Part shown: positions 1 through 64,000 of the stretch, one piece after another
Position numbering within the stretch: position 1 is the stretch's first letter
Layout of the letters: each line of letters starts with the position of its first letter
Assembly (NCBI GenBank): GCA_026712715.1
Contig: JAPOPW010000038.1
Span: 124,001 to 188,000 of the forward strand
DNA from: Immundisolibacterales bacterium
Lineage (GTDB): Bacteria; Pseudomonadota; Gammaproteobacteria; HK1
Length of the DNA stretch: 64,000 bases
Reading direction: 5' to 3'
Translations under genes and position numbers: made by a program
The notes under the pieces: model-generated
What the model saw: the letters and a program-made list of their open reading frames with translations, nothing else
What the model was told of the DNA's origin: nothing
Databases searched by the model: none

Positions 1-67
1 GCGTTCGAGAACGCGCGCGGGAGGCGCGGGAATGCCGGCCGGGAGGGGCAGGAACGGCCGGCCGCGG

Positions 68-868
68 TCAGCGGCCGCGGAACGCGGGGCGGCGCTTCTC
101 CATGAACGCACGCCTGCCTTCGGTGTAGTCCTCGCTCCGGAAGCAGGCCTCGACGAGCCGGGCGGCTTCGTCGAGATCCCGTGCCTCCGGGTCCCGGACG
201 CACTCCCGGATCGCGAACTTGGCGGCGCGCACGGTGAGCGGGGCGTTGTCCGCGATGCTGCGCGCAAGGTCCACGACCGACGCCTCGAGGGCGGAGGCGG
301 CGACCACCCGGTTCACCAGCCCCATGCGAAGGGCTTCATCCGCGCTGAAGCGTCTCGCGGAGAAGAGGATTTCGTTCGCGGCCGCGGGCCCCACCAGGTT
401 GACGAGCGCGGCACCCCCGCCGTAGCCATAGCCGAGTCCGAGCCGGGCGGCGGGAATGCCGAACTGCGCATCCTCGGCGGCGATGCGGATGTCCGCCCGA
501 AGGGCGGTCATCAGCCCTCCGCCGATGCAGTACCCCCGAATCATGGCGATGATCGGCTTGCTGAGGGCGTCGACGCGGGCGGCCGCGATCTTTCCCTTCT
601 CGTCGAATATCCGGCGGCTCTCCTCGGACGAACGGTTCTTCTCGAACTCCGAGATGTCGGCGCCCGACACGAATGCGCGTTCGCCCGCGCCGCGGATGAC
701 GACCACCCGCACGTCGTCGCGTTCCTCGAACGTGTCGAAGATGAGCGGGAGCGCTTCGGTCATCTCCAGCGAGATCGCGTTCAGCCGTTTCGGGCTGTTG
801 TAGATCACCCAGCCGATGCCATCCTCGATTTCGGCGATCATCCGGTCGGTGTCGAGCTCGAGCTTCAT
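68..868 (-). CDS. Enoyl-CoA hydratase/isomerase (crotonase) family protein
   Basis: A 266-residue protein of the usual crotonase length. It carries the oxyanion-hole segments SGAD (residues 68-71) and GYCIGGG (112-118), followed by the FG-x-P turn and a glycine-rich stretch at 136-152. Crotonases bind acyl-CoA thioesters and add water, isomerise or hydrolyse them. The Glu that usually follows the FG-x-P turn in true hydratases is Ala140 here, so classical two-glutamate hydration is doubtful. A CoA-ester hydrolase, isomerase or atypical hydratase is possible. It is transcribed away from the ATP-grasp cassette, with about 220 bases between the two starts that probably hold both promoters. The family is certain; the substrate is unknown. 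Confidence 0.9.
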   Translation of the reverse strand: MKLELDTDRMIAEIEDGIGWVIYNSPKRLNAISLEMTEALPLIFDTFEERDDVRVVVIRGAGERAFVSGADISEFEKNRSSEESRRIFDEKGKIAAARVDALSKPIIAMIRGYCIGGGLMTALRADIRIAAEDAQFGIPAARLGLGYGYGGGAALVNLVGPAAANEILFSARRFSADEALRMGLVNRVVAASALEASVVDLARSIADNAPLTVRAAKFAIRECVRDPEARDLDEAARLVEACFRSEDYTEGRRAFMEKRRPAFRGR

Positions 869-1091
869 GGTTCGTGCGGGCCTCGTGTGCGGCGGATCGA
901 AGGAGCGCGATGATACGGGAAATGCGGGTCCGGCGGCCGCGGGACGACCGTGGGGACGGTGTTGTCGCTTCCGGCGGCCGCGGATATGATTCGGCGCGTG
1001 CCCGATGCGGCCCGGGTCGGGATACGAGAAACGTTCCCGGGATGGCGACTTCTCGAGGAACCGGTGGAACCGGGTCCGGGTGTGCGAATCG

Positions 1092-2570
1092 ATGACCGAG
1101 CTCGAACCCTCTCAAGACGGAGCTTCACGAATTCCGCTTCCCTTTCCCGGATATGACGTGGAACCGCGGTTCTACGACGAGATGTTCGAGAACGACGGAA
1201 CCGCGCGCGCCGCGGGCCGGCGCATGGTGGAGGCGCTCGGCGGGCTCGCCCCCGAGGACCTTGCGAAGCTCCAGGAGAGCGTCTACCGCCGCTTCCTGCA
1301 CGAAGGCATCACCTTCACCGTGCTCGGCGGGGACGAGATGACCGAGCGGATCATCCCGCTCGACTTCGTGCCGCGCCTGCTCGCCGCCCGGGAGTGGGAG
1401 CACATCGAGCGCGGGCTCAAGCAGCGCCTCGCCGCCCTCAACCTGTTCCTCAAGGACATCTACCACGAGGGCCGTTCGCTCCGGGACGGAGTCGTGCCCC
1501 TGGACCTCGTCCTCGGCTGCCCGCAGTACCGCATCGAGATGCGGGGGATCAACATTCCCCACGACGTGTACGTCGCGGTATGCGGGACCGACCTCGTGCG
1601 GACTCACGACGGCTTCGCCGTGCTCGAGGACAACCTGCGCGTGCCCTCGGGGGTGTCCTACATGCTCGGCTGCCGCGATGCGGTGAAGGGTGCGTTTCCC
1701 GATCTCTATCGCGCCCACCGGGTGCGCGAGGTCTCTGACTACAGCAAGCGGCTCTACGCGATCCTCTCGTCGCTCGCTCCGTCCATGCGGACCCCTCGGG
1801 TCGCGATCCTGACCCCGGGCCTCTACAACTCCGCCTTCTACGAGCATGCCCTGCTCGCCGGAGAGATGGGCATCGACCTCGTCGAGGGACAGGACCTCGT
1901 GGTCCATGACGCGGTCCTTTTCGCGCGCACCACGAAGGGTCTTCAGCGCATCGACGTCCTCTACCGGCGGCTCGACGACGACTTCCTCGATCCGGTGACG
2001 TTCCGCGCGGACTCCGCACTCGGGGCGGCGGGACTGTTCCATGCCTATCGGGCGGGGAACTTCGTGCTCGCCAACGCTCCCGGTACGGGTGTCGCCGACG
2101 ACAAGGCGCTCTACGCCTACGTCCCGCGCATCATCCGCTACTTTCTCGACGAGGAGCCCATCCTCAGCAACGTCGAGACCCATCTTTGCCGCGAGCCCGA
2201 TGGCCTCGCCCATACGCTCGAGCACCTTGACGAGCTGGTGGTGAAGGAGGTCGGGGGCTCGGGCGGCTACGGAATGCTCGTCGGCCCGCATTCGACCCGT
2301 GCCGAACGTGCCGAGTTCGCGGAGCGGATCCGGGCCGACCCCGCGAACTTCATCTCTCAGCCCACCCTCGACCTCTCGCGCGCTCCATGCTTCGTGGACG
2401 GGCGCATCGAGCCCCGGCACGTGGACCTTCGTCCCTTCGTGCTGCAGGGGCGCGATCGCCAGGACGTCGTGCCCGGGGGACTTTGCCGGGTGGCCCTCCG
2501 GCGTGGCAGCCTGGTGGTCAATTCCAGCCAGGGGGGCGGATGCAAGGACCTCTGGGTGGTCGACGGATAG
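1092..2570 (+). CDS. Circularly permuted ATP-grasp type 2 protein
   Basis: A 492-residue protein matching the DUF404/DUF407 circularly permuted ATP-grasp family. Characteristic stretches include the PLDFVPR segment, the GLKQRLAALN helix region, YRIEMRGIN, VLEDNLRVPSGVSY and the final SQGGGCKDLW motif. The ATG at 1092 is preferred because residues encoded upstream of it in the same frame are low-complexity and unlike the family. ATP-grasp enzymes ligate carboxylates to amines or thiols; this subfamily is predicted to modify a peptide or amino-acid conjugate. It heads a cassette with the alpha-E and transglutaminase-like genes that follow, 24 bases and then 4 overlapping bases apart. That trio is a known conserved neighbourhood. 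The substrate is unknown. Confidence 0.93.
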   Translation: MTELEPSQDGASRIPLPFPGYDVEPRFYDEMFENDGTARAAGRRMVEALGGLAPEDLAKLQESVYRRFLHEGITFTVLGGDEMTERIIPLDFVPRLLAAREWEHIERGLKQRLAALNLFLKDIYHEGRSLRDGVVPLDLVLGCPQYRIEMRGINIPHDVYVAVCGTDLVRTHDGFAVLEDNLRVPSGVSYMLGCRDAVKGAFPDLYRAHRVREVSDYSKRLYAILSSLAPSMRTPRVAILTPGLYNSAFYEHALLAGEMGIDLVEGQDLVVHDAVLFARTTKGLQRIDVLYRRLDDDFLDPVTFRADSALGAAGLFHAYRAGNFVLANAPGTGVADDKALYAYVPRIIRYFLDEEPILSNVETHLCREPDGLAHTLEHLDELVVKEVGGSGGYGMLVGPHSTRAERAEFAERIRADPANFISQPTLDLSRAPCFVDGRIEPRHVDLRPFVLQGRDRQDVVPGGLCRVALRRGSLVVNSSQGGGCKDLWVVDG

Positions 2571-2594
2571 GGTCGGATCGGATCGATTGCCGCC

Positions 2595-3572
2595 ATGCTG
2601 GCCAGAGTCGCCGCCAATTTCTACTGGATGGGCCGCTATCTCGAGCGGACCAAGCAGACCATCCGTCTCGTGCGGTATCCGCTCGACCGTCTCGTCGATC
2701 GGACGGCCGGCGAGATCGCGGTCGCCTGGGAAGTGGTGTACCGAACGCTCGGTCAGACGCCCCCCGACGCCCCCGAGAGCAGGGCCGAAGCCGAGATGTT
2801 CCTCATGACGGACGCCTACACGCTCGCGGGCAGCCTCATCGAGGAGACCGCGAACCCCGAGTCCATCGTTTCCTGCTGGAACGTCGCCCGCGAGAACGCC
2901 CGGCAGGTGCGTTCGCATCTTCCGTTGCCGGTATGGACGTGCCTCAACCAGGGTTTTCTCTGGATGCGGGACATCGACCTTCCCACGGCCTGGAGGAGCG
3001 GGCCCTCCGCTCTCGCCGGCGAAGCGAGCGATCGGTTGCGGCACCTTTCCGGCGTGATGGATGCGCTCATGTACCGCGACGACGGATGGCGGTTCATGGT
3101 CCTCGGCCGCTTCATCGAACGGGTCCAGCATCAGGCGGCGTTCCTCGGAGCATGGGTCGAGCTCGGCCGCCGCGAACGCGGGGAGGCGGCGCTGCCGTGG
3201 GCGGACCTGCTTCGGATCTGCGGGGCGTACGAGGTCTACAGCCGTCGCTACTCCATGCAGGTGCGCCAGGAGCAGGTGCTCGTCTTCCTGGTGCAGGATC
3301 CGGAGCTTCCCCGTTCGCTTCGATTCTCGATGCACCTCATCGAAGAGATGCTGGCCGGAATCGACGCCGCCGGCGCGCGTTACCCCCTCGCACCTCCGCA
3401 CCGGATGGCCCTTCGTCTTGCGGCGGCCCTCGAGGTGGAGAATCTCGATGGCGAGCGGGGCAGGGATTCGGTTCGTTTCTTCCGTTCAATCGCGAACGAG
3501 TGCCGACGTCTCCACGAGCTCGCGGTCGCCGCCTATCTGGAGTTCCCGTTCGCCGCAGGACAAGAGACGTGA
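2595..3572 (+). CDS. Alpha-E domain protein (DUF403)
   Basis: A 325-residue, mostly helical protein beginning MLARVAANFYWMGRYLERT, the typical opening of the alpha-E family. The family has no established enzymatic activity, but it is almost always encoded beside a circularly permuted ATP-grasp protein and a transglutaminase-like protease, and is thought to work with them. Here it lies between exactly those partners. Its stop codon overlaps the GTG start of the next gene, which points to translational coupling. Length is normal for the family. Confidence 0.92.
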   Translation: MLARVAANFYWMGRYLERTKQTIRLVRYPLDRLVDRTAGEIAVAWEVVYRTLGQTPPDAPESRAEAEMFLMTDAYTLAGSLIEETANPESIVSCWNVARENARQVRSHLPLPVWTCLNQGFLWMRDIDLPTAWRSGPSALAGEASDRLRHLSGVMDALMYRDDGWRFMVLGRFIERVQHQAAFLGAWVELGRRERGEAALPWADLLRICGAYEVYSRRYSMQVRQEQVLVFLVQDPELPRSLRFSMHLIEEMLAGIDAAGARYPLAPPHRMALRLAAALEVENLDGERGRDSVRFFRSIANECRRLHELAVAAYLEFPFAAGQET

Positions 3573-4417
3573 TCGCCCGATACGCAATCACCCACCGAAT
3601 CCGTTTCGACTACGACGCTCCGGTGCACTCCGAGGTGACCACGTTGCGGGTGTGTCCGATCCGGGATCGGACGCAGGTCGTCGTCTCCTTCTCCATTCAG
3701 ACCGAACCCGACGGCTCGCTCTTCGAGTTCGCGGATCCCTTCGGCAATTCGGGCCACTTCCTGGACCGTGCCGGTGCCCACCGATACCTCGAGATCGTGG
3801 CCCGCTCGAACGTCGAGGTGGGTCCGATCCCGGCCGCTCCGGAGCGGCTGGTCGGTGGCGGATGGGATGCGCTCCGAAGCGCCGCCGCCGACGTGGACCT
3901 GTGGCCGATGCTGCACGCGAGCGCCTTCGTTCGTTCTTCGCCGGCCCTCGAACGCTTCATCGCGCGCCATGACCTCCGGCCGGGGGACGATCCGCTGGCC
4001 AGCGCGCGCGACCTCCAGGGCAGGCTCCACCGGGTGTTCGAATACGCCCCGGGGAGCACCTCCGCGGAGTCCCCGATCGAGGTCATCCTCGAGACGGGGC
4101 GGGGCGTATGCCAGGACTATGCCCACGTGATGGCCTCCATCCTTCGGAAGTGGGGGATCCCGTGCCGGTACGTGTCGGGCTACCTCGCTCCTGCCGACGA
4201 GGACGTGACGCGAAGCGAGAGTCACGCGTGGGTGGAGGGCTGGTTCCCCGGGACCGGCTGGATCGGTTTCGACCCGACCAACGAAACGGAGGGGGACGAG
4301 CGCCATGTGCGGGTCGCGGTCGGGAGGGACTATGCCGACGTTCCCCCGAGCCGGGGCGTGTTCCGCGGCGTTGCAACCTCCCGCCTGGAGGCCGAGGTGA
4401 CGATCGAGCGCTCATGA
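3569..4417 (+). CDS. Transglutaminase-like cysteine protease family protein
   Basis: A 282-residue protein starting at a GTG that overlaps the alpha-E stop codon (GTGA). It begins with the bacterial transglutaminase N-terminal region (YAITHRIRFDYD) and then the core. The likely triad is the Cys in GRGVCQDYAH (about residue 181), the His in SESHAWVE and the Asp in GFDPTNE. It lacks an obvious signal peptide, so it is probably cytoplasmic. In this cassette it is expected to hydrolyse or transfer a bond made by the ATP-grasp partner, which is an inference from gene order. The same frame stays open upstream across the alpha-E gene, but that part is out of frame with the known protein there. Confidence 0.93.
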   Translation: MIARYAITHRIRFDYDAPVHSEVTTLRVCPIRDRTQVVVSFSIQTEPDGSLFEFADPFGNSGHFLDRAGAHRYLEIVARSNVEVGPIPAAPERLVGGGWDALRSAAADVDLWPMLHASAFVRSSPALERFIARHDLRPGDDPLASARDLQGRLHRVFEYAPGSTSAESPIEVILETGRGVCQDYAHVMASILRKWGIPCRYVSGYLAPADEDVTRSESHAWVEGWFPGTGWIGFDPTNETEGDERHVRVAVGRDYADVPPSRGVFRGVATSRLEAEVTIERS

Positions 4418-4479
4418 GACGACTTCGCCGGAAATCGATCGACGCCGAGCCCGGTCCGGTCCGGATCGCGGGCGGGTGA

Positions 4480-6918
4480 ATGGCAGCTCGAATCGAGAGC
4501 GTGCCTGACGACCGGCGGCCCCCGGAAGGCTCCGGCCGGCCGGCGCCGGACCGCTTCGAGATCCTGCGCGAGCTCGAGCGCAAGGTGCTCTGGCTCGCGA
4601 GCTGGACGATCCACCACGCCAACCACGTCCGTCCCAACCGGGACGGCCTCAAGGTCGGCGGACACCAGGCATCGAGCGCCTCGGTCGTCGCCTTGATGAC
4701 GGCGCTCTACTTCGCGGTTCTCCGACCTGGGGACCGGGTCGCGGTCAAGCCGCACGCGAGTCCCGCGTTTCACGCCATCCAGTACCTCTTCGGGCGACAG
4801 CGTCGCGAGAATCTCGAGCGCTTCCGGGCATTCGGCGGCGCGCAGGCGTATCCCTCGCGGACCAAGGACGAGGACGATGTCGATTTCTCCACCGGCTCGG
4901 TGGGGCTCGGGGTCGCCGCGACCCTGTTCGCGAGCATCGTCAAGCAGTACCTGCAGTCCCACGAGTGGGACCTTCGAGGAGGGCGCGACGGTCGGATGAT
5001 CGCCCTCGCCGGTGACGCGGAGCTCGACGAAGGAAACATATTCGAGGCGATGCTGGAGGGCTGGAAGCAGGAGGTCCGGAACCTCTGGTGGATCGTGGAC
5101 TACAACCGGCAGAGCCTCGATTCGGTCATCACCGATCGGCTGTATCGCCGTTTCGACGATCTCTTCCGGAACATGGGCTGGAGGGTGGAGACCCTCAAGT
5201 ACGGAAAGGAGCTTCAGGGAGTCTTTCTCCGCCCCGGCGGCGACGCGCTCCGGCAGTGGATCGACGACTGTCCGAACACGCTCTATTCGGCGATGGTGTT
5301 CAAGGGCGGCGCGGCCTGGCGCGAACGCCTCGCGCACGATCTCGGGCAGGTCTCCGGCATGCGGGCGATCCTCGACGAATTCGACGACGAGCGGCTCGCA
5401 CGATTGATGACGAACCTCGCGGGCCACGACATCGAGGCGGTGGTGGAGGCGTTCGAGGCGGCCGCCGACAGCGACGAGCCGACATGCTTCATCGCGTACA
5501 CGATCAAGGGGTTCGGGTTGCCGTTCGCCGGTCACAAGGACAACCACGCGGGACTGATGAGCGTGGAGCAGATGGACGAGCTTCGGCGCCGGCACCGTAT
5601 CGAGAGCGGAGCGGAGTGGGATCGCTTCGCCGGTCTGGAGGTCCCTTCGGAGGTGCTGGAGGAGTTCATCGACGGCGCGCCGTTCGCGGAGACCGGAAGC
5701 CGGCGCTTCAAGGTCCCGGCGGTACCGGTTCCGCCGGCATTTCCGGTCCCGAAGGGGGATCGGCTCTCGACTCAGGAGTGCTTTGGGCGGATTCTCGGAT
5801 CCATCGGCCGGGAGCGAAGCGAGTTCGCAGACCGGATCGTGACCACGTCGCCGGACGTCACCGTCTCGACGAATCTCGGCGGCTGGGTCAATCGTCGCGG
5901 CGTGTTTTCCGCCCGCGAGCAGGCCGACACCTTTCGCGAGGAGGCGGTCGCGTCGTTCCAGGCATGGGCCGCGTCGCCGCGGGGACAGCACATCGAGCTC
6001 GGCATCGCCGAGAACAACCTGTTCATTCTGCTGGGGATGCTCGGACTCTCGGATTCGCTCTTCGGGCAGCGGCTGCTGCCGATCGGCACCCTGTACGACC
6101 CCTTCATCCAGCGCGGATTGGACGCCCTCAGCTACGCCTGCTATCAGGATGCCCGGTTCCTGCTCGTGGCGACTCCGTCCGGCATCAGCCTCGCGCCCGA
6201 GGGGGGGGCCCATCAGTCCATCTCGACGCCGCTCATCGGCATGGGGCAGGATCGGCTGGCCGCCTTCGAGCCCGCATTCGCCGACGAGCTCGCCGTGATC
6301 ATGCGCTGGGGATTCGACTACATGCAGCGCCGGGGGTCGGACCCGGGCGGCGGCTCGTGGCCTGGCATCTCCGGGGACGAGGCTGGGGGATCGGTCTATC
6401 TTCGCCTCAGCACCCGGGCCGTCGACCAGCCGGCGCGCGAGCTGACCAGCGCCGAAGAGGCCGAGATCCTGCTCGGCGGCTACTGGCTGATCCCTCCGGC
6501 TCCGGGGTCGGACATCGCCCTCGTATACGCCGGAGCGGTCGCGGACGAGGCGCGTGCCGCTCACGAAGCGGTACGCAGGGACCTTCCGGGTACCGGGGTG
6601 CTCGCGGTCACCTCGCCCGATCGCCTGGCCGCCGGATGGCGGGCGGCGGCGCGCGCGCGGCGAGAAGGGAACCGCGGCGCGCGCTCCCACCTCGACCGGC
6701 TGCTCGAGCCGCTCGCCCCGGGGGCGGGCCTCGTGACCGTCGCCGACGCCCATCCGGGCGCCCTCGACTGGATCGGATCGGCCGCCGGACACCGCTGCCA
6801 TCCGCTCGGGGTCGACCACTTCGGACAGTCCGGGAGCGTTCCCGAGCTGTACGCCCATCATCGAATCGACGTCGACGCGATCCTCGACGCGATCGCGGCG
6901 GCAGTGGTGTCGGAGTAG
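4480..6918 (+). CDS. Thiamine-diphosphate E1, AceE/transketolase-like (pyruvate dehydrogenase E1 type)
   Basis: An 812-residue protein resembling the single-chain homodimeric pyruvate dehydrogenase E1 and transketolase-like family. The ThDP/Mg motif is visible as GDAELDEGN (from residue 178) with the closing Asn of VDYNR near 209. HHAN near residue 46 and GHQASSAS near 61 also fit AceE-like proteins. It is shorter than the roughly 890 residues of Escherichia AceE. The expected reaction is decarboxylation of a 2-oxo acid and transfer to a lipoyl acyltransferase. The next gene, four bases on, is a damaged E2-like protein without a lipoyl domain, so its acceptor is unclear. Alternatives are a branched 2-oxo-acid E1 or an uncharacterised transketolase. 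Confidence 0.85.
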   Translation: MAARIESVPDDRRPPEGSGRPAPDRFEILRELERKVLWLASWTIHHANHVRPNRDGLKVGGHQASSASVVALMTALYFAVLRPGDRVAVKPHASPAFHAIQYLFGRQRRENLERFRAFGGAQAYPSRTKDEDDVDFSTGSVGLGVAATLFASIVKQYLQSHEWDLRGGRDGRMIALAGDAELDEGNIFEAMLEGWKQEVRNLWWIVDYNRQSLDSVITDRLYRRFDDLFRNMGWRVETLKYGKELQGVFLRPGGDALRQWIDDCPNTLYSAMVFKGGAAWRERLAHDLGQVSGMRAILDEFDDERLARLMTNLAGHDIEAVVEAFEAAADSDEPTCFIAYTIKGFGLPFAGHKDNHAGLMSVEQMDELRRRHRIESGAEWDRFAGLEVPSEVLEEFIDGAPFAETGSRRFKVPAVPVPPAFPVPKGDRLSTQECFGRILGSIGRERSEFADRIVTTSPDVTVSTNLGGWVNRRGVFSAREQADTFREEAVASFQAWAASPRGQHIELGIAENNLFILLGMLGLSDSLFGQRLLPIGTLYDPFIQRGLDALSYACYQDARFLLVATPSGISLAPEGGAHQSISTPLIGMGQDRLAAFEPAFADELAVIMRWGFDYMQRRGSDPGGGSWPGISGDEAGGSVYLRLSTRAVDQPARELTSAEEAEILLGGYWLIPPAPGSDIALVYAGAVADEARAAHEAVRRDLPGTGVLAVTSPDRLAAGWRAAARARREGNRGARSHLDRLLEPLAPGAGLVTVADAHPGALDWIGSAAGHRCHPLGVDHFGQSGSVPELYAHHRIDVDAILDAIAAAVVSE

Positions 6919-6922
6919 ACGG

Positions 6923-7663
6923 TTGAGCGCTTCCTCCGCCGGTTCGCTCGCCGATCGGGTGGCGAAGCAGCTCGGCATCGCGCCGCCGCACCTCGACGGA
7001 ACCGGTCCGGACGGCTCGACCACCCTGAACGACGTGCTGAGGCAGGCAGGGCGAGCGCCTCCTGCGGCGGCCCGTCCGGCTCCGCCGCAGACAGCGTTCC
7101 ACCGAAGAAGGGAGCTTCGGTCCGAGGCGGTACGGCTCGAGGTCGCGTGCGACGCGAGGCCCCTGCGCGATGCATGCGATGCGCTCGCGGCGCTCGCCGA
7201 GGATGCCCCTGACGTGCCGGAGATCGTGGTGCGGCTCTGCGGAACGGCGCTCCGGGACTTTCCCCGGCTCGCCGCGGCGCGGGAGACGCAGACGGATTCT
7301 TCCCCCCCGGCCGCAATCGACATCATGGTGCAGGGTCCTGTCGGGGTGGTGCCGATACGGGGGGCGGACGAAGCGGAGCTCGCGTCGGTTCGGGTCGCGA
7401 TTCGGGCGGCCCGCGCCCCCCCACGGACGGAGGCGGCCGAGTCGGCGCACGACGAAGTCGTTCCGGAGGGTGCGTTCGTCGTCTGCATGTCCGACTCGCC
7501 CGGGCAGCCGGGCAGCCGGGCGGGGGCCGTGCTCACGATGTCCGAGCGCTCGGGGTCGATTCTCCTCGAGCTCGAATTCGACCCCGGGTCGCGGGGAGAC
7601 GGGGAGGCGTTTCTCGAGCGACTGCGCGCACTTTGCCTCGACCCTCGCCTGGCGTTGCTCTGA
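6923..7663 (+). CDS. Degenerate E2-like protein: subunit-binding domain plus inactive acyltransferase-like domain
   Basis: A 246-residue protein starting at a TTG four bases after the E1 stop. Residues about 8-42 match a peripheral subunit-binding domain (ADRVAKQLGI, then GTGPDG and NDVL). The C-terminal 37 residues keep the shape of the end of a 2-oxo-acid dehydrogenase acyltransferase (FLERLRAL, DPRL). Where active E2 enzymes have the DHR-x-x-DG catalytic loop, this one reads FDPGSRGDG (219-227), so the catalytic His is gone. No lipoyl domain precedes it. Likely roles are a structural E1/E3-binding scaffold or a decaying E2. It is probably cotranscribed with the E1 gene. Confidence 0.7.
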   Translation: MSASSAGSLADRVAKQLGIAPPHLDGTGPDGSTTLNDVLRQAGRAPPAAARPAPPQTAFHRRRELRSEAVRLEVACDARPLRDACDALAALAEDAPDVPEIVVRLCGTALRDFPRLAAARETQTDSSPPAAIDIMVQGPVGVVPIRGADEAELASVRVAIRAARAPPRTEAAESAHDEVVPEGAFVVCMSDSPGQPGSRAGAVLTMSERSGSILLELEFDPGSRGDGEAFLERLRALCLDPRLALL

Positions 7664-7702
7664 AGACAGGCAGTCGGACCGAACACGCGGGAGACAAGCC
7701 CT

Positions 7703-9022
7703 ATGGACGCGGAACGGCCATTCTGGAACCCGGAGATGGAGACCTTGCCGGCCGATCGGATGCGCTCGCTCCAGGAAGGCCGACTCCTCGCCCGCCTGCC
7801 GCTCGCCTGGGCCGGCTCGAGCCTGCTCCGGCGCGAATGGAAGGCGGCCGGCGTGCATCCGGGCGACATCCGGTCTCTCGAGGATTTCCGGCGGGCCGTC
7901 CCCACCGTCCACAAGGAGATGGTGCGGCAGGTACGGGACGATGACGGCGATCCCTATGGAGGAATGAGCCTTCTCCCCGCGGACTTGCCGTGCGACGTCC
8001 ACACGAGCTCCGGCACCACCGGCGCGCCGACCTTCCTTCCCATCACCGAGCGCGACCGGTCGATCTTCGCGGAGTCCCTCGCCCGGCACCTGTGGGCGGC
8101 CGGATTGCGGCCGGGGGGAGTGGCAAGCCTTTCGCTCGCCCTGTACCTGCGGCCGGTGTGGTCCATGGCCGACGCCGCGCGCCGGATCGGTGCACGGGTG
8201 ACGTTCACCGACTGGCCCGACCTCCCGCGGGTGGTCCAGACCTTTCGCTTCCTCAAGCCCGACGTGCACGCCTTCCTCTCGCCGCCCCAGGCGATCGGGC
8301 TCCGCGGCGAGATCGCGCGCCTCGGCCTCGACCCGAAGGAGTTGCTGGGGGGCACGAAGGGATTCGTATGGGCCGGGGACGCGCTGACCCCGAAGTCGCG
8401 CCGCCTCGTCGACGAGGAGTGGGGCAGCGAGGCATTCGAGCTCTCGGGAACCGGCGATCTCTGCTTCATGATGCAGGAGTGCGGACATCACGACGGGCTG
8501 CACATGCACGACGACCTCTGGTTCGTCGAAGTGGTGGAGCCGGGCACGACGACGCCGGTAGGGGAGGGCGAGCGGGGCGAGTTCCTGTTCACTTCGCTCA
8601 TGGACGAATCCCTGGCGTTCATCCGCTGGCGAAGCGAGGACATCGGGACGGCGACCACCGAGCCGTGTGCGTGCGGGCGCACGAACACCCGCCTACATTT
8701 CCTCGGCCGGGTCGGCTATCGGGTACGGGTTGCCGGCCGGACGGTGTTCCCGGTCGAGGTGCAGCGGGTGCTCGAGCTATGGCCGGAGGTGGACCACGGC
8801 CTCTTTCAGATCGTCCGAACCGGTCCGGACATGGAGACGCTGCACCTTCGGGTGGGCACGCGCGAGGGCGAGATTGCGGACCCCCGGGGCCTGCTTCCGC
8901 GGATCGAGGCGAGCCTCGAGGAGGCCCTGCGCCTTCCCACCCGGATCGAGCTCGTGGACGCGGAGACCTTGCTGGCGCTCGGGCCTCCGCACAAGATTCC
9001 GCGCATCCACGAGGCGGGCTGA
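7703..9022 (+). CDS. PaaK-type AMP-forming CoA ligase (phenylacetate-CoA ligase family)
   Basis: A 439-residue adenylate-forming enzyme of the phenylacetate-CoA ligase type, close to the usual 430-440 residues. It begins FWNPEMETL, typical of PaaK proteins. It has the P-loop-like TSSGTTGAPTF near residue 100, a GDLCFMMQECGHHDGLHMH segment with Cys and His, and the CACGRTNTRLHFLGR adenylate-binding region. It should activate an aromatic or other carboxylic acid to its CoA thioester using ATP. It follows the E1 and E2-like genes by 40 bases on the same strand, so the three may form one pathway, but no substrate is evident. Confidence 0.88.
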   Translation: MDAERPFWNPEMETLPADRMRSLQEGRLLARLPLAWAGSSLLRREWKAAGVHPGDIRSLEDFRRAVPTVHKEMVRQVRDDDGDPYGGMSLLPADLPCDVHTSSGTTGAPTFLPITERDRSIFAESLARHLWAAGLRPGGVASLSLALYLRPVWSMADAARRIGARVTFTDWPDLPRVVQTFRFLKPDVHAFLSPPQAIGLRGEIARLGLDPKELLGGTKGFVWAGDALTPKSRRLVDEEWGSEAFELSGTGDLCFMMQECGHHDGLHMHDDLWFVEVVEPGTTTPVGEGERGEFLFTSLMDESLAFIRWRSEDIGTATTEPCACGRTNTRLHFLGRVGYRVRVAGRTVFPVEVQRVLELWPEVDHGLFQIVRTGPDMETLHLRVGTREGEIADPRGLLPRIEASLEEALRLPTRIELVDAETLLALGPPHKIPRIHEAG

Positions 9023-9190
9023 GAGGCTCGCAGGAGCCAGGGAACCGGCCCGCCGGCCCGGTCCGAACCGTTCCACGTTTGGGGGTCCCGGCCGGCGGCG
9101 CGACGAAGCGAAGCGAGGCGAGTACGCGCGGTCGGTCACCGCCGGCGTCTCTGCCTATAATGTTCGAGCACCCGGCACCGCCGTCCCGTC

Positions 9191-9928
9191 ATGTTCCAGT
9201 CTCTCCTTCGAACCCTGCGGGACAGCGCCCGGGACCTCGCGCCGATCGTTCTGGTCATCGCGGCGTTCCAGATGCTGGTGCTGCGCCAGCCCGTTCCCAA
9301 CCTGCTCGATCTCCTGGTGGGCTGCGCGTGCGTCGTCCTCGGGCTTGCGTTGTTCGTCCGGGGACTGGAATCGGGGCTCTTCCCGATGGGGGCCATGCTC
9401 GCCGACGGGCTCGCCCGCAAGGCGAGCCTGCCCTGGCTTCTCGTCTTCGCGTTCGGGCTCGGATTCGGAACGACGATCGCCGAGCCCGCGCTCATCGCGG
9501 TGGCCGAGGAGGCGGCCCGGGTGGCGGCCGGTGAGGGAATCATCGGGAGCGAGCCGCGGGAGCGCGACGCTTACGCGCTGGGACTGCGGCTCTCCGTCGC
9601 GGTCGCGGTCGGACTCGCGGGGCTCGTCGGGGTCTATCGGATCCTCCGCGGCTGGCCCATCCACTATCTCATCATCGCAGGGTACGCGGCGATCGTCGTC
9701 CTCACCTGGTTCGCGCCGCCGGATATCATCGGCCTCGCCTACGACTCGGGGGGGGTGACCACCTCCACGGTGACGGTTCCTCTCGTGGCGGCGCTCGGCA
9801 TCGGCCTCGCCTCGAGCATCCGCGGCCGCAACCCGCTTACCGACGGGTTCGGCCTCATCGCGTTCGCAGCCCTCACGCCGATTGCTGCGGTCATGCTCTA
9901 CGGCATCGTCGGGGGGATGTCCGGATGA
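9191..9928 (+). CDS. DUF1538 integral membrane protein (first of a tandem pair)
   Basis: A 245-residue protein with about six to seven hydrophobic segments, matching the DUF1538 membrane family. A conserved loop YDSGGVTTSTVTVP sits near residue 190, and the same loop recurs in the next gene. Some DUF1538 proteins carry both halves in one chain; here they are two genes overlapping by four bases, suggesting a two-subunit membrane protein. Transport activity has been proposed for the family but no substrate is established. A PII-like gene follows, which suggests nitrogen- or carbon-linked regulation of the pair. Confidence 0.88.
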   Translation: MFQSLLRTLRDSARDLAPIVLVIAAFQMLVLRQPVPNLLDLLVGCACVVLGLALFVRGLESGLFPMGAMLADGLARKASLPWLLVFAFGLGFGTTIAEPALIAVAEEAARVAAGEGIIGSEPRERDAYALGLRLSVAVAVGLAGLVGVYRILRGWPIHYLIIAGYAAIVVLTWFAPPDIIGLAYDSGGVTTSTVTVPLVAALGIGLASSIRGRNPLTDGFGLIAFAALTPIAAVMLYGIVGGMSG

Positions 9929-10689
9929 TGGCGCTCGTGATGGAATCGGGAGCCCGGCTGCTCGGGGTGGCGGTGGACATCACGCCCATCGTCATCGTGC
10001 TCTTCGCGTTCCAGCGTCTGGTGCTCCGCCGGCCCGTTCCGAACCCGCGCGCGGTGGTCATCGGTCTGGTCTACGTCACGGTCGGCCTCGCACTGTTCCT
10101 CATCGGGCTCGACAAGGCGCTCTTCCCCCTCGGCCGCAGCATGGCGCGCCAGCTTGCCGATCCGGTGTTCCTCGGTGCGACGGGCGATGCCGTGCTCGGG
10201 TGGGAGAGGTACCTGTGGGTCTACATCTTCGCCGCCGCAATCGGGTTCTCCACCACCATCGCTGAGCCGTCGCTGCTTGCGGTGTCCATCAAGGCCAACG
10301 AGGTCTCGGGGGGTGCGATCGGGGTGACCGGGCTGCGGGTCGCGGTGGCGATCGGGGTCGCCATCGGGGTCGCGATCGGCGTTCTGCGCATCGTGACCGG
10401 GACCCCGCTCCACTACTGCATCATCGCGGGATATGCGCTGGTGCTGGTCCAGACCACCATGGCGCCGCGCGGCATCATCGCCCTCGCGTACGACTCCGGC
10501 GGGGTGACCACCTCGACCGTCACGGTCCCGATCGTCACCGCACTCGGCATCGGGCTCGCGTCGACCGTTCCGGAGCGCAGTCCCGCCCTGGACGGCTTCG
10601 GACTCATCGCCTTCGCAAGCCTGTTTGCCGTCATGGCGGTGCTCGCCTACGCACAGGCTTCGCGCTGGTGGGCGTCACGCCGCGGCTGA
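9925..10689 (+). CDS. DUF1538 integral membrane protein (second of a tandem pair)
   Basis: A 254-residue paralogue of the preceding protein, with similar hydrophobic segments and the same YDSGGVTTSTVTVP loop followed by ALGIGLAS. Its start overlaps the upstream stop by four bases, so the two are coupled. A run of alternating Val-Ala-Ile-Gly residues (VAIGVAIGVAIGV, near 135-147) forms one membrane helix and is encoded by a short imperfect repeat. Its partner is probably the first DUF1538 protein, with the PII-like protein downstream as regulator; this is an inference from gene order. Confidence 0.88.
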   Translation: MMALVMESGARLLGVAVDITPIVIVLFAFQRLVLRRPVPNPRAVVIGLVYVTVGLALFLIGLDKALFPLGRSMARQLADPVFLGATGDAVLGWERYLWVYIFAAAIGFSTTIAEPSLLAVSIKANEVSGGAIGVTGLRVAVAIGVAIGVAIGVLRIVTGTPLHYCIIAGYALVLVQTTMAPRGIIALAYDSGGVTTSTVTVPIVTALGIGLASTVPERSPALDGFGLIAFASLFAVMAVLAYAQASRWWASRRG

Positions 10690-10742
10690 TTGCCGACCGA
10701 CTCCCGCAGAGCCGCTCGGACACTTCGGAGGAAACCACCGAA

Positions 10743-11090
10743 ATGCACTTCAAGCTGATTGTCGCGCTCGTTGACGACACCCACACCGAACCCATTCTGG
10801 ACGCGGCCCGAGACAAGGGCGCGATGGGGGCGACGGTCGTCAGCCGGGTGCGCGGCGAAGGCGTGGACGTGAAGAAGACGTTCCTCGGCCTTTCGCTCGA
10901 GACGTCTCGCGACATGCTGCTCTTCCTGGTCGAAGAGCATCTCAGCCGCGAGATCCTCGAGACCATCGAACGGGTTGGCGACTTCGACCGGAGCGGCGCC
11001 GGCATCGCGTTCCAGATCGATGTCGAGGATGCCGTGGGGGTCGGCCATCAAATGGAGCTTCTCCAGTCCGTCGTCGACGAGAAGCTTTGA
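10743..11090 (+). CDS. PII-like nitrogen-regulatory family protein
   Basis: A 115-residue protein with the length and strand-helix pattern of PII signalling proteins, starting MHFKLIVALVDD. The ATG at 10743 is preferred over in-frame starts upstream, which would overlap the DUF1538 gene. The T-loop region (GEGVDVKKTFLG) has no Tyr at the usual uridylylation position, so it is not a standard GlnB/GlnK. PII-like proteins often sit beside the membrane transporter they control. Here that would be the DUF1538 pair, 53 bases upstream. The effector (ATP/ADP, 2-oxoglutarate or another nucleotide) cannot be told. Confidence 0.8.
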   Translation: MHFKLIVALVDDTHTEPILDAARDKGAMGATVVSRVRGEGVDVKKTFLGLSLETSRDMLLFLVEEHLSREILETIERVGDFDRSGAGIAFQIDVEDAVGVGHQMELLQSVVDEKL

Positions 11091-11647
11091 ACGGAGCCGC
11101 GCTCCGGGCGGACGGCTGGCTTGCCGGCGCGCGCCCGTGTCCGTCGCCGAACTTCGACGCGCGGCCGGCAGGGGCGGAGATCGAGCTCGTCGTCGTCCAT
11201 GGAATCAGCCTTCCACCGGGCGAGTTCGGCACGGACGCGGTGACGCGCCTCTTCTGCAACGAGCTGGATTCGTGCGAACACTCGAGCTTCCGCGACCTCG
11301 AGGGCCTCAGGGTCTCGGCGCATGCCTTCATCGACCGGAGCGGCGCAATCACCCAGTACGTTTCGTTCCTCGCCCGGGCCTGGCACGCCGGCGATTCGAG
11401 CTTCCGTGGTCGAGCCGGGTGCAACGACTTCTCCATCGGAATCGAGATGGAGGGCGCCGACACGGTGCCGTACGAGACCGTCCAGTACGAAGCGCTCGCG
11501 GGCCTGGTCCGCGCCCTGATGGCCCGGTGGCCGGGCATCGGGCCCGATCGGATCGTCGGGCATGCGGATGTCGCGCCGGGTCGAAAGACCGATCCGGGGC
11601 CGTCCTTCGACTGGCCGGGGTTCCGGCGTCTTCTCCTCCGCCCCTGA
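11087..11647 (+). CDS. ampD: 1,6-anhydro-N-acetylmuramyl-L-alanine amidase AmpD
   Basis: A 186-residue protein matching AmpD in length and motifs. It cleaves the lactyl-amide bond of anhydro-muropeptides in the cytoplasm during cell-wall recycling. The zinc ligands are visible as His38 (VVVHGIS), His159 (GHADVAPGRK) and Asp169. No signal peptide is present, as expected for AmpD. It begins at a TTG overlapping the PII-like gene stop, so it may be read through from that operon although the functions are unrelated. A lytic transglycosylase gene lies nearby on the other strand. Confidence 0.93.
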   Translation: MNGAALRADGWLAGARPCPSPNFDARPAGAEIELVVVHGISLPPGEFGTDAVTRLFCNELDSCEHSSFRDLEGLRVSAHAFIDRSGAITQYVSFLARAWHAGDSSFRGRAGCNDFSIGIEMEGADTVPYETVQYEALAGLVRALMARWPGIGPDRIVGHADVAPGRKTDPGPSFDWPGFRRLLLRP

Positions 11648-11827
11648 CCGGGCCCGCGAGGGCCGGCGTCCAGCGGCACCGGTGGGGCTCGGCGTCGGTC
11701 AGACGGTGCGTGACCGGTGGCGCAGGACCTCCCGGACGGTTCGCGCCGGGTACGCCCGGCGCGCCCGGGATGTCGCGCAAGTCCGGGATTTTCCGGGGCT
11801 CGATTCGGCTGCTACCATCGGCCGGTG

Positions 11828-12322
11828 ATGTCCGCGACACGAAACATCGCGATCGCAGCGCCCCGCCGGCGGACGCTGTCCTCTCTCGTCGACCTGCACG
11901 AAAGCAACTACCATCGCCTGCTTCGGCTCGTTCCGGACCTTCGCTATCTCGAAGGCACCGTCGTGTCGCGGGTGGCGGGCGCCCTGGATCTCTACCTCAC
12001 CGTGCACCGGCAGCAGCCTTACACCACGACGCTCACCCTGACGTACCGCTTCGGCGACGGGTATCAGCCGAATGCGGGAATCGTGGTGTACCACGACGTG
12101 CACGCGGCGGAGCTCATCAGCTTCATCCCGAGACGCCGGCGAAGCCGGAGCCGGGAATGGAGCCGTGGCCGGATGCCGGACCTCGACAGGAAGTGGCGTA
12201 CCAATCGTTTCCTGCAGAAATGGCTCGGGTTCTGCCACCGGCAGGGGCATCTGTTCCTGCTCGTGACCTGTCACCGTATCCCGCCGCCGCTTCCCGTGGA
12301 ACCGTTGCGCTTCCACGGTTGA
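11828..12322 (+). CDS. DUF1249 family protein (YqiB-like)
   Basis: A 164-residue protein of the DUF1249 family found in gammaproteobacteria, with the conserved SLVDLHESNYHRLLRL opening and the LTVHRQQPYTTTLTLTYRF strand region. Function is unknown. The ATG at 11828 follows a G-rich stretch and gives the usual length. A basic linker (RRRRSRSREWSRGR) lies in the middle. It converges on the lytic transglycosylase gene, with 70 bases between the stops. Confidence 0.85.
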   Translation: MSATRNIAIAAPRRRTLSSLVDLHESNYHRLLRLVPDLRYLEGTVVSRVAGALDLYLTVHRQQPYTTTLTLTYRFGDGYQPNAGIVVYHDVHAAELISFIPRRRRSRSREWSRGRMPDLDRKWRTNRFLQKWLGFCHRQGHLFLLVTCHRIPPPLPVEPLRFHG

Positions 12323-12392
12323 CCGCGCCGGTTCCCCGACTGTCGCGGGAAGCTGCTTCGGACGCTTCTTCGCAACGGCGGCGCGACCCGGG

Positions 12393-14570
12393 TCAGCGTG
12401 AGTCTCCGACCGCCTCGGGAAGAGGAGGAAGGAGTTCGCTCAGCCGAATCGGAGCGATTCGCAGTCGGTGACGGTAGACGATCCGGTATTCGAGTATCCG
12501 TTTCACGTACTGGCGGGTCTCGGTATACGGGATGAACTCCACCCAGAGCTCGGGCTCCAGCCCCCCTGCTGCCGCGAGCCACCGCACGGCCCGGTGCGGG
12601 CCCGCGTTGTACGAAGCGCTCGCAAGGGCCGGATGACCGTTCATCCGGCGCAGGACACGGCTCAGGTAGGCGGCCCCGAGACGGATGTTCTTTTCCGGAT
12701 TCAGTAGCGTTCGCCGGCCGGTGACGCGGACTCCCGCCGCCTTCGCGATCCGGCGCCCGGTCGCCGGCATGACCTGCATGAGTCCGAGCGCCCCGGCCGA
12801 TGATCGGGCGTTTGGCCGGAAGGCGCTTTCCATCCGGATGGTAGCGAGCACCAGGGCGGCATCGATACCCTGCTGGCGGGCGGCGGTCTCCGCCTCGTCC
12901 CGCCACGCAATGGGGAAGCGCAAGTCCAGCCGGTCGAACGCCTCGGCCTTCGCGGCCGCGCGGATGGCCTTGAAGTGCCATCCCTGGCGGGTGGCGAGCT
13001 CCGCGGCCGCGGCGAGGTCCGACCCTTCGAGATGGTGCACGAGGTGCCTCCACTCGCGGTCGAGCCGGTTTCGAAATCCGATCGCCTTGAACTCGAGCGC
13101 GCGCCGATACCCGCCCATGCGCTCGATCCGTTCGAGGGTCTCCGGCGGGGAGCCGGCCGGCTCCTGGACGATGCGGTAGGGGGCATCGATTCGATCCGCG
13201 GCGAGAAAACCGTAGTAGTCGCGTTCGGCAGCGAGCTCTCGCCACCCGGCTTCCTCCGCGCGGCCGAGCGCGGTCAGCACGCGGGCTCGCCAGTACCGCC
13301 AGCGAAGCTCGGTGCGTGTGTCGGGGGGCAGCGCTTCGAGGGCGGCCAGGGAGTCGGCCCACCGTCCCTCGGCAAACGAGAGCAGGGCGAGGATGCCGAG
13401 CAGGCGCGGGCTGCGATACCCGGCGGGAACGCTCTCGATCCATTCCACCGCTTCCGGGAATCGATGTTCCTGCACGTACCCGAGACCGATGCGCCAGGCT
13501 GCGAACGCGTCGAGATCGACGGGCAGCGACGAGCCCTTCGACACCGAACGCCAGGCGCGGGCCGCGGCATCGGGGGTGCGGCGCGCGAGGGAGGCGATGG
13601 CGGCGGTCACCGGCCGTCGCCACGCGGGCTCTCGCTCGACCCGATTCGCTCGGGACACGATCCGGGCGGGGCGACGATGGTCGCGGATCCAGCGTTCGGC
13701 GATACCGCGATCCGGCTGGTCTAGCAGGCGTGCGACGTAGCCGGCCAATCCTCGGTTGCCGCGCCGAAGGGACAATTCGATTCGGCTCCAGAGAAGCTCC
13801 GGAGTCCGCCCGCCCCGCTTGGTCCACAGGGCGAACGTGCGGTCGCAGGACTTGTCCTGGGAGCGGGGGACCTGCCAGAGCCTGGCCGTGGCCTTGAAGC
13901 CGGACAGATCGGCTCCGGTCTCGAAAAAGGCGCGGGCCCGCTGGCACTTGTGGCGAATCTCGATCGCGTTCGGCGAGACCTCGGAGTACACGTCGAGAAA
14001 CCGGGCCCAGCGAAGCTGGCGGGCCAGGCGATCGAGCCACAGCACGCGTACGATATCCGCCATCGGAGTGTCCGGGACGGTGGCGAGAAACGCTTCGATG
14101 GCGGAATCCGAGTGCCGGCCGAAATTGCGCCGGAATTCGAGGTACCGCAGCCAAGGATGGAGGGGATGTCCCTCGATCGATTCGGAGAGCCTTTCGAAGC
14201 GCCTGAGCTGGCCCCGCCGCAGGGCGGTCCGGGCCTCCAGATACACGATCCGATCGATGGCCTCGGGCGAGACCGGGGGGGAGCTCTGGGCGGCTCGGAC
14301 CCCGGGTACGCCGAAGGGCGGGACGGCGAACAGCAGTAGCGCGAGCGCGAATCGAACACGGCGCCGGAGGAAGAGATGGAACGACTGTTCGGACTGATGA
14401 CGAGGCTTCGGAGCGAGTGCCCCTGGGACCGCGCCCAGACGTTCGCGACAATTGCTCCCTACACGATCGAGGAAGCCTACGAGGTCGCCGACGCGATTGC
14501 GCGCGAAGACTTCGATGCCCTTCGAGACGAGCTCGGCGATCTGCTCTTTCAAGTGATCTTCCATGCCCAC
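12393..14570 (-). CDS. slt: Soluble lytic murein transglycosylase (Slt70-like)
   Basis: A periplasmic enzyme that cleaves peptidoglycan glycan strands and leaves 1,6-anhydromuramyl ends. The C-terminal SLT domain shows the catalytic Glu in IRMESAFRPNA followed by SSAGALGLMQVMPATG and a YNAGP segment. The long N-terminal part is the expected helical superhelix. A signal-peptide-like stretch (RRRVRFALALLLFAVPPF) lies about 65-85 residues into the frame. The start is uncertain. The only ATG, GTG or TTG codons in frame lie at 14552-14570, inside the opposite-strand mazG gene. The region before the signal peptide looks like the antisense of mazG, so the real start may be a rare codon near 14370. 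Confidence 0.85.
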   Translation of the reverse strand: MGMEDHLKEQIAELVSKGIEVFARNRVGDLVGFLDRVGSNCRERLGAVPGALAPKPRHQSEQSFHLFLRRRVRFALALLLFAVPPFGVPGVRAAQSSPPVSPEAIDRIVYLEARTALRRGQLRRFERLSESIEGHPLHPWLRYLEFRRNFGRHSDSAIEAFLATVPDTPMADIVRVLWLDRLARQLRWARFLDVYSEVSPNAIEIRHKCQRARAFFETGADLSGFKATARLWQVPRSQDKSCDRTFALWTKRGGRTPELLWSRIELSLRRGNRGLAGYVARLLDQPDRGIAERWIRDHRRPARIVSRANRVEREPAWRRPVTAAIASLARRTPDAAARAWRSVSKGSSLPVDLDAFAAWRIGLGYVQEHRFPEAVEWIESVPAGYRSPRLLGILALLSFAEGRWADSLAALEALPPDTRTELRWRYWRARVLTALGRAEEAGWRELAAERDYYGFLAADRIDAPYRIVQEPAGSPPETLERIERMGGYRRALEFKAIGFRNRLDREWRHLVHHLEGSDLAAAAELATRQGWHFKAIRAAAKAEAFDRLDLRFPIAWRDEAETAARQQGIDAALVLATIRMESAFRPNARSSAGALGLMQVMPATGRRIAKAAGVRVTGRRTLLNPEKNIRLGAAYLSRVLRRMNGHPALASASYNAGPHRAVRWLAAAGGLEPELWVEFIPYTETRQYVKRILEYRIVYRHRLRIAPIRLSELLPPLPEAVGDSR

Positions 14571-15116
14571 ATGGCGAGCGAGAGAGGATCTTTCGGCATC
14601 GAGGACGTCGTCGACTCGCTACTGGACAAGATGATTCGCCGTCACCCGCACGTGTTCGACCCGGCCGCGACCGGCGATCGTCCCGACTGGGAGCGCATGA
14701 AGGCGAAGGAGCGCCCGCGGGCGCAAAGCGCGCTCGACGGCCTCCCTACCGTGTTTCCGCCCCTTGCGAGGGCGAGGAAGCTGCAGCGGCGGGCAGCCGC
14801 GGTCGGCTTCGACTGGCCGGAGCTCGAGGGCGTCTTCGCGAAGCTCGCCGAGGAGACCGCCGAGCTTCGCGATGCACTCGACACCGAAGAAGGGACGACG
14901 AGGGTCGAGTCCGAGCTGGGAGACATTCTGTTCACTTGCGTCAACCTCGCGCGGCGTCTCGGTCTGGACTGCGACCGCGCCCTCGCCGGTGCCAACGTAC
15001 GCTTCGAAACGCGGTTTCGAGAAATGGAACGCATCGCGGGAGGCGCAGATCGGCTGGAGGAGCGGACGCCGCAGGAGCTTGACGCGCTGTGGGAGCGGGC
15101 GAAGGAACGGAGCTGA
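14376..15116 (+). CDS. mazG: Nucleoside triphosphate pyrophosphohydrolase MazG
   Basis: A 246-residue protein with both MazG repeats. The first contains CPWD, YTIEEAYEVADAI and DELGDLLFQVIFHA; the second contains EETAEL and ELGDILFTCVNLARRLG. These hold the acidic metal-binding residues of the all-alpha NTP pyrophosphatase fold. It hydrolyses NTPs, including non-canonical ones, to NMP and pyrophosphate. The start is supported by a strong GGAGGAAGAG ribosome-binding sequence just before the ATG. Its first 195 bases overlap the opposite-strand slt frame, and MazG is clearly the genuine coding strand there. Confidence 0.95.
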   Translation: MERLFGLMTRLRSECPWDRAQTFATIAPYTIEEAYEVADAIAREDFDALRDELGDLLFQVIFHAHMASERGSFGIEDVVDSLLDKMIRRHPHVFDPAATGDRPDWERMKAKERPRAQSALDGLPTVFPPLARARKLQRRAAAVGFDWPELEGVFAKLAEETAELRDALDTEEGTTRVESELGDILFTCVNLARRLGLDCDRALAGANVRFETRFREMERIAGGADRLEERTPQELDALWERAKERS

Positions 15117-15121
15117 CCGGC

Positions 15122-15961
15122 TCAACCCGGCCGATCGATCCGGGCATATGCCGAGTGATTGTGGATCGACTCGAAGTTCTCCGCTTCGATCGAGTAGCGC
15201 TCGACCCGCGGATCGGCGTCCAGCCGCTGCGCAACATCGCGAACGAGGTCCTCGACGAACTTCGGGTTGTCGTACGCGTACTCGGTGACGAACTTCTCGT
15301 CGGGGCGCTTGAGCAGGCCGAACAACTGGCATGAGGCCTCGTGCTCCACGATGTCGATGAGCTCCTCGATCCACACGAGCGCGCGGGTATGGGCGTGGAC
15401 GGTCACGTGCGAGCGCTGGTTGTGGGCACCGTAGTCCGAGATCGCCTTGGAGCAGGGGCAAAGGCTCGTCACCGGCACGACGACCCGGGTGCTGATCCGG
15501 ACATCTTCGTTCCGGAGCGCGCCAATCAGGGTCACCTCGTAGTCCATCAGGCTGGCGACGCCGCTGACCGGCGCCTTCTTGCGCACGAAGTACGGAAACG
15601 TCATCTCGATGTGTCCGGACCGCGCCTCGAGCAGATTCACCATCTCGCGCAGCATGCGCTGGAACGTCGCGACCGTGATCTCGTACTCGTGGTTTTCCAG
15701 GACCTGGACGAAGCGGGACATGTGGGTGCCCTTGAAGTCCTGTGGCAGGTCCACGTACATGTTGAACGTCGCGACCGTTTCCTGCCGGCCGGTCGAGCGG
15801 TCCAGTACCCGAACCGGGTGGCGGATCCCCTTGATGCCGACCTTGTCGATGGGGATGCGGCGAACATCGGGGCTCCCCTGCACATCCTCGATTGCGGCGA
15901 CCCCCGCACCGTCGTCGGGGCCGGTGGCTTCGGTCCGTTCCAGCGTCTTCAAGTGGTCCAT
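15122..15961 (-). CDS. folE2: GTP cyclohydrolase FolE2 (type IB)
   Basis: A 279-residue protein matching the FolE2 family, which converts GTP to 7,8-dihydroneopterin triphosphate for folate and queuosine-type pathways. Clear landmarks are [36 protein letters not shown], the [13 protein letters not shown] segment, and [22 protein letters not shown], which holds the metal-binding Cys. FolE2 can use metals other than zinc and often replaces FolE when zinc is scarce. No Zur site was recognised upstream. It converges on mazG, with the two stop codons five bases apart. Confidence 0.95.
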
Positions 15962-16190
15962 TCCTCAGTCCGGGTGAAAAACGCGCGGATGATACGCGGA
16001 TCGGACCCGGTGCACGCAGCGGTTCCTCCGCCCGTGGCCCGGAAACCGGGCTTTGGTCACTCGTCCGAGAGCCGCATCCAGCTCCCGGTCCGAAAGCGGC
16101 CGGCGCGGGAAACCGGCCGTGGAGCCGCGCCCCGAGCCGTGCCCGGCTCGCGCGGCGGAGCGCGAGTCGGGCGGGTCGCCGCCGGCGCAC

Positions 16191-16547
16191 TCAGAACGGG
16201 ATGTCATCTTCGTCCGTCTCGCTCGCACCTGCGCGATGGCGGGCCGGAGCGGGCGACGGCGGCGCCGAAGCTCCTTCGTCCTCCGCAGCCGGGCTGCCGG
16301 GTCCCGGCTCGAACGGCTGCAGCGCCTCCGTCCCGCCTCCTTCCCCGGACCCGTCGGTCAAGTATCGGATCTTGCGTTCGGCCGCGGAGAGCGCCGCCTC
16401 GCAGTACCGGTGAAGGACGACGCCGCGCTCGTACGCGCCGACCGAGTCCTCGAGACTGAGATCGCCGCGCTCCATCCGTTCCACCAGGGACTCGAACTCG
16501 GTGAGGGCCGACTCGAAGCTCTCCGGCTTCGTCTGGGGTTCGGACAT
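16191..16547 (-). CDS. xseB: Exodeoxyribonuclease VII small subunit with extended tail
   Basis: A 118-residue protein. Residues about 8-70 match XseB (FESALTEFESLVERMERGDLSLEDSV, then GVVLHRYCEAALSAAERKI). XseB binds XseA to form the single-strand exonuclease VII. The remaining roughly 45 residues are a Pro-, Ala- and Glu-rich tail ending in DEDDIPF, not part of the usual roughly 80-residue protein. An ending of the form DDDIPF resembles single-strand-binding-protein tails; that is an observation, not a proven function. The ATG at 16547 gives the typical start. The usual neighbours ispA and dxs are absent. Confidence 0.88.
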   Translation of the reverse strand: MSEPQTKPESFESALTEFESLVERMERGDLSLEDSVGAYERGVVLHRYCEAALSAAERKIRYLTDGSGEGGGTEALQPFEPGPGSPAAEDEGASAPPSPAPARHRAGASETDEDDIPF

Positions 16548-16832
16548 GACGGCTCCACGAAAGGCGGTGCGGTTCAGGTTAGACGAGCCCACTTCCCCGA
16601 TCAACGCAATGTCCATGGCTTTCGGAAGCCAGGGAAGTTCCCCAAGAATGAAAAAATCATTCCAAATGAAACAGATGAAATCCTGTTCCTAAAGCGCTGC
16701 CTCGGGTCTAGACGATGCATGCGGTGCCCCTCGCACCGCACGCTCCGGTCCGTACGGAACCGTGTGAGGAGGTCCGACTCGCGGCCGCATCGGTCGGCTG
16801 CTCACTGCGCCCGCCGCGCCGTTGCGTTGCCT

Positions 16833-17693
16833 TCACGCCACGCCGCCGATCGTGTCCTGCTTGTTCCAGAACACGAGGGTCCGCTGCACCCAGACGACGA
16901 GCATGTACATGGCCAGCCCCAGAAAGCTCAGGTAGATGATCAGCGAGAACACCCGCGGTGTATCGAGCTGGGAGGCCGAGACCCGGATCAGCGCGCCGAC
17001 GCCCTTGCCGCCGCCAAGGAACTCGCCGGTGATTGCGCCGGCCATCACCCCGACGGCGGCGATCTTGAGGCCGGTGAAGAAATAGGGGAGTCCGGTGGGC
17101 AGCTTCAGGCGGACCAGGGTCTGCAGCCGGGACGCGCCCATGGCCTTGAACAGAAACCGTTCGTTCTCGCTTGCAGCGTAGAGTCCGGCGGCCGTCGACA
17201 CCACGATCGGAAACGTGGCGATGAATGTCGCAAGCGCCACCTTCGAAGAGATTCCGAAACCGAGCCAGGCAATGAACAGCGGCGCGAAAGCGACTTTCGG
17301 CATCGTGTCGACGGCGACGAGAAGGGGCATGACCGCGCGCTCTCCGAACTTGGTTTCGCCGACGAGCGTTCCGAGAACGAAGCCGATCCCGATCGCCATC
17401 AGGAACGCATAGATCACGGTCAACGTGGTGGTGATGAATGCGCTGAGGACGTATCCGCCCGAGGCCAGGTTGATTCCGACGAAGGCGAGGTCGGCTCCGG
17501 TCTCGGCGGGGCTCGGAAGGATGATCGGCGAAACGATCTTCAGCCCCGTCACCAGCCACCAGAGTCCGACGACCCCGAGGACGAGGCCGGAAATGGCGAG
17601 CGGGCGCGGGATCCGGTCAATCAGCGGATCGCGTTCCTTCCATACCGTGTCGTCGGCCTGCGGCGTTGCTCGGAGGGTATCGGCGGCGGACAT
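16833..17693 (-). CDS. ABC transporter permease (SsuC/ThiX-like)
   Basis: A 286-residue protein with about six membrane segments and the EAA loop typical of import permeases (GASRLQTLVRLKLP followed by GAITGEFLGGGKGVG). It forms the membrane channel of the importer encoded with the ATPase and binding-protein genes upstream. The ATG at 17693 overlaps the ATPase stop codon (ATGA), so the genes are coupled. The family moves aliphatic sulfonates, taurine, nitrate, or thiamine and pyrimidine precursors; the sequence does not show which. Confidence 0.9.
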   Translation of the reverse strand: MSAADTLRATPQADDTVWKERDPLIDRIPRPLAISGLVLGVVGLWWLVTGLKIVSPIILPSPAETGADLAFVGINLASGGYVLSAFITTTLTVIYAFLMAIGIGFVLGTLVGETKFGERAVMPLLVAVDTMPKVAFAPLFIAWLGFGISSKVALATFIATFPIVVSTAAGLYAASENERFLFKAMGASRLQTLVRLKLPTGLPYFFTGLKIAAVGVMAGAITGEFLGGGKGVGALIRVSASQLDTPRVFSLIIYLSFLGLAMYMLVVWVQRTLVFWNKQDTIGGVA

Positions 17694-18622
17694 CAGAGGA
17701 ACCCCTCGCTGTCGAGTTTGTCGCGGATATGGCCCACGATTTCTCCGAATCGTGCGGTGTTGATCATGTCGAGCGTGCGCGGGCGCGGCAGGGCGATGTC
17801 GATCGCTTCGGCGATGCGCCCCGGGTTGGCCTGCATCACGTAGATCCGGTCGGAGAGAATCACCGCCTCGGGGATCGAGTGGGTGACGAGAAAAGCCGTT
17901 GCGTGGCGCGCCATGCAGATGCGCTGAAACTCCATGTTCATGAAGTCGCGGGTCAACTCGTCGAGCGCCGAGAAGGGTTCGTCGAGAAGGAGCACGGCCG
18001 GGTCGGTGATCAGCATCCGGCAAATCGCCGCTCGCTGCGCCATCCCGCCGGACAGCTCACCCGGATAGGCTTCGGTCGCGTTGCCCAGTCCGACGAGATC
18101 GAGCAGCTCCCTCGCCCGCGCCATCGCCGCGCGGGCCGCGGTGCGTCCGCGGCGGACTTCGATCGGCAGCACGACGTTCTCGAGCGTGGTCTTCCATGGC
18201 AGGAGCGTCGCCTGCTGAAACATCATTCCGATGTCGGCGCGCGGGCCCATCACCGGCCGATCCTCGAGCACGACCCGCCCGGCGGTGGGCGGAATGAGTC
18301 CCGCCATGATCTTCAGCAGCGTGGACTTGCCGCATCCCGAGGACCCGATGACCGACGCGAACTCCCCCTCGCCGAGGCGGAGCTCCACGTTCTCGAGAGC
18401 GAGGAACCGGTTGCGCGGATAGACCTTCGACAGCCGCTCGACCTCGTAGACCGGCCGACGCGCATCGGCCGGTCCCGGTTCATCGGTCTCGTTGACTCGC
18501 GACTGCCCGGCTACGGCGCGTTCCACGCGTCGATTTGGGCGTTGGTGTAGCCGGCGGTCAGGTCTTCGAACGGACCATCGAGCGCGCCGCCATCGATCAG
18601 ACTCTGCTGCCAGGTTTCCCAA
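17693..18622 (-). CDS. ABC transporter ATP-binding protein (SsuB/TauB-like)
   Basis: An importer ATPase with Walker A GSSGCGKST, the signature LSGGMAQR, Walker B VLLLDEPF and a switch His in LVTHS. It powers the permease encoded next. The start is uncertain. The only ATG in this frame that gives a complete protein is at 18622, which makes a 112-base overlap with the binding-protein gene and an N-terminal extension unlike the family. Recognisable homology begins near RRPVYEVERLSKVYPR, so a start near 18500 is likely, but no standard start codon is in frame there. Confidence 0.88.
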   Translation of the reverse strand: MGNLAAESDRWRRARWSVRRPDRRLHQRPNRRVERAVAGQSRVNETDEPGPADARRPVYEVERLSKVYPRNRFLALENVELRLGEGEFASVIGSSGCGKSTLLKIMAGLIPPTAGRVVLEDRPVMGPRADIGMMFQQATLLPWKTTLENVVLPIEVRRGRTAARAAMARARELLDLVGLGNATEAYPGELSGGMAQRAAICRMLITDPAVLLLDEPFSALDELTRDFMNMEFQRICMARHATAFLVTHSIPEAVILSDRIYVMQANPGRIAEAIDIALPRPRTLDMINTARFGEIVGHIRDKLDSEGFL

Positions 18623-19548
18623 TGCTCCGGGGGCTGGTAGCCGAAGCCCTGGTCCATGTACGCATCGGTCGGCGTCATGCGCTCGATCACGGCGTCGAGG
18701 AGCGCTCCGGCGAATTCACGATCCTCGCCCTCCTGCGGGTTGCCGGCCGCCATGTGCGCCAACGCCTGGTCCTTGTTGGCGGGTTCGGACATGAAGCGCA
18801 TCCCCCTGACCAGCGCGCGGCCGAAGCCTGCGACCACCTCCGGATTCTCGTCCATGTAGCTGCGCAGCACTGCATATCCGTTGCCGAAGAAGCCGAGGTA
18901 TTCATCGGGCGTGATCTCGGCGAGCTCCAGGCCACGCGAGGCGAGAATGGCCGCGTCCGACACGGCGCCGGCATAGGCTTCGACCTCGCCGCGAAGAAAG
19001 GCCACCGCCGCGGTGCCGCCGTCGCCTACCGGCAGGAACGTGTAGTCCTCGCCCTCGCTCATGCCCGCATCGGTGAGAATCGCCTGAGCGAAGGACACTT
19101 CCGCTCCGTCCGCAGTTCCGACGCCGATGACCTGCCCTCGCAGGTCCTCCACGGTCTCCCGGCCGGAGTCCGCCTTGACCAGCAGTCCGAACACGCTCTT
19201 GGGGTAGAGGTTGTAAAAGAAGACCACGTCGACCCCGCGGGCTCTCGCGTTCAGAACCGGACCTGGTCCGGGCGCACCGATCTGCGCCTGCCCCGCCGAC
19301 ATCGCCTGCAGCACCTGAGACGATCCGTCGACGGCCTCCACGGCAAGCGACAGTCCCTCCTGTTCGAAGTACCCTTCGCCGATCGCGGCCCACATCGGAG
19401 CCCAGGTGATCGCCGAGGGATTCGGCACGGCGACGGTGATGTTCGTCTGCGCGTTCGCGACGGGTGCGAGTCCTGCTCCCAGCGCAAGAATGGCGCCGGC
19501 GGCGAGGGCGCCGGTGGTTGTTCCGCCCGTCAACTTGCTCATGATCAT
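18511..19548 (-). CDS. ABC transporter substrate-binding protein (NMT1/THI5-like)
   Basis: A 345-residue periplasmic protein with a clear signal peptide (MSKLTGGTTTGALAAGAILALGAGLAPVANA-type pattern, cleavage after about residue 33). The mature part shows the NMT1/SsuA-like fold: WAPMWAAIGEGYFEQEGL at the start, the GAPGPGPVLNA ligand region and DLRGQVIGVGTADG. It delivers the substrate to the permease and ATPase encoded downstream. A GGGAG ribosome-binding sequence precedes the ATG; a second ATG two codons later is equally possible. Substrate could be a sulfonate, a nitrogenous organic acid or a pyrimidine; nothing here decides. Confidence 0.9.
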   Translation of the reverse strand: MIMSKLTGGTTTGALAAGAILALGAGLAPVANAQTNITVAVPNPSAITWAPMWAAIGEGYFEQEGLSLAVEAVDGSSQVLQAMSAGQAQIGAPGPGPVLNARARGVDVVFFYNLYPKSVFGLLVKADSGRETVEDLRGQVIGVGTADGAEVSFAQAILTDAGMSEGEDYTFLPVGDGGTAAVAFLRGEVEAYAGAVSDAAILASRGLELAEITPDEYLGFFGNGYAVLRSYMDENPEVVAGFGRALVRGMRFMSEPANKDQALAHMAAGNPQEGEDREFAGALLDAVIERMTPTDAYMDQGFGYQPPEHWETWQQSLIDGGALDGPFEDLTAGYTNAQIDAWNAP

Positions 19549-19637
19549 GATTCGGTTCTCCCGGTTGCTCCATCGTTTGCCGCCCGCCGGTTCCCACCGG
19601 CTGCGAGAATGGCGACTTGTCGAAAACGTCTCGACCC

Positions 19638-19660
19638 GTGTCCATACATGATACGGACAC
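19638..19660. promoter_or_regulatory. Inverted repeat, possible operator of the NMT1-type importer
   Basis: GTGTCC at 19638-19643 pairs with GGACAC at 19655-19660 around an 11-base centre in which two further base pairs are possible. The near-palindrome lies about 90-110 bases before the binding-protein start, a sensible place for a repressor site. No regulator gene is adjacent. Function is inferred only from symmetry and position. Confidence 0.3.
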
Positions 19661-19997
19661 TGCTACGACATTGCCCGACCAGGGAGCGCCCGACCCGGGA
19701 GATGCACGGCCCCGACGGGTCAAGACGAGGATGCGGCTCGGCATGCTCGACGACCCGAGGTACAAGTCCCGATGGGACGAGAATCGTGCCGAGTACCCGG
19801 CGTGCGGCATCGGGCCTCACGAGCCGGGCGGAGGTCCGGAAGGAACGGTGATCGAGATTCGCGACGACCCGGGCGGGGGGCTGGATGCAGCGGCAACCGC
19901 ATCGGCGATCGACGAAGTACTTTCGGGTCGACGCATGCCCCTTCATCCAGGCGCGGCCATTCGGAGCACCGCCACTCCAAGAATCCGTTCACAATGA

Positions 19998-22001
<2,004 letters not shown>

Positions 22002-22044
22002 ACGCCGCTGATACGCCGGCCGGCACGCGAGGAACGAACCGGAC

Positions 22045-24435
22045 ATGCCAACCGACCTGATCCCTCACCTCGAATCGCGCACCGAAGAGCGCCCGATGCG
22101 CGAGTTCGCGTACAAGGCGTATCTCGACTATTCGATGTACGTCATTCTCGATCGGGCGCTGCCCCACGTCGCGGACGGACTCAAGCCGGTGCAGCGGCGC
22201 ATCGTGTACGCAATGTCGGAGCTCGGGCTGCGGGCCGCGATGAGCCGCGAAGCCGAAGCCTCCGCGCGTCGCGGACCGTACGGCGCCAACCGGACCCGGT
22301 TCAAGAAGTCCGCCCGCACGGTGGGAGATGTCCTCGGCAAGTTCCACCCGCACGGCGACACCGCCTGCTACGAAGCGATGGTCCTGATGGCGCAGCCGTT
22401 CTCCATCCGCTATCCCCTGGTCGACGGACAGGGGAACTGGGGCTCGGTCGACGACCCGCGCTCGTTCGCCGCGATGCGCTACACCGAAGCGCGACTTTCC
22501 CCGTTCGCGAGTGTCTTTCTGGACGAGCTCGGCCAGGGTACCGCCGAATTCAGGCCGAACTTCGACGGCACCCTGGAAGAGCCCGAGCTGCTGCCGGCCC
22601 GCCTGCCGGCGGTGCTCCTGAACGGCACGTCGGGCATCGCGGTCGGCATGGCGACGGACATCCCGCCACACAACCTCGGTGAGGTAGCCGCGGCGTGCGT
22701 GCGCCTGATCGAGGCCCCCGACTCGTCCGTCGACGCGCTCTGCGAGCACGTGCGTGGTCCCGACTTCCCGACCGGAGCGGAGATCGTGACGTCGTCCGAG
22801 GACCTGCGGGAAATGTACCGGGCGGGCACGGGCACGGTTCGAATCCGTGCGACCTTCGACCACGTGCGCGGCTCCGCGCCGAGCGTGGTGGTGACCGCGC
22901 TTCCCTACCAGGTGTCGGGATCGCGGGTAATGGAGCAGATCGCGTCCCAGATGAGCGAGCGCAAGCTTCCCATGGTCGAAGATCTCCGCGACGAGTCGGA
23001 CGAGGCGAGCCCGGTACGCCTGGTGCTGAGCCTGCGATCGAACCGGGTCGACGTGCCCCGGCTCATGTCCCATCTCTTCGCGACCACGGACCTCGAGCGC
23101 ACCTGCCGCGTCAACCTCAACGTCATCGGACTCGACGGCCGGCCCGGCGTCCGGGACCTGCGCTCGCTCCTCGGCGAGTGGCTCGCGTACCGGCGTCGGA
23201 CCGTGCGCCGGCGGATCGAGCACCGGCTCGCACGGATCGAGGTCCGTCTCCACCGGTTGGAAGGCATCCTCGCCGCTTTCCTCAACCTGGACGAGGTGAT
23301 TGCGATCATCCGCGAAGAGGAACGGCCGCGGCCGGTGCTCATGGAGCGGTTCGCGCTCACCGAGACCCAGGCGGAGGCGATTCTCGAGCTGAAGCTTCGC
23401 CACCTTGCCCGGCTCGAGGAGATGAAGATCCGGGCCGAGCAGGAGGAGCTGGGAACGGAGCGGGATACCCTCTCCGGGATCCTCGCCTCGCGCACGCGTC
23501 TCGATGCGCTCGTGCGCGACGAGATTCTTGCCGACGCGAAGGTGCACGGCGACGAGCGCCGTTCGCGCTTCGTGGAAGCCGAGCCCGCCCGGGCGCTCGC
23601 CCGGGACGAGCTCCTGTCCGCGGAGCCGGTGACGGTGGTGCTCTCGCGTCGTGGCTGGGTCCGCGCGGCCAAGGGGCATCAGGTCGCTCCCGAAACGCTC
23701 AGCTACCGGGCGGGGGACGAGTTCCTCGCCGCGGCCCTCGGCCGCAGCAACGAGTCCGCGGTGTTCCTCGACATGACGGGCCGCGCCTACTCGCTGCCCG
23801 CCCACGTCCTGCCGTCCGCGCGCGGGCAGGGGGAGCCGCTGGCCGGGCGGCTGGACGCTCCGGACGGAGCCGAGTGGCGCGCGGTTCTGATGGGCGAATC
23901 GGAAGACCGGATCGTTCTCGCCTGCGACGGCGGCTACGGATTCGTGGTCCCCGTCGCGAGTCTCTTGTCGAAGAACCGAACGGGAAAGCTCGTCATGCAG
24001 GTGGGGGAGGAGAGCCGGATGCTGCCCCCCGCGCGCGTCTCGGATCCGGAGGCCGACCGGATCGCGGTCGTCTCGAGCGCGGGCTACCTCCTCGTCTATC
24101 CGCTCGAGGAGCTTCCGGAGCTTGGCCGCGGGAAGGGCGTCAAGCTGATGAGCATTCCGTCCGCGAAGCTTCGTGCGCGAGCGGAGACGGTTCGCGCGAT
24201 CGTGACGGTGCCGGCCGGCGGTCGGGTGACCGTCCACGCCGGGCGACGGCATCTCACGTTGCGGGCGCGGGATCTCGAAGCCTACTCCGGAGCCCGCACC
24301 AACCGGGGGCGGCTTCTTCCGCGCGGCCTGCGAGCGGTCGACTCGATGACGGCGAGCGAAGCGTCGGGCGGCGCTGCACGGGGAAACGGGCCCGCGAACG
24401 GGAACGGGAACGGGAACGGCCTGGCCGGAAAGTAG
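22045..24435 (+). CDS. parC: DNA topoisomerase IV subunit A
   Basis: A 796-residue DNA-cleavage subunit. The catalytic Tyr lies in [12 protein letters not shown]. The quinolone-determining region reads [13 protein letters not shown], with Thr106 where Escherichia ParC has Ser80, and Glu110 for Glu84. Compared with Escherichia ParC there is an insertion of about 18 residues ([17 protein letters not shown]) between the GL of SELGL and [10 protein letters not shown], next to the DNA-binding helix. The C-terminal beta-propeller is followed by a low-complexity Gly-Asn tail encoded by a hexanucleotide repeat. It pairs with ParE encoded upstream. Confidence 0.96.
24397..24420 (+). repeat. AACGGG hexanucleotide repeat at the parC 3' end
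   Basis: Three perfect AACGGG units (24397-24414) followed by AACGGC, in frame and encoding alternating Asn and Gly near the ParC C-terminus. A multiple-of-three repeat can change copy number by slippage without a frameshift, so tail length may vary between strains. Confidence 0.8.
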
Positions 24436-24474
24436 ACAATAGGGAATTGGAAACCAGGGAAGAGAGAGCCCGCG

Positions 24475-25044
24475 ATGGCTACTATCAGCACCAATGAATT
24501 TCGCTCCGGGCTGCGCCTCATGGTGGACGACGCACCGTGCGCGATCCTCGACAACGAGTTCGTCAAGCCGGGCAAGGGTCAGGCCTTCAACCGGGTCAGA
24601 TTCCGCAACCTGCTGACCGGCCGGGTCATCGACAGGACGTTCAAGTCGGGCGAATCGCTGCCCGGCGCCGATGTCGTCGAGACCGAGCTCCAGTACCTGT
24701 ACCGCGACGACGACCACTGGCACTTCATGCACCAGGAGACGTACGAGCAGCTCGCGGTGAGCGAAGGGGTGTTGGGAGACACCGCGAAATGGCTGAGCGA
24801 GCAGGACGTCTGCCGGGTCCTGCTCTGGAACGGGGAGCCCATCGGGGTGACGCCCCCGAACTTCGTGGTGTTGCGGGTGACCGACACCGAGCCCGGGGTG
24901 CGCGGCGACACCGCGAGCGGGGCGAACAAGCCGGCCGTCGTCGAGACCGGGGCCACCGTCCGGGTACCCCTGTTCGTCGACAATGGGGAGCTCCTTCGAA
25001 TCGACACTCGAACCGGGGAGTACGTCTCTCGGGTCAAGGAGTAG
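24475..25044 (+). CDS. efp: Translation elongation factor P
   Basis: A 189-residue EF-P with the three expected beta-barrel domains. EF-P enters the ribosome to relieve stalling at consecutive prolines. The tip loop reads KPGKGQAF; the Lys between the two glycines is the residue modified by beta-lysylation in gammaproteobacteria. The C-terminal signature GEYVSRVKE is typical. The modifying enzyme gene epmA begins four bases after the stop, strong support for the lysylation pathway. The ATG follows an AGGGAAGAGAG ribosome-binding stretch. Confidence 0.97.
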
Positions 25045-25048
25045 GCGG

Positions 25049-26041
25049 GTGCCGGGCGGCCGGGCGGCGGACCCGGAGCCGGCATGGCGTCCGCGCGGTG
25101 ACCGCCGTCGATGGGAACGTCGCGCCCGGCTGATCGCGAGCATCCGGGAGTTCTTCGCCGCGCGCGGCGTGCTGGAGGTGGAAACCCCGGTCCTTTGTGC
25201 CCGCGGCGCCATGGACCCCGCCATCCGCTCGTTCTCCACGACGGGGCCGGACGGTCGGACGCGCTGGCTTCAAAGCTCCCCGGAGTACGCAATGAAGCGG
25301 TTGCTTGCGGCCGGAAGTGGACCCATATTCCAGATCTCGCGCGCATTCCGGGCGGGCGAGACGGGGCCGCGCCACAACCCGGAGTTCGCGCTTCTCGAGT
25401 GGTATCGGCCGGATTTCGACCACCACCGACTCATGGACGAGGTGGGCGAGCTCATCGTTTCGATCCTCGGGTGCGAGACGCCGTGCCGCGTTTCGTACGT
25501 GCGCGCATTTCGCGAGCTGGCCGGCGTTGACGTCGATTCGGATTCCGACGCATCGCTGCGTGCACGGGTTCGCGTGGCGGGCGCGAGCGAACGCACGGCG
25601 GCGGAGCTCGAGCGCGACGGCTGCCTGGACCTGCTGCTCACCCACCTCGTCGAGCCGGGACTGGCGACTCTCGCCGGCGTCCCCGCCGTGTTCCTCTACG
25701 ACTATCCGGCGAGTCAGGCCGCCCTGGCGCGGGTGGAGCGGAAGGAGGGCGTGGAGCGGGCGGAACGGTTCGAGCTCTACGTCGACGGGGTCGAGCTCGC
25801 GAACGGCTATCACGAGCTCACCGACGCGGTCGAGCAGCGGGCGCGTTTCGAGAAGGAGGGAAGGCGTCGAGCGCGACTCGGACTGACCCGGATGGAGGTC
25901 GACGAGAGGCTCGACTGCGCACTTGCGCACGGCCTGCCGCCGTGCTCGGGGGTCGCGCTCGGGCTCGATCGGCTCGTCATGCTCGCCCTCGGCGTAGCCG
26001 GCATCGAGGAGGCGATCGCCTTTCCCGACACGATTGCCTGA
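25049..26041 (+). CDS. epmA: EF-P beta-lysine ligase (EpmA/PoxA/GenX)
   Basis: A 330-residue protein matching the catalytic core of class II lysyl-tRNA synthetase without a tRNA-binding domain, the hallmark of EpmA. Motif 2 is FRAGETGPRHNPEFALLEWYR-like and motif 3 is GVALGLDRLVMLALG. It activates beta-lysine and attaches it to the conserved Lys of EF-P. The GTG at 25049 is chosen because it gives the usual length and lies four bases after efp; an upstream ATG inside efp is unlikely. The partner aminomutase EpmB is not in the window. Confidence 0.95.
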   Translation: MPGGRAADPEPAWRPRGDRRRWERRARLIASIREFFAARGVLEVETPVLCARGAMDPAIRSFSTTGPDGRTRWLQSSPEYAMKRLLAAGSGPIFQISRAFRAGETGPRHNPEFALLEWYRPDFDHHRLMDEVGELIVSILGCETPCRVSYVRAFRELAGVDVDSDSDASLRARVRVAGASERTAAELERDGCLDLLLTHLVEPGLATLAGVPAVFLYDYPASQAALARVERKEGVERAERFELYVDGVELANGYHELTDAVEQRARFEKEGRRRARLGLTRMEVDERLDCALAHGLPPCSGVALGLDRLVMLALGVAGIEEAIAFPDTIA

Positions 26042-26258
26042 GAGGGTGCAGAAGGTCGATGCTGCTACACTGACGGGACTGACGGAATGAATTCAACTTG
26101 ATGCCGATCGAACAGGTTCGCGCCGCGCGTCCGGGCGGCGCGGGGGGTCGGTTCGGCCGATTCGGAGATGTGGGCACGATGCCGATGGAAATGCTCGAAG
26201 TCCGGAACGTCCGGCGCTCCACCGATTCGGTACGGACCCGGGCGGGGTATCCGCGCCG

Positions 26259-27077
26259 GTGACGCAGTGGTGGAACTTTTCGACCTTCATGGCGCTCATC
26301 GTTCTCGTGAGCGGAGCCATTTGGGCGGTCGATTCCTGGTTGCTGAGTCCGCGCCGGCGGCTTGCGGGATCCGCGAGCGCGGTAGGCGGCGAGGAGGGAC
26401 ACCGGCATCGCGAGAAGCCGGCCGTCGTCGAGTATGCGCGGTCGTTCTTTCCCGTCTTTCTGGCCGTCTTCGTCATCCGTTCGTTCGTGGTCGAACCGTT
26501 CCGCATACCTTCCGGCTCGATGATGCCGACACTCCTCATCGGCGACTTCATCGCCGTCAACAAGTTCTCCTATGGAATCCGGCTGCCCGTCACGAACCGG
26601 AAGATCCTCGAGATCGGCGAGCCGGACAGGGGAGACGTGGTGGTGTTCCGTTTTCCGGTCGACGGCGAGACCGTCTTCATCAAGCGTGTCGTGGGATTGC
26701 CCGGTGACCGGATCCGCTACGGGGGCGACAAGAGGCTCCATGTCAACGGAGTGGAGGTGGACCGGGGTGTACCGGAGGTCTACGAGGGAACCGGTTCGGG
26801 CAGTCACATGACCGGCGCGCGGCGGCGGCTCGAGATTCTCGGCGAGCACACCCACGGAATCCTGTATCGGAATGGCCAGCCCACGGTCGAAGGCGAGTGG
26901 CAGGTTCCCGAAGGACATTACTTCGTGCTCGGCGACAACCGGGACAAGAGCCACGACAGTCGATTCTGGGGCTTCGTTCCGGAGGAGAACCTGATCGGTC
27001 CCGCCTCCATCATCTGGATGAACTGGGACTGGGGACATGGCCTCGACATCAGCCGGATTGGAACCTCCATCGATTGA
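26259..27077 (+). CDS. lepB: Signal peptidase I
   Basis: A 272-residue inner-membrane protease that removes signal peptides from secreted proteins. Two N-terminal membrane segments (about 8-28 and 62-79) flank a short cytoplasmic loop. The catalytic Ser87 sits in PSGSMMPTLLIGDF and the general-base Lys142 in FIKRVVGLPGD. The GDNRDKSHDSRFWG box is present near the end. The gene starts at a GTG. It leads a lepB-rnc-era-recO-pdxJ operon; the usual upstream lepA is missing from this locus. Confidence 0.97.
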   Translation: MTQWWNFSTFMALIVLVSGAIWAVDSWLLSPRRRLAGSASAVGGEEGHRHREKPAVVEYARSFFPVFLAVFVIRSFVVEPFRIPSGSMMPTLLIGDFIAVNKFSYGIRLPVTNRKILEIGEPDRGDVVVFRFPVDGETVFIKRVVGLPGDRIRYGGDKRLHVNGVEVDRGVPEVYEGTGSGSHMTGARRRLEILGEHTHGILYRNGQPTVEGEWQVPEGHYFVLGDNRDKSHDSRFWGFVPEENLIGPASIIWMNWDWGHGLDISRIGTSID

Positions 27078-27081
27078 AGGC

Positions 27082-27771
27082 GTGAACGAAGCGTCCGAGG
27101 CGGCATCTGCGAAGCTGGGGTCCGCCCTCGGGTACGAGTTCAGGGACCCCGAGGCGGTACGGCGCGCGCTCACCCACCGCAGTGCCTCGAGCGCCAACAA
27201 CGATCGCTTGGAGTTCCTAGGCGATTCCGTGCTCGGGCTCGCCGTCGCCGATCTTCTGTACGCCCGCTTTCCTACCGCATCGGTAGGAGAGCTGACCCGC
27301 ATTCGCGCCGCGCTGGTACGAATGGAAGCGCTGGCGGCGGCCGCTCGCGAAGCCCGAATCGGCGAGTACGTGGTGCTCGGAACCGGGGCGCAGCGAAGCG
27401 GGGGGCGCGATCGGGACTCGATCCTGGCCGATACCGTCGAGGCGTTGCTCGGGGCGATGTACCTGGACGGTGGTTACCTGGCCGTCCGGTCCGCCGTGGA
27501 GCGCATCTTCGCCGTGCGCCTCGAGGAGGCGGCGCTGGCGAGTGCATCGAAGGATCCCAAGACGAGGCTCCAGGAGCTGCTGCAGGCACGGGGACTGTCG
27601 CTTCCCCGCTATCGAGTCGTGGACGCGGGTGGGTCCGCGCATCGACCGACCTTCCGTGTCGAGTGCGAGTTCGGCCTCGCCGGTCCCACGCTCGGGGAGG
27701 GACCGTCGCGCCGCCAGGCCGAGCAGAGCGCCGCGCAACGGGCTCTTGCGGAGATCGGCGATGGCGAATGA
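27082..27771 (+). CDS. rnc: Ribonuclease III
   Basis: A double-strand-specific endoribonuclease that processes rRNA precursors and structured mRNAs. The N-terminal catalytic domain carries the signature NDRLEFLGDSVLGLAVADLLY and the second acidic cluster DTVEALLGAMYLDGG. The C-terminal double-strand-binding domain runs from DPKTRLQELLQ to the end. The GTG at 27082, four bases after the lepB stop, gives the family-typical length of 229 residues. An ATG at 27037 inside lepB is also in frame but adds residues not seen in relatives. The 3' end overlaps era by 11 bases. Confidence 0.96.
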   Translation: MNEASEAASAKLGSALGYEFRDPEAVRRALTHRSASSANNDRLEFLGDSVLGLAVADLLYARFPTASVGELTRIRAALVRMEALAAAAREARIGEYVVLGTGAQRSGGRDRDSILADTVEALLGAMYLDGGYLAVRSAVERIFAVRLEEAALASASKDPKTRLQELLQARGLSLPRYRVVDAGGSAHRPTFRVECEFGLAGPTLGEGPSRRQAEQSAAQRALAEIGDGE

Positions 27772-28654
27772 GTTCCGGTGCGGTACGGCGACCATCGTGG
27801 GGCGTCCGAACGTGGGCAAGTCGACCCTTCTCAATCGGCTCGTCGGGCAGAAGGTCAGCATCACCGCATCGAAGCCGCAGACCACCCGGCACCGGATCTG
27901 CGGGGTGGCGAATCGCGAGGATGCCCAGTTCGTCTTCGTGGACACCCCGGGCATCCACCGCGAGCGGGGGTCCGCGATGAGCCGCTATCTCAACCGCACG
28001 GCGCGCGCCGCGACCGATGGGGTCGACGTCGTGATCTTCATGGTGGAGGCCCTGCGCTGGACGGAAGAGGACGAAGACGTCCGGCGCGCCGTCCGGGAGA
28101 GCGCGAATCCCGTGTTGCTGGTTCCGAACAAGGTCGATCGGATTGCCGACCGGACGGCCCTGCTCCCTTGGATCGAAGGCATCGACGGGGGAGAAGAGTT
28201 CGCGGAGATCATTCCCGTCTCTGCCCGCCGCGGGGAGAACCTCGTCGCCCTGGAGGACCAGGTGCGGCGGCGGATGCCGGCCGCACCGCCCATGTTCCCC
28301 GACGATGCCCTGACCGACCGGAGCGAACGCTTTCTCGCCGGCGAGCTGGTGCGCGAAAAGCTTACCCGCAAGCTCGACCAGGAGTTGCCGTACCAGCTCA
28401 CGGTGGAGATCGAGCGATTTCGGCGCGAGAAGCGAATTGTGCATGTCGGCGCGGTAGTCTGGGTGGAGCGGTCCAGCCAGAAAGGCATCGTGATTGGAAA
28501 GGGTGGAAAGGTACTCAAGGCGGTCGGCGCGGAGGCGCGGGCCAACATGGAGTCCCTGTTCGGCCGGCAGGTGCATCTCGAGATCTGGGTGAAGGCCAGG
28601 GCGGGCTGGGCGAACGACGAGAGGGTCCTCAAGAGCCTCGGATACGGAGGTTGA
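27761..28654 (+). CDS. era: GTPase Era
   Basis: A 297-residue GTPase that binds the 3' end of 16S rRNA and helps 30S subunit maturation. G1 is GRPNVGKST, G3 is DTPG and G4 is NKVD. The C-terminal KH domain contains ERSSQKGIVIGKGGKVLKAVG. The ATG at 27761 lies within the last codons of rnc, the overlap expected in this operon. The frame stays open upstream, but that part is antisense-like noise across rnc. Confidence 0.97.
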   Translation: MANEFRCGTATIVGRPNVGKSTLLNRLVGQKVSITASKPQTTRHRICGVANREDAQFVFVDTPGIHRERGSAMSRYLNRTARAATDGVDVVIFMVEALRWTEEDEDVRRAVRESANPVLLVPNKVDRIADRTALLPWIEGIDGGEEFAEIIPVSARRGENLVALEDQVRRRMPAAPPMFPDDALTDRSERFLAGELVREKLTRKLDQELPYQLTVEIERFRREKRIVHVGAVVWVERSSQKGIVIGKGGKVLKAVGAEARANMESLFGRQVHLEIWVKARAGWANDERVLKSLGYGG

Positions 28655-28660
28655 AGGGCG

Positions 28661-29407
28661 TTGATCCGAAGAGTGGACAATTCCCCCGGCTACGTACTTC
28701 ATTCGCGGCCCTGGCGGGAGACGAGCCTCATCGTGGAGGCGTTCACCCGCGAACACGGACGGGTTGGACTCGTGGCGCGCGGGGTGCGCCGTGCCCGATC
28801 GCAATTCCGCGGGCTGCTGCTTCCGTTTCGTCTGCTGCTCGTCTCCTGGAGCGGGCGGGGGGAGCTGCCGACTCTCACCGGTGCGGATGCCGAAGGCCCG
28901 GTCCGCTCCCTGGGTGGGCGAGCCCTCTTCAGCGGGTTCTATCTCAACGAGCTTCTGATGAAGATGCTGCCGCGCGACGATCCCCATCCCGAGCTGTTTG
29001 ACGACTATCGGCGGGCGGTCGCCGATCTCGGCTCCGATGGTGCGCTCGACGCGGTGTTGCGAACGTTCGAGAAACGCCTTCTGGATGCTCTCGGGTACGG
29101 ACCCGCCCTCGATCGCGCCGCCGACACCGGAGCGCCGGTGACCCCGGACCAACGCTACCGCTACGTGCCGGAAAGGGGCCCGGTGGAGGGGTCGAGTGCC
29201 GGGGAAGGGGTTCTGGTCTCGGGGCGCACGCTGCTCGCCCTTGCCGCAGGGCGAATTGCCGGCGAGAACGAACCGGCACGGACGGAGGCCCGGAGGCTCA
29301 TGCGCGTCATCCTTGCCCCCCATCTCGGCCCCCACCCGCTCGGAAGCCGCCAGCTCTTCAGGCGACCGGGGCCGGCGGACCTGGAAAATACGGAGGAAGC
29401 GCGGTGA
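28661..29407 (+). CDS. recO: DNA repair protein RecO
   Basis: A 248-residue protein that helps RecR load RecA onto SSB-coated DNA. It begins at a TTG seven bases after era and opens with an OB fold ([35 protein letters not shown]), followed by the helical region with [11 protein letters not shown]. The zinc-binding cysteines of some RecO proteins are absent, as in Escherichia. Its end overlaps pdxJ by four bases. Confidence 0.95.
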
Positions 29408-30171
29408 ACGGCAGCCATGCGGTCGAACGGACCCCTCTCCCCATCCTTCTCGGCGTCAACGTCGACCACGTCGCGACTCTTCGACAGGCTCGCGGCACCC
29501 GCTACCCCGATCCGGTCGAAGCTGCGTTCATGGCAGAGTCCGCCGGTGCGGACCTCATCACCGTGCACCTGCGCGAGGATCGGCGACACATTCAGGAGCG
29601 GGACATCGAGCTGCTCCGGAAGACCCTTGCGACCCGGATGAATCTCGAGATGGCGGTGACGCCGGAAATGCTCTCGTTCGCCGAGCGAATCCTTCCCGAG
29701 GACTGCTGTCTGGTTCCCGAGCGGCGCGAGGAGCTCACCACCGAGGGCGGACTCGACATCGCGGGTCAGCCGCAACGGGTTCGCGAGGCGTGCGTGCGTC
29801 TCGCCGGAGCGGGAGTTCGCGTGTCGCTCTTCATCGATCCGGAGCCGAGACAGATCGACGCGGCGGCGGCGGCTGGTGCGCCGGTAATCGAGCTCCACAC
29901 CGGGCGCTTTGCGCAGGAGCGGGGCGAGGCGAGTCGCTCCGAGCTGGACCGCATTGAGAAGGCAGCCGAGCACGGCGCGCAATGTGGACTGGTCGTGAAC
30001 GCCGGCCACGGGCTCGGCTATCACAACGTTTCGGACGTCGCCCGGATCGACGTGATACGGGAGCTCAACATCGGCCACGCGATCATTGCGAGAGCCGTTG
30101 CGTGCGGTCTCGACCGCGCCGTTCGCGACATGAAGAGCCTGATGGTCGCGGCCCGCGCCGCGAACCGCTGA
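29404..30171 (+). CDS. pdxJ: Pyridoxine 5'-phosphate synthase PdxJ
   Basis: A 255-residue TIM-barrel enzyme that condenses 1-deoxyxylulose 5-phosphate with 3-amino-2-oxopropyl phosphate in vitamin B6 synthesis. Signature stretches are [44 protein letters not shown] and GHGLGYHNV. It starts at a GTG overlapping recO. It is the last gene of the lepB operon and converges on rne, with a strong hairpin between them. Confidence 0.96.
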
Positions 30172-30185
30172 GGCTTGCTCGACCG

Positions 30186-30211
30186 GCCCGGAAACCCGGA
30201 GGTTTCCCGGG
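30186..30211. terminator. Hairpin between convergent pdxJ and rne
   Basis: GGAAACC (30190-30196) pairs with GGTTTCC (30201-30207) around a four-base loop, and flanking GCCC and CGGG extend the stem. It lies between the two stop codons and could end transcription in both directions. There is no long T run, so termination may be inefficient or Rho-assisted. Confidence 0.6.
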
Positions 30212-30255
30212 ATCGCGACGGTGCGGTGCCCTCGTGATTCGTCCGGGCGGCCCTT

Positions 30256-32604
30256 CTATCCCGAGACCGGTGCCGGCTTGGTGCTCGCCGGAGTCGACTC
30301 CGCCTCTCCGGTGGGTGCGGCGGCCGACTTGGTGTCTTCGCCCTTGTCGCCTGCCCGTGCACCAGTCGTGGCCGCATCGCCGGGGGTGCGGCGATAGCGG
30401 CGGCCTCCCCGGCGACCTCGGCGAGTTCGCGAACGCCTTGCGCCCCCTCCTTCTTCCCTGGCGGACGGTGCTTCGGCGACCCCGTCGCCGGTCGCCGGCG
30501 GCGCGGACGCAACCGGCGCTCCGCCGGTTTGGGTCGCGGCTCTGTCCGGCGTCCGCGACGGCGGAGGAGCACCGTCCGCCGAGGAGCGCCGGCGAGAAGT
30601 GCAACCGTGCTCCGCATCCGCGCGGCGCGTGTTCCCGGAGTCGGGCGCGAGTGCCGGCGGCGGCCGAGTGGCCCCGTTCGCGGGTTTGGGCTCGCCGGAC
30701 TCCGCTCGGCGGCCCGGACGCGCGCGCCGGCGGGGCTCGTCGCCCGTTCTCCGGCCCTCTTCGCGGTGCGAACCGTTTTCGCGTCTTCCGGAACCGGTCC
30801 TCCTCCGCCCTCGACGGGCCGGTTCCCCCTTGCCCGAGCGGGTCCGGGGAGATGGGCCTTCCGCCCCGGATCCACGGCTCTCCTGGCGCCCACCGAAGAA
30901 CCCCGCAATGGTCGCTCGCAGGCGCCTTCCCCAACCCGGCCGCTTTCTGCTCGGGGCGCGGCGCGCGACGGCGGGACGCGCCGGCGCGGAAGATCGAGGG
31001 GGCGGAAGCTGACTCACGGCCGGTTCCGCGGCGGGGGTCGGACGGGGTCCGGTCGTGGTCGGAACGGGAGACTCGGGCGGAGTCGCGAGGTCGTAGCTCG
31101 TCCGGTGGTGCGAGGGGTGCGCCCGATCGTCGGATCGCACTCGTTCGATCGTGAAATCGGGAGAATCCTTGCCCGGATCGGGAACCACCAGCAGACTCAC
31201 CCCGCTCCTTTGCTCGAGCTCCTGCAGGGCGGCGCGCTTCTCGTTGAGGAGATACGTCGCCACCTCCACGGGGAGAGCCGCGACCACGCTTCCGGTGTGC
31301 TCCTTCATCGCCTCGCCCGCGAGAAGGCGGAGAACGGAGACCGCGAGAGACTCGGTATTGCGGATGTTCCCCCGGCCGTTGCAACGCGGGCAGACCCGGT
31401 AGCTCGACTCGCCAAGGGAGGGGCGCAGTCGCTGCCGCGACATCTCGAGCAGCCCGAAGCGCGAGATCTTGCCGGTCTGGATTCGCGCCCGATCCACCTG
31501 CAGGGCATCGCGCAGGCGTTGCTCCACCTCGCGCTGGTGACGGGGCGGGGTCATGTCGATGAAGTCGATCACGATGAGCCCGCCGATATCGCGCAGCCGC
31601 AGTTGTCGAGCCACCTCGTCGGCAGCCTCGAGATTCGTCTGAAGGGCGGTCTGCTCGATATCCGCCCCGCGGGTCGCGCGCGCGGAGTTGATGTCGACGG
31701 ACACCAGCGCTTCGGTGTGGTCAATGACGATCGAGCCGCCCGAGGGGAGGCGCACGTTGTGATCGAAGGCACCCTCGATTCGGCCCTCGATCTGGTAACG
31801 GCTGAACAGCGGCACCCGGTCCTGGTAGAGCTTCAACCGATTCACGCTGCCCGGCATGACCAGGCTCATGAACTCCCGGGCCTGCTCGAACACCTCGGGC
31901 GTGTCGACCAGTATCTCGTGGATGTCCTTGCGGAAATTGTCCCGAAGAGCGCGGATGACGATATTGCTTTCCTGGTAGATGAGAAACGGCGCGCGACGCT
32001 CGCGCCCGGCGCGCCGAATCGCCTCCCACACCTGGAGCAGGTAGTCGACGTCGGTCTGAAGCTCCTCGGTGGTCCGTCCGACCCCGGCGGTACGGACGAT
32101 GAGGCCTATTCCGTCCGGAATGTCGAGTCCGCTCAGCGCTTCCCGAAGCTCCGCGCGCTCCTCTCCCTCCACGCGCCGGGAGATTCCACCCGCGCCGGGG
32201 TTGTTCGCCATCAGGACCAGATAGCGCCCCGCAAGGCTGACGAACGTGGTGAGCGCGGCGCCCTTGTTGCCGCGTTCCTCCTTCTCGACCTGGACGACTA
32301 CTTCCTGGCCTGAGCTCACCGCCTCCTGCACCGCCTGGTGACGGTTGTCACCGGACTCGGCGGAATCGCGCAGGTACTCCCGGGCGATCTCCTTGAAGGG
32401 GAGGAAGCCGTGGCGTTCGGCCCCGAAATCGACAAAGGCGGCGTCGAGGCTAGGCTCGATTCGGACGATTCGTCCCTTGTAGATGTTCGATTTCTTCTGG
32501 ACTCGAGACGGGGTTTCGATATCCACATCGAGCAGGTTCTGCCCGTCGACCAGTGCAACGCGAAGCTCTTCCGGCTGTTTCGCGTTGATCAGCATTCGTT
32601 TCAT
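30256..32604 (-). CDS. rne: Ribonuclease E
   Basis: A 782-residue endoribonuclease that starts mRNA decay and processes stable RNAs. The start ([22 protein letters not shown]) is the canonical one. The S1 domain follows (residues about 36-120), then the catalytic DNase I-like region with Asp304 ([10 protein letters not shown]) and Asp347 (IDFIDM). The Zn-link CPRC is at 405-408. The last roughly 270 residues are a Pro-, Arg- and Ala-rich disordered tail, expected to hold membrane, RNA and degradosome contacts, though no known docking motif could be identified. It is divergent from rluC, as in other gammaproteobacteria. Confidence 0.96.
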
Positions 32605-33119
32605 GGAATAGCCTTCTCTCAATGCCGGCGGTCGTCGGAGCACTGAACGAGAGGCATACGGATAACGACGCGAGATTCCGCGCACGCGCACCCACCGGGC
32701 GCGCCGCCCTTGTTCGCCGTACCGGTCCTTCGGTCGACGTCATCGCAGTCGATCCTTGCGGTCTCAAGCTGGCGGCGCGCCCTGCCCGCGGACGGGTACG
32801 GGGCGCGGCCCAGCCAGCCGAGGCCGGGTTGCCGGATCCGGAATCGACCCGAAACCTGCTGCTACCGGAACGCCTTCTTCCCTGAACCGAGCAGCGGGAG
32901 CCTCGGGCTCTTCTTCGCACGGCCGGCGTACTGCCTGACCGGCGACGTGGTCGAATTCCAATTCCGACACTGATTTCACCAGGCGCCGATTACTTACGGC
33001 AGCCTCTCCATTCACGCTGCCGGCCGCTCCGACATACGCCGACAAAGTGAGATAGTATCGCGGTTCACCCGCTGCACCGGGGCGTTTCGCACCCTGATGG
33101 TGCACCGACTATAGCAGCC
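32605..33119. promoter_or_regulatory. Long rne leader and divergent rne/rluC promoter region
   Basis: About 515 bases with no gene between the rne and rluC starts. In Escherichia the matching region is a long structured 5' untranslated leader through which RNase E controls its own mRNA. Length and position here suggest the same, but the hairpins were not folded. A CTATAG sequence near 33110 and the palindrome GGTGCACC at 33099-33106 are possible promoter and operator elements close to rluC. Confidence 0.5.
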
Positions 33120-34163
33120 TTGGCCGGGTCCCGCAATTCCAATCAGTTATCGGATTCGTCTTCCGTTTCGGACCGGGGGCGGGAGCGAAGCCCGGTGCGG
33201 TACGTGCTGGTGGACGGGGAGAACGACGGCCGGCGGATCGACAACTTCCTGCATTCGCAGATCCCCATGGTCCCTCGCGACCGCCTCTATCGGCTCCTGC
33301 GCCGCGGAGAGGTGCGAGTGGACGGCGCGAGGGTCCGGGCGAGCCGCCGCCTGCGGACCGGAGAACAGGTCAGGATTCCTCCGCTCGCCCCCGCCCCGAG
33401 CCGAGCCCGGTCGGGGCGCCGACCGAGCGCGGGCGACGCGCGGCTCGACGAGGCCATCGTGTACGAAGACGACCGGCTGCTCGTCTTGAACAAGCCGTCC
33501 GGCCTTGCCGTGCACGGCGGAAGCGGAGTCGCGTACGGCGTGATCGAGCTGCTTCGCTCTTCGCGTCCGTCCGCTCCGTACCTGGAGCTCGCGCATCGCC
33601 TCGACCGTGAAACATCGGGGTGCCTGATCGTCGCCAAGCGACGCAGCACGCTCCGGGCCCTGCACGAGGGGTTGCGCGGACGCAGCCTGGAGAAGCGCTA
33701 CGTTGCGCTGCTCGGGGGCGCCTGGAAGGGAACGCGGCGGAGAGTGAACCTCCCGCTTGAACGCAGCCGGCTGTCCGGAGGGGAACGGATGGTGCGGGTG
33801 TCCGGCACGGGTCGCGACTCCTTGACCGACATCGCCGCGGTTGCCGTCGGCGGGGGCGTCACCCTCGTCGAGGCCCTCCTGCACACCGGACGCACCCACC
33901 AGATCCGGGTGCATTGCGCGGCGCTCGACCACCCGGTCGCGGGAGACGAGAAGTACGGCGATCGGTCGCTCAACCGCCGGCTTCGAGCTTCCGGCCTGAA
34001 ACGGCTCTTCCTCCACGCGGCGAGCGTCCGTATCCATGGGCAGGGGCTACCCGACGTAACGGTACGCGCGGGCCTCGATCCGGCTCTTGTCGGCGCCGCC
34101 GTACGTCTCGGAATCCCGGCGACGGCCCTGAACCGCTTCCAACGCGGAGCCGAAGCGGATTGA
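33120..34163 (+). CDS. rluC: 23S rRNA pseudouridine synthase RluC
   Basis: An enzyme that isomerises uridines 955, 2504 and 2580 (Escherichia numbering) of 23S rRNA. It has an N-terminal S4 RNA-binding domain (RLYRLLRRGEVRVDGARVRASRRLRTGEQVRIP) and the RluA-type catalytic motif HRLDRETSGCLIVAK, in which Asp is the catalytic residue. GRTHQIRVHCA near residue 255 is also typical. The given start is a TTG. A GTG at 33195 before VRYVLVDGEN is an equally good start and lies at a better distance from the CTATAG element. It is divergent from rne. Confidence 0.94.
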   Translation: MAGSRNSNQLSDSSSVSDRGRERSPVRYVLVDGENDGRRIDNFLHSQIPMVPRDRLYRLLRRGEVRVDGARVRASRRLRTGEQVRIPPLAPAPSRARSGRRPSAGDARLDEAIVYEDDRLLVLNKPSGLAVHGGSGVAYGVIELLRSSRPSAPYLELAHRLDRETSGCLIVAKRRSTLRALHEGLRGRSLEKRYVALLGGAWKGTRRRVNLPLERSRLSGGERMVRVSGTGRDSLTDIAAVAVGGGVTLVEALLHTGRTHQIRVHCAALDHPVAGDEKYGDRSLNRRLRASGLKRLFLHAASVRIHGQGLPDVTVRAGLDPALVGAAVRLGIPATALNRFQRGAEAD

Positions 34164-34164
34164 A

Positions 34165-34180
34165 CGGCCGGGGTCGGCCG
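34165..34180 (+). terminator. Hairpin after rluC
   Basis: CGGCCG (34165-34170) and CGGCCG (34175-34180) flank GGGT and form a six-base-pair stem two bases after the rluC stop codon. No T tract follows. The remaining roughly 200 bases to the next gene show nothing I could identify. Confidence 0.4.
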
Positions 34181-34379
34181 CGCCGGGAACGCTCCGGGCA
34201 TGCAGGCCGGGGCGCCGCACCCGGAGCAAGCCCGCGATGGCGAGGGGAGGGTGGGGGGCTGCCGAAACACGTGCGTTTCTCGGGCGAATGCCGGACCGAA
34301 GCCTCGGTTCGGCCGATCGGCGTGGACCTCGGGACCCGGCCCCGCTCACGGGAGGGGGAAGGGCAACGGTACCCGCGTT

Positions 34380-34646
34380 CTAACGAATGTCGTTCTCGAC
34401 CATCCAGTGGTGGACCTCCTGCGCGGTCTGGATGTACTCCCGGGATGGCTGCTTGTCGATTTCCTGTCCTGGACGGTACGCGCGCAAGACCCGGTCGCGA
34501 AGGCGTTTCGGCAATGCCGCCCAGTGTTCGGCACACGCCCACAATTGCGGAGACACCTGCCTCTCGCAACCGGGCCAGTGGCACCTGCACGCCTCCGGAT
34601 GGTCGTCCATTCCGTTCGCCTTCGGACCTCGCTGTCGTCTCGCCAT
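34380..34646 (-). CDS. Small Cys/His-rich protein of unknown function
   Basis: An 88-residue protein with a likely zinc-binding N-terminal half: CRCHWPGCERQVSPQLWACAEHW contains four Cys and two His spaced like a treble-clef or zinc-ribbon site. The second half is basic and amphipathic (LPKRLRDRVLRAYRPGQE). Similar small proteins occur scattered in bacteria and phages, from memory and unverified. The ATG at 34646 is chosen; another is possible at 34610. It sits alone on the minus strand between rluC and yceD, an insertion into an otherwise conserved gene order. Confidence 0.65.
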   Translation of the reverse strand: MARRQRGPKANGMDDHPEACRCHWPGCERQVSPQLWACAEHWAALPKRLRDRVLRAYRPGQEIDKQPSREYIQTAQEVHHWMVENDIR

Positions 34647-34909
34647 CGTCTCCGAACTCTCCTGTTCGCATCCTGCCGGGCGAATGGCCGGCACCGGAGC
34701 TTCAATCTTCGGCCCGACCGGGGTGCCTCCGCAAGATGGCGGCGCTCAGGGCGCGGGCGCCGGCCACGGCACGGGGCAGGGACTTCGCGGCGCGATCCGG
34801 TTTCCGGACCCCGGTCCGCTCGCCGCCCGTTCCGTCTCCGGCGGCCCCCGCGAAGCGCCGTTCGACGTGCTTTGACATGATCGGGGCCCCAAAATAGAAT
34901 CCGCGCGCC

Positions 34910-35419
34910 ATGTCCGGCCCGTTGCCCGAGTTCGTGGATCCGTTTCGGCTCGCCCGCGATCAGACCCGCATTGAGGGTGCCGTCCCCATAGCCGCAATGA
35001 AGCGCGTCGCGGAGCTGTTGCGTGACGATTCCGGCGTGGCCGAGGTCGACCTGCGCTTTCAGGCGTCGGCTTCTGGGGTGCCGAGGCTCGACGGTGGTAT
35101 TCGCATGGTGGCCCGGGTGGAATGCCAGCGGTGCCTGGAGCCGCTCGAGCTCGAGCTGCTTCCCGAGTTCAAGATCTCGTTCACGGACGGAGGGGAAGCG
35201 TCGGGGAGAGCGGAGCTCGCCGCGGGCTACGAGCCGCTCGACCTCGACGGGCCGATTGGATTGACGACCATTGTCGAGGACGAAATACTGCTCGCCCTGC
35301 CGGACTCTCCCATGCATTCTTCCGAGCAGTGCGCTCCCGCCGGGGCGGTCGACGCACCGGGAGCGGGAAGCTCCCCGTTTTCCGGACTGCGGGCCCGGCT
35401 TGAACAGTTCCGAACCTGA
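34910..35419 (+). CDS. yceD: YceD family 23S rRNA accumulation protein
   Basis: A 169-residue DUF177/YceD protein. The hallmark is the pair of cysteines in VARVECQRCLEPLELEL, usually metal-binding, with acidic strands following and IVEDEILLALP later. YceD is needed for normal 23S rRNA levels and is nearly always upstream of rpmF, as here (12 bases). The GC-rich 260 bases before it show no gene and probably hold the operon promoter. Confidence 0.92.
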   Translation: MSGPLPEFVDPFRLARDQTRIEGAVPIAAMKRVAELLRDDSGVAEVDLRFQASASGVPRLDGGIRMVARVECQRCLEPLELELLPEFKISFTDGGEASGRAELAAGYEPLDLDGPIGLTTIVEDEILLALPDSPMHSSEQCAPAGAVDAPGAGSSPFSGLRARLEQFRT

Positions 35420-35431
35420 GGATTCCGATTC

Positions 35432-35611
35432 ATGGCGGTACAACAGAATCGCAAGACGCGCGCGAAGCGCGGGATGCGGCGCGCCCACGACGCGCTGCGC
35501 GCGCCGACCCTGTCGATCGAGCCGGAGACCGGCGAGAAGCATCGGCGACACCACATCAGCCCGGATGGATACTACCGCGGCCGCAAGGTGGTCGCCGGCA
35601 AGGACGAGTAG
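35432..35611 (+). CDS. rpmF: 50S ribosomal protein L32
   Basis: A 59-residue basic protein translated from [20 protein letters not shown] to a TAG stop. It matches L32: N-terminal MAVQQNRK, the [10 protein letters not shown]-like box and the terminal [11 protein letters not shown]. The zinc cysteines of some L32 proteins are absent, making this a C-minus type. It lies between yceD and plsX, the standard order. A GAGGATTCCG sequence before the ATG is a weak ribosome-binding site. Confidence 0.96.
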
Positions 35612-35632
35612 GTCTCGGACGAAGCATCGCGG

Positions 35633-36652
35633 ATGCAGCCCGTCACCATCGCGCTCGACGCGATGGGCGGCGACCACGGCCCGTCCGTGGTCGTGCCGGC
35701 CGCCGTCAGTGCCGTCGAGCGAATCGATCGTCTGGAGGCGATTCTCGTCGGGGACTCCGAGACCATCGGAGTGGAGCTCGCGAACCGGGGGCGAACGGAT
35801 CGGGTACGCGTTCACCATGCCGGCGAGCAGGTCGGGATGGACGAGTCGCCCGCCCAGGCCCTGCGCACGAAGAAGGACTCTTCCATGCGGGTCGCGCTCG
35901 ATCTGGTGGCGTGCGGACAGGCCGACGCGTGCGTGAGCGCGGGAAATACCGGAGCGTTGCTCGCAATCGCCCGGTTCGTGCTCAAGACGCTCCCGGGCAT
36001 CGACCGGCCGGCCATCGTGTCCGCGCTTCCGTCGCGCCGGGGCCTTACCCACGTGCTCGATCTCGGTGCGAACGTCGACGCGACCCCGGAGCAGCTCTTC
36101 CAGTTCGCGGTGATGGGCTCCACCCTGGTCAGCGCGATTCACCGCATTCGTGAGCCCCGGGTTGGTCTGCTCAACGTCGGGGAGGAGGAGATCAAGGGCC
36201 ACGAGACGGTACGCGAGGCCGCTCGGCTCATCGCGCGGAGCGACCTCAACTACCGCGGGTTCGTGGAGGGCGACGGCATTTTCAGCGGGGAAGTGGACGT
36301 CGTGGTGTGCGACGGATTCGCGGGGAACATTGCCCTCAAGTCCAGCGAGGGTGCGGCGCGGATGATTGGCTCCATGATCGAGGGAGAGTTTCGCCGCACG
36401 GGCCTGAGCCGGATCGCCGGGGTGCTCGCGCGTCCCGTCCTGCAGTCGGTCCGCCGCCGAATCGACCCGCGCAACTACAATGGGGCGATATTCGTGGGGC
36501 TGCGCGGAACGGTCGTCAAGAGCCATGGCCGGGCGGATGCCTACTCGTTTGAAAACGCGATTCGGGAAGCGGTGGTGGAGGTCCAGAACAACGTGCCCGA
36601 GCGGATAGGGGAACACCTGGACGTGCTGCTTTCTCAAGGTCCCGGGGAATGA
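35633..36652 (+). CDS. plsX: Phosphate acyltransferase PlsX
   Basis: A 339-residue soluble enzyme that converts acyl-ACP to acyl-phosphate for phospholipid synthesis. It starts [17 protein letters not shown], the family signature, with [10 protein letters not shown] near residue 104 and [14 protein letters not shown] near 227. It begins 21 bases after rpmF and overlaps fabH by four bases, so lipid synthesis and ribosomal protein L32 are cotranscribed as in many gammaproteobacteria. Confidence 0.96.
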
Positions 36653-37617
36653 CGTTCGCGCGTGTTTCCGGCACCGGGGGCTATCTCCCCGAGCGCGTGC
36701 TCACCAACGACGAGCTTGCGAGGACGGTCGACACGACCGACGCGTGGATCCGCGAGCGGACCGGGATCCGCGAGCGGCGGATCGCCGCTCCCGGGGAGAC
36801 GACGTGCGACCTCGCGGAACAAGCGGCTCGCCGGGCCCTCGAAGCAGCCGGACTCGAAGGAGCCGACCTCGATCTCGTGGTGGTCGGGACCACCACTCCG
36901 GACCGGGTCTATCCGTCCACCGCGTGCCGGCTTCAGGCGCGTCTCGGAGCCGAGGGCGGCGCCGCATTCGACGTTCAGGCGGTCTGTACGGGTTTCGTTT
37001 ACGCCCTTGGCGTCGCGGAGAAGTTCGTCCGGACGGGGAGCGCGGCCCGCGCGCTCGTGGTCGGCGCCGACGTGCACTCGCGCCTGCTCGACTGGACCGA
37101 CCGGGGAACCTGCATCCTGTTCGGCGACGGCGCGGGCGCGGTGGTTCTCGAGGCGGCGCCCGAGCCGGGCGTGATGAGCACCCATCTGCACGCCGACGGC
37201 AGTGGCGAACGGCTCCTGTACGTCGAGGGCAGCGTCGAGGACGGGTACGACCGTCCCTCGCAAAGCGCGGCCCGGACCAGGATGCAGGGCAACGAGGTGT
37301 TCCGGCGGGCGGTCAGGGCGCTCGGCGGCATCGTCGACGAGACCCTCGCGGCGAACCGGCTCGAACGTGCGGACGTCGACTGGCTGGTACCCCATCAGGC
37401 CAACTACCGAATCATCGAGGCGACCGCCCGACGGCTGCGCATGTCCATGGATCAGGTCGTGGTCACCGTTGACCGTCACGGCAACACCTCGGCCGGGTCG
37501 GTGCCCCTGGCTCTCGACGAGGCGGTACGCGATGGCCGGATCAAGCGTGGCGACCTCCTGCTGCTCGAGGCATTCGGTGGAGGCTTCACCTGGGGCTCGG
37601 CGCTGGTTCGGTACTGA
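36649..37617 (+). CDS. fabH: 3-oxoacyl-ACP synthase III FabH
   Basis: A 322-residue condensing enzyme that starts fatty-acid synthesis from acetyl-CoA and malonyl-ACP. The active-site triad is complete: Cys113 in [13 protein letters not shown], His in VPHQANYRI (near 248) and Asn in GNTSAGS (near 278). Length is typical. The start overlaps plsX and the end overlaps fabD by one base. Confidence 0.97.
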
Positions 37618-38555
37618 TGGGCCTCGCGGCGGTCTTCCCGGGACAGGGATCGCAGTCGATCGGCATGCTCGCCGATCTCGCGGACGCGTTCCCCCTGGTC
37701 GAGGAGACCTTCCGGGAGGCTTCGGAAGTGCTCGGCTACGACCTGTGGCGCGTCTGCCAGGAAGGTCCCGAGGAGAAGCTGAACGCCACGGAATGCACCC
37801 AGCCGGCGATGCTGGCGGCCGGCGTGGCGGTGTGGAGGGTCTGGCGCCGGCAGGGCGGGCCGGAACCGGATGCGATGGCCGGGCACAGTCTCGGCGAGTA
37901 TTCCGCCCTGGTGTGCGCGCGGTCGGTTCGATTCGCCGATGCCGTAGCGCTGGTCGCCTCGCGCGGCCGGTTCATGCAGGACGCGGTACCGATGGGGCAG
38001 GGCGCGGTCGCGGCCGTCATCGGAATGGCGGACGACGACGTCGACGCGGCCTGCCGCGCCGTCGAGCAGGACGAGGTCGTGCGCCCGGTCAACTTCAACG
38101 CACCGGGGCAGGTGGTCCTCGCCGGACACGCCGCGGCGGTGGCGCGGGCAATCGAGCGGGCGCGCGAGTCGGGGGCCCGGCGGGCGGTCCTTCTGCCGCT
38201 CAGCGTTCCGGTCCATTCGCCGCTCATGGAACCGGCCGCCGAGCGGTTCCGGTCCCGCATCGAGGAGGTCGAGTTCGCGACCCCGGAGGTTCCGGTGATC
38301 GCGAACGTCGGTCTGGAGCCGCACGGCAGCGCGGAATCAATCCGCGAACGCCTCGTCCGTCAGCTCCATTCGCCGGTCCCGTGGACGGCAACGGTCCGGC
38401 GGCTCGCCGACTTCGGAATCGGGGAGGTTCTCGAGCCGGGTCCCGGCCGGGTGCTGTCCGGACTCAACCGTCGCATCGACCGGGGCATGAAGGCGCACGC
38501 GGTTTTCGATCCTCCGTCGCTCGACGCGGCCCTGCGGGCGCGCAGCGATGGCTGA
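37617..38555 (+). CDS. fabD: Malonyl-CoA:ACP transacylase FabD
   Basis: A 312-residue acyltransferase that loads malonate onto acyl-carrier protein. The nucleophile Ser91 sits in GHSLGEYSAL, the GQGSQ motif is near the N-terminus and a His in PVHSPLM completes the dyad. The ATG overlaps the fabH TGA. The 3' end overlaps fabG by eight bases. Confidence 0.97.
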   Translation: MGLAAVFPGQGSQSIGMLADLADAFPLVEETFREASEVLGYDLWRVCQEGPEEKLNATECTQPAMLAAGVAVWRVWRRQGGPEPDAMAGHSLGEYSALVCARSVRFADAVALVASRGRFMQDAVPMGQGAVAAVIGMADDDVDAACRAVEQDEVVRPVNFNAPGQVVLAGHAAAVARAIERARESGARRAVLLPLSVPVHSPLMEPAAERFRSRIEEVEFATPEVPVIANVGLEPHGSAESIRERLVRQLHSPVPWTATVRRLADFGIGEVLEPGPGRVLSGLNRRIDRGMKAHAVFDPPSLDAALRARSDG

Positions 38556-39285
38556 ACCGGTCGTCATCGTGACCGGTGCGAGCCGCGGCATCGGGCGGGC
38601 CATCGCCCGCTCGTTTGCCGAGTCCGGCCGGCGGGTGGTCGGCACCGCCACGACCGAAGCGGGGGCGGACGCCATTCGGGGCGAGCTCGCCGGCTGCGTG
38701 GAGCCGGGGCGAGGAACGGTGCTCGACATTGGTGCCGGGGAATCCGTCGACGAGCTGTTCGCGGGGCTCGCGGCGAACGGCGACGTCCCCGAAGTGCTCG
38801 TCAACAACGCAGGAATAACCAGGGACGGCCTCCTGGTGCGGATGAATTCGGACGCATGGGACGAGGTAATTTCCGTAAATCTCGGTGGTATCTACAGAAT
38901 GTGCCGTGGTGCGCTGCGACCGATGATGCGCGCCCGCGCGGGGCGAATCATCAATCTCACCTCGGTCGTCGGGGCGATCGGGAATCCTGGTCAGGCGAAC
39001 TACGCGGCCGCGAAGGCGGGAATCATCGGCTTTTCGAAGTCGCTCGCGCGAGAAGTGGCTTCGCGCGGCATCACCGTCAACGCGGTCTCTCCGGGTTTCA
39101 TCGACACCGACATGACCCGGGACCTTTCGGGTGACCAGCGCGAGCGGCTGCGTTCGGAAATTCCGCTCGGCCGCCTGGGCGGACCCGAGGACGTGGCCGC
39201 CGCGGTCGCCTTCCTCGCCTCGGCCGGCGCCGGATACATCACCGGGGAGACGATTCACGTGAACGGTGGCATGTACATGCCCTAG
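38548..39285 (+). CDS. fabG: 3-oxoacyl-ACP reductase FabG
   Basis: A 245-residue short-chain dehydrogenase that reduces 3-oxoacyl-ACP with NADPH. The nucleotide-binding TGASRGIG motif, NNAG, and the catalytic Ser139, Tyr152 and Lys156 (NLTSVVG, NYAAAKAG) are all present. The C-terminus GGMYMP is typical of FabG. A 277-base gap follows before acpP. Confidence 0.97.
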   Translation: MAEPVVIVTGASRGIGRAIARSFAESGRRVVGTATTEAGADAIRGELAGCVEPGRGTVLDIGAGESVDELFAGLAANGDVPEVLVNNAGITRDGLLVRMNSDAWDEVISVNLGGIYRMCRGALRPMMRARAGRIINLTSVVGAIGNPGQANYAAAKAGIIGFSKSLAREVASRGITVNAVSPGFIDTDMTRDLSGDQRERLRSEIPLGRLGGPEDVAAAVAFLASAGAGYITGETIHVNGGMYMP

Positions 39286-39562
39286 ACTCCTCGAGGGGCC
39301 CCGACTTTACAGATGAGTCAAGCTTGCAAATCGGTTTCAGGAACGAAGCGTACGAGGCCGCCACGGCTACGGCACGACGTGGTTTCGAGCGAAGAATGGG
39401 TGGCTTCATGCAGGTCTCGTCGGTCCGGGGCGCAGCCTTGCCAGGCAGCCTCACCGAACGGGGCGCGCCGGCGACGACACCTGCGTAACTCGCCGACGAT
39501 TCCACTAAACTAGCGTGCCCGTCGATGAGCGCGGTGCATGTCAATACGGAGGTTCGGGCAGA
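39286..39562 (+). promoter_or_regulatory. fabG-acpP intergenic region, probable acpP promoter and leader
   Basis: A gap of 277 bases inside an otherwise tightly packed operon. Its length suggests acpP has its own promoter, as in Escherichia, where acpP needs much higher expression. A short AT-rich stretch with TAAACT lies near 39505, but I could not pair it with a convincing -35 element. No gene is seen here. Confidence 0.4.
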
Positions 39563-39799
39563 ATGAACAACGTCGAGGAACGGGTCAGACAGATCATCGT
39601 GGAACAGCTCGGAGTCAAGGAAGACGAAATCAGCATCGATTCGTCGTTTGTCGACGATCTCGGAGCCGATTCCCTCGATACGGTGGAGCTCGTGATGGCT
39701 CTGGAAGAGGAGTTCAGCTGCGAGATCCCGGACGAAGACGCCGAGAAGATCACGACCGTCAAGGAGGCGGTCGAATACCTCAACGCACACGCCGAGTAG
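39563..39799 (+). CDS. acpP: Acyl carrier protein
   Basis: A 78-residue acidic carrier protein. The phosphopantetheine attachment Ser37 is in the motif [18 protein letters not shown]. The N-terminus [18 protein letters not shown] is typical of AcpP and supports the ATG at 39563; an in-frame ATG 48 bases upstream adds an unlikely leader. It carries growing acyl chains for the neighbouring Fab enzymes. Confidence 0.97.
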
Positions 39800-39824
39800 C
39801 GCCCGTCCGGGCGAGCCTGCCTGC

Positions 39825-41066
39825 ATGACGCGTAGACGGGTGGTCGTGACCGGTCTCGGTGCGGTCACGCCCGCCGGCAACGACATCGAGGAGACCTGGT
39901 CCGGCATCGTCGCCGGGCGAAGCGGAATTCGCCCCATCGACGTGTTCGACGTCTCGGGGTTCTCGAGCCGGATCGGGGGATCGATCCGGGATCTGGACCT
40001 CTCGCGCTACCTGACGCCGCGTGACGCACGGCGGATGGATCCGTTCATCCACTACGGGCTGGTCGCGAGCATTCAGGCCATCGAGGACGCGGGCCTCGAG
40101 GTTACGGAGTCCAACGCGGAGCGCATCGGGGCGTGCATCGGCTCGGGCATCGGCGGGCTGCCCGGAATCGAGAAGGGGTTCGAAGCATTTCTCGGCGGAG
40201 GGCCGCGCAAGGTGTCTCCGTTCTTCGTGCCCTCCAACATCATCAACATGGTGGCGGGAAACCTCTCGATCCGGTACGGGATCAAGGGCCCGACGTACAG
40301 CATCGTGACCGCGTGTTCGACCGGCGCGCATTGCATCGGCGACGCGGCGCGGATGATCGAGCGCGGAGACGTCGACTGCATGGTGGCGGGCGGGACCGAG
40401 ATGGCGACCTCGCCGACCGGCCTCGCGGGCTTTGCTTCCGCCCGGGCGCTGTCGACGCGAAACGACGATCCCGAAGGTGCGAGCCGACCCTGGGACGCGG
40501 GACGGGACGGGTTCGTGCTCGCCGACGGGGCGGGCGTCGTGGTGCTGGAGAGCCTCGAGCATGCGCGGGCGCGCGGCGCGCGCATCTACGCGGAGATGGC
40601 GGGGTTCGGGATGAGCAGCGATGCCTTCCACATCACCCTTCCCCCCGACGACGGGGAGGGCGCCCGGCGATGCATGCAGCTCGCCCTCCGGGACGCCGGG
40701 GTCGCGCCGGAAGAGGTCGACTACATCAACGCGCACGGCACATCGACACCGGCCGGAGACGTGATCGAGACCCGCGCGGTGAAGGAGGTGTTCGGGGAGC
40801 ACGCGCGGCAACTTGCCATCAGCTCCACCAAGTCGATGATCGGGCACACCCTCGGCGCGGCCGGAGGTATCGAGGCGATTTTCAGCGTCCTCGCGATTGC
40901 CGAGGGAGTCGCGCCTCCCACCATCAACCTCGAGAATCCGAGCCCGGACTGCGACCTCGACTACGTGCCGAACACCGCGCGGGAGATGAAGATCGACGTC
41001 GCGCTCTCCAATTCGTTCGGATTCGGCGGAACGAACGGCAGCCTGATCTTCAAGTCGTTCTCCTGA
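39825..41066 (+). CDS. fabF: 3-oxoacyl-ACP synthase II FabF
   Basis: A 413-residue elongating condensing enzyme. The active-site Cys164 is in VTACSTGAH, and the two catalytic His lie in NAHGTSTPAGD and IGHTLGAAGG. It ends with the usual NSFGFGGTNGSLIF. It follows acpP by 25 bases and completes the fabHDG-acpP-fabF block. The pabC gene that follows fabF in Escherichia is absent; mltG follows directly. Confidence 0.97.
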   Translation: MTRRRVVVTGLGAVTPAGNDIEETWSGIVAGRSGIRPIDVFDVSGFSSRIGGSIRDLDLSRYLTPRDARRMDPFIHYGLVASIQAIEDAGLEVTESNAERIGACIGSGIGGLPGIEKGFEAFLGGGPRKVSPFFVPSNIINMVAGNLSIRYGIKGPTYSIVTACSTGAHCIGDAARMIERGDVDCMVAGGTEMATSPTGLAGFASARALSTRNDDPEGASRPWDAGRDGFVLADGAGVVVLESLEHARARGARIYAEMAGFGMSSDAFHITLPPDDGEGARRCMQLALRDAGVAPEEVDYINAHGTSTPAGDVIETRAVKEVFGEHARQLAISSTKSMIGHTLGAAGGIEAIFSVLAIAEGVAPPTINLENPSPDCDLDYVPNTAREMKIDVALSNSFGFGGTNGSLIFKSFS

Positions 41067-43678
<2,612 letters not shown>

Positions 43679-43693
43679 GGACCGGAGCACGCG

Positions 43694-44107
43694 ATGCCAC
43701 ATCGGAACCAGATCGACATCCAGGCCAATTGGGGGGATTGCGACGCGGCCGGGATCATCTTCTACCCCAACTACTTCCGGTGGTTCGACGAGTGCACCCA
43801 GGCACTGCTCCGAAGCGTCGGACTCAGTCAGCGCTCGCTTCGCGACGAGTTCGGAATCGTCGGCACGGCCGCCGTGGACGCGAGCGCCCGCTTCACCGCC
43901 CCGGTAAGCTACGGGGACGTTCTCCGGGCTTCCAGCCATGTTGAACGGTGGGGCACCAGCAGCTTCACCGTGTACCATCGTTTCGAACGGAGTGCGGAGG
44001 TGCTGGCGGTGGAAGGCCGTGAGGTTCGCATCTGGGCGAAGCTCGAGCCCGACGGCCGGCTGCGCACCGAGCCGATCCCCGAGGCGTTTCGCCGCCTCTT
44101 CGCGTGA
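43694..44107 (+). CDS. Hot-dog acyl-CoA thioesterase (4-hydroxybenzoyl-CoA thioesterase/YbgC family)
   Basis: A 137-residue hot-dog-fold thioesterase. The catalytic Asp17 lies in NWGDCDAAGIIFYPNYF, the hallmark of the 4-hydroxybenzoyl-CoA thioesterase subgroup. It should release an acid, probably aromatic, from its CoA ester. It starts 15 bases after holB but belongs by function with the aromatic-oxidation genes that follow. Together they suggest release of an aromatic acid that is then hydroxylated and ring-cleaved. Confidence 0.88.
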   Translation: MPHRNQIDIQANWGDCDAAGIIFYPNYFRWFDECTQALLRSVGLSQRSLRDEFGIVGTAAVDASARFTAPVSYGDVLRASSHVERWGTSSFTVYHRFERSAEVLAVEGREVRIWAKLEPDGRLRTEPIPEAFRRLFA

Positions 44108-44132
44108 CGACGCCCCGAACGGAGACCAACCG

Positions 44133-45182
44133 ATGACCGGTCCGACCGCGGCACGGCGCAACGACTACTATCGGCGTCTCGATCCGCACGCGATGGCGCC
44201 GCTTTGGGAAGTGCTCGGCGATCTCGTGACCCCGTCTCCGGCGAGCCGCTGCCGGCCGGCCTGCTGGCGCTACGCGGAAATCCGCTCCCTGCTCCTCGAG
44301 TCGGGCGACCTCATCTCCGCCCGGGAGGCGGAGCGGAGGGTGCTGGTGCTCGAGAACCCGGGACTCAGAGGCGAGTCCAGGATCACGACCTCGCTCTACG
44401 CCGGCCTCCAGCTCATCCTGCCGGGAGAGATCGCTCCGGCCCATCGGCATACCCAGGCCGCACTTCGCTTCGTGGTCGAAGGGGAGGGTGCCTACACCGC
44501 CGTCGACGGCGAGAAGGCGGTGATGCGCGAGGGCGACTTCATCATCACTCCCTCGGGGACCTGGCACGACCACGGAAACGAATCGGATCGGCCGGTGGTG
44601 TGGCTCGACGGGCTGGACATCCCCATCGTGAGCCTTTTCGATGCATCGTTCGCCGAGCGCCATCCCGACGAAGCGCAAGCCCACTCGCGCCCGTCCGGCG
44701 AAACCGTTGCACGTTACGGGAGCGGACTGCTGCCGCTCGAGTCGCCGTCGGGCCGGGCGTCGCCGATCTTCAGCTTCCCGTATGCGAAGACCCGCGACGC
44801 GCTGGACCGGCTGGGCAAGAACGGGACGGCCGACGCCTGTCACGGAATTCGGATGAAGTACGCCAATCCCGTCGACGGCGGCTACGCGCTTCCGACGATT
44901 GCGACGTTCATCCAGCTCTTTCCCCGGGGATTCGCCGGCGCCCTCCATCGATCGACCGATGCCACGGTCTTCTGCGTGGCGGAAGGGGAGGGGCGGACGG
45001 TGGCCGGGGAGGAAACGTTCGCCTGGGGTCCGCGCGACACCTTCGTCGTTCCGAGCTGGTGTCCGCGCCGGCACGAGGTCGAGGAGGAGGCGGTGCTGTT
45101 CAGCTTTTCGGACCGTGCGGTGCAGGAGTCACTCGGACTGTGGCGCGAGGAGCGAGAGCCCTTCGGAGGTACGTGGACATGA
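44133..45182 (+). CDS. Gentisate 1,2-dioxygenase-like bicupin protein
   Basis: A 349-residue double-cupin protein. The first cupin has the iron ligands in PAHRHTQAALRF (His104, His106) and TWHDHG (His145, His147). The second cupin is degraded, as in gentisate dioxygenases. These open the ring of gentisate between C1 and C2 to give maleylpyruvate. Related enzymes use 1-hydroxy-2-naphthoate or salicylate. The stop overlaps the Rieske alpha-subunit start, so product and supply genes are coupled. No maleylpyruvate isomerase or fumarylpyruvate hydrolase is in the window. Confidence 0.87.
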   Translation: MTGPTAARRNDYYRRLDPHAMAPLWEVLGDLVTPSPASRCRPACWRYAEIRSLLLESGDLISAREAERRVLVLENPGLRGESRITTSLYAGLQLILPGEIAPAHRHTQAALRFVVEGEGAYTAVDGEKAVMREGDFIITPSGTWHDHGNESDRPVVWLDGLDIPIVSLFDASFAERHPDEAQAHSRPSGETVARYGSGLLPLESPSGRASPIFSFPYAKTRDALDRLGKNGTADACHGIRMKYANPVDGGYALPTIATFIQLFPRGFAGALHRSTDATVFCVAEGEGRTVAGEETFAWGPRDTFVVPSWCPRRHEVEEEAVLFSFSDRAVQESLGLWREEREPFGGTWT

Positions 45183-46405
45183 TCCGACCGAGAACTCCCG
45201 ACGGGTCAGGCGCGGCCCCGGACGCGCGAACCTGGCCGTCCGGCTTCAACGAAGCCCCGAAATGGGCGGTGGAGGACGCGTCCGTCTTCGAGCTCGAAAT
45301 CGAGCGCATCTTCGAAGGGCCGTTGTGGCACGTGGTCGGCCACGTTGCGGAGCTGGATGCGCCGGGTCGGTTCAAGACGATCACCCTCGGACGGACTCCG
45401 CTGATCCTGGTGCATGGGACGGACGGCGGAATCCGCGCCTTCCACAACTCCTGCGCTCATCGCGGAACCATGGTCGAGACGCGCTTTCGGGGACATGCGG
45501 ACGGATTCGAGTGCCCGTACCACCGGTGGCTCTACGGGCTCGACGGGCGGCTCGAGCGGTGCCCGGGGGAGAATGACTTTCCCGTTTCCTTCGACCGGTC
45601 GCGCCATGGACTTGCGACTGCGCACGCCGCGACCTTCGCGGGCATCATCTTCGCGAGCCTCCACGACCGGCCTGCGCCGCTCCAGGAATGGCTCGGGTCC
45701 ATTCGCGACGCGTTGAAGGCCGCAATGGGCGAAGACGGAAGGCTCCGTCTGCTCGGCTATCAGAAGGTCGAGTTCGAGGCCAACTGGAAGGTGTACATCG
45801 ACGACGAGGGATACCACGCGCCGCTGCTTCACCGGGCGTTCCGGATCCTGCAATGGCGGGGAGGGGAGGGAAGCCAGCGGCGCGACCCGAATGGCCACCG
45901 CATCACCCGCACCCGCTCGGGCGCGCGACCGGACACGCGGCTGCTGCGCGATCCGGAGCTGATCGCCTACCGCGGCGGAAGCTGTCCGCGGAACAAGTTC
46001 GCGGACCAGGAGACGGGCTCGCTCCTCGTCACCCCGTGGCCGCTCGGAGCGGTCATGAATCACCTGGACGTCATCAACATCCGGCTCGCCAACCCGGTAG
46101 ACCCGGTGCGCACCGAGGTGCACTACGCGTACTTCGCGCACGCGGACGACGATCCCGACATGGTCCGTCATCGCCTCCGGCAGTCTTCGAACCTCATCGG
46201 CCCGAGCGGCTTCATCAGCCTGGAAGACGGTGCGGTCTTCGCCCGCATCCAGCGAGCCCTGCATTCGCGGCCGGACACCACCCGATACGTGCGAGGATGG
46301 AGCGACGACTCCGACTACGATCCCTACGCCGTCTCGCAGAACGACGAGACGACCAATACGGTGTGGTGGGAGGTCTACCGCCGGACCATGGGCTTCGAAC
46401 GGTAG
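45179..46405 (+). CDS. Rieske non-heme iron oxygenase, alpha subunit
   Basis: A 408-residue ring-hydroxylating oxygenase large subunit. The Rieske [2Fe-2S] ligands are Cys92 and His94 (CAHRG) and Cys112 and His115 (CPYH). The mononuclear iron site is near DDEGYHAPLLH with His213 and His218. It should hydroxylate an aromatic acid, and its coupling to a gentisate dioxygenase gene suggests a 5-hydroxylation such as salicylate to gentisate; this is inference. No ferredoxin or reductase gene is adjacent. The beta subunit is encoded on the opposite strand, converging on it. Confidence 0.92.
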   Translation: MIRPRTPDGSGAAPDARTWPSGFNEAPKWAVEDASVFELEIERIFEGPLWHVVGHVAELDAPGRFKTITLGRTPLILVHGTDGGIRAFHNSCAHRGTMVETRFRGHADGFECPYHRWLYGLDGRLERCPGENDFPVSFDRSRHGLATAHAATFAGIIFASLHDRPAPLQEWLGSIRDALKAAMGEDGRLRLLGYQKVEFEANWKVYIDDEGYHAPLLHRAFRILQWRGGEGSQRRDPNGHRITRTRSGARPDTRLLRDPELIAYRGGSCPRNKFADQETGSLLVTPWPLGAVMNHLDVINIRLANPVDPVRTEVHYAYFAHADDDPDMVRHRLRQSSNLIGPSGFISLEDGAVFARIQRALHSRPDTTRYVRGWSDDSDYDPYAVSQNDETTNTVWWEVYRRTMGFER

Positions 46406-46443
46406 CCGACGGGAGCCGGTCCACCCATCCGGCGGATTCGAGG

Positions 46444-46947
46444 CTAGAGCGGGTAGACCACGACCCCGGGGGTGGTGAAGGTGTCCATCACCACCCGGCG
46501 CTCGACATAGCGGCAGTCATCGCCGTTCACGCGGATGCGATCGCGGTACTGTCCCGCGATGAAGAGACTGGTCCTGCCTCTCGCATCGGTGGCGAATACC
46601 GTGAAGTTGGCGAGCGCGCGGAACATCCCCGAGCCGCTCTTCGCACCCGGTTCCGGCTCCAGGCGCAGCGGCTGGAAGAAGTGCCGGGTCTGATAGTCCT
46701 CGAACGAGCCTGGCCAGATGTCTCGGACGAAGGTCGCGCGGTCCTCGAGCCGTTCGCGGCAGTCGTCCATCATGAGGCACAGCGGAAGGTCGTCGGACTC
46801 GTTGTCGGCGGCAATCACGTAGTACGAGCCGTCTTCGGTGAAGCAGTCGAGCCACGCGTCCATCCGGCGTGAGTCGACGGCATCGGCATAGCGACGTTCG
46901 AGGTCGCGAACTCTCGATTCGAGCAGTCGGTCGTCGGTGTCTGCCAT
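46444..46947 (-). CDS. Rieske oxygenase beta subunit, convergent with the alpha subunit
   Basis: A 167-residue protein matching the small subunit of ring-hydroxylating oxygenases (SnoaL/NTF2-like fold). Landmarks are RYADAVDSRRMDAWLDCFTEDGSYYV and the C-terminal IAGQYRDRIRVNGDDCRYVERRVVMDT. The usual alpha-beta partners are cotranscribed; this one runs toward the alpha gene with 38 bases between stops. The ATG at 46947 gives the normal length. Its promoter is probably in the AT-rich stretch near 47090. Confidence 0.9.
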   Translation of the reverse strand: MADTDDRLLESRVRDLERRYADAVDSRRMDAWLDCFTEDGSYYVIAADNESDDLPLCLMMDDCRERLEDRATFVRDIWPGSFEDYQTRHFFQPLRLEPEPGAKSGSGMFRALANFTVFATDARGRTSLFIAGQYRDRIRVNGDDCRYVERRVVMDTFTTPGVVVYPL

Positions 46948-47091
46948 GAGTCCGGTCCGGCCATCCGTACCGCGCGACGGCAAGGCGGCGCCGCGCCGGA
47001 GGGGGGTTGCGAGCACGCGGGCAGTTTACCCGGGTCGGGATGCGCGCATGGAGGTTCGGCACGTGACACGAGCGTCCGGATGAATGTTCGT

Positions 47092-47105
47092 ATAATATAT
47101 ATTAT
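47092..47105. promoter_or_regulatory. 14-bp AT palindrome, possible promoter or operator
   Basis: ATAATATATATTAT is a perfect 14-base palindrome in an otherwise G+C-rich chromosome, with more AT-rich sequence up to about 47117. It lies between the beta-subunit start (46947) and the MFS stop (47187), so it could serve the beta-subunit gene as promoter plus operator. I see no gene in the 239-base gap. Confidence 0.4.
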
Positions 47106-47186
47106 GTAAAGTAAAGGGTGTCGCAGGGGTTCTCGGTGAGTTGCTCAAGGAGCCCGGAACGGATGGGAGCGGCGTCCGCGCCCCTG

Positions 47187-48461
47187 CTACAGCCGGGTCG
47201 GCGTCGGGGCGTCCCTCAGCACTCCCCTCGGCACCGCGAGCCAGATCAGGGTAAGCACGACGAGCAGCACGACGAGGCCGAACGCACTCCGGTATCCCTC
47301 GGGGTGGTAGCCGCCTCCCGGTCGTGTCGGCCAGAGATCGATGATCGCGCCGACGAGGTACTGGAGCACGAAGGCCCCGAGGAAAAGCAGCAGGTTCAGC
47401 CCGGTCATGGCCCGGCCCGAATAGCGGATCGTGAAGTGAGCCGAAATCGACGGGTAGACCATGACCGCGAGATTGCTGAGCAACCCGAAGAGCGCCCAGA
47501 CCCAGTAGCCGCGGGGATCGACCTCCAGGACGAGCAGGATGAGGGGGACCAGCAGGACCGCCCCGGCGAAGCCGAGCATGCCGACCGGCCCTACTCCGAT
47601 CCGGGTGAATCCATCGGCCACGAATCCGGTCGCGAGCATTCCCAGGGTGAGGGCAAGGTTAAGGACCAGGAGGTGCCGGGCGACTTCATCCGGGGGCAGG
47701 CCCGCCACGTCGTGCAGCCACGGTCCGGCCCAGAGGCCCTGGATGGCGAGTCCGGAGCCCATTGCGACGATCGAGACCGGGGCGATCCGCCAGAACGCCC
47801 GGTCGCGAAAGATGAGTCCGAGCCCGGCCAGCGCTTCCGTCAGGCCGCCGGCCCGCCCTTCGCGTTCGGAGACGTGCGGCGGGACGACGACGAGGATGAG
47901 AAACGAGACCGACGCGGTCACCACGGCCAGGAAGTGGAACACGTTCCGCCAGGTGGCCCATTCGAGCGCAAACTCGACAGGGGTGGTCGCGGCCATCGTT
48001 CCGAGGCCGCCGAACCCCATGATGAGTCCGTTCAGGAGCGGCCACCGCCGCCGTGGAAACCAGACCGTGATCGCCTTGAACGAAGCCATCAGTCCGCCCG
48101 CAAAGCCGATACCGATGAGCGCCCGGCCGACGGTCAGCAGCAAGAACGATTGCGCGGCGGAGAAGATGACCGCGCCGACGGTGGCGACGATGAGAAGCGC
48201 GAACTGCACCCGGCGGGGTCCGTAGCGATCGAGCAGGATACCGAGAGGAAGCTGGAAAAGGCCGAACCCGAGGAAATAGACGGACGTGAGGAGCCCGAGG
48301 TCTCCCGCTCCGAGCCCGAATTCGGACGCGAGCGGCTGGCCGATGACCGCGTTGATCGATCGGTAGAGGTAGGAAAGGAAATAGCCCGCTCCGAACGGAA
48401 GACAGACCAACGCGAAGCGTGCGACCGTGCTACGGTGAGGTGCCGGCCCGCCGTCGTTCAT
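47187..48461 (-). CDS. Major facilitator superfamily transporter
   Basis: A 424-residue membrane protein with about twelve hydrophobic segments. GILLDRYGPRRVQF between the second and third segments is the MFS loop-2 motif, and VGRALIGIGFAGGLMASFKAI fits the fourth helix. It starts at an ATG (MNDGG) after an in-frame but non-conserved upstream stretch. Neighbouring aromatic-acid genes suggest a carboxylate or aromatic-acid carrier, but no substrate motif is diagnostic. It runs in the same direction as the beta-subunit gene. Confidence 0.88.
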   Translation of the reverse strand: MNDGGPAPHRSTVARFALVCLPFGAGYFLSYLYRSINAVIGQPLASEFGLGAGDLGLLTSVYFLGFGLFQLPLGILLDRYGPRRVQFALLIVATVGAVIFSAAQSFLLLTVGRALIGIGFAGGLMASFKAITVWFPRRRWPLLNGLIMGFGGLGTMAATTPVEFALEWATWRNVFHFLAVVTASVSFLILVVVPPHVSEREGRAGGLTEALAGLGLIFRDRAFWRIAPVSIVAMGSGLAIQGLWAGPWLHDVAGLPPDEVARHLLVLNLALTLGMLATGFVADGFTRIGVGPVGMLGFAGAVLLVPLILLVLEVDPRGYWVWALFGLLSNLAVMVYPSISAHFTIRYSGRAMTGLNLLLFLGAFVLQYLVGAIIDLWPTRPGGGYHPEGYRSAFGLVVLLVVLTLIWLAVPRGVLRDAPTPTRL

Positions 48462-48541
48462 CGTGTCGGGTCCATGCGGTACGCGGAATTCACGGAACGA
48501 AGGTCCGGCCGGGGCCCACGACCAGTCGGAGCTCAGGACCC

Positions 48542-49069
48542 ATGGCGCCCTCCCCCGCTCCTTCCCCACTCTGGCCTGCCGCCTTGCACCACCTCGCGCT
48601 CCTCAGTGCCGATGCGGATCGGCTCGCCGGCTTTCTCGGCGTCGCCTTGCAGATGCGTTGCGAGCGGAGCGAGGGCGGCGGCTCGATTCTTGCCGGCCCC
48701 GGCCGGCGCATCGCCATCTGGCCCGGAGCCACGTCCGGGGCTCTCCATCTCGGGTACGCGCTGGACGATCCCGAACGGGTCGCCGAGCTCCGGTCGCGCT
48801 TCGCGCACCGCGGGGTCCGGACGGACCCCACGGACGCTCCCTTCTTTCGGACCGGGTCGTTCCGGGTCGCGGCGCCCTCCCCCCTCGCGAGTCTTCCCCT
48901 GCAGACGCCTCGGGAGATGTTCGGACGCTTCGCTTGCCCGGCCGGCGCGATCCCCACCCGAGTCAACCGCGTGCCGCGGCTCGCGCCTCACGGTGTCGTT
49001 CCCACCGTGGCTGGCGGCAGACGTTGCCGAGGAACTCCAACACGGTGTGTGCGGCGAGGTAGGAGGTGA
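48542..49069 (+). pseudogene. Truncated VOC-superfamily (glyoxalase/extradiol dioxygenase) protein
   Basis: Translation from the ATG at 48542 gives about 110 residues of a recognisable vicinal-oxygen-chelate half-domain: LHHLALLSADADRLAGFLG, then GRRIAIWPGATSGALHLGYALDD and FFRTGSFRVA. After that the expected DPDG-type strand and second half are missing, and the rest is Pro- and Arg-rich and overlaps the opposite-strand ureohydrolase gene. It is best read as the remains of an extradiol dioxygenase or glyoxalase-like gene. A small complete VOC protein is less likely. Confidence 0.55.
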
Positions 49070-49967
49070 TGCCGGTTCCCACGTCGAGGGTCGGGTTGAC
49101 TTCCACGAGGTCGAGTCCCACCACTTCGCAATGCTCGGCGATGGCGGCGAGAGTGTCGCGCAGCTCCGCGTAGCTCATCCCGTTGGGTTCGGCCGACACG
49201 CACCCCGGAATCAGCGGCAGGTCGAGGACATCGATGTCGATGCTCACGTAGGTCCGCGCATCGCGCGGCACCACCTCGGCGACGCCCTTCGGACCCACGG
49301 CGTGGAACTCGCCCATCGTCATTACCCGGTTGCCGTCGTCGATCGAATCCTGGACCTCCGTTGCTGCGCTCCGGAGGCTGCGGATCCCGACCTGGGCGAG
49401 GCTCAGCACGTGCTGCATCGGCGCGACGTGGCGGAACGTGTGGGTGTTCGTGAAGCGCAAGTCGTGGACGAACGGAGCGTAGTCGATGTGGGCATCGAAA
49501 TGGATGACGTGCAGCGGCTCCTCGTCCTCGTAGCCCTTGACGATCGGATAGGTGACCGAGTGGTCGCCGCCGAGAACCACCGGCAGCGCGCCCCTCGCGA
49601 GGACCGCCCTGGTGAGGTCGGTCGCGTTGTCGAACGTGCTCTTCACGTCGGTGGGCCATACGTCGACGTCGCCGACGTCGGCGATGGTCCGGTTGGACAT
49701 CTCGTGGGTGAGGTAGGTGCGCCCGGTCCCGGGATCGTGGAACCCGGCGTCGGAGGCGGCGAAGCGAAGGGAATGCTCCCGGATCGAGCGCGGCCCCATG
49801 CGCGAACCTGCGAGGAAGGGGGAGCCTTCGTCGAAGGGGACTCCGAACACCGCAATGTCGGCATCGAGCGCGTCGAGGTCCGTTTCGATCCGCGCGCGCA
49901 GGAACGACGGGATCCCGACGAACGGACGGTTGAGCTTGAGTCCGGAGCGTCTGCTGCTCGATGTCAT
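48963..49967 (-). CDS. Agmatinase/ureohydrolase family protein
   Basis: A 334-residue binuclear-manganese hydrolase of the arginase fold. Metal ligands appear in GGDHSVTYP, HFDAHIDYAPF and SIDIDVLDL. The last is slightly unusual because most members have DPxxxPG after the second DxD, and here it reads DLPLIPG. Members hydrolyse agmatine, guanidinobutyrate, proclavaminate or guanidine. The ATG at 49967 is supported by normal length. The neighbouring MFS gene may supply the substrate, but that is a guess. Confidence 0.9.
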   Translation of the reverse strand: MTSSSRRSGLKLNRPFVGIPSFLRARIETDLDALDADIAVFGVPFDEGSPFLAGSRMGPRSIREHSLRFAASDAGFHDPGTGRTYLTHEMSNRTIADVGDVDVWPTDVKSTFDNATDLTRAVLARGALPVVLGGDHSVTYPIVKGYEDEEPLHVIHFDAHIDYAPFVHDLRFTNTHTFRHVAPMQHVLSLAQVGIRSLRSAATEVQDSIDDGNRVMTMGEFHAVGPKGVAEVVPRDARTYVSIDIDVLDLPLIPGCVSAEPNGMSYAELRDTLAAIAEHCEVVGLDLVEVNPTLDVGTGITSYLAAHTVLEFLGNVCRQPRWERHREARAAARG

Positions 49968-50035
49968 GGGGTCTCTCCAGGTGGCCTTCGCGACTCGTGC
50001 CCGCAAGTGTTGTCGGTGTGTGCCGCTGCACGAGG

Positions 50036-50344
50036 TCAACGGCAGAGCGAAACCCGCCCGGGGTGCGGCGCGCCGAGATCGATGGCGGTGGACAGGGCCC
50101 AATCCACCTGCTTTCGCCCCGGAACGCTCTCCGGGAGGATCATGCCCCCGGGAGGCGAGATGTCCCACACTGCATGGACGGCGCCTCGCACATTCGGGTT
50201 CCCGAGGCTGATGAACTGCCAGGGACTGCATTGAATATTCACGATCGAATCGAGTGTTGCCATCAGTGCGTACCGCAAGAGTGCGATGATCACTTCCGCG
50301 AGCGCGAGGCGGTCCTTGATCGTCGACTCTTCGCCATCATTCAA
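50036..50344 (-). CDS. Small open frame, possible hypothetical protein
   Basis: A 102-residue frame lying alone in the 470-base gap between the ureohydrolase gene and the NHLM-type cluster. The first 45 residues form a hydrophobic helix-like stretch (LAEVIIALLRYALMATL), then a Gly-Pro-rich segment follows. It has no recognised motif and no obvious ribosome-binding site. It may be real, or a fragment left when the right-hand cluster was inserted. Confidence 0.3.
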   Translation of the reverse strand: MNDGEESTIKDRLALAEVIIALLRYALMATLDSIVNIQCSPWQFISLGNPNVRGAVHAVWDISPPGGMILPESVPGRKQVDWALSTAIDLGAPHPGRVSLCR

Positions 50345-50437
50345 ATCGCGCTAAATCATGAGTGCCCTCCACGTGCCCGCGCGAGACCCTGCACCGCTCG
50401 AGCCGGTCTCCGGGCGCGCCTTGGCCCGGAGGGGAGC

Positions 50438-51556
50438 TCAGGAGGGAACCGCCCCCGAAAGTACCATGAACACGTAGGCCTTGACCTTTCGAAGCTGGTC
50501 TCCGGATACGACCAGCTTGACATGATGAATTCCGCGCAGCATGACATATCGACCGGACTTCGCGAAGAGCATGGTCGGTCTCGACACCCAGTCGGCAAGC
50601 GCCGCAAGCTTCTCCGGCACCACGAGCTCTTCGTGGCTCAACGCGTTCAGGAACGGATCCCAGTCCGTGAGGCCGTCGAGCCAGTAGCGTGAATTCTTCG
50701 TATATCTCTGCTTGACGATGAGGGTGAGGCCGAGCGTCGGGCCGATACCCTCGTCGCGCACGTCGATGTTCGCCCCCAACCGGGACACCCTCACGCGTTC
50801 GTCGAAACGCGAGATCACGGACTCGACCGCCGAGGTCCGACCCGGCCAGCCCGTCTTCTCGAGATAGGCGAACAGCTCCTGCTTCGACCCGAAGCCCATG
50901 ATCGCCAATCGGATGGCCCGGGAGCGGGACGGAAACACGCCGAACGAATCCATGCGGGTACCTCCCGGCTGGGCCAGGTAAGCGCGTTCAGCGTTTTCCC
51001 GCTCGGCGACCTTCCTCTCCCACCCTACGCAGCCAACGAGGGCATCCACCACCACACCGACATCGTTCACCTGACCACGGCCGCCGACAATCGGGCGTTC
51101 GCCCGGTCGAAGGAACACTCCCGGGAACGAATGCGTGCGGTCCCGCCCCGAACCGATGTCGAACTCGAGCATCATCTTGCGGCCCACGATATTGCGCAGG
51201 GGCGAGCTCCTGGCATTCATCTGTCCGAACAGTCGAGTGATCGCCGCCGCGGTTTCGTCCGACTCGTGGTTCCGCGCGCGCCCATCGAAGAACGCCACCG
51301 TCCTGGCATCGCTCGAGAGGGAGACACCGAGATCCGCCTCCCGCCGGCGCTCGTGCAGCGGAAACTCGAAACCGAATGGAAGAGCGCCCAACGTGACCGG
51401 AAAGCCCCTCGCGCATTCCAGTATCCGTTCCCACTCCGGGTCCCCGACGAGAATCGGCGAAACCCTGTTTCGAAAGTACCCGAGCAGATCGCCGATGGTG
51501 CCGCCCTCCTCGGCGAGACGGTCCTGGGTAAGTGCCACTGCCGCGTCAGTATCCAT
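50438..51556 (-). CDS. Protein of unknown function, partner of the leader-cyclase fusion
   Basis: A 372-residue soluble protein with no signal peptide. I do not recognise a characterised family. It appears to have two similar halves of alternating strands and helices. The end is a strong candidate for a conserved core: RGIHHVKLVVSGDQLRKVKAYVFMVL. It begins 31 bases after the stop of the leader-cyclase fusion gene, so the two are almost certainly coexpressed. A prenyltransferase-like barrel is one possibility because of the repeated strand-helix pattern and the terpene-cyclase-like neighbour, but no motif proves it. Confidence 0.75.
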   Translation of the reverse strand: MDTDAAVALTQDRLAEEGGTIGDLLGYFRNRVSPILVGDPEWERILECARGFPVTLGALPFGFEFPLHERRREADLGVSLSSDARTVAFFDGRARNHESDETAAAITRLFGQMNARSSPLRNIVGRKMMLEFDIGSGRDRTHSFPGVFLRPGERPIVGGRGQVNDVGVVVDALVGCVGWERKVAERENAERAYLAQPGGTRMDSFGVFPSRSRAIRLAIMGFGSKQELFAYLEKTGWPGRTSAVESVISRFDERVRVSRLGANIDVRDEGIGPTLGLTLIVKQRYTKNSRYWLDGLTDWDPFLNALSHEELVVPEKLAALADWVSRPTMLFAKSGRYVMLRGIHHVKLVVSGDQLRKVKAYVFMVLSGAVPS

Positions 51557-51587
51557 GTCGACTCCTTGTGCAGCCCCTTCCAGCCCA

Positions 51588-52922
51588 TCACGCGTGACGA
51601 TCGGGCCGACTCCTCGAACCCGCCAGCATTCCGGTGAGGCGCTGAAGGGCTTCGATACAGAACGCGGAGGTCACGGATTCGGAACCATGCCCTATCTGCC
51701 CTATCGCGCCCCACCTCAGCGTCTGGTCACCAAAGGCGAGCAGCTCGGGCCAGCTTCCGTCCTCACGTTGCGAATCGACGAGCCTCTCCATTGCGCGCTT
51801 CGCGTCGATGGCTTCAAGTTTCCCGATACCGTGGAGTGCCGAAACCGCCTGAGCGGTCTGAAGGACGTTGCCGAACGCGCCGTGCCCGTCGCGCAGGGCC
51901 AGGATGCGCGCGGCAAGGAACGGGCGCAGATGATCGAGCTCGGGCCGCGAACGGACTATCGCGCGGGCGACCGCATGGCAGATCGTGACCTCATCGGGAT
52001 ACCACTTTGACGAGCCATCGAGACTCCCTTTCGATATCAACGTCTCCAGCCACCGCTGGGCATCCCTGGTTTCCGGGTGGCCGCCAAGAAAGGCAATGAC
52101 GTTCGCATTGACGACGGGATCGGCCTCGATGCGAAAGCTCGTCACGACATCAGGTTCGTCATCTTCCAACACCCAGGTCAAGAAACGACCGTCCTCGTCG
52201 CGATTTGCCAGCACTCGCGGAACGTTCCTTCCGAGCACAATCCAGGGGTGGCTTCCGATGGCAAGCGAACAGAGGGCGGTACTGTCGAGATCCTGGGGCA
52301 GATGGCGATAGTAGCGCCACAGTCCCGGGTACTCCATGGTGTCGGCAAGATATCGCCGGCTGCGTGCGCAGATGGACCCGGCCCGTTCATCATCGCAGCT
52401 CTCGAGAGCGAGCACGCAAAGCGCCGTGACAAACGCAGGCCGTTCGAAGTGTCGCGGAATGTCCGGAGCCCCCAGGTTGAACCGGATGCAGTGCCAGGCC
52501 CCATTCCCGTCGACAGCGGAATCCAGGAAAACGAGACCGCGGTGCATGCTCTCACGCGCCGCTCCTGCAAGGGTCTCCTCCGTCAAGGCGCCCACCCGTT
52601 CCTTCGACCGCATCGGGCCGGGGGATCGAGCCGCCGGTGCGGGATCGTGCATCGTCTTCTTGAGAAACTCGAGCGAGGTTGCACCGTGCTTCGCCGCCTT
52701 GCGTTCCTCCGCGCTGAACTTCTCCATCGGCGGAAGCACGATATGCGTCACGGAATCGGTTTCCTCGTGCACGCGAATCTCATGGTCCCCGGACACCGGA
52801 GATCCGAGCTCGCGTTCGATCGCGTCATTCGGATCCGCAAGGAGGCGCGCACGAAAATCGAGGTCTTCCGCCGCTCTCGCGAGGATGCGGTCCGTGGCGC
52901 CGGGGGCCGCCTTCACCGGCAT
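51588..52922 (-). CDS. NHLP-type leader fused to a terpene-cyclase/prenyltransferase-like helical domain
   Basis: A 444-residue protein with two unlike parts. Residues about 10-80 match an NHLP leader, the nitrile-hydratase-alpha-like leader of some ribosomal peptides: AAEDLDFRARLLADPNDAI, then HEIRVHEETDSVTHIVLPP and an SAEERKAAKHGA tail. NHLP leaders normally end in a double-Gly-like cleavage site; here it reads HG-A at 79-81. Residues about 110-435 look like the helical barrel of squalene cyclases and prenyltransferases: a DLDST motif at 211-215, DPVVNANVIAFLG at 268-280 and a QW-type repeat QREDGSW at 385-391. It follows the NHLM transporter genes by 134 bases. A leader on an enzyme, rather than on a short peptide, is unusual. 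Confidence 0.82.
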   Translation of the reverse strand: MPVKAAPGATDRILARAAEDLDFRARLLADPNDAIERELGSPVSGDHEIRVHEETDSVTHIVLPPMEKFSAEERKAAKHGATSLEFLKKTMHDPAPAARSPGPMRSKERVGALTEETLAGAARESMHRGLVFLDSAVDGNGAWHCIRFNLGAPDIPRHFERPAFVTALCVLALESCDDERAGSICARSRRYLADTMEYPGLWRYYRHLPQDLDSTALCSLAIGSHPWIVLGRNVPRVLANRDEDGRFLTWVLEDDEPDVVTSFRIEADPVVNANVIAFLGGHPETRDAQRWLETLISKGSLDGSSKWYPDEVTICHAVARAIVRSRPELDHLRPFLAARILALRDGHGAFGNVLQTAQAVSALHGIGKLEAIDAKRAMERLVDSQREDGSWPELLAFGDQTLRWGAIGQIGHGSESVTSAFCIEALQRLTGMLAGSRSRPDRHA

Positions 52923-53056
52923 CGGGAACGCCGTCCGGGCAAGCGCTGGCGGAACTCCATCACAGCGTCAGGGCGTCAATGGAACGAGGGTGCCGCCGGA
53001 GGTGAAGTCCGCGTGCCGATGGAGAGTTCGATTTTCGCAACACTCGGCGCTCCTGC

Positions 53057-55999
53057 TCAGGCGATTTGCCTTCGGACCAGTTCTCTGAATACTCCGTCAA
53101 CTTCCATGAGGTCGGTGAACGAGCCGCTTTGCACGACCCTTCCCGCCTGCATCACGTAAATCCGGTCAGCCTGTTCCAGCGTGGACAGTCGGTGGGCGAT
53201 CACGAGCCGGGTGGAGGTCAGGCGTGCCAGGTTCTGCATGACCTCGGCCTGACTCTCGTTGTCGAGCCAGTTGGTCGCTTCGTCAAGGAGCATGACTCGC
53301 GGGCTGCCGATGAGGGAGCGCGCGATGGTGACGCGCTGGCTCTCGCCACCGGAGACGACCGCCCCGCCGGATCCGACCATCGTCATCATGCCCATGGGCA
53401 TGGCCCTGATCTCGCGCTCGATTCCTGCCGAGCGGGCCGCCTGCCATACTTCCCCGATGCTCGCCTCCTCGTGGTGCGCGACGATATTGTCCCAGAGATC
53501 ATGGGGATGAAGCTGCACCGACTGGGGCACGGCGCCGATTTTCCGGCGCACCTGCTTCAGGTTCAGGTGCCTCAGATCGCGACCGTCGTAATAGACCGCG
53601 CCCGCCGACGGCCGATCGACCCCCAGCGCAAGGCGGAACAGTGTGCTCTTTCCGGCGCCGGACTCTCCGGCAATCGCGACGAATTCACCGGGAGCGGCCC
53701 GAATCGTGACGTCGTCGAGGATCAACGGACCGTCGGGATCGTACCGGAAGGAAACATGGTCGAAGAGAATCTCGCCGCCCAGGCGTTCCACCGTCTCTCC
53801 ACCGCCCTCGGCTTCCGGTACGGCGGCGAGCAAGGGTCGCATCTGCTCGAACGCCGGCACCATGGCGGCGACGGTGCCAAAGGACTCGCCGAGCCGGGCG
53901 ATAGCGGACTGAAAGGCGATGAACACGGCGTAGACGACGAGAAAGTCGCCGACCGGAACACTCCGGTTGCTCACCGCCGCCACCGCCAAGAGAAGCACCC
54001 CAGCGGCAAGAAACGGGAGTGAGGCGCCGAACGCCCGTGCATGACCCTCGAGTGCGCCAAGCTCGAGCTCGGCGCGCTTCTGCTCGCGATAGTGCCGTGC
54101 CCAGATGGCGAAAGCCGAACTCTCCGCATTCTCCACGCGCAGCTTGGCGATGCCGCCCACTACCTGGAACAGGTGGCCGGATACGCGTCGGCTTGCGCTG
54201 ATGATTCGTCCATTGGGTGCTCCCTGGCACAGCCCGATGGCTACGGTCACCAGCAGCGAACCCACGCTGAATGCGAGGGCGATGGCCCCGAGAGCGGCAT
54301 CGTAGAAGAAGATGACACCCAGAACCGGAAGCAGAAAGATGATCGACAACAAGCTGTCGGCCACCACTCCCTGCAGGCCATCGCGAAGATTCTGGAAGGT
54401 CATTCCCGACATGGCCAGATCGCCGGCGGGACGGCGGTGCAGAATCCTCGGTGGAAGACGCATGAGGCGGTCCCAGAAGGCGGCTTCGACCCTTGATGCC
54501 GAGCGACCCTCGAGACGCATCAACGCCGTGCCCTGGAGCAGGTGAAGCAACGCGCCGAGCAGACCGAACCCCGCGAGAGCCGCAACCACGGCATGGAGTG
54601 CATCTGCGCTTCCGCCCGCCACGACGTGATTCGCGACGAATCCAAGGGCGAGCGCCGGAAGCAACCGGGCGAGACCGCCCGGAAGCCCGGCCAATACCAG
54701 TCGTGCCAGATCCGGGGCCGAACCATGCAACGCGATTCCCAGCAGTTCCGCGGGCTTCACGCTTCCTGACGGCAATGGCCGATAGAACACCCACGCATCC
54801 TTCTTCAGCGCACGCGCGCGGTCCGCGGTGATCCGGACCCTGCGCTTGCTGACCGGATCGATCTCCCGGTAGCGTCCGAGCCCGCCCGGCAGGAGGGCAA
54901 CGGGCTGGTCGTCCTCGGCACGAAATGCGAGCATCGCGCCGCTGTCGCCGCGCCACCACCGGTCCTCGACCTCGAGATGCACGCGGCGGCCGCGCACGCA
55001 TGACGCCTCGAGAACGTCAACGATCCCGATTGGAGAATCGGAGAGTCCGGAACGGACCGGAAGCCGGAAGTCGATACCTTGGTGATGTCCGATGATCCGC
55101 AGGGCATCCGCCAGCGCGGTGTCCTCGACATGGGTCTCCCGGTCGACCGGCAGATCGTAGAGATTGAACAGCCGCTGGCGGGCGGCGCTCTCGGCCGTGC
55201 GGCGGCTGGATGTGCGAACGCGTTCGAGATTCGCATCGTCGACCATCGCAAGCCGTCGGTTCAGGCGCTCGAGAGCGAATGCGATCCCGTGAAAGGAGGC
55301 GAGCGCCGACACCAGCGTGCCCTGTTGCGCGAGGGTCCGGGTGGACCTGGTCGAAACGGTCGCGCGGACGGACAGGGAAAGCCAGCTTGTCCGCGTCAGC
55401 GGTATCGCGGCCTGGCGTGGGTCGCCGGTCCCGGCAAGCTCCGCCCGATCGATCATGTCCATGTAAAGGCTCGCGCCGCGCGCCGGTTCGGATATCCAGA
55501 CCACGCCGCGCCCCACGGACAGCGTGCAGGGGGACAGGTCCCGGGTCAGATCGGGCTCGGCCAGCGTGGCCGGTCGCGGACGGCGGTTTACGAAGCGCGA
55601 AAGCGTGTCGGTCACCGCGATCAGCCAGGAATCGACCTGGTCCGCGAGCTCCGCGGGGTCGACTTCGGACAGCAACGATGCCGGAAGGCGCTTCAGGAGG
55701 GTGCCCGGCCGCCCCTTGGCAACCAGGCTCAGCCTGGTGCCCCTTTCTTCGTCCTGTTCATCCGGCGCGACACCGGGCACCAGCCTCCCGGTTTCGCGGC
55801 GCAACAGGTGCTGTGGTGCGGCCACCTCCACCCCGTCCTTGAACTCGAGGAGGAACAGATCCACGGTGCCCTGGTCAATGAACCAGACACTGTCCGTGTC
55901 GTCGAGTCGCACGGGCAGATTGCCGGCGCACGGCACCGATTCTCCGGAGCCGGCGGCAAGCTCGGCCAGCGAAGTGCATTCCCGGCCCGGTTCGTGCAT
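53057..55999 (-). CDS. NHLM-type ABC transporter, second component
   Basis: A 980-residue ABC exporter subunit matching the second transporter of NHLM peptide-export systems. The first 350 residues are a soluble region with a cupin/cyclic-nucleotide-like start (WFIDQGTVDLFLLEF) and no peptidase. Membrane segments occupy about 430-740. The ATPase has Walker A GESGAGKST near residue 778, the signature VSGGESQRV and Walker B VMLLDEATNWLD. It is thought to work with the peptidase-bearing subunit. Its ATG overlaps the upstream stop by one base, which couples translation. Confidence 0.92.
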   Translation of the reverse strand: MHEPGRECTSLAELAAGSGESVPCAGNLPVRLDDTDSVWFIDQGTVDLFLLEFKDGVEVAAPQHLLRRETGRLVPGVAPDEQDEERGTRLSLVAKGRPGTLLKRLPASLLSEVDPAELADQVDSWLIAVTDTLSRFVNRRPRPATLAEPDLTRDLSPCTLSVGRGVVWISEPARGASLYMDMIDRAELAGTGDPRQAAIPLTRTSWLSLSVRATVSTRSTRTLAQQGTLVSALASFHGIAFALERLNRRLAMVDDANLERVRTSSRRTAESAARQRLFNLYDLPVDRETHVEDTALADALRIIGHHQGIDFRLPVRSGLSDSPIGIVDVLEASCVRGRRVHLEVEDRWWRGDSGAMLAFRAEDDQPVALLPGGLGRYREIDPVSKRRVRITADRARALKKDAWVFYRPLPSGSVKPAELLGIALHGSAPDLARLVLAGLPGGLARLLPALALGFVANHVVAGGSADALHAVVAALAGFGLLGALLHLLQGTALMRLEGRSASRVEAAFWDRLMRLPPRILHRRPAGDLAMSGMTFQNLRDGLQGVVADSLLSIIFLLPVLGVIFFYDAALGAIALAFSVGSLLVTVAIGLCQGAPNGRIISASRRVSGHLFQVVGGIAKLRVENAESSAFAIWARHYREQKRAELELGALEGHARAFGASLPFLAAGVLLLAVAAVSNRSVPVGDFLVVYAVFIAFQSAIARLGESFGTVAAMVPAFEQMRPLLAAVPEAEGGGETVERLGGEILFDHVSFRYDPDGPLILDDVTIRAAPGEFVAIAGESGAGKSTLFRLALGVDRPSAGAVYYDGRDLRHLNLKQVRRKIGAVPQSVQLHPHDLWDNIVAHHEEASIGEVWQAARSAGIEREIRAMPMGMMTMVGSGGAVVSGGESQRVTIARSLIGSPRVMLLDEATNWLDNESQAEVMQNLARLTSTRLVIAHRLSTLEQADRIYVMQAGRVVQSGSFTDLMEVDGVFRELVRRQIA

Positions 56000-58230
56000 C
56001 AGCCCGACCTGATCAGCTTGAAATACATACCGTTCCGGTCTTCTATCAGCTCGTCGTGGGTGCCGCGCTGCACTTCGACCCCGTTGTCGAGGACGATGAT
56101 CTGGTCGCAGTCCCGCACGGTGCTCAGCCGGTGCGCCACGATGAGGCAGGTGACGCCGCGACGCCGCACGGCGTCGTCGACGGATTCCTCCGTTCCGGCA
56201 TCGAGGACGCTGGTCGCTTCGTCCAGAATGAGCACGGTCGGATTTCCGACCAGGGCACGGGCGATTTCCAGCCGCTGGCGCTGACCTCCGCTGAAGTTCG
56301 CCCCGCCCTCTTCCACGAAAGCCGAATAGCCTTGCGGCGTGAGAAGGATCCCGTCATGAATGCAGGCGTCTCGCGCCGCCGCGATGATGACTTCATCCGG
56401 AACCGCCGGGTTCCACAATGTGATGTTGTCCCGCACGGATGCCGAAAACAGAACGGCCTCCTGATCCACCGTGGCAATCGAGCGCCGCAGCACCTCCTCG
56501 GGGACCTCGCTCCGCGGATGGCCGTCGAACAGTACCTCGCCCGTCCAGGGCTGGTAGATTCCCGAAACCAAGCGCGCCACGGTGGACTTGCCGGAGCCGC
56601 TCGGTCCCACCACCGCCACCCGTTGCCCCGGTCGGATCACGAGGCTGAAGTCCTTGATCAGCGGCGGCCGGCTCTTGTTGAAACCGAAGGTGACGTTTCT
56701 GAGCTCGAGCTGTCCGGCGAGTTGGAGCCGGCCATCGAACGTGGGAATCGACTCGGTCTCCGGCCTCCGCCGGCTGAAGCCCGGGTCTTCGGTCGCCCCG
56801 GAAATGTCCTCCAGCCGTTGCAGGTCCGTTTCGAGCGCCTGGCGCCGGTCCGCGAACTCGAAGAAGCGCCCGATCGGTGACAGGAACATCTCGGAGAGGA
56901 TGTAGAATCCCGCCAGCGTCCCCAGGGTCATTTCTCCCGAAATGACCATGCTCGCCCCGATGCCCAGGACCGCCGCGCCGCGAAGGGCGGCGATCAACCC
57001 CGGAAGCGCCGTGTTGACCAAGCCGAGCTCCGAGCAGACCTGGCGCGCCTGCAGCTCGCGCGCCTGCTGACCGCTCCAGCGCGAAAAAAACCGGTCATCC
57101 GACCCCGTCATGCGGAGGTTCTCCGCGTGACTCAGCATCTGCATACCGATGCCGATCAGCATGCCCTGCTCGCGCCGCATCGTCTGGCTCCGGACTGCCC
57201 GATGCGCATTGAGGAATTGCGCCAGCAGTCCGTGTAGAACCCCGAGCAGCAGCACGAGCACCGCGAGCAGAAGGTCGTAGAGCATCATCGCGACGAGCAG
57301 GACCGCGCTCATTGCCATGTCTATTACGAGCACCAGAAACTGGTCCGTCAGGTTCCTCGCGATTCGATCGATGGACGAGACCCGATCGGTCAGGTCGCCG
57401 ACCAGCCGGTGGTTGAAGAACTCCACCGGCAACCGCAACAGCCGCGACAGGCTCCGATCATGGCCAATCACCGAAATCCGGACCGCGAGTCTCCGCAGGA
57501 ACCGATGCTTGAGCAAGGACAGGAGGTAGACCAGGATGCCGCCGCCAATCAAGGCCGCCACCAGCCCGCCCCAGGTTCCGTGCGCCTCGAGGACGTTGTC
57601 CACGAAGACGCCAAGAGATGCGGGCACGAGCAATGCCAGCAACGTCGACATGAGCGCGCAGGCGACCGCCGCTCCAAGCACCGTCCATGACCCGCCGAGC
57701 AACGAGTGCAGGCGCGCGAACAACCCGGGTCGCTCGCCGCCGGGCTTGAAGTCGGCGCCTCGCTTGAATCGAAGCGCAACTCCACTGTAGCCCTTGGCGA
57801 ATTCTTCGGCGCTGACCCTGCGTCGCCCCGTCGAGGGATCATTGAGAAAGAAGCTCCGGCCATCGATCCCTTCGACGACCACGAAGTGGCTGAACTGCCA
57901 GAACACGATCAGCGGCAACGCGAGCTTCTCCAACAGATCCGCTCTAACGCCGAGTCCGCTGCACTCGAGGCCGTAGAGCCTCGATGCGCGCACGAGGCTC
58001 GCGGCGCTGCTGCCGTCCCGGCTCACCTCGCACCTCTCGCGCAGCTCGGTAAGCGGCACCCAGCGCCCGAAATAGCCAAGCACGATGCCCAGACAGGCCG
58101 CACCGCACTCCGCCGCGTGCGTCTGCAACAGAATTGGCGTGGTTACCCTTCGCTTCAAGGGCTCCGCCGCCGCCTTGTCGCCGGCCCGATTGGAGGCGCT
58201 CGGCCGCACCTTACGGTCGCCTGGTTCCAA
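55999..58230 (-). CDS. NHLM-type ABC transporter with C39 peptidase domain
   Basis: A 743-residue peptidase-containing exporter. The C39 domain at the N-terminus has Gln36 and Cys42 (LLQTHAAECGAAC), His115 (QFSHFVVVEG) and Asp131 (LNDPSTG), so the protease looks intact. Six membrane segments follow, then an ATPase with GPSGSGKST, FSGGQRQR and VLILDEATSVLD. Such proteins remove double-Gly-type leaders and export the product. The start overlaps the HlyD-like gene by 20 bases. The NHLP-type leader encoded two genes downstream is its likely substrate. Confidence 0.94.
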   Translation of the reverse strand: MEPGDRKVRPSASNRAGDKAAAEPLKRRVTTPILLQTHAAECGAACLGIVLGYFGRWVPLTELRERCEVSRDGSSAASLVRASRLYGLECSGLGVRADLLEKLALPLIVFWQFSHFVVVEGIDGRSFFLNDPSTGRRRVSAEEFAKGYSGVALRFKRGADFKPGGERPGLFARLHSLLGGSWTVLGAAVACALMSTLLALLVPASLGVFVDNVLEAHGTWGGLVAALIGGGILVYLLSLLKHRFLRRLAVRISVIGHDRSLSRLLRLPVEFFNHRLVGDLTDRVSSIDRIARNLTDQFLVLVIDMAMSAVLLVAMMLYDLLLAVLVLLLGVLHGLLAQFLNAHRAVRSQTMRREQGMLIGIGMQMLSHAENLRMTGSDDRFFSRWSGQQARELQARQVCSELGLVNTALPGLIAALRGAAVLGIGASMVISGEMTLGTLAGFYILSEMFLSPIGRFFEFADRRQALETDLQRLEDISGATEDPGFSRRRPETESIPTFDGRLQLAGQLELRNVTFGFNKSRPPLIKDFSLVIRPGQRVAVVGPSGSGKSTVARLVSGIYQPWTGEVLFDGHPRSEVPEEVLRRSIATVDQEAVLFSASVRDNITLWNPAVPDEVIIAAARDACIHDGILLTPQGYSAFVEEGGANFSGGQRQRLEIARALVGNPTVLILDEATSVLDAGTEESVDDAVRRRGVTCLIVAHRLSTVRDCDQIIVLDNGVEVQRGTHDELIEDRNGMYFKLIRSG

Positions 58231-58762
58231 ATAGCGCGATCGGGGCCTGTCTTCCGAGCTCGATGAAGATCCGGGCCTTCCTGTCGGGGAGGGAACCCGG
58301 CTCGAGTCCCTCGTCGAGCGCGATATCGAGGCGGAACACCGACCCCCCGGCCGCGGTCGCGAAGTCCGCCACTCCCCTGGACAGGTTCACCGCGGATATT
58401 GCGGCCACCCTCCCCTCGAGTGTCTCCGGCTTTCCCTCGGCCATCGTCAGGTCGATCGCCGCCGGCATGCCCTCGTCAATTTTCGGCGCAGCGGCGCCCC
58501 TGAGCCAGATGATTGCCCGCACCGTCGGGAAGCCGTCGCCCGGGCCGTCGCGAAGCTCCACGAGCACTCCATCGACGGCAACGCTGCGCGGGACGCTGCC
58601 AACGTACAGCCACCCGGCAAGGACGACCAACAACGATGCGATGCCGACGACCAGAAAGCGCTCTCGAGGTGTGGAAACGGTCAACAGCCCGTCGAGCCGC
58701 TCTCGCTCTTCCTTGGCCGCGGCAACCGTGTCGTGAAACGATCCGAAGGGATTATTGAACAT
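58211..58762 (-). CDS. Truncated HlyD-like membrane-fusion protein (NHLM type)
   Basis: A 183-residue protein. Residues 19-75 match the start of NHLM HlyD proteins: ERERLDGLLTVSTPRERF, a single membrane helix (36-55) and SVPRSVAVDGVLVEL. The later part resembles only the membrane-proximal beta-barrel (RAIIWLRGAAAPKIDEG, VSAVNLS-like). The roughly 200-residue coiled-coil hairpin and lipoyl segments expected of HlyD are missing, and the frame runs through without a visible break. A working short adaptor is possible, because C39 exporters may need contact with the pump but not with TolC. Confidence 0.82.
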   Translation of the reverse strand: MFNNPFGSFHDTVAAAKEERERLDGLLTVSTPRERFLVVGIASLLVVLAGWLYVGSVPRSVAVDGVLVELRDGPGDGFPTVRAIIWLRGAAAPKIDEGMPAAIDLTMAEGKPETLEGRVAAISAVNLSRGVADFATAAGGSVFRLDIALDEGLEPGSLPDRKARIFIELGRQAPIALFGTRRP

Positions 58763-58899
58763 GGCCGAGGCCCTCCTCCTCCTGGAGATCAGGCAAGAAA
58801 CAAGACCTTGTCGGTCGGCGCGGGCGCACGTGCGGGGACATCACGGATTCGGCAGGGCCAGGGGGCGGCAGTCCGGGCGTTTCTCGACCGCACCCCGAA

Positions 58900-61278
58900 T
58901 CATGCCGGGAGCTCGACTTGCGGCCCGGAACGTCGGTCCACCGCGGTCAGCAGGGCGGGCAGAAGCAGCAGATCGGCGACGAGCGCGAAGGCGATGATCA
59001 TTGCCGTCAACACCCCGACCTGCGCGGTCGGAACGAACGGAGAAAACGCGAATATCAGGAAGCCGGCCACCAGCACGACCGTCGTGGCAAGAAGGGCGCG
59101 GCCGGCGGAGTCAAAGGCGTGACGCACCGCCTCTTCGGGACCGTGGCCGTAGTCGCGCCGTGCGAGCTGGTACTTGCTCAGGAAATGCACGGTGTCATCC
59201 ACGACGATACCGATGGTCATTGCCACCACGACAGAAAGCGAGAGCCCGACCTGCCCGACCATCAACCCCCAGATCCCGAACCCCAACACGGCGGGGATCA
59301 GGTTCGGGACGATGCTGATCAAGCCGAGGCGAATTGAACGCAAGGCAAGGAGAAGAACGCCGGAAATGGCCAGGAGCACGACCATCGTCCCGATCAGCAT
59401 GGCGCGGATGTTGCGTTGCCCGATGTAGGCGAACAATGCCGCCGGACCGGTGCTGTTGACACTGGCAACATGCGGCGCGTTTTCTTTCAGCCAGGCTTCG
59501 GCACGCGCGTTCAGCGCGAGCAGCTCTTGCGAGTCGAGGGTCTTCGCCGAGATCGTTACCCGCGTCGCGGATCTGGACCGATCGATCTGATTGTTCAGGT
59601 TCAGACCTTGAGGAAGGGATAGCTCGTAAAGGAGCAGGTATTGCGCCGCCAGCTCCCGACTCTCGGGAATGCGGTACGAAGCCTCGTCGTCGCCATGCAT
59701 GCTCTTGTTGATCTGCCTGAAGGTATCGCTGATGACCGCCACGTGCCGTACGGGAGGCTGCTCACGGTACCATTCGGCGAAACTCGAGACCTCGGCGAGA
59801 AAATCGGGATCGGTGACGCCGCCCTCGGTGGACGCTTCAAGCGAGTACTCGAGCAGGGTGTTGCCGCTCAAGCGCTCATCCATGAAGTCCGTGTCCTGGC
59901 GAAACTCCACGCTCTCGTCGAAGAAGTGAACCAGAACGTCGTTGAGCTCGTTGCGCGGAATGGCAAGGGCCATCGCCAGCACTACGGCCAGCCACCCCCA
60001 GATCAGCGGCCTTCGGTTGCGCAGCACGAAGTCCGCCACGAGCACCATCGTGGGTCCGCGGAGCCGGCGATCCCTTGGCGTGCGAATCGGGAGTAGTGAC
60101 AGCAGGGCCGGCAGGAACGTGACGGAAAGAACGAAGGAAGCAACGATGCCGATTGCGACGAAGTTGCCCAGGTGGCGGTAGGGCGGAACTTCCGAGAAAT
60201 TCATGCTCAGGAACCCCAGCGCGGTCGTGAGGCTCGCCAGGAACACCGGGTACAGGTTGAGCCTGACGGACTCGACGATGGCGTCGTGCCGCGTATCCCC
60301 TTCACGCATGCGCTGCTGCAAGGTCACCAGCAGGTGGACGCAGTTCGCCACGACGATCATCAACACGATGGTCGGAGCCGGCGAGATGGGTGGGGAAAAC
60401 GGCAAGCCGATCCATGCGCCCAGGCCCACGGACACGAGAATGGAACAGACGATGACCGTGCCGGTCGCGACGACCCCCGGCCAGCCACGGGTAACCAGGC
60501 CAAGGACCAGCGCCATGAGCAGAAGGCTTGCGGGCAGGAAGACAATCTGGCTGTCGATCGAAGCCTCGACGAAGGTCTGGTTGACCATCGTCGTACCGAC
60601 GATGCGAACGTCCAGGTCGGGGAATCGCTCTTCGGTCTCGGCGGCAAGCGACCTGGCGAACTCGGCAACTTCGGCGACCGCCTCCAGCAGACCCTCCTCC
60701 GGCAGCTCGACGGTGACATTCACGACGCTGACATCGCCGTCCCTGGCCACAATGCTGCCCTCGATGCGAGGGTCGGACAATGCGACGGCACGAATTCGCG
60801 CGCGCGCTTCGTCCCGGTCCAGCTCTTCGGGACTGACGAGATCGCGCACATGCAGCTCGTCGCCGTCCGCCGTCGTGTATTGAAAATTGGCGAGCGAGTC
60901 GACGCGCCTGGAATACGGCGTGTGCCAAGCGGCCTCCGTGAGCCAGACGGATGCCCCGAGCGCAGTCTGCGACGTGGCGTCGCCGTCATCCGGAACGATC
61001 AGGAACGCGACGTTCTCGTTCTTCCCGTAGGTATTCTCCAGCGCTTCCAGGGCGAGAAGCTGCGGATTGTCCTCGTCGAAGAAGATTCGGTAATTGGCCG
61101 AGAACTCGAGAAAGGCAATCCCGGACGACGCGACGGCAACCAACAGCAGCATTGCCGTGATGACCGGCCAGCGGGCCGAGAGCATCCGTTCGGCAAAACG
61201 CGCGGAGAATTGCTCTCCCGCTATGCCGCGCTGGTGCACAGTGCCGGAGTCACGGTTCTTGTACGACCACAGGGGCAA
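58900..61278 (-). CDS. RND/MMPL-family exporter (HAE3-like)
   Basis: A 792-residue protein with two matching halves, each with a periplasmic domain and several membrane segments. The second half has GIVVDDTVHFLSKYQ, typical of the MMPL/HAE3 group, and the first has VVANCVHLLVTLQQ at the same place. It is shorter than AcrB-type pumps and usually moves lipids, sterols, pigments or similar hydrophobic compounds. It sits between the halogenase-like gene and the NHLM export genes. Several ATG and TTG codons before residue 40 make the exact start uncertain. Confidence 0.9.
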   Translation of the reverse strand: MPLWSYKNRDSGTVHQRGIAGEQFSARFAERMLSARWPVITAMLLLVAVASSGIAFLEFSANYRIFFDEDNPQLLALEALENTYGKNENVAFLIVPDDGDATSQTALGASVWLTEAAWHTPYSRRVDSLANFQYTTADGDELHVRDLVSPEELDRDEARARIRAVALSDPRIEGSIVARDGDVSVVNVTVELPEEGLLEAVAEVAEFARSLAAETEERFPDLDVRIVGTTMVNQTFVEASIDSQIVFLPASLLLMALVLGLVTRGWPGVVATGTVIVCSILVSVGLGAWIGLPFSPPISPAPTIVLMIVVANCVHLLVTLQQRMREGDTRHDAIVESVRLNLYPVFLASLTTALGFLSMNFSEVPPYRHLGNFVAIGIVASFVLSVTFLPALLSLLPIRTPRDRRLRGPTMVLVADFVLRNRRPLIWGWLAVVLAMALAIPRNELNDVLVHFFDESVEFRQDTDFMDERLSGNTLLEYSLEASTEGGVTDPDFLAEVSSFAEWYREQPPVRHVAVISDTFRQINKSMHGDDEASYRIPESRELAAQYLLLYELSLPQGLNLNNQIDRSRSATRVTISAKTLDSQELLALNARAEAWLKENAPHVASVNSTGPAALFAYIGQRNIRAMLIGTMVVLLAISGVLLLALRSIRLGLISIVPNLIPAVLGFGIWGLMVGQVGLSLSVVVAMTIGIVVDDTVHFLSKYQLARRDYGHGPEEAVRHAFDSAGRALLATTVVLVAGFLIFAFSPFVPTAQVGVLTAMIIAFALVADLLLLPALLTAVDRRSGPQVELPA

Positions 61279-61669
61279 GCGGCTCGCCGGATTTCACTGT
61301 ATTGCCAGTCTGGGAGCGCGTTCACCACGATGAAGCAGTGCGAATTGTACCTGGATCGCCCTTCGCAACCGAAAGCGGCGCGGTGGCACCGTGCGTCGCA
61401 AGGTGGCGAGCTCATCGACAATGGAGCCGTTCGGTGGGACGCGCCGCACGCGAATCCTCTCCTGCGCTTCCCTGGAGGGTCGAAGAATACCATGGCCATG
61501 TTCCATCCGGATCCACCGTCACGCTGGAACCTGCGCACTTGCACGGGCACGGAGCACGCGACCCCGCGAGCCCCGCGCTTCCTTGAAATCGGGTAGTCGG
61601 GCCGGGGATTGCGCGCGGTCGGTATTGCCATTGCAGGTGAGCTGTCCGCGCGACGCGCCCGGACCGTGG
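61279..61669. other. Gap between the halogenase-like gene and the RND exporter gene
   Basis: About 390 bases without a convincing gene. Open frames on both strands (for example minus 61221-61724) have no recognisable domain and read like antisense. It probably holds a promoter for the RND-HlyD-ABC block. A small peptide gene below the detection limit cannot be excluded. Confidence 0.5.
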
Positions 61670-62944
61670 CTAGTATCCAAGACCCTGAGACATCTGGGCA
61701 TAGCTGGTGAGAGGAACCGCGCACATCCGGTTCCAGTCCGACCTGTCGATGACCGGCCGTTTCAGCAGCTCGATCATTGCATTGAACTTCTCGAGCGCGG
61801 AGCAGCCCACCACCTCCGGATCGGCGGCCGCACGGTGCCGCGGCCAGGCGTGGTGCCGCGCGTAACGCCAGAACTCGCTGTCGTACCGGGATCCGCAGGA
61901 ATAGTGCCAGCCGACGAACAGTCCGTAGCAGAGCATGCTTCCGACCAGGAACCGATTGACCACCGGGGCATCGCTATCGAGGTTCTTCACCGAACGGTTG
62001 AGGCGCATGTGGAGAATCATGCCGATCTGGAGCTGGGCGGACACGATCGCCGTAGCTTCGAGGGGTTCCATGAACGCCGCTGCGTTGCCAACACGCGCCA
62101 CCGCGCCATCGAAGATTCGACGTTGCACGAAATTGGGAAACGGAACGGTGGCGCGCGGCTCGAATTCCCTGACGCCGTCGGCTTCCAGGAATGCATCGAA
62201 GTCCGATTCGACCTCGGCGAGGCTGGATACATCGCGGTTGAAGATGTACCCGTAGGAAGTATGCACGGCAAGCGGAATGACGAAAATCCAGCCGTGCGGA
62301 CGCGCAACTGCCCGCGTATAGGTATGCTGCACCAGGGTCCGGTTCTTTTCGCCCCCGACTATTGGCGGGCAGCGTCGGATGACGGCGGTATTCGTGGGAA
62401 TGAAGGAAATGTCGATGTGCCGGTCGGGATCGAGCTTTGCCGGAAACCCGCGGGCATCGAAGACCAGGTCATACCGTTCCGACGCCCGGCCCTCGAATTC
62501 CACTTGCGCCCCGCCCTGCACCCTCGTGATATCCAGCACCTTCGCATCGATGTGGCGCGCGCGCGTGCTCTCCTGAAGCAGGCCGGCCAGACAATCGGCG
62601 GACAGGTGGTAGGCGTAGGACACCTGTTGGGGTGTGAAGTAGTGGGTGAAGCGCCAATTGCGCCGACCCCATCCTTCGAATGCAACACCGTACTTGCGCG
62701 TCCCCTCCAGGCGCTGCTGAATGGTCTCGTGGGGAAGCTTGGTCAGTTTGTGGAGCTCCTGAACCAGGCTCGGCCAGCTACCCTCGCCCACTCCGATTAC
62801 CGGGATGCGCGAGTCATAGATGTGGTGCAGCTCGTGGTCGCGGTCAGGGAGAAGACGCGTTACGCTGGCGGCGGCAATGGAACCTGCGGTCCCCCGCCCG
62901 ACCACCGCGATCTTCCGCAAGGACTCGCTGCCCGGCAGGATCAT
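61670..62944 (-). CDS. Flavin-dependent tryptophan-halogenase-like protein
   Basis: A 424-residue flavoprotein related to tryptophan halogenases. FAD binding appears as GRGTAG (16-21) and GVGEGSWPSL. Lys84 (TRKYGVAFEGW) and Glu296 (FMEPLEATAI) match the catalytic Lys79 and Glu346 of PrnA. The diagnostic W-x-W-x-I-P is altered: GWIFVIP keeps the first Trp and the Ile-Pro, but the second Trp is Phe221. It is about 100 residues shorter than PrnA, mainly before residue 200. Halogenation is plausible but not assured; another FAD-dependent oxidation is the alternative. It is encoded beside an exporter and an outer-membrane protein. Confidence 0.82.
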   Translation of the reverse strand: MILPGSESLRKIAVVGRGTAGSIAAASVTRLLPDRDHELHHIYDSRIPVIGVGEGSWPSLVQELHKLTKLPHETIQQRLEGTRKYGVAFEGWGRRNWRFTHYFTPQQVSYAYHLSADCLAGLLQESTRARHIDAKVLDITRVQGGAQVEFEGRASERYDLVFDARGFPAKLDPDRHIDISFIPTNTAVIRRCPPIVGGEKNRTLVQHTYTRAVARPHGWIFVIPLAVHTSYGYIFNRDVSSLAEVESDFDAFLEADGVREFEPRATVPFPNFVQRRIFDGAVARVGNAAAFMEPLEATAIVSAQLQIGMILHMRLNRSVKNLDSDAPVVNRFLVGSMLCYGLFVGWHYSCGSRYDSEFWRYARHHAWPRHRAAADPEVVGCSALEKFNAMIELLKRPVIDRSDWNRMCAVPLTSYAQMSQGLGY

Positions 62945-63032
62945 CTCTCATGACCTCCAGCATGTCGGTCGAGTGCCAGCTCCCGAACCACTCGTCACTT
63001 GAAGATGCCCTCGCCGCCAGCGCCGGGCGACA

Positions 63033-64000
63033 TCAGAAGCTGAACGTGAAATCAACGCCGAGGAAGCTGTCGCGCCGGCCGCCGTAGGTCGGGTCCCTCG
63101 GGTCCGAGCTCAGAGTCGCGCTCGCTTCCAGGCGCAACAGCCAGCGATTCGAAAGGCGGCGCCTGAGCTCCAGGTTCAACGCGCGGTATTCGTGGCGGAG
63201 GTCCCCCAGGAGGCCCGCCACGATCTCGGTTCCCGGCAGATCGTTCAACGCGAGGACGCCCGCGGCATACACGTCGTTCGCCCTGACATTGGTGGCACGG
63301 CGCCCGCGGCCATCGAAGTGCCACTCCGCGAAGGCGGTCAAGTCCGCGCGGGTTCCGAACACGCCATAGAGAGTGCGCTCGAAGCCGAAGATTACTGCGC
63401 AGAAATCCTCCTCTTCGCCCAGGAGATTGCGCGATCCGCCGCGGCACATGCCTTCCGTCTTGTAGAGCCAGGGCTCGGTCGTGAGCTGTGCGTCGATCCC
63501 GAGCTGCCATATCTGCTCGTAGTACGGGGTCAACGGCGCTTCGACGGCCGGGGACCGCTCGGAATGGTGGCCGAAGAGAAACAACGGTTCGCGGCTCGTT
63601 CCGGCAAAGGCGCTCACGCCGAAATCGAGCAATCCCACGGCGTTGCCGTAGCGAGCCGCGAGATCCACATGGCGCTCCTTCGCACCGCTCTCGTACCGGG
63701 GGTTCTCATCGATCGGCCGGCCGGACCGGTGCCGCCCGGATTGCCCGGGAAACGTTCGCTTGCGATGAAACGGTAGAACAAGCGTCTCGGCAATGCCCCA
63801 ATCGCCGCCAATCGTCAGACGCGCCATGGGCTGGCCCAGCTTCGGCCGATCCCGCGGATGCGCCACGAGGTCCGATTGATTGACGATGTCCACGAGGTTG
63901 TCGAGCTCGGCCACACCCCAGAAAACGCGATCGACACCCAGCCGAAGCTCCCAGGAATTCTCGCCCCAGTCTCCATGCATCAAGACGTAGGCCTCGCGCA
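63033..64000 (-). CDS. Outer-membrane beta-barrel protein (DUF1302/porin-like), N-terminus outside the window
   Basis: The 3' part of a gene that continues past position 64000. Visible residues start ELRLGVDRVFWGVAELDNLVDIVNQSD after a short leader, a stretch typical of DUF1302-type outer-membrane proteins (strand, then VFWG and DN). Alternating hydrophobic and polar strands continue, with acidic and aromatic loops, and the protein ends in GVDFTFSF, whose terminal Phe is the usual signal for outer-membrane assembly. Such proteins accompany RND/MMPL exporters in many lipid or pigment export clusters. The stop lies 88 bases before the halogenase-like gene. Confidence 0.75.
   Translation of the reverse strand, partial: REAYVLMHGDWGENSWELRLGVDRVFWGVAELDNLVDIVNQSDLVAHPRDRPKLGQPMARLTIGGDWGIAETLVLPFHRKRTFPGQSGRHRSGRPIDENPRYESGAKERHVDLAARYGNAVGLLDFGVSAFAGTSREPLFLFGHHSERSPAVEAPLTPYYEQIWQLGIDAQLTTEPWLYKTEGMCRGGSRNLLGEEEDFCAVIFGFERTLYGVFGTRADLTAFAEWHFDGRGRRATNVRANDVYAAGVLALNDLPGTEIVAGLLGDLRHEYRALNLELRRRLSNRWLLRLEASATLSSDPRDPTYGGRRDSFLGVDFTFSF

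Follow-up and report, generated by a model that had tools for sequence, protein, structure and literature searches.

Sponge microbiomes are reported to contain srp proteusin clusters widely, with a precursor, SrpE, whose core is LCCCW (PMC10858898; PMC10286304). In the srp prototype, thiazolines are formed by SrpC and the tryptophan is brominated at position 6 by SrpI, an enzyme that requires an LxxxxL motif (PMC10858898). MprC, a YcaO enzyme that in addition makes contact with the folded nucleus, requires the same motif (PMC12455567). A second group of closely related systems is represented by NctPC and ChrPC, two RiPP enzymes which prenylate a tryptophan and then cyclise the attached chain (PMC13290415; the source for both enzymes is Hubrich et al. 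2024, Chem, cited in PMC12715784).

The window analysed here is a stretch of 64,000 nucleotides that corresponds to C9:124001-188000 of the source genome. A separate NHLP precursor, whose sequence ends in ...NITEEQLEAISAG-LCCCW, was found at C9:189347-189568, approximately 1.3 kb beyond the window and with approximately 0.5 kb left to the end of the contig. This LCCCW precursor of 83 aa (C9:189329-189580, equivalent to window positions 65329-65580) scored 60.9 bits against the leader family TIGR03793, over the curated cut-off of 50.9 bits, and all of the 18 tabulated precursors were found to end in LCCCW. The original prediction had noted the absence of a separate short precursor from the cluster, which is correct inside the window but not for the cluster overall, as the precursor only seemed to be missing because the window edge had cut it off. 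An SrpI-type flavin-dependent tryptophan halogenase is encoded at 61670-62944 on the minus strand (Trp_halogenase, E 2e-43), in which K84, Y102, the PQQVS stretch at 105-109 and Y110 occupy the positions published for SrpI (PMC10858898; PMC10286304). The LCCCW core together with these SrpI hallmarks identify the cluster as the known srp proteusin cluster, and from these sequence features we conclude that most of an srp cluster is contained in the window. The genomic context originally proposed is therefore refined to that of a cluster already described.

The YcaO gene, which corresponds to SrpC, is located near a contig end on another contig (C64, locus L053) of the source genome. In genome G001 (locus L051) and in other loci this gene is contiguous with the cluster, and G001 has the YcaO and prenyltransferase genes side by side with the fused gene and a desaturase-like gene, all on one strand. 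The protein adjoining YcaO has approximately 800-870 aa and combines a fatty-acid-desaturase/hydroxylase-like part with a second part that matches GlnE weakly (L018 11366-13762 and L053 4020-6629); this protein may oxidise the srp product. Two weak NHLP matches observed on contig C50 (L007 9635-10393) belong to a true nitrile hydratase alpha subunit (PF02979, E 4e-75), and were for this reason rejected as a RiPP precursor.

The other genes annotated in this part of the window are all encoded on the minus strand. They comprise NHLM ABC transporter 2 (53057-55999; TIGR03797 677 bits, cut-off 709), NHLM ABC transporter 1 with a C39 peptidase (55999-58230; TIGR03796 821 bits, cut-off 853; Peptidase_C39 E 3.6e-33), an MMPL/HpnN-like RND transporter (58900-61278) and an outer-membrane beta-barrel-like protein with weak matches to DUF1302/Porin_4 (63033-64000), which continues past the window. 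A LolA-like gene was found beyond the window end at the equivalent of 64262-65185. A short HlyD-like protein of 183 aa (58211-58762; TIGR03794 E 6e-6, positions 6-54 of 421) was also observed, with homologues of the same length in most other srp loci.

The fused gene occupies positions 51588-52922 on the minus strand, a strand that had not been given before, and encodes an NHLP-class II terpene cyclase fusion of 444 aa without an internal stop. The proposal of an NHLP leader and a terpene-cyclase-like enzyme in one unbroken frame was confirmed for this 444-aa protein by the TIGR03793 match and by the cyclase fold. Both parts were found in one chain in 22 other genomes, in loci from several phyla where the gene is likewise in frame (23/23) and the orthologues share 56-71% identity across the full length. 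The records carrying the fused gene are labelled Gammaproteobacteria, Nitrospira, Nitrospirales, Nitrospinota/Nitrospinae, Bryobacterales or unclassified bacterium, and several of the MAG series are presumably of sponge origin, a point on which the record titles are silent. An assembly or frameshift error is ruled out by the 22 independent in-frame orthologues, which together with the TIGR03793 matches in all 23 proteins exclude a chance join as well. The possibility that the frame holds two genes, the second starting internally, was rejected since the linker methionine occurs only in the window copy and the orthologues read through without a methionine there.

The N-terminal part of the protein consists of an NHLP leader-like domain (residues 10-80; 52683-52895, minus strand), a conserved stretch that follows the old cleavage site and has the consensus AASLEFLxKTMHDPAPPxR (residues 81-99; 52626-52682, minus strand) and an unconstrained linker in which in-frame indels occur among the orthologues (residues 100-112; 52587-52625, minus strand). 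Residues 11-68 match TIGR03793 with an E value of 4.4e-10 and 39.3 bits, which is under the curated cut-off. All of the 23 fused orthologues match this family (best E 3.2e-13) and five of the orthologous fused leaders lie above the cut-off with 51.8-53.1 bits, while the leader profile also matches nitrile hydratase alpha and the structure 8tb1 of the MprE7 leader. Over the 23 genes, the median dN/dS (Nei-Gojobori) was 0.28 in the leader and 0.155 in the cyclase, with 0.15 in the segment of residues 81-99 and 0.90 in the linker. Purifying selection acts on the leader and the linker is nearly neutral, and a docking module would be expected to look like this, with a domain that is maintained while its tether is free. 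The segment of residues 81-99 was observed to be under a constraint equal to that of the cyclase core.

The nucleus signature VHE...TH.VLPP is retained in the fused leaders. At position -7, arginine is found in all of the fused proteins (23/23) whereas leucine occurs in the 18 srp precursors and in 26 precursors of unfused clusters; at position -4 isoleucine or valine is replaced by alanine, also in 23/23, and at position -2 glycine or alanine is mostly replaced by threonine, with G80 at the old cleavage site being invariant. The LxxxxL recognition motif, the hydrophobic residue at -4 and the GG/AG cleavage site are absent from all 23 fused leaders. The match to TIGR03793 ends at model position 61-73 of 77, and the short core expected after a leader is absent from the fused protein, where approximately 330 aa of cyclase are found instead. 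The drift of the cleavage site to HG-A that had been remarked upon is real and extends further, to the arginine at -7 and the alanine at -4. With the LxxxxL, -4 and -2 features lost, the fused protein is not expected to be exported, cleaved or modified, and the loss of LxxxxL with the nucleus kept speaks for binding via the folded nucleus. Residues 53-90 of the fused leader have low confidence in the AlphaFold2 model. In a tree of NHLP sequences (81 columns, long branches) the fused leaders form a single clade with support of 100/99, which fits a single fusion event. The idea that the srp precursor itself had recently been fused was rejected, as the fused clade stands apart from both the srp precursors and the precursors of unfused clusters in this same tree of 81 columns and long branches.

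The C-terminal part (residues 113-430; 51633-52586, minus strand) is predicted to form the alpha/alpha toroid of a class II terpene cyclase. Its match to the squalene-hopene cyclase family PF13243 is weak but real (E 1e-5), and a profile built from fused and unfused relatives matches drimenol synthase with E 4.2e-9. The AlphaFold2 model of the fused protein (alignment A1) contains the toroid with mostly high confidence. When this predicted model was compared with known structures by VIA-align, the closest was the drimenol synthase AsDMS (9m7f; Z 30.2, rmsd 2.5 over 282 residues), followed by MstE (6sbd; Z 26.7, rmsd 3.4 over 303 residues) and squalene-hopene cyclase (Z 25.8). Terpene cyclases gave Z scores of 21-30 compared to 18-19 for unrelated toroids, and a generic toroid such as an epimerase or glycosidase was rejected on this ground. 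The two motifs named in the original prediction were located at residues 211-215 (DLDST; 52278-52292, minus strand) and 385-391 (QREDGSW; 51750-51770, minus strand), the latter matching the QW repeats of squalene-hopene cyclase. DLDST aligns with DLDTT of wild-type AsDMS and with DLNTT of its D333N mutant, which puts D213 at the position of AsDMS D333. The acid motif reads DLDS(T/S) in the fused proteins with the central aspartate invariant, and both aspartates are invariant across the relatives, fused and unfused alike, where DxDD or DxDS occurs throughout; two relatives have the full DxDD (DLDDT and DTDDT). Identity to characterised cyclases is approximately 20%. On the basis of the model, the C-terminal part is assigned a class II terpene cyclase fold with an acid motif.

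Adjacent to the fused gene lies a gene for a 372-aa protein (50438-51556, minus strand) that had been omitted from the original prediction and is added here as the probable ABBA (PT-barrel) aromatic prenyltransferase partner of the cyclase. No family match was obtained for this protein in Pfam, NCBIfam, PDB sequences or profile searches, and the reading as a prenyltransferase rests on the fold because the sequence profile searches were empty. The AlphaFold2 model (pLDDT 80) consists of repeated units of two helices and two strands and resembles MpnD (4yl7) with Z 16.4 over 314 residues. Further fold matches include the indole/tryptophan prenyltransferases CymD and DMATS1 as well as LimF (Z 12.4), and all of the 50 matches listed are aromatic or peptide prenyltransferases; the Foldseek match was moderate, with a TM of about 0.5.

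The prenyltransferase and cyclase families were both present in 17 of the 17 srp genomes searched. Within the family of the window, the prenyltransferase was found in seven of seven genomes with the cyclase compared to one of ten without it (Fisher p 4e-4, uncorrected for the relatedness of these genomes), and among 369 genomes of the class the cyclase occurs in only two, both of which carry the prenyltransferase. The cyclase was thus never found without the prenyltransferase family in the srp, family and class genome sets searched. A single chain containing both enzymes, as in NctPC, was not found in the loci examined, all of which have separate genes.

Unfused cyclases were found in six cases (G002, G013, G015, G016, G084 and L074), with separate NHLP precursors in the same locus. 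The precursor cores of these loci contain tryptophan, often as the terminal residue, and those near the unfused pairs include SNDDFDASGW, AVPTSGGW, VCWSNCSDMGP and Trp-rich sets. Prenyltransferase clusters without a cyclase have cores such as LCCC, RCCC, WCCCGN or a sequence with an internal tryptophan. The comparison of cores indicates that every cyclase-bearing cluster has a core tryptophan while the prenyltransferase alone does not depend on one, and the LCCC and RCCC cores of two paralogous prenyltransferase clusters imply that tryptophan need not be the acceptor.

Several of the related loci differ in their gene content. Three of them (L046 in G015, L047 in G002 and L048 in G013) were observed to be combinatorial-looking RiPP loci with arrays of 6 to approximately 12 NHLP precursors having Trp-rich and often Trp-ending cores, several prenyltransferase copies and one unfused cyclase, together with a cupin-like gene in L047. 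The srp-like clusters with LCCC and RCCC cores (L072 2869-3150 and L073 9033-9350) contain YcaO, prenyltransferase and MMPL genes, and both the halogenase and the cyclase are absent from the stretch read; such natural variants could reveal the contribution of each enzyme. In L075 (5140-7659, G254), an 839-aa protein with two internal NHLP-like stretches adjoins a distant prenyltransferase homologue and is a possible further NHLP fusion.

We favour a reading, with a probability of roughly 0.55, in which two enzymes would equip the srp core with a cyclised isoprenoid and the fused leader would be a docking domain instead of an export signal. As described for the srp prototype, the YcaO enzyme would introduce thiazolines into the LCCCW precursor and SrpI would brominate the core tryptophan. 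The ABBA prenyltransferase would add an isoprenoid to this core, probably at the tryptophan or close to it, and the cyclase, judging by its fold and motif, would protonate the chain via D213 and fold it into rings. The NHLP domain on its free linker would serve as a folded nucleus that docks on the prenyltransferase, the YcaO enzyme or the precursor, where it would let the cyclase act within the same assembly. The fused NHLP domain would be neither cleaved nor exported because its recognition helix has been rewritten, and the terpenoid peptide would be exported by the HpnN-like RND, LolA-like and outer-membrane gene products. Recruitment of the cyclase by the leader, as suggested originally, is still the best idea in view of the selection on the leader and the neutral linker. 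Against docking stands the fact that SrpI binds mainly through LxxxxL, which is missing from the fused domain. The fusion as a gene and the enzyme assignment are well supported, the two-enzyme pathway reading of the cluster moderately, and the role of the fused leader as a docking domain only inferentially.

The single origin of the fusion, the permanent attachment of the NHLP domain and the conservation of the leader and the post-glycine segment next to a free linker could also be accounted for by a leader that acts in cis and either activates its own cyclase or positions a leaderless core. Engineered leader-fused RiPP enzymes are precedents for such an arrangement. We consider this unlikely, as the standalone cyclases lack an NHLP domain and are presumably active beside intact precursors, and the free linker suits docking in trans equally well. 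The original prediction had further suggested that the leader may send the enzyme to the C39 exporter; in such a reading the cyclase would be secreted or clipped by way of the C39/NHLM exporter. The position of the fused gene directly behind two NHLM transporter genes and the invariance of G80 agree with this, but the loss of LxxxxL, the -4 residue and GG in 23/23, the substitutions at -7 (Leu to Arg), -4 (Ile/Val to Ala) and -2 (mostly Thr) and the premature end of the TIGR03793 match make it highly improbable.

The order of the two reactions could also be reversed. In this case the cyclase would start from a free isoprenyl diphosphate, in the way that drimenol synthase uses FPP, the cyclic unit would be transferred afterwards by the prenyltransferase, and the NHLP domain would only hold the enzymes together. 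The closest structure, drimenol synthase, was solved with FPP, which is in favour of this order; nevertheless it appears rather unlikely to us as the HAD phosphatase domain is missing, the single-domain build is that of MstE, which acts on aryl-bound prenyl chains, and NctPC and ChrPC prenylate tryptophan before cyclising. A toroid that is not catalytic at all, and is instead a structural or regulatory lipid-binding part of a complex, would explain the replacement of DxDD by DxDS and the identity of only about 20% to characterised cyclases. This is quite improbable given that both aspartates are invariant among the fused and unfused relatives, the QW motif is kept and the dN/dS is 0.155, and that drimenol synthase is active although its DxDTT also departs from DxDD.

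With the favoured reading of a docked cyclase acting after the prenyltransferase, the cluster content suggests a brominated peptide that bears a ring-shaped terpene. More tentatively, at a little under an even chance, we propose a leader-on-enzyme design in which a RiPP leader has moved from the substrate to a tailoring enzyme as a docking module, within a widespread pathway of sponge microbiomes whose product would be a pentapeptide that is brominated, bears thiazolines and carries a polycyclic terpenoid. With a prenyltransferase and a class II terpene cyclase in srp, the predicted product would no longer be a brominated peptide but a brominated peptide-terpenoid hybrid with a mass that is searchable in sponge extracts, and an orphan prenyltransferase family without a current family model would gain a function. 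The calculated monoisotopic mass of the core LCCCW is 626.20 Da, which becomes 572.17 with three thiazolines, 650.08 after bromination as well, and 854.27 or 922.33 when C15H24 or C20H32 is added to this; cyclisation would leave the mass unchanged. A RiPP leader domain as an enzyme docking part is in addition a testable case that would be useful for engineering RiPP enzyme assembly.

Nothing was found in the literature searched on an enzyme that carries a leader domain, on the final srp product, on a proteusin combined with a prenyltransferase and a terpene cyclase or, with the original 2021 srp paper being outside the coverage, on terpenoid genes or chemistry in srp. Compared with the known systems, the locus agrees with the srp proteusin cluster (Nguyen et al. 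2021, JACS) in its LCCCW core on an NHLP leader, its SrpI brominase residues, its YcaO gene and its distribution over many bacterial taxa, whereas the published srp accounts searched cover SrpC, SrpE and SrpI only and mention neither a prenyltransferase nor a terpene cyclase nor a leader-fused enzyme. PalX/PalQ of Paenibacillus alvei likewise pairs an NHLP precursor having a C-terminal tryptophan with a prenyltransferase, but PalQ has an isoprenoid-synthase fold and both the cyclase and the fused leader are absent.

The cyclase itself is similar to MstE, the monodomain class II terpene cyclase of Scytonema, in being a single toroid, and MstE was solved with a prenyl chain on an aromatic ring; its substrate, however, is a small molecule and it has no NHLP domain. 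AsDMS is the closest structure, with its DLDTT aligned with DLDST, but differs in its N-terminal HAD domain and was solved with FPP. The statement that no system of this kind has been characterised holds for the enzyme-borne leader, of which none was found in the literature, but not for isoprenoid-cyclising RiPP enzymes, since NctPC and ChrPC have been reported. NctPC (ABBA) and ChrPC (trans-IDS-like) also combine a prenyltransferase and a cyclase acting on a peptide tryptophan, and the cyclase domain of NctPC resembles MstE. In those enzymes the two activities reside in one chain, whereas here each has a gene of its own and it is the cyclase that carries an NHLP domain.

Follow-up and report, generated by a model that had tools for sequence, protein, structure and literature searches.

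The locus analysed here raises the question of whether a halogenase-like gene, an RND exporter gene and an outer-membrane gene lying beside an NHLM system constitute one pathway and, if so, what that pathway might produce. The genes are found in a 64,000-nucleotide stretch of an Immundisolibacterales genome (the window), for which a first-pass annotation had proposed a combined pathway leading to an oxidised or halogenated, possibly terpenoid, product with dedicated export. Profile searches of the window's open reading frames confirmed the halogenase, RND, outer-membrane and NHLM calls, and the genes are real and belong to one pathway. As had also been reported, every gene from 50438 to the window edge is on the minus strand; extension past 64000 showed that this run continues on the contig through a LolA-like gene and, within the next 2.1 kb, a peptide precursor gene. 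The features are as follows (window position equals L008 position plus 48000):

50438..51556, minus strand: p1, predicted ABBA/DMATS-fold prenyltransferase, 372 aa (AF2 model and structure searches)
51588..52922, minus strand: p2, predicted NHLP leader domain (about residues 1-80) plus class II terpene cyclase (about residues 112-439), 444 aa (TIGR03793, structure matches)
53057..55999, minus strand: NHLM ABC2-type exporter subunit (TIGR03797, 677 bits, cut-off 709)
55999..58230, minus strand: NHLM ABC1-type exporter with C39 leader peptidase (TIGR03796, 821 bits, cut-off 853; PF03412, E 4e-33)
58211..58762, minus strand: short HlyD-like subunit, 183 aa (TIGR03794, 25 bits over model positions 6-54 of 421)
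58900..61278, minus strand: MMPL/HAE3-type RND transporter, accessory, start codon uncertain (PF03176, E 3e-32; TIGR00921)
61670..62944, minus strand: SrpI-type flavin-dependent peptidyl-Trp halogenase, predicted 6-brominase (PF04820, E 2e-43)
63033..64000, continuing past the edge to about L008:16,300, minus strand: outer-membrane protein (weak DUF1302/porin match)
L008:16262-17185, minus strand: LolA_like, 5' of the outer-membrane gene (PF17131, E 5e-58)
L008:17329-17580, minus strand: LCCCW precursor, 5' of LolA_like (TIGR03793, 60.9 bits, cut-off 50.9)

The exporter genes appear to be NHLM-like, the NHLM models being their best matches by far, though all three scores, including that of the HlyD-like subunit (25 of 156 bits), fall under the curated thresholds; the DUF1302/porin match of the whole outer-membrane ORF (E 7e-4) is also below its cut-off. 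A scan of L008:2000-18099 found no promoter (1.9 expected in shuffles) and six terminator-like sites (10.7 expected); it does not allow operon boundaries to be placed. Absent from the first-pass annotation were the precursor, the leader-cyclase fusion and the gene with the prenyltransferase fold.

In the precursor, an NHLP (proteusin) leader precedes an LCCCW core (junction AG-LCCCW), which is unchanged in 42 of 42 complete precursors adjoining halogenase homologues in several phyla. LCCCW is the core of SrpE, on which the peptidyl-Trp brominase SrpI acts. The srp work, in the portions of the publications covered here, describes azoline formation by SrpC and bromination by SrpI only (PMC10858898, PMC10286304). 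The catalytic residue of SrpI is Lys84, and all 81 sequences of our halogenase alignment have G16/G18/G21, K84 and E293-P294-L295-E296, with K84 equated to Lys84 through the published SrpI position. Because the core is that of SrpE and the halogenase keeps the catalytic Lys84 of SrpI, the window cluster is, judged by sequence, an srp cluster, a known kind, in a gammaproteobacterial genome. By homology to SrpI, the halogenase would act on the ribosomal peptide itself, and the earlier idea that a halogenase next to an RND exporter marks a pigment or lipid cluster gives way here to a single peptide pathway. That is, the locus falls in a known family in which a brominated five-residue peptide is made in sponge-associated bacteria; the srp product remains cryptic, the literature covered reporting enzyme reactions only and no isolated natural product. 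Proteusin clusters of the srp family (SrpE, SrpC, SrpI) were reportedly described by Nguyen, Agarwal, Schmidt and colleagues in JACS in 2021.

Relatives were compared through synteny counts on the best 80 of 188 halogenase relatives, with protein matches under fixed identity thresholds dropped. In 59 of these 80 loci, the halogenase has an NHLM gene no more than about 10 kb away; the two gene groups are mostly together rather than always separate, and, with the LCCCW precursor 5' of the halogenase, the proposal of a combined pathway stands. The halogenase and the NHLM ABC gene share a strand in 31 of those 59 loci (from the best 80 of 188) and are opposed in 28, and the one-strand layout of the window cluster is a local feature. 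Within flanks of at most 10 kb, p1, p2 and a di-iron desaturase/hydroxylase gene (DES) occur in 39, 47 and 40 of the best 80 of 188 loci, respectively, and HlyD-like homologues in 44 of the 80. Across several phyla, the halogenase, LCCCW precursor, NHLM, YcaO, p1 and p2 genes travel together in shuffled order. The RND/LolA/outer-membrane module is accessory, lineage-limited and not diagnostic. Among the same best 80 of 188 loci, an MMPL/HAE3 RND gene is within the flanks in 15. Where the upstream flank spans 2.6 kb or more, LolA occurs in 28 of the 37 loci from Proteobacteria, 'delta' and Binatia and in none of the 36 from elsewhere. Viral contigs held no halogenase relatives. On contig C50, 'NHLP' matches were considered as a RiPP precursor and rejected, as the frame holds VCTLCSC, which we take to be a nitrile-hydratase alpha-like motif, and reads as such a protein.

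The two downstream genes at the far end of the run, neither of which has an obvious family name, are those that point beyond bromination and azolines. Alignments comprised 34 p2 (A4) and 32 p1 proteins (A5), nearly full-length, stop-free and with the window's own included, as well as sets of 21 of 34 (A6) and of 14 sequences, i.e., 13 of 34 full-length loci plus our own (A7). For p1, searches gave no Pfam or NCBIfam match, no ABBA family among the curated models and no PDB sequence match at E <= 10; the lack of a family match is compatible with ABBA membership. Its AF2 model (pLDDT 85.3, pTM 0.86) has five bb-aa repeats, and the order of elements fits an antiparallel barrel in which five abba repeats contribute ten strands. 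ABBA/DMATS enzymes made up all of the best 50 Foldseek matches listed (best E 6e-6), and prenyltransferases all of the best 50 VIA matches listed (MpnD at Z 16.8, rmsd 4.5, 304 aligned), at 8-13% identity to the best structural matches. Based on this model, p1 is probably an ABBA (DMATS-type) prenyltransferase by fold, and it is predicted to prenylate the core Trp.

The second gene, p2, appears from its model (pLDDT 73, only moderate) to encode a class II terpene cyclase, an alpha-alpha toroid of the SHC/MstE/DMS type, with a proteusin leader joined to its N-terminal side. It matches the drimenol synthase AsDMS at Z 26.8 (rmsd 2.7, 286 aligned) and MstE at Z 22.6. DLDS is invariant in 34 of 34 p2 sequences and aligns with the AsDMS acid motif DLDTT, a motif of the DxDD type, whose middle Asp is the catalytic one; the site reads DLNTT in the AsDMS D333N mutant chain. 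All 34 members also match TIGR03793 over the leader, in which the nucleus is kept but L(X)4L is not, its leucine being replaced by Arg74. The earlier suggestion of a halogenated, possibly terpenoid, product finds support, in outline, in the p1 and p2 folds. Prenyltransferase and cyclase homologues also adjoin other Trp-containing proteusin cores: both p1 and stand-alone cyclase homologues are on the precursor's strand where the core is SNDDFDASGW (G016:C77), and a cyclase adjoins a remote p1 relative where it is VCWSNCSDMGP (G084:C55; the p1 match is weak, probability 67), which we read as independent pairing in divergent clusters. Another contig of the former genome (G016:C187) has halogenase, YcaO and NHLM genes and no p1 or p2 match.

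The single YcaO gene of the window's genome (G000) is at the end of contig C64 and encodes the fused type with a leader-binding domain (TIGR03604, 272 bits, and TIGR03882, 124 bits, both above cut-off); DES adjoins it, on a contig other than the window's. In a relative (G004), the order is unbroken, DES-YcaO-precursor-LolA-OMP-HAL-MMPL-HlyD-ABC1-ABC2-p2-p1, with YcaO and precursor contiguous, whereas a contig break separates them in G000. The YcaO end of C64 is collinear with this order, and we infer from that collinearity that C9 and C64 probably join, although their ends share no 17-mer. The catalytic motifs of DES are invariant in the alignment. Nucleotidyltransferase activity is not claimed for the GlnE-like C-terminus of the desaturase protein, in which the acidic motif presumably expected of GlnE is not kept.

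Taken together, we favor an srp-family proteusin cluster that probably yields a thiazoline peptide carrying bromine and a cyclised prenyl chain, i.e., an indole-terpenoid, with prenylation placed on Trp because it is the sole aromatic residue of the core. The precursor would be modified with its leader in place: the YcaO cyclodehydratase would convert the three core Cys to thiazolines, the halogenase would brominate the C-terminal Trp, p1 would prenylate its indole, p2 would cyclise the attached chain via protonation at DLDS, by analogy with the fused domains of NctPC, and the desaturase/hydroxylase may oxidise the chain. The C39/NHLM ABC exporter would then cleave at SAG|LCCCW and export the product, with the accessory RND/LolA/outer-membrane set assisting here. 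The precursor, core, azoline and bromination steps draw on homology to published enzymes, while p1 prenylation, p2 cyclisation and desaturase oxidation are our own extension of that chemistry. More tentatively, and with the odds somewhat against it, the LCCCW peptide of many sponge-associated phyla might be a brominated polycyclic indole-terpenoid proteusin throughout, and the fused leader of p2, without the brominase-read L(X)4L, might dock the cyclase onto readers of the folded leader nucleus (e.g., the YcaO RRE domain), a decoy leader thereby gathering several enzymes in one complex.

Alternatively, the cluster might make the brominated trithiazoline peptide only, with p1, p2 and the desaturase protein inactive, serving as leader-binding scaffolds or acting elsewhere. 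The restriction of the published srp chemistry, as far as covered, to azolines and bromination is in line with this, as is a p2 that retains the leader nucleus without L(X)4L, but the frequency of p1, p2 and DES among the 80 loci, the invariant catalytic motifs of p2 and DES, and the joint recurrence of prenyltransferase and cyclase relatives beside other Trp-containing cores speak against it, and we consider it rather unlikely. Far less probable is a role of p2 and the desaturase protein in forming a free terpenoid or hopanoid-like membrane lipid, exported by an HpnN-like RND protein, with the peptide pathway merely adjacent. While the RND protein does score with HpnN as well as HAE3 models and the cyclase is within the SHC superfamily, p2 carries a proteusin leader in 34 of 34 members and is one toroid like MstE, as opposed to the solved SHC chains of about 630 residues, and the RND/LolA/outer-membrane genes are absent near most non-proteobacterial clusters (best 80 of 188) that retain p2. 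Finally, a cluster for a halogenated pigment or lipid might lie beside an unrelated NHLM RiPP cluster by coincidence, a reading with which the occurrence of the RND/LolA/outer-membrane exporter trio alone, without a halogenase, on contig C29 of the same genome would agree; the joint travel of the cluster genes over several phyla in shuffled order contradicts it and the halogenase belongs to the SrpI type, leaving it scarcely credible.

If, as we favor, prenylation and cyclisation belong to the pathway, the brominated trithiazoline pentapeptide is the wrong mass to seek in sponge metabolomes, and SrpC and SrpI expressed on their own would yield an intermediate. Proteusins would then join the RiPPs with polycyclic isoprenoids, and the locus would offer a natural case of a RiPP leader built permanently into an enzyme, in a pathway with a five-residue core invariant over several phyla.

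Compared with known systems, the window shares with srp clusters the NHLP precursor with identical LCCCW core, the YcaO cyclodehydratase, the leader-dependent Trp brominase with Lys84 and a wide spread among MAGs, and nothing excludes identity. What is new here is how p1, p2 and DES are read; the 2021 srp authors may have annotated these genes, and the limited literature searched yielded no paper naming a terpene cyclase in srp clusters. NHLM export systems (TIGR03794/03796/03797; PMC2887384) have the same C39-ABC1, ABC2 and HlyD-like set with an NHLP precursor but differ in that none of the three window genes reaches its curated cut-off and the HlyD-like protein has less than half the model length. 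AsDMS (9m7f, 9mhs) and MstE (6sbc) have the fold of a class II cyclase and the DxD acid motif, as predicted for p2, which carries an NHLP leader domain where AsDMS carries a HAD phosphatase and MstE is single-domain. The mpp lanthipeptide cluster of Moorena (MppC, MppD, MppI) also unites a brominase, an ABBA prenyltransferase and a terpene synthase gene, and its Trp geranylation is leader-dependent (PMC11791876, PMC12715784); however, mpp has a Nif11 leader and lanthionine core, as opposed to NHLP and azolines. In NctPC, according to the part of the source covered, a prenyltransferase and a class II cyclase act on a RiPP Trp (PMC13290415). Such RiPPs with polycyclic isoprenoids resemble the window, on the same partial account, in having an ABBA prenyltransferase, an MstE-like class II cyclase and a Trp in the core. 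The primary paper on NctPC is said to be Hubrich et al. 2024. As far as that account extends, both NctPC domains are on one polypeptide, whereas the window has two genes (50438-51556 and 51588-52922) and would add bromination, azolines and a proteusin leader on the cyclase.

Genes for an RND/MMPL transporter, a Trp_halogenase and an outer-membrane protein, which the first-pass annotation had joined with a neighboring NHLM system into one suggested pathway to an oxidized or halogenated, possibly terpenoid, product, are indeed present and placed as described according to gene calls and profile matches. That is, the three adjoin the NHLM genes ABC1 and ABC2 and a short HlyD gene, with the minus strand used throughout. 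At 183 aa, the HlyD-like subunit (window 58211-58762) does not reach half the length typical of such proteins, and the copies of relatives are similarly short. GC content is 0.637-0.667 from 50 kb onward vs. 0.654-0.713 earlier (2-kb bins), a drop compatible with, without proving, an acquired island. The contig (C9) has 190,099 bases, of which the window takes positions 124001-188000 and 2,099 more are readable beyond its end, and further cluster genes lie there and on a second contig, C64, of the same genome:

LolA-like gene: positions 16262-17185 of L008, the stretch running past the window edge; beyond that edge
Proteusin (NHLP) precursor: 83 residues, 5' of the LolA-like gene, beyond the window edge; C-terminal end AISAG-LCCCW
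Desaturase protein: L019:9019-11628 (C64), 869 aa; FA_desaturase (PF00487, E 1e-25) plus a GlnE-like region

The core published for SrpE is likewise LCCCW; SrpC, a YcaO protein, converts its Cys residues to thiazolines, and SrpI, which requires Lys84 (PMC10858898), brominates its C-terminal Trp at indole C6 in a leader-dependent manner (PMC10286304; PMC10858898). Residue 84 of the window halogenase is Lys, as it is in 81/81 homologues; the SrpI interaction motif, I/L-TEEQ-L at -12 to -7, is found in 42/42 precursors; and each of the 42 precursors whose end is complete, from loci around the best 80 of 188 halogenase relatives, terminates in SAGLCCCW. Trp is the sole aromatic residue of the core. 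Judged by sequence, the cluster thus belongs to the known srp kind. The only YcaO of the genome, a fused cyclodehydratase (TIGR03604 and TIGR03882, both above cut-off), ends 187 bases from the end of C64. Because the same genes run unbroken in the relative G004 (desaturase protein, YcaO, precursor, LolA, outer-membrane protein, halogenase, MMPL, HlyD, ABC1, ABC2, p2, p1), C64 and C9 are probably the two sides of one assembly gap; no overlap common to the two contig ends was found. The GlnE-like region of the desaturase protein matches PF03710 slightly below cut-off (E 4e-5). Its three His clusters (GHE..HR, EH...HH, QRH.DHH), which resemble those of AlkB-type hydroxylases, are unchanged in 14/14 sequences. 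The predicted membrane desaturase/hydroxylase-GlnE-like fusion is present in 40/80 srp loci.

The same cluster appears to hold putative terpene enzymes that may have been overlooked. The p1 gene (50438-51556) has no match in curated families; its AF2 model (32 sequences; pLDDT 85.3, pTM 0.86) has five bb-aa repeats, and all 50 Foldseek and all 50 VIA matches listed for it are ABBA/DMATS prenyltransferases, the top ones acting on indole or Trp (MpnD Z 16.8, CymD 16.1; 8-13% identity). Prediction thus shows an ABBA/DMATS fold, from which we infer a prenyl-transfer reaction. The p2 gene (51588-52922) starts with an NHLP leader, matched by TIGR03793 in 34/34 members (39 bits in the window copy, below the 50.9 cut-off), and its remaining part has the predicted fold of a class II terpene cyclase, with Z 26.8 to AsDMS (286 residues aligned, rmsd 2.7) and Z 22.6 to MstE; the quality of the full model is moderate (pLDDT 73.0). 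Its acid motif DLDS, unchanged in 34/34, aligns with DLDTT of drimenol synthase, which reads DLNTT in the D333N mutant chain. The p2 leader and the precursor align without gaps, except that the window copy has two additional residues at its N terminus, but Arg74 replaces the -7 Leu of L(X)4L in 34/34. According to PMC12455567, SrpI reads L(X)4L and the folded nucleus is also read by a YcaO; hence, our guess is that the fused leader might be a docking domain. A p2 relative occurs in 2/369 genomes of the class, this one included.

With the halogenase as query, 188 relatives were found in the genome_contigs collection (84,980 species), and the analysis kept the best 80 (74-84% identity). These MAGs bear the labels Pseudomonadota, Acidobacteriota, Gemmatimonadota, Latescibacterota, Nitrospinota, Nitrospirota, Myxococcota and Binatota; a sponge (Spongia) is named for one, and the host is unstated for most others. 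The title of the 2021 srp paper already describes the cluster as widespread across sponge microbiomes. Within flanks of up to 10 kb, these best 80 of 188 loci include the precursor in 43, YcaO in 46, p1 in 39, p2 in 47, the desaturase in 40, ABC1 in 51, ABC2 in 54, HlyD in 44, LolA in 31, the outer-membrane protein in 31 and MMPL in 15, in 48 distinct gene orders, contig ends counted in. Three loci (L087, L100, L103; Silicimonas, Boseongicola) have the srp halogenase with no other cluster gene in these flanks. A quick halogenase tree requires 12 label changes vs. a possible minimum of 7; for example, Gemmatimonadota are nested within Latescibacterota, and one Latescibacterota row adjoins an Acidobacteriota row, although misbinning is possible for that contig (L043, 3,120 bases). 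A LolA gene is present close to the halogenase in 28/37 Alpha, Gamma, 'delta' and Binatia loci reaching 2.6 kb upstream and in 0/36 other loci, where a more distant location is possible, and an MMPL-LolA-outer-membrane protein trio stands without halogenase elsewhere in this genome (G000:C29:22001-38000, 4.9-9.2 kb). The trio is therefore a general envelope module, which the proteobacterial versions of the cluster have borrowed.

Related proteusin clusters, sought in the few genomes examined, include two with a cyclase:

G016:C77 (L125, G016:C77:15001-35000), about 9.9-12.4 kb: class II cyclase, p1-like gene, NHLM exporter
G084:C55 (L109, G084:C55:12001-32000), about 6.1-11.9 kb: radical SAM, DUF2332, sulfotransferase, class II cyclase, remote ABBA-like gene

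In the former, whose core is GG-SNDDFDASGW, a stand-alone cyclase (39%) and a homologue of p1 (29%) lie on the precursor's strand, and L125 gave no srp-type halogenase or YcaO match. The latter has the core GG-VCWSNCSDMGP, and its cyclase (hhalign, E 8e-23) overlaps a remote relative of p1 (351 aa; E 5e-5, probability 67). A p1 homologue (48%) also accompanies the core AG-WCCCGN on G004:C87; this second proteusin cluster of G004 (L124, G004:C87:45001-65000) has two methyltransferases, MMPL and NHLM as well. Hence, genes predicted to encode prenyltransferase-like proteins and cyclases recur beside Trp-containing cores in this small sample. On G016:C187, the core GG-YCSISCCW is accompanied by a halogenase (72%) and a YcaO. 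The Trp-free core AG-RCCCCF of G016:C215 has no p1 or halogenase within 20 kb, but the locus is at a contig edge; this core adjoins NHLM genes (L127, G016:C215:1-20000).

If p1 and p2 act on the peptide, this would be the srp cluster in a new form. The proposed prenylation and cyclization have precedent in two systems. NctPC, in which an ABBA prenyltransferase and an MstE-like cyclase are joined in one protein, geranylgeranylates Trp and then cyclizes the chain (PMC13290415, review), the same pairing on Trp as proposed for p1/p2. Alongside a brominase, the mpp cluster encodes a Trp geranyltransferase that depends on the leader, and it also carries a terpene synthase gene (PMC11791876; PMC12715784). 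What would be new is the combination of this chemistry in srp proteusins.
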